DNA of 44,731 nucleotides. Source: Coriobacteriia bacterium (GTDB lineage Bacteria; Actinomycetota; Coriobacteriia; Anaerosomatales; Kmv31). The stretch is from the NCBI GenBank assembly GCA_014859305.1, contig JACUUM010000012.1, forward strand, positions 1-44,731, written 5' to 3'. Within the stretch, counting starts at the first letter, position 1; each line of letters begins with the position of its first letter. The position numbers were made by a program, and so were the translations under genes. Shown one piece after another: positions 1 to 44,731 of the stretch. The notes under the pieces are model-generated. The model was not told the DNA's origin, made no database searches, and saw only the letters and a list, made by a program, of their open reading frames with translations.

Positions 1-897
1 CCCCGCGCCGAGGACGCCCGAGCGGAACGCCTCCAGAGCGCCTACCGGGGTGTCCGCGCTGACCGCCGAACCCGGGGTGCCCACCCAGCGCCTCCCCGGC
101 ATCTCCCGTGCCATCGCCGCTCCGGCCTCCCGCAGCCGCGCCTCGTCCCAGTCGAGCAGCCGCATCGAATCGAGGTTCCCGAAGACGACGGCCCCTGCGG
201 GGAGCGCGTCCCCGGCCGCGGCCAAGGGGGTGCCCGAGCCGACAGAGATGCCGCCGACCCCCGCGAGCGCTGCGACGGGTACCGCGTGCAGGGCCCGTCC
301 GCTGGCATGGACGACCACCTCGGCACCTGCGGAGGAAGCCGTCGCGGTCACCCGCCTCAGAACCGGCAGCCACAGGCGCTGCAGCCTCTCGGGGTCCAGG
401 AGCGCGACCATGGGCTCCGCGACCCACGCGAGCACCGGGGGCGTCGCGACCCGTGCCCGGGCCAGGGCCCGCGGCAGCACGTCCATGACCGCTCTCAGGC
501 CCGCGGCGATCGCCTGCTCCGCGGCGTGCGCGTCCTCGATCGCCAGCCGGAGCACCTCCGCAGTGCCCTCGCGCTCGGCGGCCAGCGTCAGCGGGCCCCA
601 CACCTGCACCGCCGGTGGCACGCCGCCGGCCGACAGCTCCGCGAGGCCCTCGAGCCAGCGCTCGATCACGGAGCGGGGGGCGTCGTCGCCCGGGTGGGCC
701 AGCGTGTGCAGCGGCGGCATCCACCCGAGCACGAAGGGCGAGCCCCACGAGCGCGCGTGGTGGAGCGCGAAGGCGGGGTTCGAGAAGGTGACCGGTCCGG
801 GACCGGGGAAGGGCCGGGCGGGCGGACCGCCGGTCACGAAGACCGCGGGCGCCCCGGGGCGGACGAGATGGGCCAGGCCCCCTCGGATCTCCTTCAT
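1..897 (-). CDS. UroD-superfamily protein (3' end beyond window)
   Basis: The minus strand is open from an ATG at 897 to the left edge, giving 299 codons with no stop, so the C-terminus is missing. The clearest signature is near residues 240-295: V-F-G-N-L-D-S followed by L-L, then V-G-T-P-G and later D-T-P-V-G-A-L-E-A-F. This is the GNLDP...LL...G...TPxENxxA pattern that ends uroporphyrinogen decarboxylases and related corrinoid methyltransferases. The N-terminal half is poorly conserved and short. I saw no Gly-rich R-x-x-G-R start as in true HemE, so a haem-pathway role is not supported; a UroD/MetE-like methyltransferase or an orphan family member is more likely. It is divergent from the LCP-like gene with a 130-nt spacer. 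The family is fairly secure, the function is not. Confidence 0.6.
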   Translation of the reverse strand, partial: MKEIRGGLAHLVRPGAPAVFVTGGPPARPFPGPGPVTFSNPAFALHHARSWGSPFVLGWMPPLHTLAHPGDDAPRSVIERWLEGLAELSAGGVPPAVQVWGPLTLAAEREGTAEVLRLAIEDAHAAEQAIAAGLRAVMDVLPRALARARVATPPVLAWVAEPMVALLDPERLQRLWLPVLRRVTATASSAGAEVVVHASGRALHAVPVAALAGVGGISVGSGTPLAAAGDALPAGAVVFGNLDSMRLLDWDEARLREAGAAMAREMPGRRWVGTPGSAVSADTPVGALEAFRSGVLGAG

Positions 898-1027
898 GGT
901 CCGATCGCTCCGGTGCCTGCCATCGACCTCCCGGTCCCGCGCCTCGTCCCTCCTGTGTGACCATCAGCTTACCCGAGGAGCCCGCTCACCGACGGAGGCG
1001 GCACGCGAGGTGCTTGCCCGAAGGCCG

Positions 1028-1981
1028 ATGCCCGACCAGCCGGACACACGCCTGCTCGCCCGCCCCGAGGTGCGCCTCGCGCTCGCAGCCCTCGCGCTGG
1101 TCCTGGGAGCCGCGATGGCTCTGCTGTCGCAGCTCTCCTCGAACGTCCGGCCGTCTCCGCGCACGGCGGACGCCGTGTCGCGCGAACTCACCCCGCCGCC
1201 CCCACCCGCTCCGCGATCGGGCGGGCCGGCGGTCAGCCCCCCGACATACGTGGTCGTGATGGGCACCGACCGTGAGGACGGGAAGGCGCTCGTGAGAACG
1301 CTGCTGCTCGCCCGCCTGGACCCGGCTTCCGCGGCCGTCTCCGTGCTGTGGGTCCCGTCTGCGACGAAGGTCGCGGGCGAGCCAGGCGAGGCGAGCGTGA
1401 GCGACTCCTACGCCTCGGCCGGGACGGCCGGGGTCATCCGCGCGGTCAAGCGCCTGACCGGGTTGCCCGTCCACCACTACGTCTCGTTCCGGACCGAGGG
1501 GCTGGCCGACGCCGTGGACACCATGGGAGGCGTGCGGGTCGAGCCGGCCCTCCTCGGCGGGGACGCCGCCCGGATGGCGGACTCCGACGGGACCGCGGAG
1601 TCACCACCCGCCGACGGCGACGAGACCTTGAGGCTCGACGGCGAGGCCGTCTTGGAGTACGCGCGGGGCGGGGCCGACCCCCGCTCCGGCGCGCTCGTCG
1701 CGGCCGCCGCCCTGACCCAGGCGAGGGAGCGGCTGCTCTCCCCTCAGGGCCTGTCGCTGCTCCTGTCGGCTTCGCGCTCCGTGGAGACCGACATGGGCGG
1801 CGGGGAGATGTTGCGCCTCGGTACGGCCATGCGAGAGGCGGCGGACTCCGAGGTGCCCCAGTCCCGGTTGCCCGCGAGCGGTCAGGACGGCGGGAAGCGG
1901 CTCTCCGCCGGGGACCGGAAGCTCCTCGAGACGGTGCGCCACTTCTCCGGCACCGAGGCCACCGCTCCGGTCGGCCGGTGA
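1028..1981 (+). CDS. LCP-like (LytR-CpsA-Psr) membrane protein, divergent
   Basis: A 317-aa protein with a short cytoplasmic N-terminus, one membrane segment at about residues 17-36, a Pro-rich linker and an extracytoplasmic domain. The domain follows the LCP order: Y-V-V-V-M-G-T-D near residue 75, LLLARLDP, a strand ending L-W-V-P, GLPVHHYVSF, V-D-T-M-G-G-V-R-V, and D-G-E-A-V-L-E-Y-A-R. LCP proteins move undecaprenyl-linked glycopolymers onto peptidoglycan. Several usual catalytic positions are altered: the PRDT segment reads P-S-A-T, the SDT segment reads V-R-T, and the distal R..D..R..RQ block is mostly Ala. It may therefore be a non-catalytic relative. An in-frame GTG at 1010, 11 nt after a GGAGG, is an alternative start. 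Confidence 0.66.
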   Translation: MPDQPDTRLLARPEVRLALAALALVLGAAMALLSQLSSNVRPSPRTADAVSRELTPPPPPAPRSGGPAVSPPTYVVVMGTDREDGKALVRTLLLARLDPASAAVSVLWVPSATKVAGEPGEASVSDSYASAGTAGVIRAVKRLTGLPVHHYVSFRTEGLADAVDTMGGVRVEPALLGGDAARMADSDGTAESPPADGDETLRLDGEAVLEYARGGADPRSGALVAAAALTQARERLLSPQGLSLLLSASRSVETDMGGGEMLRLGTAMREAADSEVPQSRLPASGQDGGKRLSAGDRKLLETVRHFSGTEATAPVGR

Positions 1982-1998
1982 CCTTCATCCTCGACGGG

Positions 1999-2029
1999 TT
2001 GACCCTGACGTAGCGTCAGGGTCTATGGT
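1999..2029 (+). promoter_or_regulatory. MerR-type promoter and operator
   Basis: A -35 box TTGACC (1999-2004) and a -10-like TATGGT (2024-2029) are separated by 19 bp, the over-long spacer typical of MerR-family promoters. The spacer region holds a perfect inverted repeat, ACCCTGACG and CGTCAGGGT, with the 3-nt centre TAG (2002-2022). It lies 33 nt upstream of the MerR gene start, so autoregulation of that gene is the simplest reading. Confidence 0.8.
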
Positions 2030-2061
2030 CACCCCGTGCGGACGGAACGGAGGCGGAGGCG

Positions 2062-2841
2062 GTGGCACCGCGAGCGGGACAGAGGACGTACACGGTGGGC
2101 GAGCTGGCGAGGCTGGCCAAGGTGAGCGTCCGCACCCTGCACCACTACGACGCCGTAGGGCTCCTGTGCCCCTCCGGGCGCACGGAGGCCGGCTACCGGC
2201 TGTACGGAAGCGCCGACCTCCGGCGCCTGCAGCAGGCCCTCTTCTTCAAGGAGCTGGGCTTCGCTCTGGAGGAGATCCGAGGGATCATGACCGATCCGGG
2301 CTTCGACCGGCGCGAGGCGCTGCTGGTCCAGCGCGAGCTGCTCGCGGAGAAGGCCGAGCGAGCGGAGGCGATGCTCGCCGCGATCGACGGGGCACTGGCG
2401 GCCATGGAAGGAGCGACACCGATGAGCGACGAGGAGATGTTCGAGGTCTTCGGGGAGTCCGACCCCGAGCAGTACGAGGCCGAAGCCGAGGAGCGCTGGG
2501 GCGACACCGAGGCGTACAAGGAGTCGGCGCGCCGCACGAAGCACTACACGAGGGCAGACTGGGAGCGCATCAAGGACGAGGGCGAGGCGCAGATGGTCCG
2601 CATGCTCGAGCTCTTCGACGCCGGCGTGTCGCCGGAGGACCCCCGCGCGATGGACGTCGCCGACGAGGCACGGCTGCACGTCGACAGGTGGTTCTACCCG
2701 TGCTCCCGCGAGATGCACGCCTGCCTCGGCGAGATGTACGTCGAGGACGCGCGGTTCACGGCGCACTACGACGAGCACCGCGAGGGCTTGGCGCGATGGT
2801 TCCGCGACGCGATCGAGGCCAACGCGCGGCGCACCGCGTAG
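2062..2841 (+). CDS. MerR-family regulator with TipAS effector domain
   Basis: 259 aa. Residues about 10-78 form a MerR winged-helix domain: the Y-T-V-G-E-L-A-R-L-A start, VSVRTLHHYDAVGLL, and GYRLYGSADLRRL. A long dimerisation helix follows to about residue 115. The C-terminal half (about 125-255) matches the TipAS/antibiotic-recognition fold, with E-R-W-G-D-T near residue 153 and a helical region carrying W-F-Y-P-C. TipA-type regulators bind hydrophobic drugs in this domain and activate promoters with 19-bp spacers; exactly such a promoter with a palindrome precedes this gene. The start is GTG with GGAGG about 8 nt upstream. No drug pump adjoins it, so the regulon may be itself and distant genes. 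Confidence 0.88.
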   Translation: MAPRAGQRTYTVGELARLAKVSVRTLHHYDAVGLLCPSGRTEAGYRLYGSADLRRLQQALFFKELGFALEEIRGIMTDPGFDRREALLVQRELLAEKAERAEAMLAAIDGALAAMEGATPMSDEEMFEVFGESDPEQYEAEAEERWGDTEAYKESARRTKHYTRADWERIKDEGEAQMVRMLELFDAGVSPEDPRAMDVADEARLHVDRWFYPCSREMHACLGEMYVEDARFTAHYDEHREGLARWFRDAIEANARRTA

Positions 2842-2866
2842 CAGGCGCCCACGCGAGCGGGCGGGC

Positions 2867-2894
2867 GTCAATGACCGTCCGCCCCTTTGGGTAT
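2867..2894 (+). promoter_or_regulatory. Possible alternative-sigma promoter before the RRM gene
   Basis: GTCAAT (2867-2872), 16 bp, then GGGTAT (2889-2894). GGGTAT is the -10 form used by actinobacterial SigB/SigF-type factors. The -35 is only a weak match. It sits 48 nt before the RRM gene start. Confidence 0.3.
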
Positions 2895-2942
2895 CAACCG
2901 CGTTGTATGTCCGTCGAGCAATGCGGAGGGCGGCAGGCGCGC

Positions 2943-3209
2943 ATGAGACTGTACGTGGGCAACCTAGCGTATTCGACCACCGACGAACGGCTGGCGGAGG
3001 TCTTCGGCCAGCACGGGGACGTGACCGACGCGAAGGTCATCGTGGACCGCGACACCGGACGCAGCAAGGGGTTCGGGTTCGTGGAGATGCCCGACGACAA
3101 CCAGGCGAACGAGGCCATCCGAGCCCTCGACGGCGCCGAGGTCGACGGGCGCTCGCTGCGGGTCAACGAGGCCATGCCGCAGGAGCGCAGAGGCGGCCCG
3201 CGCTTCTAG
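2943..3209 (+). CDS. RRM-type RNA-binding protein
   Basis: 88 aa, essentially one RNA-recognition motif. RNP2 is L-Y-V-G-N-L at residues 3-8 and RNP1 is K-G-F-G-F-V-E-M around residues 41-48, both with the aromatic residues that stack on RNA. A short RGG-like tail (R-R-G-G-P-R-F) ends the protein. Family members in bacteria and cyanobacteria are small single-RRM proteins linked to cold or stress. The start at 2943 has GGAGGG 12 nt upstream; an in-frame ATG at 2907 would add 12 residues. It overlaps the amidohydrolase stop tail to tail by a few bases. Confidence 0.88.
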   Translation: MRLYVGNLAYSTTDERLAEVFGQHGDVTDAKVIVDRDTGRSKGFGFVEMPDDNQANEAIRALDGAEVDGRSLRVNEAMPQERRGGPRF

Positions 3210-4006
3210 TCACCGCGAGGGGACAGACCGAGCAGCCCGGCGGCGTTGCCTCCCAGGATCGCGTCGAGTTCCTCGGCGGACAGCGGAAGCGAGCGCAGCC
3301 GGCGGAGCTCCTCGGCCATCCGCGTCCACGGCCCGTCCGTCCCGAACAGCACGCGGCCCACGCCGTGGGCCCGCACGATCCGCACGAACTCCTCGTCGGG
3401 CAGATGTCCGAGGGTGAACGCGGTGTCGAAGTACACGTCGCGTCCCACAAGGTGCCGGCTGACGCCCTCCCACTCCCGGAAGCCGCCCATATGCGCGAGG
3501 ACCGCTACGAGACCGGGGTGGGCGTCGAGCATGGCCGCGAAGGCCTCCGGCGCGCCCCTCACGGTATCGAAAGCGTGGTCCGCCCCCGCATGGAACAGCA
3601 CGGTCATGCCGTGCTCGGCCGCGGCCCGCAGGACGGGCTCCAGGCGCGGCTCGGCCGGTCCGAACGCCTGGTACTCGGGGTGGAGCTTGAAGCCGCGCAT
3701 CCCCAGAGCAGCCATCCGCTCGATCTCGGCGGGCGCGTCGGCCAGATCGGGATGCATGGCGCCGAACGGCACGATGCGCTCCGAGGCCGTCGACGCCGCC
3801 CAGTCGTTGACCCTCGCCACGCTCGCCGGGTTCGTGGCGACGGGTTGCAGGACCGCGACGTCGATGCCGGCGCGGTCCATCTCCCTCACGAGTCCTGCCA
3901 CGGTGCCGTCCGCGTAGGCGGGGATGCCGCCCTCGGCGGCCAGACGGGCCATGGCCGGGCCGGCGACGGCGTCAGGGAACGCGTGGGTGTGCACGTCGAC
4001 GATCAC
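3206..4006 (-). CDS. Amidohydrolase-2 family metal-dependent hydrolase
   Basis: 266 aa TIM-barrel hydrolase. The metal ligands expected for the amidohydrolase-2/ACMSD-like family are visible: V-H-T-H near residue 5, a His in K-L-H-P-E-Y (about 112), F-H-A-G-A-D-H (about 141), L-A-H-M-G-G (about 173) and G-T-D-G-P-W near residue 222. Such enzymes hydrolyse or decarboxylate small cyclic or carboxylic substrates; the substrate cannot be read here. The length is normal and the gene looks intact. It lies 100 nt downstream of the HAMP haem-sensor gene on the same strand, so it could be the distal gene of that transcript, but the spacing does not require it. Confidence 0.85.
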   Translation of the reverse strand: MIVDVHTHAFPDAVAGPAMARLAAEGGIPAYADGTVAGLVREMDRAGIDVAVLQPVATNPASVARVNDWAASTASERIVPFGAMHPDLADAPAEIERMAALGMRGFKLHPEYQAFGPAEPRLEPVLRAAAEHGMTVLFHAGADHAFDTVRGAPEAFAAMLDAHPGLVAVLAHMGGFREWEGVSRHLVGRDVYFDTAFTLGHLPDEEFVRIVRAHGVGRVLFGTDGPWTRMAEELRRLRSLPLSAEELDAILGGNAAGLLGLSPRGD

Positions 4007-4106
4007 GGGCGTAGTGTACCGCGCCGCCGACGAAGCGGACGGGGCCCGGCCGCGGCGGCACGCGGGCGGGCCCCGGTTCCGCGAGAGACGAAGGACGGGC
4101 TGTCGC

Positions 4107-5015
4107 CTAGCCGGCCTTCTTCTGGCTCAGCGACTTCAGCGTCCCGGACATGACCTCGATCAGGTTCGAGAAGAACTGCTCGAACTTGCCGATCTCGTCG
4201 TTCGTCCCGTCGGGCTCGAAGTGGGCGTCGAAGTCGCCGCCGGCCATGCGCAGCGACAGCTCGTGGACGGAGGCGACCATGCTGTTGAGCCTCTTGAACA
4301 TGAGCACGTCGATGAGCGCGCCCAACACCAGCGTGGCGACGAGGAGCGTGACGCCGATGACGAGCATCGTCCGGATCAGAGTGCCCTCTGCGCGGTCCGC
4401 CTGCTCTGAGATGTCCTCCACCATGTAGACGACCCCGACCGGCTTGCCCGACTCCTCCGCGATGGGGAAGACCGCGTGCGAGCGGCTCCTGCCGTCGTCG
4501 CTCCAGGAGACGGCCCAGTACGCCCCCTCCTCGTGGACGTTGTCGTGACATGTCTTGGTGCACGCGCCGTTCTCGATCCCGACGATCCTCCCGATCTCGG
4601 GAACCGTCTCGGGGGGCACCTGGAACTGCATCCTGTCGGCGGCTCTCTCGTCCGTCGCGGCGATGAGCGCGTAGGCTTCGCCCTCCTCCCAGTTGTCCGC
4701 CAGTCCGGCCTTCTCGCGGCTCGCGGCGTACGCCTCGGCGTCGGTGGCGCTCTTGTCCAGGAGCAGGCCGTACTGGGTCCCCGTGACCGCGCTCATCTTC
4801 CTCAGGGTCAACGCGACCGCCGCCGCGTCGGTGGGGTCGACCCCCTCGGAGAACTGGTCCCATGCGCCGGAGCCTTGCCGCATCGCCTTCTCGGCTGCGA
4901 CGTCCAGTCCGGCCGAGTACGAGTTGTGCAGGTGCACCGCGACGGCGATGGCGCCGAGCACGTTCACCAGCACGAGGGTTGCGAGTATCTTCGTCCGTAT
5001 CGATACGTTCTTCAT
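4107..5015 (-). CDS. Membrane HAMP protein with CX3CH haem-type sensor domain
   Basis: 302 aa. Membrane segment 1 is at about residues 9-29, an extracytoplasmic domain spans 30-212, membrane segment 2 is 213-239, and a HAMP-like linker covers 240-292. The external domain holds C152-T-K-T-C156-H157, a CX3CH motif close to the CxxCH of c-type haem. Periplasmic c-haem PAS-like sensor domains are known from Geobacter chemoreceptors, and the layout is similar. No kinase, GGDEF, phosphatase or MCP signalling domain follows the HAMP; the protein stops about 10 residues later. It could be truncated, or signal through another protein. The start is supported by GGGAGGAGGT 5 nt upstream. It lies 79 nt downstream of the multiheme cytochrome gene, which suggests redox sensing for that pathway. 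Confidence 0.8.
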   Translation of the reverse strand: MKNVSIRTKILATLVLVNVLGAIAVAVHLHNSYSAGLDVAAEKAMRQGSGAWDQFSEGVDPTDAAAVALTLRKMSAVTGTQYGLLLDKSATDAEAYAASREKAGLADNWEEGEAYALIAATDERAADRMQFQVPPETVPEIGRIVGIENGACTKTCHDNVHEEGAYWAVSWSDDGRSRSHAVFPIAEESGKPVGVVYMVEDISEQADRAEGTLIRTMLVIGVTLLVATLVLGALIDVLMFKRLNSMVASVHELSLRMAGGDFDAHFEPDGTNDEIGKFEQFFSNLIEVMSGTLKSLSQKKAG

Positions 5016-5094
5016 CGCTGACCTCCTCCCGGCCGAACCGCGCCGGCCGCCTTCTCCTGCATCATCGCCCCTCCCGGCACTCCCCTTCCGGTCC

Positions 5095-8000
5095 CTACGG
5101 CCAGTACTCCGCATCCGGAATGTCCTGCGGCTCGGGATGCCGCGCCGGGGTGTGGTTCTCGTAGCACCCGCCCGTGGCGCACGAGCCGGACCGCAGGTCC
5201 GCGTGCGAGTTGAAGCTGCGCAGGACGATGCCTACGAGCCCGTCGTGACCCTCGCGCACGTAGGGGTACTCGTCGGGCTCGACGCCGTCGGTCGTCTCGA
5301 CGGTGCGCGCGAGCAGGCGCGGCCGCTTCCACGCGTGCGGGATGCGCACGTGGCAGTCGATGCATTTGGCGCCCCAGTGCCGCGGGTCGGGAGCGTCGTA
5401 GGGATGCCCTCTGTAGGTGGCGTGGCGCCCGTGCAGCGAGTGACCGCCAGGCACCAGCCCGTCGCCGGCCTGGATCGGGTGGCACTTGAAGCAGACAACG
5501 CGCTCCGTTCCGGTAGCGTAGAACTGGTGAGCTTCCGTCGTCGGGTTCGCGTACTCGGTCTGGCTGTACTCGGGATCGATGTAGACGCGCACGGTCGCGC
5601 CCTGCGGGCCGCGCGCCTCCTCGGGCATGAGGTGGCAGTCGTCGCAGCGGATCGTGATACCGCGGATCGACTCGGGACTGGAGACGGCGTCCGGCGCGAA
5701 GGGTTCCGGCCTCAGCCAGGTCGTCGAGCCGCTGTTGGGCGGGAGCGCCCACACGTACGCCGAGCCGTTCACCACGAATTCGCTGAGCGGGAAGCTCTTG
5801 GTGTCCGGCACCCCCGCGAGCGCGCCGGGCAGCACGTTGTGTCCGCCGCCGGTCGGACCCGAGAGGGCCGCCCTCCACTCCGAGAGCGGGTCGGCCCACA
5901 CCTTGCCGGACGGCAGCGGATCGACCGAGGAGACCTGCTTGTGCGGCGAGGCCACCGCGCCGGGACCGTCCACCGCCGTACCGCTGGCGTGACAGGCGAC
6001 GCAGCGTGCGTCGCTGCCCGCGATGGCCGCGCGGACGGCCGGCAGCCCGGCGTAGCGACCCGTGCCGGGGTCGTCGGCGTTGTAGTGGCAGACACGGCAG
6101 TGGTTGACCCCGCCGCCCTCGAGCGTGCCGCCGGCGAGCTGGCGCATGTGCTCGTAGATGAGACTCGTCTGGTGACAGCCGAAGCAGCCCTCGTTGCCGC
6201 CGGGCCCGTAGGTCACTCCATCGACGACGCCCGTCCGGTCGGCGGAGTGGTCCACGAAGTGGTTGCGCGCCCAGTACCCGGCGTGACACCCCTCGGCACC
6301 GTCGCTGCCGCCGCAGCTCATCAGGCGGGTGGCGCCGGCGTCGTGGCAGCCCGCTATCACGCATCCCTTCTCGGCGTGCAGCTCCCTCACGTCGGTGTAC
6401 GGGTGGCAGCCGGAGACCGCGCACGCACCCTTCTCGACGACGCCGTCGGGCGCGCGCTCGACGGCGGCATGGATGGCGTCGACGTCCTTGTGGCCCGTGA
6501 GGGCGGAGTACCCGGAATGGCAACTCGTGGCCGCGTCCATCCCGCCGCATCCGGTGACTCCCCGTCCTCGGATGTCGCCCGAGGACGCATGGCAGCCGCG
6601 GACCGTGCAGCCGAAGCGCTCGTGTACCCGCCTGAGGGCGGCGGTGTCGTGGCAGCCCGACCGCACGCATGCCCCCTTCTCCGGAGTACCGTCGAGCCGC
6701 AGTTCGATGCCCCCATGCACCGAGTCGACTCGGCCATGGGGCGCCGCCGCGGCGGTTCCGTCATGGCAGGCCGCGCAGGCACGCGAAGTGGAGCGTGCCG
6801 ACCAGTCCCCCTTGACGACGCTGGCCGAGGCGAGGTTGCGGTTGTGGCACCACCGGCACGTGCCGCCAGCGGGGAAGCCGGTGTTGGGGCGGGCGTGCTC
6901 GACGCCGAGCCGCATCGAGTGGCAGGCTCCGCATGCCGTGGAGACGCCCGTCTCCGGGTCCCGGTACCGCGCGTCCCGCTGCCGCCTGCCCGCCCGGTGG
7001 TGGGAGTCGTCCGAACCGTCGGCGCGCCCGCCGGCCCCGTCGTGCACGGATCGCTTCGGATCGTACGCCCCGGCCGCGTCGTGACAGTCACGTCCCTGCC
7101 CGCACGACTTCGCGCCGGGGTCGTAGGACCGGTTGCCCCCCGACGATGTGCGGTCGTGGCAGCGCAGGCACCCCTCGTGCAGCCCTCCGTCCACCCTAGG
7201 CGAACCGATGTCGTTCAGCGCGCCGGTCGGATGGCAGCCCGGGCCCGTGTCGGCGCAGCCATCGCTGCGCTCAGCGGCGTGCAACGCCGCCATGTCGCCG
7301 GTGTGCGCCGCGTCGAGCCCTTCTCGCCCGTGACAAGCCTCGCAGGACCGCTGCGAGTCGCGCAGCTCCCAGTCGTCGGCGACCGCCTCCAGCGAGGCCG
7401 GGTGGTTGTGACAGTTGCGGCAGACGTCGTCGGGTGCCGTGCTCTTGGCCGACGTGGGCCGCGCGTGCTCGTCCACGAGGCTGCGACCGTCGGGCGCCAT
7501 CACGTGGCACCTTCCGCACGGTATCCCGAAGGACGAAGCGTCCGCCGAGGGACCGTCCGTCTCGGGCGAGTGGACCTCGCGGTCGTGCTCGTGACTGAAG
7601 GTGCCCGGCTCGCGGCTGCCGTGGCAAGCGCCTGCGTCGGCGGACCCGCACGACCGCGCCGTCGGCTGGTGCGACTCCACCTCGAAGTCGTGGCAGCCCG
7701 GCTCCCCGTCGGCCGCCGACCCCGAGCAGCTCTCCGGCGCGTCGGGGTGAGCTGCGTGCAGATCCTCCGAGTCGTGGCAGCCCGGCCCGCTGGCGGCGCA
7801 GCCCTCCGAGCCTGTCGCCTCCACCGAACCTGCGACCTCGGCCCCGTGCATCGGAGAGGACGTGCCGATGGCATGGCAGTCCTCGCAGCGCCTGCCCTTC
7901 CAGTCCGAGAGCACCTCGGCCAGTCCCCGGGAGCGGACGTCGTTGTGGCACTCGCCGCACCCGACGTCCGGGCCGTACTCGCTTCCGGGCACCACGGGGA

Positions 8001-8535
8001 CTCCGGTGTGAGCCTCGAGCAGGTCGCGGGAGTGACACTGCCCGCAGGTGGCGGCCGCTTCGCCCTCGGCGGCGGTGCGGACCTCTTGGTCGAAGTCCGT
8101 TCCCGTCGCCGTGTGCGTGGTCTCGCCATAGTGGCCGCGCGGGTACGGGTCGCTCAGGCGGACGCAGTCCGAGACGCCTTCCCTGCTGCCGTCGTGGCAC
8201 TCGACGCACTCGCTGGCTTTCGGCGAATGGCACGGGATGCAGCCGACTCCCTGGTAGTCGTGGCATCTCGTGCACTTCGCGTCGGGGTGGTACGCGTTGA
8301 AGTCGGCGTAGTCGCGATCCTCGCCGTGACACCCCTGCCCCGAGTTCGTGCAGCCGCTCTCCTTGACGGGGTCGTAGTCGCTGACCGCGCTGAAGGAGTG
8401 GACCTTGGCGGTGGGCGGGTTCCACACCATGGCGAAACCGAGCGCCAGTACCCCGGAGAGCGCGAAGAGGGCGTAACCCGCCTTCTTGCGGCTCGCAGGC
8501 CTCTGTCGGGGCGGCGATGGCGGCCGCGTCTCCAT
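5095..8535 (-). CDS. Large membrane-anchored multiheme c-type cytochrome
   Basis: 1146 aa. An N-terminal anchor (about residues 18-39, preceded by R-K-K) suggests it is tethered outside the membrane. I count 19 canonical CxxCH haem sites (first C88-x-x-C-H, last C1058-x-x-C-H) and 12 further CXnCH motifs with longer spacing: four CX4CH, one CX5CH, three CX6CH, one CX7CH, two CX8CH and one CX10CH. If all bind haem the total is 31. Many isolated His residues could be distal ligands. Residues about 604-683 and 686-763 are an internal repeat. Residues 850-963 lack haem motifs and may form a separate domain. A role in moving electrons across the envelope to or from an external partner is inferred. 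The ATG overlaps the stop of the upstream 67-aa gene (TGATG), implying translational coupling. Confidence 0.9.
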   Translation of the reverse strand: METRPPSPPRQRPASRKKAGYALFALSGVLALGFAMVWNPPTAKVHSFSAVSDYDPVKESGCTNSGQGCHGEDRDYADFNAYHPDAKCTRCHDYQGVGCIPCHSPKASECVECHDGSREGVSDCVRLSDPYPRGHYGETTHTATGTDFDQEVRTAAEGEAAATCGQCHSRDLLEAHTGVPVVPGSEYGPDVGCGECHNDVRSRGLAEVLSDWKGRRCEDCHAIGTSSPMHGAEVAGSVEATGSEGCAASGPGCHDSEDLHAAHPDAPESCSGSAADGEPGCHDFEVESHQPTARSCGSADAGACHGSREPGTFSHEHDREVHSPETDGPSADASSFGIPCGRCHVMAPDGRSLVDEHARPTSAKSTAPDDVCRNCHNHPASLEAVADDWELRDSQRSCEACHGREGLDAAHTGDMAALHAAERSDGCADTGPGCHPTGALNDIGSPRVDGGLHEGCLRCHDRTSSGGNRSYDPGAKSCGQGRDCHDAAGAYDPKRSVHDGAGGRADGSDDSHHRAGRRQRDARYRDPETGVSTACGACHSMRLGVEHARPNTGFPAGGTCRWCHNRNLASASVVKGDWSARSTSRACAACHDGTAAAAPHGRVDSVHGGIELRLDGTPEKGACVRSGCHDTAALRRVHERFGCTVRGCHASSGDIRGRGVTGCGGMDAATSCHSGYSALTGHKDVDAIHAAVERAPDGVVEKGACAVSGCHPYTDVRELHAEKGCVIAGCHDAGATRLMSCGGSDGAEGCHAGYWARNHFVDHSADRTGVVDGVTYGPGGNEGCFGCHQTSLIYEHMRQLAGGTLEGGGVNHCRVCHYNADDPGTGRYAGLPAVRAAIAGSDARCVACHASGTAVDGPGAVASPHKQVSSVDPLPSGKVWADPLSEWRAALSGPTGGGHNVLPGALAGVPDTKSFPLSEFVVNGSAYVWALPPNSGSTTWLRPEPFAPDAVSSPESIRGITIRCDDCHLMPEEARGPQGATVRVYIDPEYSQTEYANPTTEAHQFYATGTERVVCFKCHPIQAGDGLVPGGHSLHGRHATYRGHPYDAPDPRHWGAKCIDCHVRIPHAWKRPRLLARTVETTDGVEPDEYPYVREGHDGLVGIVLRSFNSHADLRSGSCATGGCYENHTPARHPEPQDIPDAEYWP

Positions 8536-8738
8536 CAGTCCAGCTGCAGGCCGAGGACGTCCAGCGCCGCCTTGCGCAGCGCCTGGACCTTCTCGGGCTC
8601 GTCGGGGTCGTCGGGCTCGATCAAGGTGACGAGGAAGCCGGCCTTGAGCGCCAGTTCCCCCCTCGTGCGGAATACGTCCAGCCCGTTCTGCTCGATATGC
8701 CGCTGGATCCGTGTGCTGTACTCGTAGAGCTTGCTCAT
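8535..8738 (-). CDS. Small protein coupled to the multiheme cytochrome
   Basis: 67 aa, soluble and acidic toward the C-terminus, with no signal peptide, membrane segment or cysteine. A predicted helix (start to about residue 20) leads into a short L-V-T-L-I-E-P strand, an acidic D-D-P-D-E-P-E loop and a final helix. I do not recognise the family. Its stop codon shares one base with the ATG of the multiheme cytochrome, so the two are almost certainly co-translated. A cytoplasmic helper or regulator of cytochrome production is possible but not shown. An AGGGGG lies a few bases before the ATG. Confidence 0.6.
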   Translation of the reverse strand: MSKLYEYSTRIQRHIEQNGLDVFRTRGELALKAGFLVTLIEPDDPDEPEKVQALRKAALDVLGLQLD

Positions 8739-8830
8739 GGCGGCCCCCTGCCGGTCGCGCGAGGGCGGCTCCTTCCCTCCGACCTGGTCCGTCCCTCCTC
8801 GTGAAGAATCTCACGTCTGCCCCAGTGTGG

Positions 8831-8859
8831 CTATCGGCAACCTCTTGGGCGGACTTCAA
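8831..8859 (-). promoter_or_regulatory. Candidate promoter of the multiheme operon
   Basis: Read on the minus strand, TTGAAG (8859-8854) and CGATAG (8836-8831) are 17 bp apart, 93 nt upstream of the 67-aa gene. The -35 lies inside a small inverted repeat, CGGAC-ATTGAA-GTCCG. Downstream in the leader is a second one, CGTGA-GATTCT-TCACG. Both could bind a regulator. The -10 is a weak match. Confidence 0.35.
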
Positions 8860-8928
8860 TGTCCGTGTCGAGACGACTCCGCGCAGGACCGGCGACTCTC
8901 CCTGCTCGTTCGGACGTCCTCGGGAAGG

Positions 8929-8963
8929 CGAGAGCCGGCCCCCCGCAAGGAGGCCGGCTCTCG
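8929..8963 (-). terminator. Hairpin downstream of the cold-shock gene
   Basis: A perfect 12-bp GC-rich stem (CGAGAGCCGGCC at 8929-8940 and GGCCGGCTCTCG at 8952-8963) with an 11-nt loop lies 37 nt beyond the cold-shock stop. There is no strong U tract on the minus strand, so it may be a weak intrinsic terminator or 3' stabiliser. Confidence 0.6.
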
Positions 8964-8999
8964 TGAACGACGTACGCGGGACGGGCCCGCGGGAGGACG

Positions 9000-9203
9000 C
9001 TAGAGCTTGTGGACGTTACTCGCCTGCAGCTTGCCGTTCTGGCCCGTGGTGATGTCGAACGACACCGACTGACCCTCGTCGAGGGTCTTGAAGCCCTCGC
9101 CCTGGATCTCACTGAAGTGGACGAACAGGTCGTCCCCGTCCTCACGCGAGATGAACCCGTAGCCCTTGTCCGGATTGAACCACTTGACCGTACCCTCTGC
9201 CAT
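9000..9203 (-). CDS. Cold-shock domain protein (CspA family)
   Basis: 67 aa, the full length of a single cold-shock domain. RNP1 is K-G-Y-G-F-I at about residues 14-19 and RNP2 is L-F-V-H-F at about 27-31. The G-T-V-K-W-F start and the Q-A-S-N-V end are typical. It binds single-stranded RNA/DNA as an RNA chaperone. The start at 9203 is preferred over an ATG 9 nt upstream because GGAAGG ends 8 nt before it and abuts the earlier ATG. The 176-nt upstream spacer may hold a structured leader, common for csp genes. It is monocistronic. Confidence 0.94.
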
Positions 9204-9379
9204 TCCACTCATCCTTCCGCCCATCAGGGCAAAACAAAGGCGTGACCTCTGCCGCTTGCGTACGCGGAGCATCACGCCGCGAACCGATGGGCCGTTCTTC
9301 GGCCCGTCGCGCATCATACCCGGGCCACGGCGATGCTGTCGAGCGGCGGATCCGCGACGGGCGGCCGTTGTGACCGTGG

Positions 9380-9919
9380 TCACGCTTCACCGCCCTCCCG
9401 GCCGGGGAGCCGCAGCTCCAGCAGGCACCGGGAGGAGCCGCGCCTCCCCCTGCGGTCGAGGAAGGTGAGCCGGAGCCCGGCCTCCTCGAACGTCCCGTGA
9501 TCCACCGCTGCGGCGACATCGCACAGGAGATCGACCTCTTCCGGCGGCAGCCCCGACCCGCGCCATGCGTCCACGAGCGGGCACGCCGTCATCCTGAGCA
9601 CGACCCGTCCCTCGGCGGGACCTTCCTCCACCCCCGGTTCGAACAACGCTCCCTCGCACGGTGACTCCTCGCAGAAGATGCGCGCGACGGCGTCCAGGTC
9701 GCGCTCGGCCGCTGCCGCGCGGTACTTCTCCCCGATCTCGGCGCCGCGCCGCCGGATCGCGCGCCGCATCAGCTCGGCGGCGCGCTCGCGTCCGATCTCG
9801 CTGCCGAGCTCCTGCAGGAGGTGACGGTAGAACAGGGCGCGGTTCTCGAACGCCGCGCGCGTCTCGGCACGAGCCGACCGAAGCGCCGCCGATCCGCGCA
9901 GCTCGCGCCTTCCTCTCAC
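9380..9919 (-). CDS. L-2-amino-thiazoline-4-carboxylate hydrolase-like protein
   Basis: 179 aa starting at a GTG that overlaps the PASTA gene stop (GTGA), with GGAGG 9 nt upstream. A helical N-terminal half (to about residue 90) leads to a C-terminal region with C-E-E-S-P-C-E-G, then T-A-C-P-L-V-D-A-W, an L-C-D-V helix, and a final cysteine in S-S-R-C-L-L-E-L. This Cys/Asp pattern matches the ATC-hydrolase family (PF14196), many members of which are annotated from sequence only. The substrate is not known; named after the Pseudomonas enzyme that opens a thiazoline ring. The tight overlap with an extracytoplasmic PASTA protein is odd for such an enzyme and suggests a shared unknown process. 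Confidence 0.7.
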
Positions 9920-10599
9920 CCCTGTGAGCCTCCTCTGCGAGGAGGGCCGGTCGAGACCCAGACCTCCACGACCGTGCCCCGCGGCTCGAACGCGCCCGGC
10001 GGAGGGTCCTGCCGCAGGATGCGTCCGGCGGGCACGGAGGTGCTCGACGGCCGTCGAGCGACGGAGATGCCGTAGCCTCCCGCCGCCAGGACCCGCCGGG
10101 CCTCGGAGGCGCTCATCCGCAGGACGAGCGGGACCTGAGGGCCGGAGCCGGCGGGCGGAGAGTCCGGAGCCGACCTCACGTCGTCGACCTCGCGGCCCTC
10201 CTTCGGCGCATCGAGATATCCGCTCGACAGGAGGGCGCCGGCCGATCCGGACCGCCGCCCGGGCGCCTCGGCGAACTCGCGCGCCACGGTGACGTCGATG
10301 CGGGACGAGCGGAAGAGCCTGGTGCCCGCCGGCGGCTCCTGCGCGATCACCGTCCCCGGATCCTCGCCCTCCGACGCGTCGGTCACGGTCGTCGCGCCCA
10401 TGTTGAACCCGGATGCCTGGAGGCGTTCGGCGGCCTGCGGACGGGTCAGCCCCGCCACGTCGGGCACGAGCGCGGACTGGGAGAGGGCCCACCAGGCGAC
10501 GACCGCGACGGAGCCGAGGAGCACGAGCGAGCCGAGGAGCGCCCGCCGCCTTCGGTCGGTCTCACGCCGGTGACCCGTCTCACCCTCCGCCGCCGCCAT
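9916..10599 (-). CDS. Membrane-anchored protein with two PASTA domains
   Basis: 227 aa. A charged cytoplasmic start (R-R-R-R at about 17-20) precedes a membrane segment at about 21-40. PASTA domain 1 covers about 43-110 (V-P-D-V-A-G-L then Q-A-A-E-R-L, Q-E-P-P-A-G-T). A Pro/Ser linker follows, then PASTA 2 at about 150-220 (V-L-R-M-S-A-S-E-A, Q-D-P-P-P-G). PASTA domains bind peptidoglycan fragments or beta-lactams and usually sit on Ser/Thr kinases or penicillin-binding proteins. Here no kinase or transpeptidase domain is present. GGAGGGG lies 7 nt before the ATG. The next gene overlaps its stop. Confidence 0.85.
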   Translation of the reverse strand: MAAAEGETGHRRETDRRRRALLGSLVLLGSVAVVAWWALSQSALVPDVAGLTRPQAAERLQASGFNMGATTVTDASEGEDPGTVIAQEPPAGTRLFRSSRIDVTVAREFAEAPGRRSGSAGALLSSGYLDAPKEGREVDDVRSAPDSPPAGSGPQVPLVLRMSASEARRVLAAGGYGISVARRPSSTSVPAGRILRQDPPPGAFEPRGTVVEVWVSTGPPRRGGSQG

Positions 10600-10759
10600 C
10601 CGTATCCCCTCCGCGCCCGGTCAGCCCCGGTTCGACGCGCGGCGCGCCCTTCCCGCGGACGCCCGCCCCGCCGTCCCGATATACTACCAGGCGTAGGCGG
10701 ACGGCGGCGGGGACGCGGCGCATCGATGGCCGAGGAACCGGACGAAGGAGGCGACGAGC

Positions 10760-11524
10760 GTGGGCGGTCAGGAGTTCTGGTCCGGCTGGTGGTGGCCGGC
10801 GGCGACGGCGCTTCTCGGCTTCGTCTTCACCGGACTGGTGGTGCTCCAGTGGGCCGACCGACGGAAGCCCCACCAGCTGGCGTGGGCGGTAGGCCTGCTG
10901 ATGTACGCGGTGGCTGCGGCGATGGAGGCGTACTCCGAGTTCACGGGCGACTGGATCCCCGCCGTGTATCGCGTCTACATCGTGCTGGCCGCCTCGCTGG
11001 TGGGATTCCTCGGTCTGGGGACGCTCTACCTGCTCTCGAAGGGCAGGACGTGGCCGCGGCTGTACCTCGGTTTCCTGCTGGTGTGCCTCGCGGTCTTCCT
11101 CTACGGCGCCCTCACCGCCGACCTGCTCGAGGACCAGCTCGTCGCCGGGATCGTGGTGGGCGGCAAGGCGCTGGGGACCTCGGGCTCCTTCCCGAGGATC
11201 ATGTCCCTGCCGTTCAACGTCACCGGCACGCTGCTGTTGCTCGGCGGCGCGGTGCTGTCGATCGTGCGCTTCGCGCGCAAGGCCGAGTACGCGTACAGGA
11301 TGTGGGCCAACGTGCTGATCGCGATCGGGACCATCGTCATAGCGGCGGCGGGCTCGATGGCCCGCGCCGGGGTCTCGACCGGACTCTATGCCGCCGAGAT
11401 GGTCGCCTCGGCGATCCTGCTCGCCGGCTTCCTGCTCGCCGGCACCCTGGAGAAGGGTGCGAAGGCGGCCGTCGAGCACGCCCGCGAGCGGCGCGCGGCC
11501 CCGCCGGCGGAGGAGGCCTCCTAG
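10760..11524 (+). CDS. Multi-span membrane protein of unknown function
   Basis: 254 aa with about seven hydrophobic segments (roughly 12-30, 40-60, 68-92, 100-118, 150-172, 182-205 and 212-232) and a charged cytoplasmic tail of about 20 residues. No transporter signature or catalytic motif is visible. The compact 7-span layout recalls the N-terminal membrane domains of some sensor kinases, but there is no output domain. The GTG start has AAGGAGG 9 nt upstream. A TATACT at 10680-10685 could be a -10 box; its -35 is weak. It ends 9 nt before the convergent HExxH gene stop. Confidence 0.65.
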   Translation: MGGQEFWSGWWWPAATALLGFVFTGLVVLQWADRRKPHQLAWAVGLLMYAVAAAMEAYSEFTGDWIPAVYRVYIVLAASLVGFLGLGTLYLLSKGRTWPRLYLGFLLVCLAVFLYGALTADLLEDQLVAGIVVGGKALGTSGSFPRIMSLPFNVTGTLLLLGGAVLSIVRFARKAEYAYRMWANVLIAIGTIVIAAAGSMARAGVSTGLYAAEMVASAILLAGFLLAGTLEKGAKAAVEHARERRAAPPAEEAS

Positions 11525-11533
11525 CCGGAGACG

Positions 11534-12031
11534 CTACCGGGCGCGGGGCGGGACGTTCTCGCCCCAGTCGATCCGGCCGTTGTCGCGCCAGTCGATGACG
11601 TGCCAGATCTCGTGCGCCATGATCCGCTCGATGCTCGCGACGTGGCCCGGGTCCACCACGATGCGCCCCTGTCTGTAGAAGGCGACCGCCTGAGCTCCGC
11701 CGGGCGTGGGCCCGTATTCCACCGTCACGCCCTCCAGTATCGGGTACCGCTCGATGTAGCGGTCGAGCAGGCGTTGCGCACGCGCCTCCCGCTCCGACAC
11801 CACGCGCCGGGCGGGCCGCCGGAGCGCCCTGGTGTCCGGCTCCTCCGAGGGCCGCTCGGCCTCCGCCCGGCCGGGAGAGGACGCCGCGGCGGCCTCGGGC
11901 AGGACGGCCGCCGGCATTGGAAGAACCTCGTCGGCGGAGGGGGAACGGGCCGACAGGCCCGTGTGGGCGTAGCCGACGGACAACGCGAAGGCGGCCGATG
12001 CGACGCCGACCGCGATCCGCTGGAAACGCAT
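11534..12031 (-). CDS. Small secreted HExxH-type putative metallopeptidase
   Basis: 165 aa with an N-terminal hydrophobic segment (about residues 6-24) that looks like a signal peptide or anchor, then a low-complexity Pro/Glu/Ala stretch to about 75. The conserved part is at the C-terminus: R-I-V-V-D-P followed by I-M-A-H-E-I-W-H-V-I-D-W, a zincin-like HExxH motif with the helix context of gluzincins. The sequence ends only 20 residues later, so a third zinc ligand (a downstream His, Glu or Asp) is not obvious; D-W-R-D-N-G is the nearest candidate. The start at 12031 has GGAG upstream; an ATG at 12055 would add 8 residues. Confidence 0.62.
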   Translation of the reverse strand: MRFQRIAVGVASAAFALSVGYAHTGLSARSPSADEVLPMPAAVLPEAAAASSPGRAEAERPSEEPDTRALRRPARRVVSEREARAQRLLDRYIERYPILEGVTVEYGPTPGGAQAVAFYRQGRIVVDPGHVASIERIMAHEIWHVIDWRDNGRIDWGENVPPRAR

Positions 12032-12218
12032 GGGAAGGACTCCAGGTGACGTCACCGGCCAACGGCCGGATGTGTTCTCGCTTCCACGGCATCGGCAGCC
12101 AATGGCGTGCCGGGACGTCCTCGGCTGGGGATGACAGCGGCGGCACTCCCGGCGGAGGATGCCGTATCATCCGCTCCGTATCGGGTCCGCGAGACCGACG
12201 GGGAGCGGGAGGCGAAGG

Positions 12219-13460
12219 ATGCCGGCAGGTCGTCCGTTCGAGGACGTGCGCGTCGAGGGGCACCTGATCGACTCGGGTATCGTCTCGCACATCATGGACG
12301 ACATCATGGACCTGGAGGGCGAGTTCGAGACGCTGCGCTTCGACGTCGGCCGCACCAACGAGGACACCTCGGTAGCGGAGTTGCGGGTCTTCGGCAAGGA
12401 CGAGACCCACCTGGCCGGCATCCTGATCGCCATCCAGGAACACGGCGCGGTGCCCCTCGACCCCGGGGACGCCGTGCTTCAGCCGGCGCCTGCCGACGGC
12501 GTCTTCCCCGACGACTTCTACTCCACCACCAACCTCGAGACGTTCGTACGCCTCAGCGGCCGGTGGGTGCGCGTCGCGTACCCCGAGATGGACCTTGGCG
12601 TACGCGTCGACACCGGCGCGGGCATGGCCGAGGGCGTGCCGATGGGGGCGGTACGGGCAGGCGACCTGTTCGTGGTCGGCCGGCAGGGCCTGCGCGTGGC
12701 GCCCAACGAGAGACCGCGCGAGAGCCAGGCGTTCGAGTTCATGGGGTCGGAGGTCTCCTCGGAGAAGCCGAAGGCCTACATCGTCCGCGAGGTGGCCCGC
12801 GTGCTGCGCGACGTGCGGGGCGAAGGGCGGGACGTCATCGCCGTGGCGGGCCCGGCGGTCGTGCACACCGGCGCCGCCGGGCACCTCGCCCGCCTGGTGG
12901 AGCTCGGCTACGTCAGCGTGCTCTTCGGTGGCAACGCCGTGGCGGTCCACGACATCGAGTGGGCGCTGTACGGGACGTCGCTGGGCGTGCTGCTGGAAGA
13001 GGGCCTGCCGGTACCCGGAGGGCACGAGCACCACCTGAGGGCCGTCAACACGATACGCAGGCACGGCGGCATCCGGCAGGCCGTGGAGGCCGGCGTGCTC
13101 ACGAAGGGACTCATGCACACGCTCGTCGCGACCGGCACGCCGTTCGTGCTCGCCGGCTCGATACGCGACGACGGGCCGCTGCCGGAGGTGATCACCGACG
13201 CCATCGAGGCGCAGGAGGCGATGCGCCGCCACGCGCGCGAAGCCGGCGCGTGCCTCATGCTCTCCACGATGCTGCACTCCATCGCGACGGGCAACATGCT
13301 GCCCGCCTCCGTCCACACGGTATGCGTCGACATCAACCCGGCGGTCGTCACCAAGCTCGCCGACCGCGGCTCCTGGCAGACCATGGGGGTGGTGACCGAC
13401 GTCGGTCTGTTCCTCGAGCAGCTCGCCGAGGAGCTGCGCGGTCGGTCTCCGATGCCCTGA
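12219..13460 (+). CDS. TIGR00300-family ornithine cyclodeaminase-type protein
   Basis: 413 aa. The N-terminal third (about 5-110) is the LOR/SDH-type conserved domain (G-H-L-I-D-S-G, D-I-M-D-L-E-G-E-F, R-T-N-E-D-T-S-x-A). The remainder (about 165-405) has F-M-G-S-E-V-S-S-E-K, V-A-G-P-A-V-V-H-T-G, L-F-G-G-N-A-V-A-V-H-D-I-E and a final V-C-V-D-I-N-P-A-V-V-T-K-L. This is the TIGR00300 family, which includes an archaeal ornithine cyclodeaminase and the proline-forming C-terminal half of cyanobacterial AgrE. Ornithine to proline plus ammonia, using NAD, is the likely reaction. GGGAGG precedes the ATG. Arginine deiminase is encoded convergently just beyond, consistent with arginine/ornithine catabolism, though ornithine carbamoyltransferase is not in the window. 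Confidence 0.8.
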   Translation: MPAGRPFEDVRVEGHLIDSGIVSHIMDDIMDLEGEFETLRFDVGRTNEDTSVAELRVFGKDETHLAGILIAIQEHGAVPLDPGDAVLQPAPADGVFPDDFYSTTNLETFVRLSGRWVRVAYPEMDLGVRVDTGAGMAEGVPMGAVRAGDLFVVGRQGLRVAPNERPRESQAFEFMGSEVSSEKPKAYIVREVARVLRDVRGEGRDVIAVAGPAVVHTGAAGHLARLVELGYVSVLFGGNAVAVHDIEWALYGTSLGVLLEEGLPVPGGHEHHLRAVNTIRRHGGIRQAVEAGVLTKGLMHTLVATGTPFVLAGSIRDDGPLPEVITDAIEAQEAMRRHAREAGACLMLSTMLHSIATGNMLPASVHTVCVDINPAVVTKLADRGSWQTMGVVTDVGLFLEQLAEELRGRSPMP

Positions 13461-13613
13461 GACGCCCGTCGGGGTGACCCGGCCGTCATGACGGACACCG
13501 TTCCGGCAGACGGAGGAGACGGTTGCCCGAGAGCAGAGCCCGGCGGCACCCCATAGGCGGACCGCCCGTCGCGCGCCGTTCGGAGGACCCGCACTTCCCG
13601 GCGCGACTTGCGG

Positions 13614-14882
13614 TCACAGCCCTTCACGCATCAGAGGGCAGGTCATGCAGTGCGTCCCACCCCGGCCCTTGCCGAGTTCGGTGCCTTCGATCTCGATCAC
13701 CTCGACGCCCGCCGCACGCAACCCCGCGTTGGTCTGCTCGTTGTGCGCGTAGGCCACGACGACCCCGGGCCGAAGAGCCACCACGTTGTTCGCGTCGTAC
13801 CACTGCTCGCGGGCGGCGTGGCGCTCGTCGCCGCCGGTAGGGACGGTGCGCAACCTGCGAACGCCCAGGACGTCCGCGAGCGCCTCGAGCAGGCCGCGCT
13901 CCTCGGTGATCTCGAAGGAGCCCTCGCGCTCGCCGGGGCGCATGCTGTAGACCTTCATGCCCTCGACGACGGGCGGGTAGATCGTGACCGTGTCGAGGTC
14001 CACGAGGCAGCATACGGTGTCGAGGTGCATGTACGAGCGGTCCTGCCGCATCCTGCAGGCGACGATGCGCTCGGCGGCTCCGGCGGCGAACAGCGCGTCG
14101 GCCGTGTGCTCGACCATTCGGCCCGTGGTGCGCTGCCCCATCCCCACGAGCACCGCGCCGCGCCCGACAGGCATCACGTCGCCGCCCTCCAGCGTGGCGC
14201 CCGGGGTGACGTCCTCCACGGGGAAGCGCTCGTCGTCGCCTCCGTGGGGATACCAGAACCTGAAGCCGCCGCCGGCGAAGACGGGATGGTAGCGGTAGAC
14301 GATGGACACTATGGCCACCTCGAGGCGCCGCGCATGCCAGAACAGCGGCGGCAGGACGACCCCGCCGTAGACCCATGCGCTCGAGTCGCGCGTGAACAGC
14401 GTGTTGGGCAGCGGCGGGAGCACGAACGTGTCCTCCTCGGCGAGCACGGCCCCGAGAGAGCGGCGCGACAGCGACGCGAGGTCCACGCCTTCCAGCTCGG
14501 AGATGAGCAGACCGCCGATGAGGGCCTCCGCGAGCGCCTCGGACGGCATGGCCAGCAGATACGCCCGGAACTCGTCGACCAGGGAGAGGCCCACGGTGTA
14601 CGAGGACACGGCTCTCTCCACTATCCGCCGACGGGCCTCCTCGGAGGCGGCCAGCGTCTCGGCGAGCAGGTCCTGCACGCACAGCACCTCCACGCCGGCG
14701 TCGCGGAGCACGGCTGTGAACGCGTCGTGCTCGCGCCGCGCGCGTTCGAGCCACACGACGTCGTCGAAGAGGAACTCGCCGCGGTTGGCCGGGGTCAGAC
14801 GCAGCAGGCTGCGATCGGGCCGGTGCACGAGCACGCGCCGGAGCACGCCCGCCTCCGAGTGCACGCCGAACCCGCCGCCCAT
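13614..14882 (-). CDS. arcA: Arginine deiminase
   Basis: 422 aa, normal length. Guanidino-modifying enzyme motifs are in order: V-H-R-P-D near residue 19, L-F-T-R-D-S-S-A-W (about 163-171), L-E-G-G-D-V (about 228), M-H-L-D-T-V (about 283) and the nucleophile loop [10 protein letters not shown] near the C-terminus. It hydrolyses arginine to citrulline and ammonia, the first step of the arginine deiminase pathway. No arcB, arcC or arcD adjoins it; instead a convergent ornithine cyclodeaminase-type gene ends 153 nt away. The ATG at 14882 has GGCGGAG close upstream. Confidence 0.93.
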
Positions 14883-14959
14883 GTCTCCGCCCTCCGTCCG
14901 GGACCCACCGCGTATGGTACCGCCCCTCGGGCTCGGCCCGCCGCCGCCCCCCGGACGCG

Positions 14960-16069
14960 TCAGCCCGCCCGCGAGCTCGTGACCTTGACGCACACCAACG
15001 CGGCATCGTCGTCGACCCGCCGGTGCGCGAGCGCCGAGGCGAGGACCGCGTCGGCGATGGCGGCGACGTCCTCGTCCATGTGGGCCCGTACGACCTCGGC
15101 GAGTATGTCCAGGCTCTCGTCCACGTCGAGCGAGAGCCTGTCCGTGATACCGTCGGTGACCGCCAGGACGACGTCGCCCGGCCCGAGCACGCGCGTCCGA
15201 GGGTCGTAGCGGACGTCCGACTCGATACCCAGGGGCAGGACGCCTGCGCTCGCGAGCAGCTCGCTGCGGCCGTCGGCCCTCACGAGCAGCGGGGGGACGT
15301 GACCGGCATCGATGAACGACAACTCCTCGGGCGTCACCGTCGCGAAGAAGGCCGTGATGAACATCGTCGACGGGAGCAGGCGGCTCATCGTGACGTTGGC
15401 GCGACTCATCGTCTCGCTCAGCCCCCGGCCCGCCGAGACGGAATCGGTCAGCGACTGGTGCAGCACGGCGGTGAACAGCGAGGCCGCCGAGCCCTTCCCG
15501 GAGATGTCGGCCACCGCGAAGACCAGCCGGCCGTCTTCCCGGCGCACCAGGTAGTAGTCGCCTCCGACCTCGCGCGCGTACGTGATCCGGCTGGCCACGT
15601 CCAGGCCGGGCACGTGGCCCGCGCTCCCCGAGAGCAGAGACTGCTGCACGTCCCGCGCGATCTCGAAATCCCGCCGCCGAGCCGCCTCCCTCTCGACGAG
15701 CTGGTCCAGCTGCCGCAGCACGCGGTCGAGCAGCAGGACCGCCAGGAGGAACACCGCGAAGTGCGTCACCGTGTCCGCAGCCCACGCGACGGGCTCCATC
15801 CGCGGCACCGCTGGGCCTGCGAGCGCCTCGACGACGGTGGCGAACACGGCGACGGCCAGGCCGCCACGCAGACCGCGCCAGACGGTGGCGGACAGGACGG
15901 GGACCAGGTACACGATCGTGAGGTCGGGCACGAGGCCCGTCCTCGCGTCCACCAAGCCGACGAGCACGACCGCCAGGGCGAGCAGCACGCCTATCGGGAC
16001 CGTCCAGGTGCGGGAGCGCACCCACGGCGGCACGGCCCGAAGCGATACGAGTCGGTCCTCGGCCCGCAC
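14960..16069 (-). CDS. Membrane SpoIIE-type (RsbU-like) PP2C phosphatase
   Basis: 369 aa. About four membrane spans occupy residues 22-118, a compact integral sensor. A coiled linker (about 120-140) leads to a SpoIIE/PP2C domain (145-365) with [32 protein letters not shown] and a late D-D-D-A-A. Such phosphatases dephosphorylate STAS anti-anti-sigma factors. The residue after G-G-D-Y-Y is Leu where the other three SpoIIE proteins here have Asp. GTG start with GGGAGGA 4 nt upstream. It follows arcA tail to head, 77 nt upstream on the same strand, so arcA may be read from the same transcript. Confidence 0.88.
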
Positions 16070-16149
16070 GTCGTCCTCCCCCCGCCCGCCGCCGATGCGG
16101 CACCGTCACGGCTTCCGCCGCTCACCCCCATTGTCCGATACCCCGGCAA

Positions 16150-16156
16150 GGGTAAG
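16150..16156 (+). promoter_or_regulatory. GGGTAAG promoter-like element
   Basis: GGGTAAG lies 31 nt before the PerM-like start and resembles the GGGTA -10 elements seen upstream of other genes in this window. No convincing -35 is seen. Confidence 0.2.
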
Positions 16157-16187
16157 GACTACTCGGCTTCCGACGAGCGGAGACGGC

Positions 16188-17315
16188 ATGGCGGACGGCG
16201 GCCGGAAGGGCCGGGCGTGGTCGAACGAGCAGTGGCGCCGAGCGTACTGGGTCACCTGGACCGCGATCGGTTGGCTCGCCCTCGGGCTGGGAGCCGTGTG
16301 GCTCGCGCAGCGGCTCTGGACCGTCGTGCTGCCGCTCGCGCTGGGACTGGTCATCGTGGTCTTCCTGCGCCCGCTGGTGGAGCGGCTGGCCGCCCGAGGC
16401 GCCCCGCGCCTGGTCGCCGTGTCCCTCTCCTACCTCGTGTTCGCTTCCGTGCTCGCAGGCGTCGTCTCGCTGCTCGTGCCGGTGTTCGCCGCGCAGGCGG
16501 AGGAGTTCGCCGCTAGCGCTCCGGACCTCAGCGGCCGCCTAGCGGAGCTGCTCGCCGAGGCGGAGTCCCGCTACGAGGGCCTCGCCCTCCCGCGGTGGGC
16601 GCTCCGTGCCACCGACGCCCTCGCCGAGGGCCTGATCGCCCAGCTCGCCGACGCCTCCCGCGAGATCCCCCCCCGCATCCTCGCCTTCGGGGAGCGGGCC
16701 GTGGGCGTCCTCGTCGGCACGGTCGCGGGGCTGGTCGTCGGCTTCTACCTGCTGCTCACCCTGCCGCGCGTCGCGCCCGGGATCCTCTCGGCGATGCCGC
16801 CGGGGTGGCGCGGAGACGCGCGGCAGGCCGGGGAGCGGCTGGAGGACGTCGTGGGGGGCTACATCCGCGGGCAGGCGCTGATCGCCTTCCTCGTGGGGCT
16901 GCTGACCTGGGCCGGGATGGCGATCGCGGGGCTGCCGTTCCCGGCCCTGCTCGGGCTCGTCGCCGGCGTCGGCGACATCGTGCCGATCGTGGGCCCCGTG
17001 CTGGCCGCGATCATCGGCGCGGTCATCGGCGTGCTCGTCGACCCCTGGCTGGCGGTGTGGGCCGTCGTCGTCGTGACCGCGGTGCAGCAGATCGAGAGCG
17101 CGGTGCTCTCGCCGAAGATCCTCGGCACGAAGCTCGGGCTGCATCCCGTCATCGTCATACTCGCCGTCATAGCGGGCACGACGCTATGGGGGATCGCGGG
17201 CCTGCTGCTCGCCGTGCCCCTGGTGGGGACCGCCAAGACGCTGTGGGAGTACTACGCGCAGCGCCGCGGCTGGCGGCCCGTCGAGGGCGGGACGCCGGAG
17301 TCACCGGACCGGTAA
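16188..17315 (+). CDS. AI-2E/PerM-family membrane transporter
   Basis: 375 aa with two hydrophobic pairs at the N-terminus (about 22-40, 45-65, 75-100), a long amphipathic region (about 105-165), then a pore-like segment: G-F-Y-L-L-L-T-L-P, G-Y-I-R-G-Q-A-L-I-A, and the family signature G-D-I-V-P-I-V-G-P-V-L near residues 263-273, followed by E-S-A-V-L-S-P-K-I-L-G. Members export autoinducer-2 (TqsA) or act as Na+/H+ exchangers; the sequence alone does not choose. The ATG at 16188 sets the length. It converges on the antiporter gene with a 12-nt gap. Confidence 0.9.
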   Translation: MADGGRKGRAWSNEQWRRAYWVTWTAIGWLALGLGAVWLAQRLWTVVLPLALGLVIVVFLRPLVERLAARGAPRLVAVSLSYLVFASVLAGVVSLLVPVFAAQAEEFAASAPDLSGRLAELLAEAESRYEGLALPRWALRATDALAEGLIAQLADASREIPPRILAFGERAVGVLVGTVAGLVVGFYLLLTLPRVAPGILSAMPPGWRGDARQAGERLEDVVGGYIRGQALIAFLVGLLTWAGMAIAGLPFPALLGLVAGVGDIVPIVGPVLAAIIGAVIGVLVDPWLAVWAVVVVTAVQQIESAVLSPKILGTKLGLHPVIVILAVIAGTTLWGIAGLLLAVPLVGTAKTLWEYYAQRRGWRPVEGGTPESPDR

Positions 17316-17327
17316 GGCCCGACCGGG

Positions 17328-18983
17328 CTAGCGCGCCGCCCCCTGCTCGCGCAGGCGCGCCACGAGCTCGTCGGCGGCCTCGTTCGCGGCGTCCACGAAC
17401 GGCAACAGCACGAGGTCCGCGCCGAGGGCCTCCATCCCGCGCGCGGCGGCGCGTGAGTGCGCCGTGAGCGCGATGCGCCCGGCGTATCCGTGCTGGCGCA
17501 GCGACTGCACGAGCACGGTGGCGACGTGAGGGTCGGGGACGGTGCACACGACCCACTTCGCCGTCCCGAGCGGCAGGGACGCCGGCAGCTCCGGGTCCTC
17601 GGCGTCGCCGTACTGCGACGCGCCGCCGCCCTCGCTCCAGCGGCGGACCGAATGGGGGTCGAAGTCCACCCCCAGCACGACGAGGCCCTCCTCGCGCAGC
17701 GCCCGCCCGACGTTGCCGCCGTAGCGGCCCAGCCCCAGCAGCACCACGTCCACCCTGGCGGGACCGGTGGTCTCGGCCATGTGCTCCCGGTACGGCTTCA
17801 CCCGCTCGAAGACGTGCAGGACGGGCGCGAGCCGCTCGTAGAGAACGTGCGAGTACAGGATCATGTACGTCGAGGCGCCGATGGTGACCATGCCGACCAG
17901 GGTGATCAGGCCCAGCGTCTCGTCGGTGACGTGCCCCAGCGCCAGGCCGAGCGCCGCGAGGATGAGCGAGAACTCGCTGATCTGAGCCACCGTCAGCCCC
18001 GCGAGGAAGCTGGTGCGCGCCCGGTAGCCGAGGAAGCCCATGATGGCGATCACGATCAGCGGATTGCCCAGCAGCACGAAGGCCGACAGCGCGACCGCGG
18101 GACCGATCTGGGCTCCGAGCACCCCGAGCTCTATGCGCGCCCCGAGGTCGACGAAGAAGAACAGCAGCAGGAAGTCGCGCAGGCCGACGAGACGTGCACC
18201 GATGGCCTCCCGGTAGTGGGTGGTCGCCAGCGAGATCCCCGCGAGGAACGCGCCGATCTCCTTGCTGACGCCCACTCCCTCGCCCAAGGCCGCCAGCGAG
18301 ACCGCCCAGGCGACGGCGAACAGCACCAGGAGCTCCTGCGAGCCGGCCAGCCGGTGCGTCAGCGGCGGCAGCACCCACCTCGCCGCCGCCCACAGCACCG
18401 CGACGAACGCCGCGCCGCCCAGCAGCACCTCCGCGAGCCGCTCCCCGTCGGGCGCGGCGCCCGTGGCCGCGAGCGCGTTCAGGCCGATCATGGCGATGAT
18501 GACCAGGACGTCCTGCACGATCAGCATGCCCACCGCGATGCGGCCGTGGAGCGAGTCGATCTCCCGCTTGTCGGAGAGCAGCTTCACGATGATGATCGTG
18601 CTCGAGAAGGTCAGGGCGACCGCGACGTACAGCGCCTGCATCCCGGACAGCCCGAGCAGAAGCGCCAGGGCGTAGCCGATCGTCGCGGTGAAGGCGACCT
18701 GCCCGAGGCCGGTGGCCAGCGCGACCGGTCCGAGCGAGCGCACCAGCTCCGGGTCGAGCCGCAGGCCGACGACGAAGAGCAGCACGGAGATGCCTATCCT
18801 GGCGAGCAGGTCGATCTCGTCGCTGGCCACCACGACGCCGAGCGCCGCGGGCCCGAGCAGCACGCCGGAGAAGATGAACGCCACGATCAACGGCTGACGC
18901 AGCGCGAGCGCGACGGCGCCGGCGGCGGCCGAGAACGCGAGCACCACCGCGAGCTGGGCGAAGATGTCCGCAAAGGCGGTCAC
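17328..18983 (-). CDS. Kef-type (CPA2) cation:proton antiporter with TrkA-N domain
   Basis: 551 aa. About 12-13 membrane spans (residues 5-400) include G-V-L-L-G-P, L-F-V-V-G-L-R-L-D, a L-T-F-S-S-T-I-I-I-V-K-L-L helix with the usual Lys, and I-G-A-F-L-A-G. A cytosolic TrkA-N/RCK domain starts near residue 425 with L-G-L-G-R-Y-G-G-N, the nucleotide-binding loop, then L-G-V-D-F-D-P. It should exchange K+ or Na+ for H+ with NAD(H)-type control. A much longer in-frame opening exists upstream but its residues are unlike a protein; the GTG at 18983 gives the family N-terminus V-T-A-F-A-D-I-F. Confidence 0.92.
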   Translation of the reverse strand: MTAFADIFAQLAVVLAFSAAAGAVALALRQPLIVAFIFSGVLLGPAALGVVVASDEIDLLARIGISVLLFVVGLRLDPELVRSLGPVALATGLGQVAFTATIGYALALLLGLSGMQALYVAVALTFSSTIIIVKLLSDKREIDSLHGRIAVGMLIVQDVLVIIAMIGLNALAATGAAPDGERLAEVLLGGAAFVAVLWAAARWVLPPLTHRLAGSQELLVLFAVAWAVSLAALGEGVGVSKEIGAFLAGISLATTHYREAIGARLVGLRDFLLLFFFVDLGARIELGVLGAQIGPAVALSAFVLLGNPLIVIAIMGFLGYRARTSFLAGLTVAQISEFSLILAALGLALGHVTDETLGLITLVGMVTIGASTYMILYSHVLYERLAPVLHVFERVKPYREHMAETTGPARVDVVLLGLGRYGGNVGRALREEGLVVLGVDFDPHSVRRWSEGGGASQYGDAEDPELPASLPLGTAKWVVCTVPDPHVATVLVQSLRQHGYAGRIALTAHSRAAARGMEALGADLVLLPFVDAANEAADELVARLREQGAAR

Positions 18984-19251
18984 GGGCGGTCCGTCCGTCG
19001 AGCTCGGCGGGATTCGAGCGGGGATGCGCGCGGGCTCCCTATCATAGGCGTACCCCCACGGCCGCCGTCTACCACCGGACCCCGGACAGCACGCTCTTCC
19101 TCCAGCCGGTGCACACGCCTCTCGTCGGAGCGGGACCGCCGAAGTGCCCGCCGAGCGCATGCGACCGGACGAGGCGGGTACATGGCAACGGTCGAGCCAA
19201 CCGGCCCGGCCGCCGCGACGGGCGGACCGGGCGATGAGGGGAGGTCCGCGC

Positions 19252-20919
19252 ATGACTCACCGCGCACACGCAGGCTCCGGAGCCGAGCACGCGGCCATGG
19301 AGACCGGGCGGCCGCCGGCGATCGGTGCGAAGGGAGCGGTGGCGTGCCCCCACTACCTGGCCTCTCAGGCAGGGCTGTGGGCGCTGCAGCACGGCGGTCA
19401 CGCCGTGGACGCCGCCGTCACGATGAACGCCACGCTCGCCGTGGTCTACCCGCACATGGCGGGCCTCGGCGGGGACATGTTCTGCCAGGTCTTCGACCGC
19501 GGGAGGGGGGAGGTCGAGGCACTGAACGGCTCCGGCCGCGCAGGCCGCGACGTGAACCGGGGCTTCTACCGGGACAAGGGCATGGACGAGATCCCGCAGC
19601 GCGGCCCGCTCGCGGCGATCACGGTGCCCGGCGCCGTCCACGCTTGGAAGACGCTGCACGACCGCTACGGCCACCTGGAGTGGCCGCGGCTGTTCGAGGC
19701 CGCGATCGCCTACGCCGAGGAAGGCTTCCCGGTGAGCGAGCGGTTCCGCGACTACATCGCCTCGTATTCCGACACCATCGCGCGCTTCGAGGAGACGGCG
19801 AGGACCTACATGCCCGGAGGCGGGACGCCCAAGACCGGCGAGGTCCTCCGGCAGCCCGACCTCGGGCGCTCGCTGCGGCTGATCGCCGAGGGCGGCGCTG
19901 AGGCCTTCTACCGCGGCGAGGTCGCGGACCGCATCTGCGACGCGCTGGCCGAGGCCGGGGGGCTCCTGAGGCGCGAGGACTTCGCCGAGCATCGCTCCGA
20001 CTGGGTGGAGCCGCTGTCGGCCACCTACCGTGGCGTCACCGTCACTGAGCTGCCGCCGAACACCCAGGGCGTGGCGACGCTGCTGATGCTCAACCTGCTC
20101 GAGCGGTTCGACGTCGCGGGCATCGGCGACGGCTCGCCGGACTACATCCACCTGATGACCGAGGCCGCCAAGGTGGCCTTCTCGGACCGCGACGAGTGGG
20201 TGAGCGACCCCGACGTCCTCGACGCGCCCCTCGGCCTGCTGCTCTCCAAGGACTACGCGGGGGACAGGGCGGGGCTCGTCGACATGGGCAGAGCGAGGCC
20301 CGAGGAGGAGATCTCGCCGCTCCGGCCGGCGATGGCGGGTATGGGCGGCGACACGACGTACATGTGTGCAGTGGACGGCGAAGGCAACGTCTGCTCACTC
20401 ATCGAGAGCGTCTACCACGAGTTCGGCTCGGCGTTCATGCCGGCGGGGACGGGCATCCTGATGCAGAACCGCGGCTCGTTCTTCAAGCTCGACCCCGACC
20501 ATCCGGTCGCGCTCGAGCCGGGCAAGCGACCCTTCCACACGATCATCCCCGCCATGGCCCTGAAGGACGGTGAGCCCTTCATGGCGTTCGGGGCGATGGG
20601 CGGCGAGGGGCAGCCGCAGACGCAGTGCGCGATGGTCACGCGCATCGTGGACTTCGGCTACGACGTGCAGCAGGCCATCGAGGCGCCCCGATGGCTCTAC
20701 GGCCGGACGTGGGGCGCCGAGTCCAAGACGCTCAAGCTCGAGGGGCGCGTGCCCGACCACGTCGGGACCGAGTTGAAGCGCCGCGGGCACGAGGTGGAGT
20801 ACCTCGAGGACTTCTCGCAGACGATGGGCCACGCGCAGGCGATCCTGATCGACCCCGACACCGGCACGTACCATGCCGGGGCGGACCCGCGGGGGGACGG
20901 CCAGGCCATGGTGTGGTAG
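19252..20919 (+). CDS. ggt: Gamma-glutamyltransferase family protein
   Basis: 555 aa single-chain precursor of the N-terminal nucleophile class. Near the start are A-V-A-C-P-H-Y-L-A-S and G-G-H-A-V-D-A-A-V, then M-A-G-L-G-G-D-M-F. The small-subunit start is M-G-G-D-T-T-Y, with the first Thr (about residue 366) as the predicted nucleophile after self-cleavage, followed by A-V-D-G-E-G-N. The late G-A-M-G-G-E-G-Q-P-Q-T-Q resembles the YwrD-like branch rather than the classical P-G-G-S motif. It would transfer or hydrolyse gamma-glutamyl groups. No signal peptide is evident, so it is probably cytosolic. GGGGAGG is 7 nt before the ATG. Confidence 0.91.
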   Translation: MTHRAHAGSGAEHAAMETGRPPAIGAKGAVACPHYLASQAGLWALQHGGHAVDAAVTMNATLAVVYPHMAGLGGDMFCQVFDRGRGEVEALNGSGRAGRDVNRGFYRDKGMDEIPQRGPLAAITVPGAVHAWKTLHDRYGHLEWPRLFEAAIAYAEEGFPVSERFRDYIASYSDTIARFEETARTYMPGGGTPKTGEVLRQPDLGRSLRLIAEGGAEAFYRGEVADRICDALAEAGGLLRREDFAEHRSDWVEPLSATYRGVTVTELPPNTQGVATLLMLNLLERFDVAGIGDGSPDYIHLMTEAAKVAFSDRDEWVSDPDVLDAPLGLLLSKDYAGDRAGLVDMGRARPEEEISPLRPAMAGMGGDTTYMCAVDGEGNVCSLIESVYHEFGSAFMPAGTGILMQNRGSFFKLDPDHPVALEPGKRPFHTIIPAMALKDGEPFMAFGAMGGEGQPQTQCAMVTRIVDFGYDVQQAIEAPRWLYGRTWGAESKTLKLEGRVPDHVGTELKRRGHEVEYLEDFSQTMGHAQAILIDPDTGTYHAGADPRGDGQAMVW

Positions 20920-20952
20920 CGGCAGGGACCGCTGCCCGGAAGCGCCACCGCG

Positions 20953-20983
20953 AAGGGCGCCGGCTGCCGTCGGCGTCCTTTCG
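20953..20983. terminator. Bidirectional terminator between ggt and lactate permease
   Basis: A 10-bp stem AAGGGCGCCG / CGGCGTCCTT (20953-20962 and 20971-20980, one G-T pair) with an 8-nt loop lies between the convergent stops. It is followed by TTTC on the plus strand; the minus-strand copy ends in CCTT. Confidence 0.6.
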
Positions 20984-20996
20984 CAGGGAGGGGCAC

Positions 20997-22604
20997 CTAG
21001 AGTCCGAACAGCTGGAACAGCAGCGTGCCCCCTCCTATGAGCACGCTGACCGCCATCGCCCACACCAGTGTGTACTTCAGCACGTCTCCCTCCCGGCCGC
21101 TTATCTGAGCGGTGCTCGTCCCGAGCACGACGTTGGCCGGCGCGATGGAGTTGCCCACCGCCGCGCCGGACATCTGCCCGGACAGCACGGCGGCCTCGCT
21201 CAGCCCCGCCGCGGCGGCGGTCTGCTGCTGCAGCGGCGTGAACAGGATGTTCGACGCGGTGTTCGACGATGTCATGAAGGCGCCCAGCACGCCGATGAGG
21301 TTGGCGAGGAAGGCGTACACCAGCGGGGGCGAGATCGCCGCTATCCCCAGCGCCAGCAGCTCGACCATGCCGGCGTGCTCCATGACCTTCGACAGCGCGA
21401 GGAAGCCCATCACCGCGATGCTGGCCGGAAGCGCGTTCTCGACGGTACCGGCCAGGATGTCGCGCAGCGAGGCGTCCCGATACGCTTCGCGCGACCTGAA
21501 GAAGAGATAGCCGAGGACGGCGGCGAGCAGCAGGAACGTCCCGGGATGGCTGAAGACGGCGAACTCCCCGTACATCTCGTCGGCCTCGGTGACGAACCCG
21601 AGCCCCGTCCGGACCTCGGGGTAGGCGAACCCGACCTGGACGCGCTCGAGGAGCTCGTTGACCGGCGGGATCAGCAGCCCCGCCAGCGTCAGGGCGATGA
21701 GCGCGAAGTAAGGGGTGAGGGCCACCGGCAGGCTCATCCGCGCCTCGCCCGGCCTCTCGTCCTTGGTCTCGAACCCCTCCCGCAGGATGTCGCTGCGCAG
21801 CGGGTCCTCCTGGAAGTGCGGCAGCCGCTCGACCGCGAGGATCACGCCGAGTGCCAGCGTCGCGGGGATGAAGTTGGCGATGATCGGGTTCAGGCCGGCC
21901 AGCAGCGCCTGGCCGCCGCCGTGGACCAGCGAGACGGCCAGGACGGCGGGCCAGGCGCGTGCCAGCGCCTTGCCGCGACCGTAGAGCCACACGATGGTCA
22001 GCCCCGCGAGCAGGTTCGGGATCCACAGCAGCACCGCGGATCCCACGGCGGTGGCGGTCTGGGCCTCTATCTCCGCCACTCGTAGCGCTGCCAGCCATGC
22101 CACCGCCAGCGTGCCGAACAGGTTCGCCCACGCATGGCCGATGAGCGGGATCACGACCGCCATCAGCGGCCGCACCCCGATCCCCACCAGCAACGGAGCG
22201 ACGATCGCGATCGGCGTGCCGAAGCCGGCGATGCCCTGCATGAACGACGCGAACACCCAGCCGAACGCGAGCACGAGCAGCAGCTTGCTGTCGGTGTAGC
22301 GCTCGGCTCCGACCCGGAACGCATCGAACGCGCCGGCCTTGTCCGTCACCTCGTACAGCAGCAGCGCCGTCCACACCACGTACAGGATGAACACGGCGTC
22401 CCACAGCCCCTTGGCCGTGGCGACGCTGATCGGCTCGAACCCGGCCCTGAACACGAGCCACGCCACGCCGGCCGCGATGAAGAAGCCCGCCGCGCCCGCT
22501 TGCGCGGCCGTCCAGCGCAAGCCGACCAGCAGCACCAGGATCGCGGCCAGCGGCAACGCGGCGAGAAGCCAGTTGAGGGCACTGACCTCTATGTCGGCAT
22601 CCAT
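20997..22604 (-). CDS. lldP: L-lactate permease family transporter (copy 1)
   Basis: 535 aa, 12 or more membrane spans throughout. LldP-family blocks are clear: L-R-W-T-A-A-Q-A-G, S-K-L-L-L-V-L-A-F-G-W-V-F-A-S-F, G-I-A-G-F-G-T-P-I-A-I-V-A-P-L, M-T-S-S-N-T-A-S-N near residue 430 and A-P-A-N-V-V-L-G near 490. It should co-transport lactate (or glycolate) with H+. It is strongly similar along its whole length to the gene at 22913-24514. It lies 40 nt after the 72-aa membrane protein gene. GAGGGGGG precedes the ATG. Confidence 0.92.
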   Translation of the reverse strand: MDADIEVSALNWLLAALPLAAILVLLVGLRWTAAQAGAAGFFIAAGVAWLVFRAGFEPISVATAKGLWDAVFILYVVWTALLLYEVTDKAGAFDAFRVGAERYTDSKLLLVLAFGWVFASFMQGIAGFGTPIAIVAPLLVGIGVRPLMAVVIPLIGHAWANLFGTLAVAWLAALRVAEIEAQTATAVGSAVLLWIPNLLAGLTIVWLYGRGKALARAWPAVLAVSLVHGGGQALLAGLNPIIANFIPATLALGVILAVERLPHFQEDPLRSDILREGFETKDERPGEARMSLPVALTPYFALIALTLAGLLIPPVNELLERVQVGFAYPEVRTGLGFVTEADEMYGEFAVFSHPGTFLLLAAVLGYLFFRSREAYRDASLRDILAGTVENALPASIAVMGFLALSKVMEHAGMVELLALGIAAISPPLVYAFLANLIGVLGAFMTSSNTASNILFTPLQQQTAAAAGLSEAAVLSGQMSGAAVGNSIAPANVVLGTSTAQISGREGDVLKYTLVWAMAVSVLIGGGTLLFQLFGL

Positions 22605-22644
22605 GGACCCCCCTCGGGCCTCGGCGCGCCGCTACTCCGCGCCG

Positions 22645-22863
22645 CTACTCCTCGTCGCCCTCCTCGCCCTCCTCCTCGCCCTCCTCCTCGGGCAGCGCGA
22701 AGCGCGCGACCGGGGGGATGAGGAAGCCGAGGACCACCATGCCCATGCCCGCCCACGCGAGTCCTTCGGCCTCCCGCGTCCCGTACGTCAGCAAGGGGAA
22801 GGCGAGCAGTACCAGCAGGAACGCGATCCCCTGCCATACCGTCTGGTTCTTGATCCGATCCAT
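22645..22863 (-). CDS. Small membrane protein between two lactate permeases
   Basis: 72 aa with two membrane segments (about residues 10-28 and 34-56) and a very acidic tail of Glu, Gly and Asp. I do not recognise a family. It is placed 49 nt after one permease and 40 nt before the other, with GGAGGG 7 nt before its ATG, so it is a true gene and likely co-transcribed. An accessory subunit of one or both permeases is an inference from position only. Confidence 0.7.
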   Translation of the reverse strand: MDRIKNQTVWQGIAFLLVLLAFPLLTYGTREAEGLAWAGMGMVVLGFLIPPVARFALPEEEGEEEGEEGDEE

Positions 22864-22912
22864 GGGAGAGCCCTCCTCGGAGTAAGGTCCTCGGCTCGCT
22901 GAGGCGAGCGGC

Positions 22913-24514
22913 TCACAGGAGCAGGAACACCAGGATCGTGAGCGCGCCGACGACGACGGAAGCCGCCAGCGCGTAAGGCAGCGTGTACTTGAGCACCTCG
23001 CCCTCCTGGCCGACGATCTTGGCGGTGCCCGTGCCGAGCACGACGTTCGCCGGCGCGATCGCGTTGCCGATGGCGCCGCCGACGGACTGCGCGCCTATGA
23101 TCGTGGACTCCTGCAGGGCCGTGGCGACGGCGGTCTGCTGCTGCAGCGGCGCGAACAGGATGTTCGACGCGGTGTTCGACGAGGTCATGAACGCGCCCAG
23201 CACACCGATGAAGTTGGCGAGGAACGCGTAGACGACCGGCGGGGAGACCTCCGCGATGCCCAGCGCCAACACCGTGACCATCCCCGAGTTGTCCATGAGC
23301 TTGGACAGCGTCAGGAACCCGAGGATCGCCACGCTCGCGGGCAGCGCGTTGCCTGCGGTGCCTGCGAGGATCCGTCGGACGGAACCGCGTTCGTACAGAC
23401 CCTTGGCTCGGAACACCGCATAGCCGACCGCGGTGGCCAGCAGCAGCATCAGGCCTGGGTGCGTGAGCGGCTCGACCTCGCCGTAGGCCTCCTCGGCCTC
23501 CTGCTCCACCCCGAACCCGGTCTCGACCGCGGGGAAGGCGGGACCGACCTGCACCTGCTCGAGCGCCTCGTTCACGGGAGGGATCACGAGCGCGATCACC
23601 GACACCGCGATCAGGATGTAGTAGGGCAGCATGGCGAGGTGGACGGAGAACTTCGGCGCTTCCTCTGCCCTCTCCTCGGCCCGTTCCTCGGCGAGGATGT
23701 AGGACTCGAACTCCTCCTCCTTCTGGTAGCGGCCCATCCTGGCGAGCAGGAAGATCGCGCCCAGCGCCAGGGTGGCGGGGATGAAGTTGCTGATGATGGG
23801 GTCGACGGCGGCCAGGGCGACCTGCCCCCCGCCGTGGATGAGCGTCACGACGGCGATCACCGGCGCGGCGTGCGCGAGGGCCTTCCCCCGGCCATAGAGC
23901 CACGCGATGGTCAGCGCGGAGAGCAGGTTGGGCACCCACAGCATGACCGCCGTGACCACGGCCGTCTGGGTGGGGTCGTCCAGTTCGATGACCTGGATCG
24001 TGGCCAGCCAGCCGACCGCGAGGGTGCCGAACATGTTCGCCCACGCGTGGCCGATGAGCGGCACCACGACCGCCATCAGCGGTCTCACGCCGATCCCGAC
24101 CAGCAACGGAGCCACGATCGCGATGGGAGCGCCGAAGCCCGCGATACCCTGGAGGAACGAGGCGAACACCCAACCGAAGGCGAGCACGAGCAGCAGCTTG
24201 CTCTTGGTGTAGCTCTCCATGCTGTCGCGGAAGACGTCGAAGGCGCCGGCGCGCTCGATCATCTCGTAGAGCAGCAGAGCGGGCCACACCACCGCCAGGA
24301 TGAAGATCGCGTCCCAGATGCCCTTGCCGGTGGCCACGGCGAGGGTCTGGAAGTCCGCGCGGAACACGAGCCACGCGAGCACGGCGGCCACGAAGAACCC
24401 CGCCGCTCCCGCCTGCGCCGCCGTCCAGCGCAGCCAGACGAGCAGCACGAGCAGCGTCGCCAGCGGTACGAGCGCGACGAGCCAGTAGCCGACCGTGATC
24501 GGCACGCCGTCCAC
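22913..24514 (-). CDS. lldP: L-lactate permease family transporter (copy 2)
   Basis: 533 aa, a paralogue of the adjacent permease with the same blocks (L-R-W-T-A-A-Q-A-G, F-G-W-V-F-A-S-F-L-Q-G-I-A-G-F-G, S-S-N-T-A-S-N, A-P-A-N-V-V-L-G). An acidic loop rich in E-E-R-A-E-E (about residues 265-285) is longer than in copy 1. The start is set at GTG 24514 because its N-terminus then aligns with copy 1; an upstream ATG at 24562 and GTGs between them are alternatives. It is the promoter-proximal gene of the permease-72aa-permease set, suggesting duplication followed by divergence in substrate or expression. Confidence 0.9.
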   Translation of the reverse strand: MDGVPITVGYWLVALVPLATLLVLLVWLRWTAAQAGAAGFFVAAVLAWLVFRADFQTLAVATGKGIWDAIFILAVVWPALLLYEMIERAGAFDVFRDSMESYTKSKLLLVLAFGWVFASFLQGIAGFGAPIAIVAPLLVGIGVRPLMAVVVPLIGHAWANMFGTLAVGWLATIQVIELDDPTQTAVVTAVMLWVPNLLSALTIAWLYGRGKALAHAAPVIAVVTLIHGGGQVALAAVDPIISNFIPATLALGAIFLLARMGRYQKEEEFESYILAEERAEERAEEAPKFSVHLAMLPYYILIAVSVIALVIPPVNEALEQVQVGPAFPAVETGFGVEQEAEEAYGEVEPLTHPGLMLLLATAVGYAVFRAKGLYERGSVRRILAGTAGNALPASVAILGFLTLSKLMDNSGMVTVLALGIAEVSPPVVYAFLANFIGVLGAFMTSSNTASNILFAPLQQQTAVATALQESTIIGAQSVGGAIGNAIAPANVVLGTGTAKIVGQEGEVLKYTLPYALAASVVVGALTILVFLLL

Positions 24515-24616
24515 CGTCACCACCCCCCGGCATCGGCTGAGGACGGGGCTACATTCCCTCATCGCCGTCGAGGGAACCCGGGAAGGGGGCGGATCCGCGC
24601 TCCGGGACGGCCGCCT

Positions 24617-25849
24617 CTAGCGCCGGCGCGCCCCGGCGCGCCCCCGGCCGCCGCGACGCCCGGTGCGGCTTCGCGGGGTCTCGCCGCGCGGCGCGGGGGT
24701 GACGCGGCGGTCGGCGGCGGGCACGACGCGCTCTTCGTAACGGAAGCCGTCGACGTCGCGGCACTCCAGCGCCGCGCCGAGGACCTTCTCGATGGCCGCC
24801 AGCGTCTCGAGCTCCTCGGCGGCCAGCAGGCTGATCGCCGTGCCGCTCGCGCCCGCCCGTGCGGTCCGGCCGATGCGATGGACGTAGTCCTCGGGAGTGT
24901 GCGGGAGGTCGTAGTTGACGACGTGGCTCACGTCGTCGATGTCGATGCCCCGGCCGAGCACGTCGGTGGCCACGAGCACCCGGGAGCGTCCGGCCTTGAA
25001 CGCCTCCAGGGCGCGCTGGCGCTGGCCCTGCGACCGCCCGCCGTGGATGGGCGCCGAAGCCACGCCCCTGCGCTCCAATTGCCGGTGCAGCCGGTCGGCG
25101 CGGCTCTTCGTGCGCGTGAACACGAGCGTGCGGCGGTGGTCGCCGCGTTTCAGCATCTCGGCGAGGAGCTCGGTCTTCTGCCTGGCCGAGACCGGGTAGA
25201 GCACCTGCTCGACGCTCTCCACGGGCGTGGCGGGCGGGGCGACCTGCACGCGCACCGGGTCACGCAGCGTGTCGCGAACCACGCCGAGGACGTCGGACGA
25301 CATCGTCGCCGAGAACAGCAGGTTCTGGCGGCGGGGCGGCAGAAGCGCGAGGATGCGGCGGACGTCCGGCCAGAAGCCCATGTCGAGCATCCGGTCGGCC
25401 TCGTCGAGCACCAGCGTCTCGACGCGCGAGAGGTCGACGGCGCCGCGGGAGTGCACGTCCAGCAGCCGGCCGGGGCACGCTATGACGACGTCGACCCCTC
25501 GGCGCAGCCTGTCGACCTGCGGTTGCATCCCGACGCCGCCGATGATGACGGCGGCGCGGTGCCCGGTCCGGTGCGATGCGGCCCTCACGACCTCGGCGAT
25601 CTGCAGCGCGAGCTCGCGGGTGGGCGTGACGATCAGCGCGCGGACGCCCCGGCGCGGAGGTATGCGCTGGAGCATCGGCAGCACGAAGGCGGCAGTCTTG
25701 CCGGTGCCGGTCTGTGCGACGCCGACGAGGTCGGAGCCGGCCAGCACGTGCGGGATCGCCTCGCGCTGGACAGCGGTGGGATCGGCGTAGCCCATGGCGG
25801 ACACGCCGGCGAGCAGGCGCGGCTCGAGGCCGAGCGAGTGGAACGACAT
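24617..25849 (-). CDS. DEAD-box RNA helicase (RhlE-like)
   Basis: 410 aa. Motifs in order: Q motif with F3 and P-T-A-V-Q (about 24-28), A-Q-T-G-T-G-K-T (about 45), P-T-R-E-L-A, V-L-D-E-A-D, F-S-A-T-M, then domain 2 with V-F-T-R-T-K, H-G-G-R-S-Q, V-A-T-D-V-L-G-R-G-I-D and H-R-I-G-R-T-A-R-A-G. A short Arg/Gly-rich basic tail, as in RhlE, gives extra RNA binding. It should unwind short RNA duplexes in ribosome assembly or mRNA decay. GGAGAA precedes the ATG. A possible -10 TACACT on the minus strand (25981-25976) would give a leader of roughly 120 nt, in keeping with cold-regulated helicases. Confidence 0.94.
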   Translation of the reverse strand: MSFHSLGLEPRLLAGVSAMGYADPTAVQREAIPHVLAGSDLVGVAQTGTGKTAAFVLPMLQRIPPRRGVRALIVTPTRELALQIAEVVRAASHRTGHRAAVIIGGVGMQPQVDRLRRGVDVVIACPGRLLDVHSRGAVDLSRVETLVLDEADRMLDMGFWPDVRRILALLPPRRQNLLFSATMSSDVLGVVRDTLRDPVRVQVAPPATPVESVEQVLYPVSARQKTELLAEMLKRGDHRRTLVFTRTKSRADRLHRQLERRGVASAPIHGGRSQGQRQRALEAFKAGRSRVLVATDVLGRGIDIDDVSHVVNYDLPHTPEDYVHRIGRTARAGASGTAISLLAAEELETLAAIEKVLGAALECRDVDGFRYEERVVPAADRRVTPAPRGETPRSRTGRRGGRGRAGARRR

Positions 25850-26049
25850 ATGGGTTCTCCTGTACCGTGCGCCGCTCTCGTCGCGAAGCACTGCGTTGGC
25901 AGACGCAGTCGATCCGCGAACGGAGCGTGCCGGCGGCGGCACAGGACGACCGAGTCTTAGGGGTGGGACCCGCTCAGTGTAGCACGGGGCCGCGGCTGCG
26001 GGCGGCGCCGGCCCCCACGCGAGGCTTCGCGGCTCGCTCCTCGGGCCGT

Positions 26050-29000
26050 CTACTCGTCGGGCTTCGAACCCGTCCAGCGAACGCACATCACGACGGTGTC
26101 GTCGCGAAGCGAGCCCCCGCAGAACTCGAGGACCTCGGCCAGGAGCCTCCCGGGCAGGTCCTCGAGCGGTGCGTTCCGCAGCTCGTCCAGGGCGGTCACC
26201 AGGCGGTCCTCGCCGAACATCTCTCCGTCTCGCCGCGCCTCGGTGATGCCGTCCGTGTAGAGCACGAGCGTCTCGCCGGGAATCAGCTCGGAGTCGCTGG
26301 AGGCGTAGCGCGTCTCGCCGAACGCCCCCACCGGCCCGGCGCCCGACTCCTCCAGGACCTCGAGCCGCTCCGCGCCGAGCACGATCCCGGAGGGGTGGGC
26401 CGCTCCGCAGTAGCGGAGCCGCCCCGAGTGCCTGTCGAGCACGACGAGGAAGACGGTCGCGAAGGCCTCCACAGGGGAGGAGCGATAGAGGAGGCGGTTG
26501 AGCTGCTCGAGGACCTCGCCGGGGTCCGGCCGCTGGTACGAGTAGGCCCTGATCCCGTCGCGCACGAGAGACGTGAGGCGAGCCGCCTCGAGCCCCTTGC
26601 CCGAGACGTCGCCGATCACGATGCCGACGCGATCGGCGTCGATGGGGAACACGTCGTAGAGGTCACCCCCGACGTTCGCGGTGCTCGAAGCCGGCCGGTA
26701 GAGGTAGGAGACCTCGATCCCCTCCGCCTGTTCGGGGGGTGTCAGGACGGCTTCCTGCAGCGTGTCGGCGATCGTACGCTCGCGCTCGTACAGCAGCGCG
26801 TTGTCCAGGGCCAGCGAGACGACGTCGGCGAGCCGCGACGCGAACTCCGTCTCCGGGTCGGTGAAGGTCGCGGGCGACCCTCGGTGCCCGAACCACGCCA
26901 CGCCGACGACGTCGCCCTGGGCGATGAGCGGGACGGCCATCAGCGACCGCAGGCCGGGCGGCTCGGCCGGCCGGCTGCCCCCGAGCGGGGGCTTCTCCAC
27001 GTCGCCTACGGCGACCGGACGGCGCTCCCGGACCGCCAGCTCCACAACCGGCACCCCTTCCTCGCCGAGGACCGTACCGACGGCGGGCCCTCCGTCCCCC
27101 GACACCGCGTGGACGACCCACCCGTCCGGCCGTCGCACGGCCACGCACCCGCACTCGGCCCGCACCGCGCGCCGGGCCCGCTCGATCATCGCGCGCAGGA
27201 TCTCCCCGGTGTCCAGTGTGGCGGACATAGCCGCCTGTAGGCCGTTGAGCTCCTCGTTCAGCTCCTGCCGGCGGACCTGTTCGGTCACGTCCTCCGTGAC
27301 CACGACGATCTGCCCGACCCGGCCCGCGTCGTCGGCCAGCGGGATGGCGTCCACGCGCACCGTCGCGCGGCTGCCGTCGAACCGCTCGATGTCGATCACT
27401 TCCTCCACGCGCTCCCCCGTCGCGACCACCCGCGGGGCGGGCCACTCGTGCGCCAGGACGGGCTCGCCCGTGTCCCGGTGGAAGCCCTTGTAGACGCGAT
27501 AGCCTTCGATGTCGGCGGCCTTGGGCAGTTCCCCGGCCCAGATCCGGTTCGTCGCCTCGTTGATGTCGAGCACGGCGCCGTCCGGTCCCAGCAGGCTGAA
27601 GCCGATGGGGATCGTGTCGATGATCGTGCGAAGGCGTGAACGCTCGGACTCCGCTTCGTTCCTGGACTCGATGTGCTGCAGCCCGAGGGAGGCGATGGAG
27701 GCGAGCTGCCGCAGCAGGACCTCGTCCTCGGGCGTGAAGTCGCCTTCCTTGTCCGAGAGCATGATCATGCCGACGGGGCGTCCTTCCGTGTCGGAGAGTC
27801 GCGCGCCCAGGAGCCCGCGCAGCGGGACGTGCCCTTCGGGCAGCCCCCGCCAGCGCGGGTGCGCTCGCAGCCGCTCCTCGGTCAGGCGGAGGGACTCGAC
27901 GCTCTCGACCAGCTCCAGGTACGTCCCGCCCCGCTCCACGGCGAACTCGGCGCCCTCCATGCAGGGGGGCGCGTCCTCGGCGCGCGACACCACGCCCAGG
28001 CGGAAATCGTCCTGCTCGTAACCGTGCCCCGCCACGGCGAGCCTCGCTCCCACGAGTTGCCGGGCGGCGTCGGCCACCCGCCGGAGCATGTCCTCCGTGT
28101 CGCCGGCGGCCAGCACGTCGGTCGACACCTCCAGCAGCGTGACGAGGCGGAACAGATACTCCTCCCGCTGCGCCTCGGCATCCTTCCGCTCGGTGACGTC
28201 CTGCACGGTGCCGAACCCGCCGAGCAGCTCGCCGGCCTCGTCCAACTCGAGCTCGGCCTGCTCGCGGACCCACTTGACGGCGCCGCCGACGACGATGCGG
28301 TGCTCCACGTCGTAGGGCTCGCCCTTCAGCGCCGCCTCCCACCTCTCGTCGACCAGCTGCCGGTCCTCCGGGTGGACGGTCGAGAGGAACTTCTCGTAGG
28401 TCATGGGCGTGCCGAGGGGGATGCCGAACATTCGGTGCGTCTCCTCGGACCACGTCAGCTCGTCGCGGCGGGTGTCCAGTCGCCAGCTCCCGACCTTCGC
28501 GACGGCCTGCGCCCGGTTCAGGTCCTCGACGGCCCCCCGGAGCTCCTTCTGCGCCTCTCTCAGCCTGTCTTCCGCCTTCTTGCGGGACATCGCAGTGGCA
28601 GTCTGATCGGCCACCACCCGCATCAATCCGAGCTCTTCGTTGCCGAGACTGGTGCGGTCGCGGCTGCCGAAGGAGAGCGTCCCGATCGTCTTGCCGTGGT
28701 GGACGAGAGGGTGGCAGGCGTAGGCCTGGACACCGAGCGATCTCACCAGTTCCGTTCTCTCGTCCTGACTGTTCTGGACGTCCTCCGCGACGATGCGCAC
28801 CCCGTCCTTGGCGACGCAGCCGCATACGCCCACGCCGAGGTCGAGGTACGCGATCTCCTCCGCGACCTCCTCCGGCACCCCGGCGTAGGCGTTGAGGTGC
28901 AACCGCCCGTCACCGTCTTCGATCACGTAGTTGAAGAAGACGTCGCAGTCCAGCGATCGCATCACTTCCTCGGCGATCGCCTGCACCATGCTCTCCGGCG

Positions 29001-32000
29001 CCTCCGTCATCAGCAGCAGGCGTGCTGACTCCGCCAGGAGCCGGATCCGGACCGTCGTATCGGCGAGGGCCTCTTCGGCGCGCTTGCGCTCCGTGATGTC
29101 GTCGAAGACGGTCACGAACCGCCTCTCCTCGGGCCTGTAGACCGAGACCGAGTACCACTTGTCGAGCGCCTGCGAGTACCGCTCGAACCGGATCGGCTCG
29201 CCGGTGAGCGCGACACGCCCGTAGGTGCCGATCCAGTCGGCGGGGTCGTCTGCGATCCCGGGCATGACCTCGGTCACCCGCTTGCCGGCGATGTCGGCCG
29301 CCTTCAGGCCTGTGAGTTTCTCGAACGCCTCGTTGACCTCGAGGAAGATGTAGTCCACGGGCTCCCCGTCCTCGTCCAGCACGACCTCGTGCAGCGCGAA
29401 GCCGTCGATGAGGTTGGTGAAGAGGTAGCGGTACTTCGCCTCGCTCTCGCGCACGGCCTCATAGAGCCGCGCGTTCGTGAGGGCCAGCGACATCGCCCGG
29501 GCCATCTGCTCGCAGAACCGGGCGTCCTCGGCATGGAACCGCCGAGGAGCGTCGTAGGCGAACGCGAGCACGCCGACGACCTCCTCGCCGACCCTCAACG
29601 GCATGAGCTGGAACGCCCGGAGCTCGTAGGGGACGACGAAGTCCTTGTTCGTCCGCGGATCGCTCCAGTTGTCCTCGATGAGCACCGGGCGCCGCTCGCG
29701 AGCCGCCAGCGCGAACGCCGGGAAGAACGAAGCGGGCTTGGACCGGCCGAGAAGGCCGTCGGCGACGTTGCGCGCGTGGGTGACCGTGAACGTGTCGCCC
29801 GCGATTCCGATGACCAGGCACTTGTCCGCCCCGGCCACCTCGGACACCTCGCCGACGAGGCGGGCGAGCACGTCGTCGGGGGTGAGGGCGGCCATCAGGA
29901 TCTCGTTCACCTTGTTGAGCGCCCTGGCGGTGCGCGCCGCCCGGCGCTCGTCCTCCAGCAGCCGCGCGTTCTCCAGCGCGAGCGAGACCGACGCGGCCAG
30001 CCTCCGGATGAAGTCGACCTCCGCGGCGTTGAAGCGGCGCGGGCCCCTCGTGGACAGCAGGAGGATGCACCCCGTGACGTCGGCGCGCACGACCAGTGGA
30101 GCCGCCAGCACCGCGCGGATCTCGCGGGAACGCAGGTAGCCCGCGTTCACCTCGTCGTCGGCGGCGATGTCGCCAACCGCCACCGGCTCCCTCGTCCGGG
30201 CGGTCCGGGCCGCGACCGGCGCCTCGGAGTCTGCCAGACGCCTCCCGACGTCCTTCGAGCGCAACCCGTTCTGGTACCGGACGACCCACTCCCCGCCGTC
30301 ACGGATCTCGATCGCCCCGACGTCCATGCCCAGTGCGCGCACCCCGTCGTCCAGCGCGTGCCGCATGATCTCGTCGAACTGGAGCTTGGAGGAGATGTCG
30401 GCGTCGATGTCGTTCAGTGCCGCGGCGAGGCGGGCGCGGTACTCGACCCGGTCCAGGCTGCGTCTGAGCTCGTCGACGTCGATGAAACCGAGGACGGCCC
30501 CCTTCACGTTCCCTGCCGAAGACCGGTAGGGCAGGATGCGCAGCGAGTACCAGCGCCCGGCGTCGTCGCGTATCTCGCGCGTCTCGGGGAAACCGCCCTG
30601 GATCACCCTCCGCACGACCTGCTCCATGTCCGGCATGTCCACGCGCATGCGCAGGTGGTGCAGGAGGCGTCCCTCGTCGGAGGAGGCGACGTGCATGACG
30701 CGGACCGCCTGGGACGTGAAGCGGCGTACGCGCAGCTCCGAGTCGACCATCACGACGGGGATGTCCGTGCTCGCCGCGAAGTTGGTCAGGTCGTCGTTGA
30801 GCCGGGCGAGATCCGAGTTGCGGTTGCGGAGCTCCTCGTTGACGGTCGACAGCTCCTCGTTGGCGGACTGGAGCTCCTCCTTGGCGGTCTCGAGCTCCTC
30901 GTTGATGCTCTGGAGCTCCTCGTTGCTCGAGCGCACCTCCTCGTTCGCGGCCCGCAGCGCGTGGTTCGCGTTGTCCTTCTCCTCCGAGATCGAGCGCGTG
31001 CGTGCGCGCAGAGCGGCCAGCTCTCGCCTCAGGCGCTCCTCTCTCGCCTCGTAGAGGTTCGCGATCTCGGCGCCGACCTCGGCCGGTTCCATCCCGGCGG
31101 CTGTGGGCGGCAGCTCCAGGAACGCGACGAGGAAGTGCGTCGAACCCGCGACCGACGCGAGCGGCAGCACCTGGATGGCGACGCGGCGCTGCCGGCCCTC
31201 CACGGTGAACGAGGCCTCCCTTCTCGCCGGGGCGTTCGTCTCGCGAGCGGCCTCGAACGCGTCTTTGACCTCCAGCGCGAGCTCGAGCCGCGCCATCTGG
31301 AGGAGGTCGAGCGTGGCCCGCCCCTCAGCGAGGGTCATGAAGGGCGCCGTGTCGCCGAAGAAGTGCAGGATGTGGCCCTCGGCGTCCACCACCGCCCGCG
31401 GAGGGCCGAACGCCGCCAGGGTCAGCTCGTCCGCCTCCGCGACGACGTCGAGGCCGGGCGGGCGTTCCCCGATCGCCTCCGCCGCGCTCAACGCGTCCAA
31501 GGAGACCCGCAGCGGGCTCATCACGTCGATCGGCAGGTGGGGCGGCACGTCCTTGCGCCGGTAGACGTGGCGCTGCTTGTCGAAGCTGGAGAACAACCCG
31601 CGCTGGCTGTCCGGCGTCTCGGAGGTACCGAGCACGAGGAACCCCTGCGGCGCCAACGCGAAGTGCGCGATGGCGAGCACCTTCTTCTGCAGCGCGGGCT
31701 CGAAGTAGATGAGGAGGTTGCGCATGCTGACGAGGTCCAGCCGCGAGAACGGCGTGTCGCGCGTGATGTCCTGCCGGGCGAAGATGCACATCTCGCGCAA
31801 GGGCCTGACCACCCGCAGGCCGCCTTCGACGCGCTCGAAGAAGCGCGCCGCCCTCTCCGGCGACACGGAAGCGCAGATGCTGTCCGGGTACACGCCCTCG
31901 CGCGCCGCGCGTATGGCGGTCTCGCTCGCGTCGGTGCCGAAGACCGTGACCTTCGGCTCCGCCTCGGCCTCATCGAGCGCCTCCAGGAGCGTGATGAGGA

Positions 32001-32988
32001 TGCTGTAGACCTCTTCGCCGGTGGAGCAGCCGGGCACCCAGACGCGGACGGCGTCGCCCGAAGCCTTGGCTCTCAGCACCTCCGGGAAGACGCGCTCGCG
32101 CAACAGCTCGAACACCTCGGGATCGCGGAAGAACTGGGTGACGTTGATCAGCAGGTCGCGGACGAGCGCGTCCAGCTCGGCGGGCTCCGCGCGCAGGACG
32201 TCGAGGTAGGCTTCGAGACTCTCCACGTTCCGCAGCATCGCACGCCGCCCCATGCGCCTTCGCACCGTCGAGGGCTTGTACTGCGAGAAGTCCATCCCCG
32301 CCTCGCGCAACACCAGGGTCAGCACCTCGGTGAAGGCCCGCTCGTCCTCGGCTTGCTCCATGACGTCGCGCAGGTGCGGGTGCGCCGAGCGCGCGTGGAG
32401 CTGCTCGGCGATCTCCTCGGGCGAGCCGACGAAGTCCGCCGCGCGCGCCGCGATCGCCGCTCGCGGCATCGGGTCGAACTCGGCGGTATCGGGAAGCTGC
32501 ACGAAGGTGAGGCCGCCTGCGGCCGCCACCTCCCGCAGGCCCTGGACGCCGTCGGAGCCCATGCCGGAGAGCAGGACCGCGCACGCCCCCGACTGCTCGT
32601 GCAGCGCCAGCGAGGTGAAGAACGTGTCGATCGGCTGAACGGCGCACTCGTCGTCCCTCGAGCGCAGATGGAAGACGCCCTCCTCCATCGTCGCCAGCCG
32701 GCCCTCGGGGATGATGTAGACGTTCCCCGAGGCGGGTGCGAGGCCGTCCTCGGCGAACCGCACCGGCAATGCGATGACGTCGGCCAGCAGGTCGACGAGG
32801 TGCGTCGGCCGGTCGGGGTCGAGGTGCTGCACGAGCACGAACGAGAACGGGGACTCGGCCCGGACCGCGCCCAGCAGGCGCCGGAACGCGTCGAGGCCGC
32901 CGGCCGACGCCCCTACGCCCACGATCGGACAGGACGAGAGCCGGTCTCTCGCCCGGGATCTCTTCCGGGATGGGCGGCTGCCGCTCAC
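26050..32988 (-). CDS. Giant CheB-CheR-PAS/GAF-SpoIIE signalling protein
   Basis: 2312 aa, soluble, no membrane span. CheB methylesterase domain about 20-205 with the triad S28 (G-A-S-A-G-G), H55 and D146 (G-M-G-S-D-G). CheR methyltransferase about 215-480 with G-C-S-T-G-E-E (320-326) and M-R-N-L-L-I-Y-F. PAS-like 515-625. A coiled coil 640-735 with repeated E-E-L heptads. PAS 735-845, GAF 865-1012, GAF 1025-1175, PAS 1183-1303, GAF 1315-1470, PAS 1495-1603, GAF 1610-1775, PAS 1785-1903, GAF 1912-2068. SpoIIE/PP2C 2080-2310 with G-G-D-L-Y-D, G-D-V-S-G-K-G, Y-T-D-G-I-T-E and D-D-T-V-V. CheB-CheR-PAS proteins usually end in a histidine kinase; here the output is a phosphatase and there is no receiver domain. 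GTG start after GGAAGG. Confidence 0.9.
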   Translation of the reverse strand: MSGSRPSRKRSRARDRLSSCPIVGVGASAGGLDAFRRLLGAVRAESPFSFVLVQHLDPDRPTHLVDLLADVIALPVRFAEDGLAPASGNVYIIPEGRLATMEEGVFHLRSRDDECAVQPIDTFFTSLALHEQSGACAVLLSGMGSDGVQGLREVAAAGGLTFVQLPDTAEFDPMPRAAIAARAADFVGSPEEIAEQLHARSAHPHLRDVMEQAEDERAFTEVLTLVLREAGMDFSQYKPSTVRRRMGRRAMLRNVESLEAYLDVLRAEPAELDALVRDLLINVTQFFRDPEVFELLRERVFPEVLRAKASGDAVRVWVPGCSTGEEVYSILITLLEALDEAEAEPKVTVFGTDASETAIRAAREGVYPDSICASVSPERAARFFERVEGGLRVVRPLREMCIFARQDITRDTPFSRLDLVSMRNLLIYFEPALQKKVLAIAHFALAPQGFLVLGTSETPDSQRGLFSSFDKQRHVYRRKDVPPHLPIDVMSPLRVSLDALSAAEAIGERPPGLDVVAEADELTLAAFGPPRAVVDAEGHILHFFGDTAPFMTLAEGRATLDLLQMARLELALEVKDAFEAARETNAPARREASFTVEGRQRRVAIQVLPLASVAGSTHFLVAFLELPPTAAGMEPAEVGAEIANLYEAREERLRRELAALRARTRSISEEKDNANHALRAANEEVRSSNEELQSINEELETAKEELQSANEELSTVNEELRNRNSDLARLNDDLTNFAASTDIPVVMVDSELRVRRFTSQAVRVMHVASSDEGRLLHHLRMRVDMPDMEQVVRRVIQGGFPETREIRDDAGRWYSLRILPYRSSAGNVKGAVLGFIDVDELRRSLDRVEYRARLAAALNDIDADISSKLQFDEIMRHALDDGVRALGMDVGAIEIRDGGEWVVRYQNGLRSKDVGRRLADSEAPVAARTARTREPVAVGDIAADDEVNAGYLRSREIRAVLAAPLVVRADVTGCILLLSTRGPRRFNAAEVDFIRRLAASVSLALENARLLEDERRAARTARALNKVNEILMAALTPDDVLARLVGEVSEVAGADKCLVIGIAGDTFTVTHARNVADGLLGRSKPASFFPAFALAARERRPVLIEDNWSDPRTNKDFVVPYELRAFQLMPLRVGEEVVGVLAFAYDAPRRFHAEDARFCEQMARAMSLALTNARLYEAVRESEAKYRYLFTNLIDGFALHEVVLDEDGEPVDYIFLEVNEAFEKLTGLKAADIAGKRVTEVMPGIADDPADWIGTYGRVALTGEPIRFERYSQALDKWYSVSVYRPEERRFVTVFDDITERKRAEEALADTTVRIRLLAESARLLLMTEAPESMVQAIAEEVMRSLDCDVFFNYVIEDGDGRLHLNAYAGVPEEVAEEIAYLDLGVGVCGCVAKDGVRIVAEDVQNSQDERTELVRSLGVQAYACHPLVHHGKTIGTLSFGSRDRTSLGNEELGLMRVVADQTATAMSRKKAEDRLREAQKELRGAVEDLNRAQAVAKVGSWRLDTRRDELTWSEETHRMFGIPLGTPMTYEKFLSTVHPEDRQLVDERWEAALKGEPYDVEHRIVVGGAVKWVREQAELELDEAGELLGGFGTVQDVTERKDAEAQREEYLFRLVTLLEVSTDVLAAGDTEDMLRRVADAARQLVGARLAVAGHGYEQDDFRLGVVSRAEDAPPCMEGAEFAVERGGTYLELVESVESLRLTEERLRAHPRWRGLPEGHVPLRGLLGARLSDTEGRPVGMIMLSDKEGDFTPEDEVLLRQLASIASLGLQHIESRNEAESERSRLRTIIDTIPIGFSLLGPDGAVLDINEATNRIWAGELPKAADIEGYRVYKGFHRDTGEPVLAHEWPAPRVVATGERVEEVIDIERFDGSRATVRVDAIPLADDAGRVGQIVVVTEDVTEQVRRQELNEELNGLQAAMSATLDTGEILRAMIERARRAVRAECGCVAVRRPDGWVVHAVSGDGGPAVGTVLGEEGVPVVELAVRERRPVAVGDVEKPPLGGSRPAEPPGLRSLMAVPLIAQGDVVGVAWFGHRGSPATFTDPETEFASRLADVVSLALDNALLYERERTIADTLQEAVLTPPEQAEGIEVSYLYRPASSTANVGGDLYDVFPIDADRVGIVIGDVSGKGLEAARLTSLVRDGIRAYSYQRPDPGEVLEQLNRLLYRSSPVEAFATVFLVVLDRHSGRLRYCGAAHPSGIVLGAERLEVLEESGAGPVGAFGETRYASSDSELIPGETLVLYTDGITEARRDGEMFGEDRLVTALDELRNAPLEDLPGRLLAEVLEFCGGSLRDDTVVMCVRWTGSKPDE

Positions 32989-33051
32989 GGGCCCTTCCGT
33001 TGCGCGCGTTACGGGCTCCCCCGAGTATACGAGAAGAGGCGGGGCGTAGTG

Positions 33052-34455
33052 CTAGGGGCGGGGATGCTGTCTCCGCCCGCGGCTCGCGGCTTCGCCCCTC
33101 GGTTCTGCCGTCCGCATGCGTCGTGGCCGCCGGACGGCGGCGCCCGGGCGCTGGTCGCGCGCCCCTACGCATGACTGAAAGGAACGCGCCGCTCCCGCGA
33201 CCGACGCCTGCCACTTCTCGCTCGTGGCGCATGCGGGAGAGCTGCCCTTCGGCGGCATCCGCGCCACCGGCGCTCCGGCGGACGGAGACGGCTGACGCGC
33301 TCGCTCTCCGGGGACCGGCCCGGCGCCGCGCTCCGGCGCCACGGCGTCGGCCACCTCCAGCGCGACCACGGTCCGGCCCGACTCGGTCGTGAGCAGGACG
33401 CGGTCGGCGTACTGGAGCATGATCGTGAACCCCATACCGAGGGTGGGCACGGTGGAGTAGCCGGGCACGAGGGTGGCCGCGGGCAGGGTGCGGAAGTCGA
33501 TCCCGCCTCCGTGGTCGGCCACCACCACCTGCACCGCGCGGTCCTTGACCCGCACGGACCACTCGCCGCGACCCGCGTGCTTCACGGCGTTGGTCGCGGC
33601 CTCGGCGAAGGGGTGCAGGAACAGGTCGGCGTCGACCGCCAGACCGAGGCGCAGGAGCTCCTCGGCCAGCCGCGGGCGAGCCTCCGAGACGTCCAGGTAG
33701 GACTCCATGGGCCGCGGGGGGCCCGTCGCCTCCCCGAGCGCAGCCTCGATCTCCTCCCTTGTCATCAGCACGAGCTTGCCGCCGCTCACCGCGTCGAGCA
33801 CGTCCATGTAGGCACGGCGGATCGCGTCCTTCTGGCCCTCCAGCGCTCTCTGGGCACGACGCAGCTCGCTGACGTCCACCGCGGCCGAGGCCCATAGGCC
33901 CGGTTCCAGCGGGAAGACCGAGACCAGGTAGTGCGAGTCCGTGGCGTCCACGGCGATCTCGAAGCCGCCCGGACGGTCCTCGGCGATGGCCTCGAGCACT
34001 TCGGCGCCGTAGGGCCGAAGCTGCTCGGGCAGCCGTTCCGAGGAGGCCATCCTTCCCATGAAGGCCTCGGGCGAGGCGCGCGCGTGCTCGAGTTGGGCGG
34101 GATTCGCGCCTTCGATGACCACGCCGCCCGGGCGCCCTTCCACATCGGTCAGGACGCGGTAGAGCAGGATGTCGGTGGGGGCGTTCTCGAACAGCCGCCT
34201 GTACCGTAGCTCCGAGCGGTAGAGGCGCCGTGTCGCGCGCAAAGTGAGGGTGTAGAGCGCGGTGGCAGTCACGAGCACGAAGAGCAGACCCTTGGCGGAG
34301 TTGAGCACCCGCTCCACCTGCGAAGGGAGCTCCAGGGCGACGAGCGCCCAGTCCGAGAGCAGGATCCACAGCGCGGCCGCGAGCGCGTAGAACAGCGCGA
34401 TCCGCAGTGCGATCTCGCTAGGGCTGCGCCTGCGTTGCTCGGTCGCAGGGGGCAT
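33052..34455 (-). CDS. Membrane PAS sensor with RsbW/GHKL-type kinase domain
   Basis: 467 aa. Two membrane spans (about 16-40, 53-72), a PAS domain (about 80-200), a linker module A-I-R-R-A-Y with G-G-K-L-V-L-M-T (210-232), then a GHKL ATPase (275-370) with N-box E-A-A-T-N-A-V-K-H-A and a glycine-rich D-H-G-G-G-I-D. No phosphoacceptor His domain is present, so it resembles anti-sigma serine kinases. It is a clear paralogue of the protein at 42621. Residues 370-467 form a Pro/Arg-rich tail absent from the paralogue, which stops right after the ATPase; this may be readthrough after loss of a stop. The SD before ATG 34455 is weak. It is upstream of the CheB-CheR-SpoIIE gene on the same strand (63-nt gap). 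Confidence 0.85.
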   Translation of the reverse strand: MPPATEQRRRSPSEIALRIALFYALAAALWILLSDWALVALELPSQVERVLNSAKGLLFVLVTATALYTLTLRATRRLYRSELRYRRLFENAPTDILLYRVLTDVEGRPGGVVIEGANPAQLEHARASPEAFMGRMASSERLPEQLRPYGAEVLEAIAEDRPGGFEIAVDATDSHYLVSVFPLEPGLWASAAVDVSELRRAQRALEGQKDAIRRAYMDVLDAVSGGKLVLMTREEIEAALGEATGPPRPMESYLDVSEARPRLAEELLRLGLAVDADLFLHPFAEAATNAVKHAGRGEWSVRVKDRAVQVVVADHGGGIDFRTLPAATLVPGYSTVPTLGMGFTIMLQYADRVLLTTESGRTVVALEVADAVAPERGAGPVPGERARQPSPSAGAPVARMPPKGSSPACATSEKWQASVAGAARSFQSCVGARDQRPGAAVRRPRRMRTAEPRGEAASRGRRQHPRP

Positions 34456-34622
34456 GTCGTCACCGTCGCTGTCCGGGGCGTGCGGCCGGCGCGGCCGACT
34501 CGCCGACGCCTCTATGTACCCGTGCGGCGCTGCCCGATGTCGGAGCGGAGCGCTAGACTCGGCAGGTACCGGCCCGCCGGACTCCGTCCGTCCGCATCCC
34601 TCCACCCCATGGAGGTGAACGA

Positions 34623-35846
34623 GTGCCCGCGCGTGAGCCCGTGAAGGACGCACTGGCGGAACGCATCGCAGTGCACGTCGAGGCGTTGTGCCTCCGCCAC
34701 CCCGACAGGCACGTCGGCAGCGAGGGGAACCGAGCCGCCAACGAGTACTTCGCCGAGTCGGTCCGCATCCACGGGTTCGAGGTGGAGCGCACGGGGTTCC
34801 CCTGCATCGACTGGGAGCCGGGCGAGGTCGCGCTGTCCGCGGGCGGCGAGGCGTTCGAGGCCTTCCCGGGGCCGTACTCGAACCCGTACGAGGGCGTCGC
34901 CGAGCTCGTCGCGGCATCCACGGTCGAGGAGCTCGAGAGCCTCGACGCTCGCGGACGCGTGCTGCTGCTCACCGGGAGCGTCGCATCCTCGCAGCTCACG
35001 CCGAGGGACTACCCCTGGTACCGCTTCGAGGAGCACACGCGGATCCTGGAGGCGACAGAGCACGCGGCGCCCGAGGCGGTGATCGCCGCAACGGGCAGGG
35101 ACCCGATGGCCGGCGCGCTCTACCCGTTCCCGCTCATCGAGGACGGGGACGTGGGGATCCCCTCGGCGTACATGAGGGACGTGGACGGCGAGCGGCTGCG
35201 GAAGCACGCGGGAGGGACGGTGAGGCTGCGGATCGGCTCGAGGCGCGCACCCGCGCGCTGCGAGCAGCTCGTGGCAAGGCGGCCCGGCGGTGCCGGGCGC
35301 GTGGTGGCGGCGGCGCACATCGACACGAAACCGGCCACGCCCGGCGCGCTGGACAACGCCACGGGGGTCGCATGCCTGCTCGCCGTGGCGGAGCTGCTCC
35401 ACGGCATGCCGCTGCCGCATGCCGTGGAGCTGCTGCCGTTCAACGGCGAGGACCACTACGCCTCCCCCGGCCAGGTCGAGTACGTACGGGCGAACGAGGG
35501 GCGGTTCGGCGAGATCCGCCTCGCCGTCAACATCGACGCCGCCGGCTTCCGCGGCGGTCCCACCGCCGTGTCCACCTACGAGTGCCCCGACGAGCTGCGC
35601 GAGGGCGTCGCGCGCGCGGCCTCGCGGCGCGAGCTGCTGACCGAGGGGCGCCCGTGGCCGCAGAGCGACCACATGATCTTCGCGATGCGCGGAGTGCCCG
35701 CGGTCGCGCTTACCTCGGCCGAGGCGCAGCGCGTGCTCGAGGAGATCGCCCACACCCGCGAGGACCTACCGGGGCTCGCCGACCCGGCGCTGCTTGCCGA
35801 GACCGCGCGTTTCGTCGCGGAGTTGCTCACGATGATCGTCCCGTGA
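34623..35846 (+). CDS. M28-family zinc aminopeptidase-like protein
   Basis: 407 aa. A PA-like insert lies in the first half (I-P-S-A-Y-M-R near residue 180). The M28 metal ligands follow: A-A-H-I-D-T-K (about 238), G-A-L-D-N-A-T-G (about 252), F-N-G-E-D-H (about 282, the catalytic Glu), N-I-D-A-A-G (about 303) and Q-S-D-H (about 342). These fit a two-zinc exopeptidase or amidohydrolase. No signal peptide is visible, suggesting a cytosolic enzyme. The GTG start has GGAGGTGA about 6 nt upstream. It is divergent from the sensor-kinase gene. Confidence 0.88.
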   Translation: MPAREPVKDALAERIAVHVEALCLRHPDRHVGSEGNRAANEYFAESVRIHGFEVERTGFPCIDWEPGEVALSAGGEAFEAFPGPYSNPYEGVAELVAASTVEELESLDARGRVLLLTGSVASSQLTPRDYPWYRFEEHTRILEATEHAAPEAVIAATGRDPMAGALYPFPLIEDGDVGIPSAYMRDVDGERLRKHAGGTVRLRIGSRRAPARCEQLVARRPGGAGRVVAAAHIDTKPATPGALDNATGVACLLAVAELLHGMPLPHAVELLPFNGEDHYASPGQVEYVRANEGRFGEIRLAVNIDAAGFRGGPTAVSTYECPDELREGVARAASRRELLTEGRPWPQSDHMIFAMRGVPAVALTSAEAQRVLEEIAHTREDLPGLADPALLAETARFVAELLTMIVP

Positions 35847-35867
35847 ACGCGCAACTGCCTTCCGCCT

Positions 35868-35885
35868 CCTGGGTAGGTACCTCGC
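35868..35885 (+). promoter_or_regulatory. 18-bp promoter-like element before hdeD-like gene
   Basis: CCTGGGTAGGTACCTCGC lies 54 nt before the HdeD-like start. It matches an element at 37729-37746 at 17 of 18 positions. The GGGTAG core resembles actinobacterial stress-sigma -10 elements. Confidence 0.45.
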
Positions 35886-35939
35886 CAGCGAGCGCGCGTG
35901 CTCGCCGCGCCTAGACGCCGCAGACGGAAGGGGGCGGAG

Positions 35940-36497
35940 ATGTCCGCATATCACGAGGGGGACACGAGGGCCGACGGATGGGCGATCGCAGCCGGCGTCG
36001 TGCTCGTGATCGTCGGGATCCTGGCGATCGGCGCGCCGCTGGTCGCCGCCGCGACCGCGGCCCTGGTCCTGCCCATCGCGCTGTTCGTCAAGGGCGCCTC
36101 GGAACTGGTCTCGCTCACCAGGGCACCGTCCACCGGCGCGATCACCTGGCGGCTGATAGTCGGCGTGCTGTCGATACTGGCCGGCTTCCTGCTGCTGTTC
36201 CAGCCGGTCGCGGCCATCGTGACGCTGCCGATCGTGCTGATCGCCTACCTGCTCGTGACCGGACTCGTCAAGCTGGTGGTGTCGTTCGTCCCGGGAGTCG
36301 ACGGCCGGGTATGGGTAGGCGTCTCCGGCGTGATCAGCATCATCCTCGGGATACTGCTGCTGACGCAGCCGTTCGTCACCACGCTCGTGCTCATCGGCAT
36401 CTTCATCGGGATCGACGTGCTCTTCGTGGGAGTGGCGCTCATCGCGGCCGGCCTCCAGGCCCGTCACGGTTATCCGCCGGGAGTGAGGGCGATCTAG
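35940..36497 (+). CDS. HdeD-family membrane protein
   Basis: 185 aa with six membrane spans (about 13-33, 36-54, 71-90, 94-115, 126-146, 150-170). The triple repeat of span pairs, each starting near W/V-x-G-V-x-x-I-x-x-G-I-L, is characteristic of the HdeD (DUF308) family, tied to acid resistance in E. coli. The molecular role is not known. The ATG at 35940 has GGAAGGGGG 5 nt upstream; an upstream ATG at 35898 would add a basic, unlikely extension. It looks monocistronic with its own promoter-like element. Confidence 0.88.
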   Translation: MSAYHEGDTRADGWAIAAGVVLVIVGILAIGAPLVAAATAALVLPIALFVKGASELVSLTRAPSTGAITWRLIVGVLSILAGFLLLFQPVAAIVTLPIVLIAYLLVTGLVKLVVSFVPGVDGRVWVGVSGVISIILGILLLTQPFVTTLVLIGIFIGIDVLFVGVALIAAGLQARHGYPPGVRAI

Positions 36498-36543
36498 CGC
36501 CGGGGACGGACCGAGGACGACCGGCGCCGGGAACGCCACTCGC

Positions 36544-36706
36544 CTAGCGGCCCGCCGCCTCCTCGGTATGCCCCGCGCTCGGCCCCATGGCCACCGCCAC
36601 CCCGATCTCTTCGCGGGTCGGGGACATGCGCTCCTCGACGCGGGCGCTCCCCATCGGCTCGAACAGCTCCCCGGCAGGCGGTCGAGCGCCCGCGCACCGG
36701 CGCGCT
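36544..36706 (-). pseudogene. Possible methyltransferase C-terminal remnant
   Basis: The minus strand is open here in a frame ending at TAG 36546-36544, with no ATG or GTG far upstream in frame before the EamA gene. The reading shows R-L-P-G-E-L-F-E-P-M-G-S then E-I-G-V-A-V-A-M-G-P-S-A-G-H-T-E, which looks protein-like and resembles the tail of some class I methyltransferases. The longest start-containing piece is only about 36 residues. It is best read as a decayed gene fragment; chance is possible. Confidence 0.25.
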
Positions 36707-37644
36707 CAGAGCTCCTCGGTCAGCTGCGTCGCCGCGCTTCCGAACGTGTTCACGAGCACGACGCCGACGGTCACGACCACCCCGCCAAGGACCGGCAGGA
36801 CGCCGGGCAGCTCACCCAGCCATACCCAGGCGATGAGGATCGCGAGGGCGGGCGTGAAGTACAGGAACGACATCGTCGTGCCCGTGGGCATGCGCGAGAG
36901 CGCGAAGTTCCAGGCGAGGTACGCCAGCGCGGCCGGGAAGACGCCGAGGTAGACCGCGGACAGCGTCGCGTGCGCGGGGGCCCGGGGCACGGCGCGCACG
37001 AGCCCGGGCAGGAACGGGAGCATGAAGACCCACCCGGCCACGAACGTGTAGACGGTCAGCTCCATCACGGAGTACCGGCGCATCATCGGCTTGATCATGA
37101 TGAAGTAGACGCTCTCGCCCACGGCGGCCGCCATGATGGCGAGCGCCGCGGGCTCGAACCGGACTCCGCCGGAGGCCGACAGCGAGATCACCGCGACGCC
37201 GGCGAACCCGACGAGCATGCCCGCCCACCCCCACGCGCCTAGCCGCTCCTTCAGGAAGACCCACGCGAGCAGGGCGGTCACCACGGGCACCGCCGAGATG
37301 AGCAGGCTCGCCGGGCCCGCGGCCACGCGCGTCTCCCCGAAGTTCAGCCCCAGGTGGTACACGTCGATGCCGAGGAACCCGGCCAATGCGATCGCTCCCA
37401 GGTCGCGCGCGTCGGGCAGACGGATCCGCGAGAGTGCCGCGTAGGTGAGCAGCAGCGCCACGGCCACCGTGAAGCGCAAGAGCGCCAGCTCGCCCCAGCC
37501 GTACGCCTCCAGCCCTGCCCGGATGCCCGCGAAGGCCGACGCCCAGACGACCGTCGTGAACGCGACCGCGGCGAGCGGCCTCCATCCGTGGGACCGCAGC
37601 GGCAAGGGGAGGTCCTTCCTCGGGGGCGACACCGAATGATACAC
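36706..37644 (-). CDS. EamA/DMT-superfamily transporter
   Basis: 312 aa with ten membrane spans in two EamA repeats (about 22-155 and 165-305). Repeat 1 begins with V-V-W-A-S-A-F-A-G-I-R-A-G and L-A-L-L-R-F; the repeat end carries V-P-V-V-T-A-L-L-A-W-V-F-L-K-E-R, a typical EamA pattern, and the second repeat ends T-P-A-L-A-I-L-I-A-W-V-W-L-G-E. It probably exports amino acids or other metabolites. The GTG at 37644 has no clear SD; a TTG at 37605 preceded by AGGAAGG at good spacing is an alternative that keeps all spans. Confidence 0.9.
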   Translation of the reverse strand: MYHSVSPPRKDLPLPLRSHGWRPLAAVAFTTVVWASAFAGIRAGLEAYGWGELALLRFTVAVALLLTYAALSRIRLPDARDLGAIALAGFLGIDVYHLGLNFGETRVAAGPASLLISAVPVVTALLAWVFLKERLGAWGWAGMLVGFAGVAVISLSASGGVRFEPAALAIMAAAVGESVYFIMIKPMMRRYSVMELTVYTFVAGWVFMLPFLPGLVRAVPRAPAHATLSAVYLGVFPAALAYLAWNFALSRMPTGTTMSFLYFTPALAILIAWVWLGELPGVLPVLGGVVVTVGVVLVNTFGSAATQLTEEL

Positions 37645-37728
37645 GGACCGCCGCTGCCAGCGCCGGACTCGCGACGGGCGACCGAGCGCGGGGGCGACCG
37701 AGGCGCGGGGACCGAACGCAGCCCCCAG

Positions 37729-37746
37729 CCTGGGTAGGAACCTCGC
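37729..37746 (+). promoter_or_regulatory. 18-bp promoter-like element before chaB-like gene
   Basis: CCTGGGTAGGAACCTCGC lies 29 nt before the ChaB-like start, differing at one base from the element at 35868-35885. The GGGTAG core is 38 nt before the ATG. Confidence 0.45.
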
Positions 37747-37775
37747 GCACGTCCAGGACGGAGGGAGGACGGAAG

Positions 37776-38144
37776 ATGCCTGCGAGACGGGAGATGCCGG
37801 ACACGATCAAACGTTCGTCCAAGAAGGCGCAGGACACGTGGGGCAAGGCCCACGACAGCGCCGTGGAGACCTACGGCGAGGGGCGGCGGGCGCACCAGAC
37901 CGCCTACGCCGCGCTCAAGCACACGTTCGAGAAGGTGGGCGACAGGTGGGAGCCCAAGGGGCGCAAGGGCCCCTCGGACCCGGGAGCGGCGGGCAAGCGC
38001 GGCCGAGGCAGGACCTACGGCGGCGTGGACGTCTACGGCAGCAGCAAGGACGAGCTGTACGAACGCGCCAAGGAACTCGGCGTCAAGGGGCGCTCGAGCA
38101 TGAGCAAGAAGCAGCTCGCCGCGGCGGTCGCCAAGAGGCAGTGA
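37776..38144 (+). CDS. ChaB-domain protein with Rho-N/SAP-like tail
   Basis: 122 aa, very basic. Residues about 6-62 match the ChaB domain (M-P-D-T-I-K-R, A-Q-D-T-W-G-K-A-H-D-S-A, W-E-P-K). A Gly/Lys linker follows. Residues about 90-122 fit a Rho-N/SAP-like helical motif (D-E-L-Y-E-R-A-K-E-L-G-V-K-G-R-S-S-M-S-K-K-Q-L split over two helices), which commonly binds nucleic acid. ChaB itself is an ill-defined protein near cation transport in E. coli. In actinobacteria this pairing is often in stress regulons, which suits the promoter-like element upstream. A strong GGAGGGAGGA precedes the ATG. Confidence 0.85.
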   Translation: MPARREMPDTIKRSSKKAQDTWGKAHDSAVETYGEGRRAHQTAYAALKHTFEKVGDRWEPKGRKGPSDPGAAGKRGRGRTYGGVDVYGSSKDELYERAKELGVKGRSSMSKKQLAAAVAKRQ

Positions 38145-38147
38145 CGC

Positions 38148-40433
38148 TCACTGCTGTCCTGACGCGGCGGGACCGAGCCTGATCGCCAGCACCGCCACGT
38201 CGTCTTTGAGCTCACCGCCGCACGCGTCTATGGCGTGGCGCATCACCGCGTCCACGACCTCCCGAGGTTCCTGCGCGGACAGTGTCACCAGCAGGGGCTC
38301 GAGGTCCTCCTCGACGGGACCGCCGGACCTGCGCGTCTCCACGAGGCCGTCCGTGTACATCAGCAGCAGGTCACCGCGCTCGAGGGCGGTCTCCCGCCCG
38401 GGATACTCCATCCCCTCGAAGACCCCGAGCAGGCCGGCGCTCCTCTGGAGACGCTCCACGCCGCCCGTCCCTCTCAGCACGAACGGTCCGGGGTGACCGG
38501 CGGAGGCGTAGCGCAACGAGCCGCTCTCGAGCTCCAGCATGCCGAGGAAGACCGTGACGAAGGAGCCGATCTCCAAGCGCCGCCTGAGGGAATCGTTGGC
38601 GGTAGCGAGGATGCGGGAGGGAGAGGCGCCCTCCATCGTCTCCGACCGCACCACGTTCTTGACCATCGAGGTGAGCGCCGCGGCTTCCACTCCCTTGCCG
38701 GAGACGTCGCCGATGAGCAACGCCACCTGCCCGTCCGTCTCGAACACGTCGTAGAAGTCCCCGCCTACGCGGGCCAGCTCGCTGGCCGTGCGATACCCGT
38801 GGGCGATGTCCAGACCCTCTATCCGCTGCGGCGGCTGCAGCATCGCGTCCTGCAACGTCTCCGCGATCCGCCGCTCCGAGTGGTACAGCCTCGAGTTCTG
38901 GAAGGCGATCGCGGCCGCCCGCGCGAGCTCGTGCACGAAGGCGAGCTGGGCCGGCGAGTAGTCCCCGGGAGCGGCGCCGGCGAACGCTATCACGCCGGCG
39001 AGCGAGCCGTTCACGAGCAGCGGGACGGCCAGCATCCTGCGCATGCCTTGAGCGGCCATCCCTCCTTCGGCGAAGAGGGGGTCCCGTCGCGCGTCGGGAA
39101 CCACCACCGGGCGTCGCAGCTCCACGGCCATGCGGATGTGGGGCCAATCGGCCGGCTCGAACGGCTCGAACGCCGGCTGCCGCGCTTCGCAGCGCGGCAC
39201 CCACGACCAACGGCGCTCGGTGCCCAGGACGAGCGCCGAGGCGTCGGCCTTCAGCAGCTTCGCCGCTGACGCGATGATCGGCGGCAGTACCCTCTCGGCG
39301 TCGAACGTGGAATGGAGCCGCCGGGTGAGGCTGCTCAGTGCCGCGGCGTACCGGCCGTGCAGCACCTCCTCGGTCACGTCGGCGACCGAGAAGACGAAGC
39401 CCCGAAGCCGGCCTTTGTTCATGACGGGCCGCAGGCTCCAGTTCCAGTACGACGTGCCGGCCTGGTCGTCGCAGCCGAGCGCGTCGGGCCAGCTCCGATA
39501 CTCCGCGGAAGATCTGAGCTCTCTCGCCCGTTCGGCGGTGGCGAGCACATCCGCGTTGCGGACCACCTCGGACAGGTGGCGCCCGCGGAGTTGTCCCTCG
39601 GTGAGCCCGACACGGGCCTGGAAGGTGGAGTTCGCCGCGACGAAGTCGAGGCGCGCGTCGAGATAGGCGAGGTGGGCGTCGGTGTTCTCCATGATGGTCC
39701 GGAGGAGGCCGACGGGTATGAGGTCCGCCAGCCCCGTGCGGAAGACCAGGATCACGAGCACGAGGTTGCCTATCGGCTGCAGCGCCGGCGCGGCGAGCGC
39801 CTGGGCCACGGTCTCCGAAGCCAGATGCGTGACGTCGCGCGTCATCCACAAGACGCTGCCGGCGTACGGGATCGCCGCGGTGATCCCGAGGGCGAGGACG
39901 TCGGCCTGGCGTCCCTCCGGCCTCCTCCACAGCACCGAAAGGAACAGCAGGAAGCCGACCGTGCCCAGCGCCGAACCCGACACGTGGTGGATCCGGGCGA
40001 GCGGGCCGTAGATCACCGTGTCGGCCTGGGAGACGACGAACAGCCGGTGCCACGTGTTCGTGAGCGCTGCCGCCAACGTGAACGCGAGCGGCACGTGCGC
40101 GGCGACCAGCCGCCATCCGCGCGTCCAGCGCCTCAACCCCGCCGCCTCCGCCCCGAACAGGAACCAGTACGTGGGCGTCGCCGCGGCGCCTAAGACCAGC
40201 GCGCCGAGAACGAAGTACGCCTGCGACCCCGGCGACGCCAGCGCGGGGTCGAGCCGCGGGCTCACGTTGAGACGAAGGAAGTAGCCGGCGCTCCATGCCA
40301 CGGCCGATACGTTCAGGAGGATGAAGAAGGCGGTGACCCGGGTGTGGCGGACAGGGACGACGACGGCGACCACCACCAGCACGGCGCTGAGAACCGTGCT
40401 GACGAGCGGCAGCAAAGAGACCGCGCTCACCAT
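38148..40433 (-). CDS. 7TM-PAS-GAF-SpoIIE phosphatase
   Basis: 761 aa. Residues 1-240 hold seven to eight membrane spans with P-T-Y-W-F-L-F-G and L-T-N-T-W-H-R-L-F, the pattern of the 7TM sensor domain of histidine kinases. PAS about 245-355, GAF about 375-515, SpoIIE/PP2C 525-755 with G-G-D-F-Y-D, L-I-G-D-V-S-G-K-G, Y-A-S-A-G-H-P-G, M-Y-T-D-G-L-V-E and D-D-V-A-V. It should respond to a membrane or extracellular cue by dephosphorylating a STAS protein. It lies 62 nt downstream of the phenylacetate-CoA-ligase-like gene on the same strand. Confidence 0.9.
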   Translation of the reverse strand: MVSAVSLLPLVSTVLSAVLVVVAVVVPVRHTRVTAFFILLNVSAVAWSAGYFLRLNVSPRLDPALASPGSQAYFVLGALVLGAAATPTYWFLFGAEAAGLRRWTRGWRLVAAHVPLAFTLAAALTNTWHRLFVVSQADTVIYGPLARIHHVSGSALGTVGFLLFLSVLWRRPEGRQADVLALGITAAIPYAGSVLWMTRDVTHLASETVAQALAAPALQPIGNLVLVILVFRTGLADLIPVGLLRTIMENTDAHLAYLDARLDFVAANSTFQARVGLTEGQLRGRHLSEVVRNADVLATAERARELRSSAEYRSWPDALGCDDQAGTSYWNWSLRPVMNKGRLRGFVFSVADVTEEVLHGRYAAALSSLTRRLHSTFDAERVLPPIIASAAKLLKADASALVLGTERRWSWVPRCEARQPAFEPFEPADWPHIRMAVELRRPVVVPDARRDPLFAEGGMAAQGMRRMLAVPLLVNGSLAGVIAFAGAAPGDYSPAQLAFVHELARAAAIAFQNSRLYHSERRIAETLQDAMLQPPQRIEGLDIAHGYRTASELARVGGDFYDVFETDGQVALLIGDVSGKGVEAAALTSMVKNVVRSETMEGASPSRILATANDSLRRRLEIGSFVTVFLGMLELESGSLRYASAGHPGPFVLRGTGGVERLQRSAGLLGVFEGMEYPGRETALERGDLLLMYTDGLVETRRSGGPVEEDLEPLLVTLSAQEPREVVDAVMRHAIDACGGELKDDVAVLAIRLGPAASGQQ

Positions 40434-40495
40434 CGGCAGAGACCGCTCCCCCTCCGCGGCCGAGCGAGACGAGCGCGAACCGGCACCGGCTATGC

Positions 40496-42025
40496 CTACG
40501 CCGCGGCCGGCCGCTCCTCGGTCGTATAACGCCGCTTCAGTCGGCCTACGTCCGCCTCGAAGGGGCCGCTCCCCGCGGGGTGGACCTCCACGATCGGGTC
40601 CGCGATCCGCCGGTTCGCGAGATACTGATCGCGATACTCGCTGTTCACCCGCTGAAGCCCCTCCACTATTGCGCGATGATACACCTTCGCCGCTTCGTCG
40701 GCTTCATTCTTCTTAAGGCCCGGAGCGCGGTGCTCCAACGCGATCCTGAAGCGCCCGTCCACGACGCTCAGCTTGTGGCCGAGGATCTCACGGTCGCCGA
40801 CCTCGGCCAGCACCGCGATGATGTTCTCGGGATAGACGTTCGCCCCGCCTACGACCACCGTCCCGTCGGCCCGGCCGTAGCAGTACAGGAAGGGCAGGCG
40901 CCAGACGTCTCCTCGCGAGTAGCCACGCTCCTCCATGAGCGCGCACGGGTCGTAGCCGTGCTCCCTGAGAACCTGCGTCACGCTCTCGTACGGGATCACG
41001 CCTCCGAGGTCGTGGATCGCGTAGCGCACCAGCGGGGTCGCCGAGTCGACGGTGAAGATCAGTTCGTCGTCGATCCGCTCCACGTACGCGGAGCCCGGAT
41101 CGTACTGGAACAGGTCGGGGGGCGACTCGGAACCGAACAAGTCGCGGGACAGCTGGACGTCGTGCATGCACAGCCGCCGGACGAGCACCGTGAGCGGGTA
41201 CTCTTGCGCCACGCTCGCTCCCAGGTCCGCCGCTCCGTAGCCTCCCATGATCCCGAGGAGGTCGGTGTCGGGGTCCCTGCCGAGCATCTTCACGACGCGG
41301 TCCCGCCACTCCTCGGGAAAGCCTTCGCCGGTCGTGCCGAGGCGGACGTTGTAGCGCTCCCACCGGATCCCCGTGGCCGCTCCCCGGTCGAGCACCTCCT
41401 TGAGGAACGGCGGGTACCCGAACATGACCGTCTGCTCGTAGGCCGGGGCGAGGTCTCGCACGATCTGGAGGATCTCCTCGATGTTGACGCCGGGAGTGAT
41501 GGCCGTGACGGGGTACTTGCCCGAGAGCGCGATGTCCCTGAGGATCGTCGCCATCTTCACGCCCCCCACCCACGTCCCGAGCGCGAAGGTCGAGATGAAC
41601 AGCGTGGGGACCTCATGGATCCGGTAGTACATGCGAAAGCCCATGTCCACCTGGGACACGAGGTCCCTGTCCTGCTCGGGCAGCCTGGGCCAGTAGTAGC
41701 AGCCACCGGAAACCCCCGAGCTCCTCTCGATGACGTACGTGCGGCTGATCCGACCACCCACGCACCGGTCCGCCAGGGAGTAGCGGTCGATGAACGTGCG
41801 CTTCGTCGTGAGCGGCAGGTCGCCGAAGCGCTCCCACGACGCCGCTTCGGGGTCGACGCCGTTGTCCGTGAGGAACGCCGGGTAGGCTCGAGTCCGCTCC
41901 AGCGCACTGCGCAGGACGCGCCGTGCGTAGGCCGCCCCCCGGCGCTCATGCACCGATGGGGAGACGCGGGACATGACGAAGCGCGTGAGGGCCGGGTTCG
42001 AGGCGATGATCCTTCGGACCGACAT
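40496..42025 (-). CDS. Phenylacetate-CoA ligase-like AMP-forming enzyme
   Basis: 509 aa. An adenylate-forming fold of the PaaK type: E-R-S-S-G-V-S-G-G near residue 105 (P-loop-like), F-I-S-T-F-A-L-G-T-W, L-G-T-T-G-E-G-F near 238, G-I-M-G-G-Y-G-A-A-D (about 265), and Y-A-I-H-D-L-G-G (about 350), then the C-terminal G-R-A-D-G-T-V-V-V-G-G-A-N-V-Y-P-E-N-I. The acid substrate is not readable. The R-x-D/K residues look present, so it may be active. The start at 42025 has GGGAGGA at good spacing; an upstream in-frame ATG adds an unlikely Cys-rich stretch. Its nearest co-directional neighbours are a monoheme cytochrome (upstream) and a SpoIIE sensor (downstream). Confidence 0.85.
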   Translation of the reverse strand: MSVRRIIASNPALTRFVMSRVSPSVHERRGAAYARRVLRSALERTRAYPAFLTDNGVDPEAASWERFGDLPLTTKRTFIDRYSLADRCVGGRISRTYVIERSSGVSGGCYYWPRLPEQDRDLVSQVDMGFRMYYRIHEVPTLFISTFALGTWVGGVKMATILRDIALSGKYPVTAITPGVNIEEILQIVRDLAPAYEQTVMFGYPPFLKEVLDRGAATGIRWERYNVRLGTTGEGFPEEWRDRVVKMLGRDPDTDLLGIMGGYGAADLGASVAQEYPLTVLVRRLCMHDVQLSRDLFGSESPPDLFQYDPGSAYVERIDDELIFTVDSATPLVRYAIHDLGGVIPYESVTQVLREHGYDPCALMEERGYSRGDVWRLPFLYCYGRADGTVVVGGANVYPENIIAVLAEVGDREILGHKLSVVDGRFRIALEHRAPGLKKNEADEAAKVYHRAIVEGLQRVNSEYRDQYLANRRIADPIVEVHPAGSGPFEADVGRLKRRYTTEERPAAA

Positions 42026-42177
42026 GGCGTCCTCCCTGCACCCGGGGTGGGTGCATGCCGAAGTCGCCCGCAGGCGAACCCGGGCATACGTCGGAATCGG
42101 CACGCCGGCGCGAAGACTGTGCGACGGACGTCACACGACCGGGGACGGCGGATCGGCCGCGGCGCGGGGCCGCGTCC

Positions 42178-42464
42178 TCACTCGAGCGGCTGGGTCTCCG
42201 CCAGCCACTCCACGATCGTCTCCCGCTCCTCGGGCATCACGTCCATGCCGTGTGCCTCCATTCGGCGCACGGTGGACTCCCAGCCGCGCCGGTCCTTGCG
42301 CGCGTCGTGGACCTCCGACGGCCGATGACAGCGGTAGCACTCGACCTGCACCAGCCGCGCGCCGGCAGGTTGCCGGAGCCACAGCGCGGGGCGGCCAACG
42401 CGAGCGCCGCGAGCACGGCAGCGAGCACGCCGACGCGCCTGGGGCGATGCTCGTCCTTGGCCAT
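42178..42464 (-). pseudogene. Frameshifted small monoheme cytochrome c
   Basis: An ATG at 42464 with GGAGGAGGG upstream starts a signal peptide or anchor (V-L-A-A-V-L-A-A-L-A-L-A-A). In that frame the sequence then becomes meaningless. In another frame it continues A-L-W-L-R-Q-P-A-G-A-R-L-V-Q-V-E-C-Y-R-C-H, a CxxCH haem site, and runs H-G-M-D-V-M-P to a TGA at 42180-42178. Adding one C to the run at 42388-42391 joins the two into a 95-aa monoheme cytochrome. So the gene has a 1-nt loss, real or from sequencing. The conserved Met in M-D-V-M-P could be the distal ligand. Confidence 0.75.
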
Positions 42465-42500
42465 GCGCCCTCCTCCCCGGTTCGGATGCCGTCGATGCTT

Positions 42501-42510
42501 CCTACCCTCC
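42501..42510 (-). promoter_or_regulatory. GGGTAGGAA-type promoter-like element (minus)
   Basis: Minus-strand GGAGGGTAGG (42510-42501), continuing AAG, lies about 37 nt before the cytochrome start and matches the core of the elements at 35868 and 37729. Confidence 0.25.
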
Positions 42511-42620
42511 GGGTGCGGGTACCCGGCACGCATAGCTGCCCGGCATCGACGGACCGCCCCGTTGGTCGGCGACGAAGAGGGGTATTGGCAGATGACCGGC
42601 CGACCGAGGGAGCGGGACCC

Positions 42621-43910
42621 ATGGATCGGCGCACGACCGGCGAGGATACGCTGCGCGAGGTGACCTCGGCGCTGGACGAGGGCATCTTCGTCGTGGACGG
42701 CGCGTGCCGGCTCGTGTTCATGAACGCCACCGCCGAGCGGCTGCTGGGCTGGACGGAGGACGACCTCCTCGGCACGACGAACGTACACGAGGTCATCCAC
42801 AAGTCGGGCGAGCCGCCGGTGCCCTCCGCGCTCGAGAAGTGCCGGGTGCTCGAGGTCGCCCGCAGCGGCGCGCCGTACCGCTCCGACGACGAGACCTTCG
42901 TGCGCAAGGACGGCTCGACGTTCCCCGTGTCGCTCGTGGTGACGCCGCTCGTCGAAGACGGCGTCGTGACGAGCGCGATCGTGGTGTTCAGCGACATCAC
43001 GCGGGACAGGGTCGCGCAGCAGGCGCTGCGGCGCAGCGAGGCGAACTACCACGCTCTGTTCAACGCGGTCAACGACGCCATCTTCGTCCACGACGCCGAG
43101 ACCGGCGCGATCCTCGACGTGAACCGGAAGACGACGGAGATGTACGGCTACACCCCGGACGAGGCCCGCCAACGCACGGTTGCGGATCTCAGCGCCGACG
43201 TGCCGCCGTACACGATCGGACGGGCGGTCGAGCGCGTCCGGAAGGCGGCCGCGGGCGAGCCGCAACTCTTCGAGTGGCTCGCCAAGGACAGGAGCGGGCG
43301 ACAGTTCTGGGTCGAGGTGAACCTGAAGCACGTGGCGCTCGGTGAGCGCGACAGGGTGGTCGCCACCGTGCGCGACGTCAGCGGGAGGAAGCGAGCCGAG
43401 GAAGCGTTGCGCGAGAAGGACCGGGCGATCCGGCGCGCGTACACCGACGTGATCGCGGCGGTGACCGGGGGACGGCTCGTGCTGATGACGCCCGACGAGG
43501 TCGAGCGCTCCTTGGGGGAACCGCTGTCCCCGGGGATGCGAGTGAGGTCGTTCGAGGAGCTCGCCGAGTCCAGGCACGTCATACGGGCGATCGTCGGCGA
43601 CGCCTTCCCCGGGATCCCCCTGAACGATGTCGTGCTGGCTTCCGGCGAGGCGCTCACCAACGCGGTCAAGCACGCCGGCGGCGGGACGTACCGTCTGCTC
43701 CGGCAGGACGGCTGCCTCCAGGTCTCGATCTTCGACCAAGGACCCGGCATCGACTTCCGCTACCTTCCGAAGGCGACCCTGACGGCGGGGTTCTCCACCA
43801 AGCCGTCGCTGGGCATGGGCTTCACGATCATGCTCGAGCTCTGCGAGCGGGTGATGCTCACCACGCAACCCGGCAACACCACCGTCGTCCTGGAGATGGC
43901 GCGCGAGTGA
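42621..43910 (+). CDS. PAS-PAS sensor with RsbW/GHKL-type kinase domain
   Basis: 429 aa, soluble. PAS 1 about 12-128, PAS 2 about 138-255 (G-Y-T-P-D-E-A, then V-R-D-V-S-G-R-K-R-A-E). A linker module A-I-R-R-A-Y and G-G-R-L-V-L-M-T at 269-290, then a GHKL ATPase (330-427) with N-box S-G-E-A-L-T-N-A-V-K-H-A, D-Q-G-P-G-I-D and G-M-G-F-T-I-M. No His phosphoacceptor domain. It is a paralogue of the kinase at 33052-34455, here without membrane spans. It probably phosphorylates a STAS protein or binds a sigma factor. It converges on a SpoIIE phosphatase gene, a natural opposing partner. Confidence 0.88.
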   Translation: MDRRTTGEDTLREVTSALDEGIFVVDGACRLVFMNATAERLLGWTEDDLLGTTNVHEVIHKSGEPPVPSALEKCRVLEVARSGAPYRSDDETFVRKDGSTFPVSLVVTPLVEDGVVTSAIVVFSDITRDRVAQQALRRSEANYHALFNAVNDAIFVHDAETGAILDVNRKTTEMYGYTPDEARQRTVADLSADVPPYTIGRAVERVRKAAAGEPQLFEWLAKDRSGRQFWVEVNLKHVALGERDRVVATVRDVSGRKRAEEALREKDRAIRRAYTDVIAAVTGGRLVLMTPDEVERSLGEPLSPGMRVRSFEELAESRHVIRAIVGDAFPGIPLNDVVLASGEALTNAVKHAGGGTYRLLRQDGCLQVSIFDQGPGIDFRYLPKATLTAGFSTKPSLGMGFTIMLELCERVMLTTQPGNTTVVLEMARE

Positions 43911-43983
43911 CCGCGGCAGGCGCGGGGCACCGGATGTGGCGATCCGGCGGCGGCGCGGGCAGCCGGCGCCACCGCTGGCCAGC

Positions 43984-44731
43984 CTAGCGCCCCTCGTCCT
44001 CGGCCCTCCCGACGTACTCGAGACCCAGGATCGCCACGTCGTCGGCGAGCCGTCCTGCGGCGTACTCGAGGACCGCCGCCATGATCTCGTCGCTCAGCCG
44101 GCGCGCGTCCCCTGCACCCGAGCGCTCGACGAGCCGGCGCAGGCGTTCCCGGCCGAAGGGCTCGCCGCCACGTGTGGCGTCGACGACGCCGTCCGTGTAG
44201 AGAACGAGCCCCTCCCCGTGTCCGAGCCGTAGCTCGACGAGGTCGAACAGGGTATCCGGTTCGACCCCGAGCGGAAGGTTGGCGGGCAAGCCGACCAGTC
44301 CGCAGCCCCCGCGGAGCACACGACGGGCAGCTCGTGGCCGGCGGAAACGAGGGCGACCGTGCCTTCTGTCGTGTCCAGCACCCCGAGCACGGCCGTCACG
44401 AACTGGCCCTCCTCGAGGTCGCGGCTCAGCACGACGTTCGCCCGCCGCAACACCTCCCCAGGATCGGCACCATCGTGGGCGAGCGCCCGGATCGTGCTCT
44501 TGACCTGCATTGTGGTCGCCGCGGCAGTGAGCCCTTTGCCGGAGACGTCTCCGAGCAGGAACGCGATGCGCCGTTCGCCGACACCGAAGACGTCGTAGAA
44601 ATCGCCTCCTATCCTGGCGAGCTCGGAGGACGCCCGATAGCCGTGGGAGACGCGGACTCCCTGTATCACCTGGGGCAGCCCCAGCCGCTTCGTCCAGGCG
44701 ATGAGGTCGGACGCCACGAGCACGAGTTCGA
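43984..44731 (-). pseudogene. SpoIIE phosphatase gene, frameshifted and cut by window edge
   Basis: The minus strand is open to the right edge and encodes the start of a SpoIIE domain (I-G-G-D-F-Y-D-V-F, L-L-G-D-V-S-G-K-G, V-S-A-G-H-E-L-P-V-V). The reading then fails, but another frame continues L-R-G-G-C-G-L-V-G-L, Y-T-D-G-V-V-D-A and L-A-D-D-V-A-I-L to a TAG at 43986-43984. The switch is at a CACAC repeat (44317-44321). Removing one CA restores a full domain. The N-terminal sensor part lies beyond the window. If intact elsewhere, this would be a fourth SpoIIE phosphatase in 30 kb. Confidence 0.8.

What the first reader, a model, noticed from the sequence alone, without database searches (positions are those of the whole stretch)
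5095..8535. Multiheme cytochrome with up to 31 CXnCH motifs, 12 of them with 4-10 residue spacing
Beside 19 CxxCH sites, the protein has CX4CH (4), CX5CH (1), CX6CH (3), CX7CH (1), CX8CH (2) and CX10CH (1). Longer-spaced haem motifs are known only in a few families (for example CX4CH in some NapB/multiheme proteins, CX15-17CH in NrfA-like and MccA enzymes). The shared GC...GCH context of many of them suggests a family-wide feature rather than chance. If they carry haem, this is an unusually dense cytochrome; if not, they may be disulphides or metal sites in a novel arrangement.
Basis: partly seen in the sequence, partly recalled or inferred. Interest (0 to 1): 0.75.

Follow-up and report, generated by a model that had tools for sequence, protein, structure and literature searches.

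The report
Multihaem cytochrome with stretched haem motifs
This gene encodes a membrane-anchored protein predicted to hold about 31 haems in a row, 12 of them on haem-attachment motifs stretched to 4-10 residues, built from a repeated three-haem module found so far only in one order of anaerobic actinobacteria, most likely to carry electrons out through the cell wall.

Summary
Window 8535..5095, minus strand, encodes 1146 aa with 31 CXnCH motifs: 19 CxxCH and 12 with n = 4 (4), 5 (1), 6 (3), 7 (1), 8 (2), 10 (1); shuffling gives about 4 "CH". The long motifs very probably bind haem c. In relatives from at least 14 genera, both Cys and the His of every long motif are invariant. 95% of all Cys in 53 related ORFs sit in CXnCH. 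Conserved non-motif His are about as numerous as motifs. Spacing drifts at equivalent sites, including to or from CxxCH: X10 = X4 = X2 at one site of homologous modules, X5-X7, X8-X9 and X2-X4 between orthologues. The long motifs form a recurring tri-haem module (90 copies aligned): three CXnCH plus three extra conserved His, a confident AlphaFold2 fold (pLDDT 81), no usable Pfam match, no PDB match, found only in this order, probably Anaerosomatales (OPB41). It builds homologues with up to 108 motifs. Best reading: a membrane-anchored electron wire across a monoderm wall, matured by a CcmH-less Ccm system with a CxxxY CcmE. Haem occupancy is not shown experimentally.

The parts
5095..8535 (-). 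Multihaem c-type cytochrome, 1146 aa, 31 CXnCH motifs
   Evidence: ORF and motif count; relatives in 26 of 41 same-order genomes
8416..8484 (-). Single N-terminal hydrophobic helix (aa 18-40), likely signal-anchor; the rest extracytoplasmic
   Evidence: sequence RKKAGYALFALSGVLALGFAMVW; AF2 helix 17-38 is among the better-scored stretches; hydrophobic stretch kept in all N-terminal rows of A2
8176..8400 (-). N-terminal four-motif segment (CX6CH then three CxxCH)
   Evidence: C, C, H 15/15 conserved; self-aligns with the CX6/CX10 module, E 1.2e-9
7870..8076 (-). CxxCH triad 1 (Cytochrome_C7-like, PF14522)
   Evidence: Pfam E 1.2e-10
7570..7800 (-). Long-spaced triad A: CX6CH, CX10CH, CX7CH
   Evidence: C, C, H 15/15 at all three; third spacer 5/6/7 among orthologues
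7330..7518 (-). CxxCH triad 2
7042..7257 (-). Mixed triad B: CX6CH, CX2CH, CX5CH; homologous to triad A with X2 in place of X10
   Evidence: hhalign A-B E 7e-14; self-BLAST E 1.8e-18
6763..6933 (-). CxxCH triad 3
6517..6738 (-). Long-spaced triad D1: CX4CH, CX4CH, CX8CH with His600, His607, His638
   Evidence: C, C, H and extra His invariant
6283..6492 (-). Long-spaced triad D2: CX4CH, CX4CH, CX8CH with His682, His689, His720; 42% identical to D1
   Evidence: AF2 of this module pLDDT 81, pTM 0.69
5989..6186 (-). CxxCH triad 4 (its first motif is CX3CH in L021 and CX4CH in L022)
5332..5964 (-). C-terminal three-CxxCH domain, shared with other cytochromes of the order
   Evidence: (many hits to query about 918-1146)
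5152..5181 (-). Decayed 32nd motif CATGGCY (CX4CH in L024, L026, L027, L029)
4107..5114 (-). Conserved partner gene: TM - extracytoplasmic domain with CX3CH - TM - short HAMP; overlaps the cytochrome gene by 20 nt
   Evidence: found at the orthologous loci except L025, L030 and L031, where the contig or fragment ends inside the cytochrome gene; Cys, Cys, His of CX3CH and His25 invariant in 13 sequences; weak HAMP match in 11 of 13

Best explanation
A membrane-anchored, extracytoplasmic c-type cytochrome that binds about 31 haems, one at each CXnCH including the 12 long-spaced ones, each haem having the motif His and one further conserved His as axial ligands. It is a chain of tri-haem modules: CxxCH triads (cytochrome c7-like) joined to a second tri-haem module in which the residues between the two haem-bound Cys form loops of 2-10 residues. 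The chain most likely passes electrons from the membrane outward through the thick wall of a monoderm, anaerobic actinobacterium to a surface acceptor. The co-encoded CX3CH-HAMP membrane protein is probably its redox sensor or membrane-side partner. Haem is probably attached by the genome's CcmH-less Ccm system (CcmB, C, E of CxxxY type, F), with CcsBA also present. Shown by sequence: motif conservation, Cys and His budget, spacer exchange at equivalent sites, module homology, gene pairing, maturation genes. Inferred: haem occupancy, bis-His ligation, conduction, localisation and acceptor.
For: Every long motif keeps Cys, Cys and His in all rows that cover it, while 15% of other residues are fully conserved. 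3350 of 3522 Cys in 53 related ORFs lie in CXnCH; a 4305-aa relative has 216 Cys for 108 motifs. Outside the motifs, 29 of 43 His are fully conserved and 34 at 85% or more, about one per motif; per module three extra His are conserved at 89/90, 78/90 and 88/90. Spacers change at equivalent sites: X5/6/7, X8/9 and X2/3/4 between orthologues, X2/4/5/10 between homologous modules, and X10 to X2 within this protein. The module folds confidently in AF2. Ccm and Ccs genes are present; CcmE has CPSKY and CcmH was not found. Cultured Anaerosomatales carry 17-18 multihaem cytochromes and one strain respires Fe(III) (PMC9686372).
Against: No haem was measured. AF2 of the whole chain is unusable (pLDDT 37), so pocket geometry and haem spacing were not tested, and the coordinates of the module model could not be examined. 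The module has no PDB match by sequence or fold. No electron-transfer phenotype is known for any member. No gene pairing singles out an extracellular acceptor.
Confidence: 0.72

Rival explanations
1. Only the CxxCH and CX4CH sites (23) carry haem; the CX5-CX10 cysteine pairs are structural disulphides or bind another metal.
For: CX5-CX10 attachment is little documented; the full-length model gives no geometry.
Against: The His after the second Cys is invariant at every long site, which a disulphide does not need; the same site is CxxCH or CX4CH in homologous modules; three extra conserved His per module, one for each motif.
Confidence: 0.1
2. The 31 haems are bound, but the protein is mainly a cell-surface terminal reductase or an electron store rather than a conduit through the wall.
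For: Several sister proteins are much larger, with up to 108 motifs; a C-terminal three-haem domain is shared with other cytochromes of the order.
Against: N-terminal membrane anchor and linear repeat architecture with variable module number suit a length-tuned conduit.
Confidence: 0.25
3. The long motifs are decaying haem sites that no longer bind haem.
For: One real decayed site exists (CX4CY at 1119-1125).
Against: Conservation of Cys, Cys and His is complete across genera; [4,4,9] modules have multiplied to six copies in L063, the opposite of decay.
Confidence: 0.03

Closest known systems
Cytochrome c7 / class III (c3) multihaem cytochromes (PF14522, PF02085)
   Same: Small tri- or tetra-haem modules with CxxCH and separate distal His; c3 mixes CX2CH and CX4CH (own knowledge); the CxxCH triad at 160-221 matches PF14522
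   Different: Long modules have no usable Pfam match (best single-module E 0.002 to a family of unknown function; Cytochrome_C7 0.017) and use spacers up to X10 at all three sites
OmcZ of Geobacter (CX14CH at haem 1)
   Same: Extra residues between the two haem Cys form a loop; haem still bound (PMC9473688)
   Different: One such site of eight; no detectable homology to the module
MccA / SirA sulphite reductases (CX15CH)
   Same: Long-spaced haem site accepted by a Ccm or Ccs synthase (PMC6976685)
   Different: Single catalytic site with a dedicated lyase; here many repeated sites and no obvious dedicated lyase gene beside the cytochrome
Large ANME S-layer multihaem cytochromes
   Same: Very long haem chains proposed to cross the outer layer (up to 86 motifs, PMC9012536)
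   Different: Archaeal, with S-layer domain; no such domain was seen in this family, which uses long-spaced triads
Thermincola CwcA/OcwA wall-crossing cytochromes
   Same: Gram-positive route of multihaem cytochromes across peptidoglycan (PMC7911101)
   Different: 6-10 CXXCH haems per protein, spread over several proteins

Membership tests
c-type multihaem cytochrome | Several CXnCH motifs, far above chance | tested here: met
   31 vs 4.3 expected CH
c-type multihaem cytochrome | Extracytoplasmic location | tested here: met
   N-terminal positively charged stretch plus one hydrophobic helix; sequence inference only
c-type multihaem cytochrome | Cytochrome c maturation genes in the genome | tested here: met
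   CcmB, CcmC-like, CcmE, CcmF, ResB, CcsA
c-type multihaem cytochrome | Covalent haem at each motif | not testable with these tools
   needs protein
Cytochrome c7 (PF14522), CxxCH triads | Match above the curated cut-off | tested here: met
   41.5 bits vs 24.8 at 160-221
Cytochrome c7 (PF14522), long-spaced triads | Match above the curated cut-off | tested here: not met
   best of 45 modules E 0.017
Cytochrome c3 (PF02085) | Four-haem fold with two CX2CH and two CX4CH | tested here: not met
   tri-haem modules; best E 0.41
OmcZ/OmcS/OmcE filament cytochromes | Sequence or fold relationship | tested here: not met
   no such hit in PDB by profile or Foldseek; filament formation not tested
MccA/SirA | One CX15CH catalytic site among CxxCH | tested here: not met
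   longest spacer is 10 and twelve long sites are present

The most novel reading that the evidence does not exclude
A previously undescribed tri-haem c-type cytochrome module in which the spacing between the two haem-bound cysteines is not fixed but evolves between 2 and 10 residues at equivalent sites, used as a repeat to build chains of 22 to more than 100 haems in one order of monoderm bacteria and matured by a CcmH-less Ccm system that tolerates any of these spacings.
Probability: 0.6. Interest if true: 0.75.

Novelty: new variant of a known kind. Interest (0 to 1): 0.62.

Why it matters
CXXCH searches undercount haems in these proteins by about a third (19 of 31 here; 68 of 108 in the largest relative), so the electron-transfer capacity of a subsurface lineage is being underestimated. 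A module in which one haem site takes 2, 4, 5 or 10 spacer residues in nature is a ready-made test of how cytochrome c synthases recognise the apoprotein, and a set of parts for building protein wires of chosen length.

Tried and rejected
AF2 of the full chain (23-row alignment): pLDDT 37, not usable. PDB profile searches of the family, the module and the partner protein: nothing credible (best is a nitrite reductase at E 0.013). Foldseek of the module against PDB: no match at E <= 10. Dedicated haem lyase idea: PF01578 copy number set against module presence differs only slightly between genomes with and without the module, is confounded by total cytochrome number, and was not pursued. Rejected: chance (shuffles, conservation), assembly artefact (independent orthologues), disulphides or other metal (invariant His, spacer exchange), decayed motifs (multiplying modules).

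Full report
WHAT IS THERE. The gene runs on the minus strand from ATG 8535 to a stop ending at 5095 and encodes 1146 aa. The motifs come in threes: an N-terminal CX6CH and three CxxCH, then 222 | 6,10,7 | 222 | 6,2,5 | 222 | 4,4,8 | 4,4,8 | 222 | 222. There is one N-terminal hydrophobic helix. Pfam sees only one cytochrome c7-like triad.

RELATIVES. Related proteins occur in 26 of 41 near relatives and 43 of 69 genomes of the order. Fifteen homologues, this protein included, share the N-terminal CX6CH architecture; the others are about 40-57% identical to it over aligned parts, with different numbers of modules: some have a single long triad in the second half, while L063 has six consecutive [4,4,9] triads. 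Other relatives are giant ORFs, for example 3357 aa with 82 motifs and 4305 aa with 108 motifs (68 CxxCH), the latter cut by a contig end. Record titles of close relatives read Coriobacteriia, Coriobacteriales, Actinomycetes or Actinomycetota MAGs; the order is probably Anaerosomatales (OPB41), an inference that was not tested.

DO THE LONG MOTIFS BIND HAEM? Five lines say yes. (1) In alignment A2 each long site has C, C and H in every row that covers it, with 15 rows over the CX6/CX10/CX7 triad; motif Cys are fully conserved at 58 of 61 positions and motif His at 29 of 30, against 151 of 992 other residues. (2) 95% of 3522 Cys in 53 ORFs are used in CXnCH. (3) 34 of 43 non-motif His are at least 85% conserved, about one per motif as bis-His ligation requires. 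(4) Spacer length drifts at equivalent sites. Among orthologues, site 296-304 is X5/6/7, site 663-672 X8/9, and site 784-787 CX2CH, CX3CH (L021) or CX4CH (L022). Among homologous modules the middle site is X2, X4, X5 or X10; profile comparison of the [6,10,n], [6,2,5], [6,4,5] and [4,4,8] classes gives E 2e-20 to 6e-7. Within this protein the CX10CH hexahaem stretch aligns with the stretch that has CX2CH at that place (30.5% over 167 columns, E 1.8e-18). (5) In 90 aligned modules the Cys and His of three motifs are conserved at 86/90 to 90/90 and three further His at 89, 78 and 88 of 90; where the second of these is missing (class B), a neighbouring conserved His (His453, 8/8) may replace it.

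THE MODULE. AlphaFold2 on the module alignment gives pLDDT 81, pTM 0.69, which supports a real domain; Foldseek finds nothing in the PDB, and no Pfam family matches it usefully. It was found in 30 of 69 genomes of the order, in no other order of the class sample (24 of 248 positive, all same order) and in none of 395 other genomes of the phylum sample. Other phyla were not searched at this sensitivity.

PARTNERS AND MATURATION. Directly downstream lies a membrane protein with a CX3CH in its extracytoplasmic part and a short HAMP segment, without an output domain. It is found at the orthologous loci except L025, L030 and L031, where the contig or fragment ends inside the cytochrome gene, and its CX3CH and a membrane-edge His are invariant. 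In four loci a nine-haem cytochrome lies beside the gene. The genome has CcmB, CcmC-like, CcmE, CcmF and, elsewhere, ResB-CcsA beside a 43-motif cytochrome. CcmE has CPSKY instead of HxxxY and no CcmH was found. Archaea likewise lack CcmH, and CcmE of archaea and of Desulfovibrio desulfuricans is of the CxxxY type (PMC9084895). Desulfovibrio makes cytochrome c3 with CX4CH (own knowledge), so a relaxed synthase is plausible but unproved.

HOW IT LIKELY WORKS. Electrons enter near the membrane anchor, perhaps from the quinone pool by way of the CX3CH membrane protein or other cytochromes, and hop along the haem chain to the far end. Cultured members of the presumed order carry 17-18 multihaem cytochromes and one reduces Fe(III) (PMC9686372). 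Conduction, direction and acceptor are inferences.

WHAT IS NEW. Multihaem cytochromes, long-spaced haem sites (c3, OmcZ, MccA) and very large haem chains (ANME) are known. Not found in the literature searched: a repeated domain with three long-spaced, variable haem sites.

Noticed in passing
window 4107-5114 (-): Two-TM protein with CX3CH haem motif and HAMP but no output domain, tightly linked to the cytochrome in this order; possibly a redox sensor that has lost its kinase or a membrane-side electron partner.
   Followed up: partly
L035 4675-17592 (-), L065 639-10712 (+), L073 202-9555 (+): Giant single-ORF cytochromes with 108 (contig-truncated), 82 and 80 CXnCH motifs; the first exceeds the 86 reported for the largest ANME protein in PMC9012536.
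   Followed up: partly
G000 C35 (L040 3727-9273, 9924-11372, 12501-17612): Cluster of a 16-motif Ig-like cytochrome, ResB/CcsA and a 43-motif cytochrome with MtrC-like and F5/8-type C domains, in the same genome as the window.
   Followed up: partly
G000 C38 (L075 4213-10563): ccm cluster with CcmE of CxxxY type (CPSKY), CcmF, CcmB, ABC ATPase, CcmC-like protein; CcmH not found in the genome.
   Followed up: yes
window 26050-32988 (-): 2312-aa fusion of CheB, CheR, PAS and several GAF domains and a SpoIIE phosphatase.
   Followed up: no
window 20997-24562 (-): Two tandem L-lactate permease genes.
   Followed up: no
window 12159-13460 (+): ArgZ-like/LOR-SDH type protein (Pfam ArgZ-like_C and Saccharop_dh_N).
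   Followed up: no
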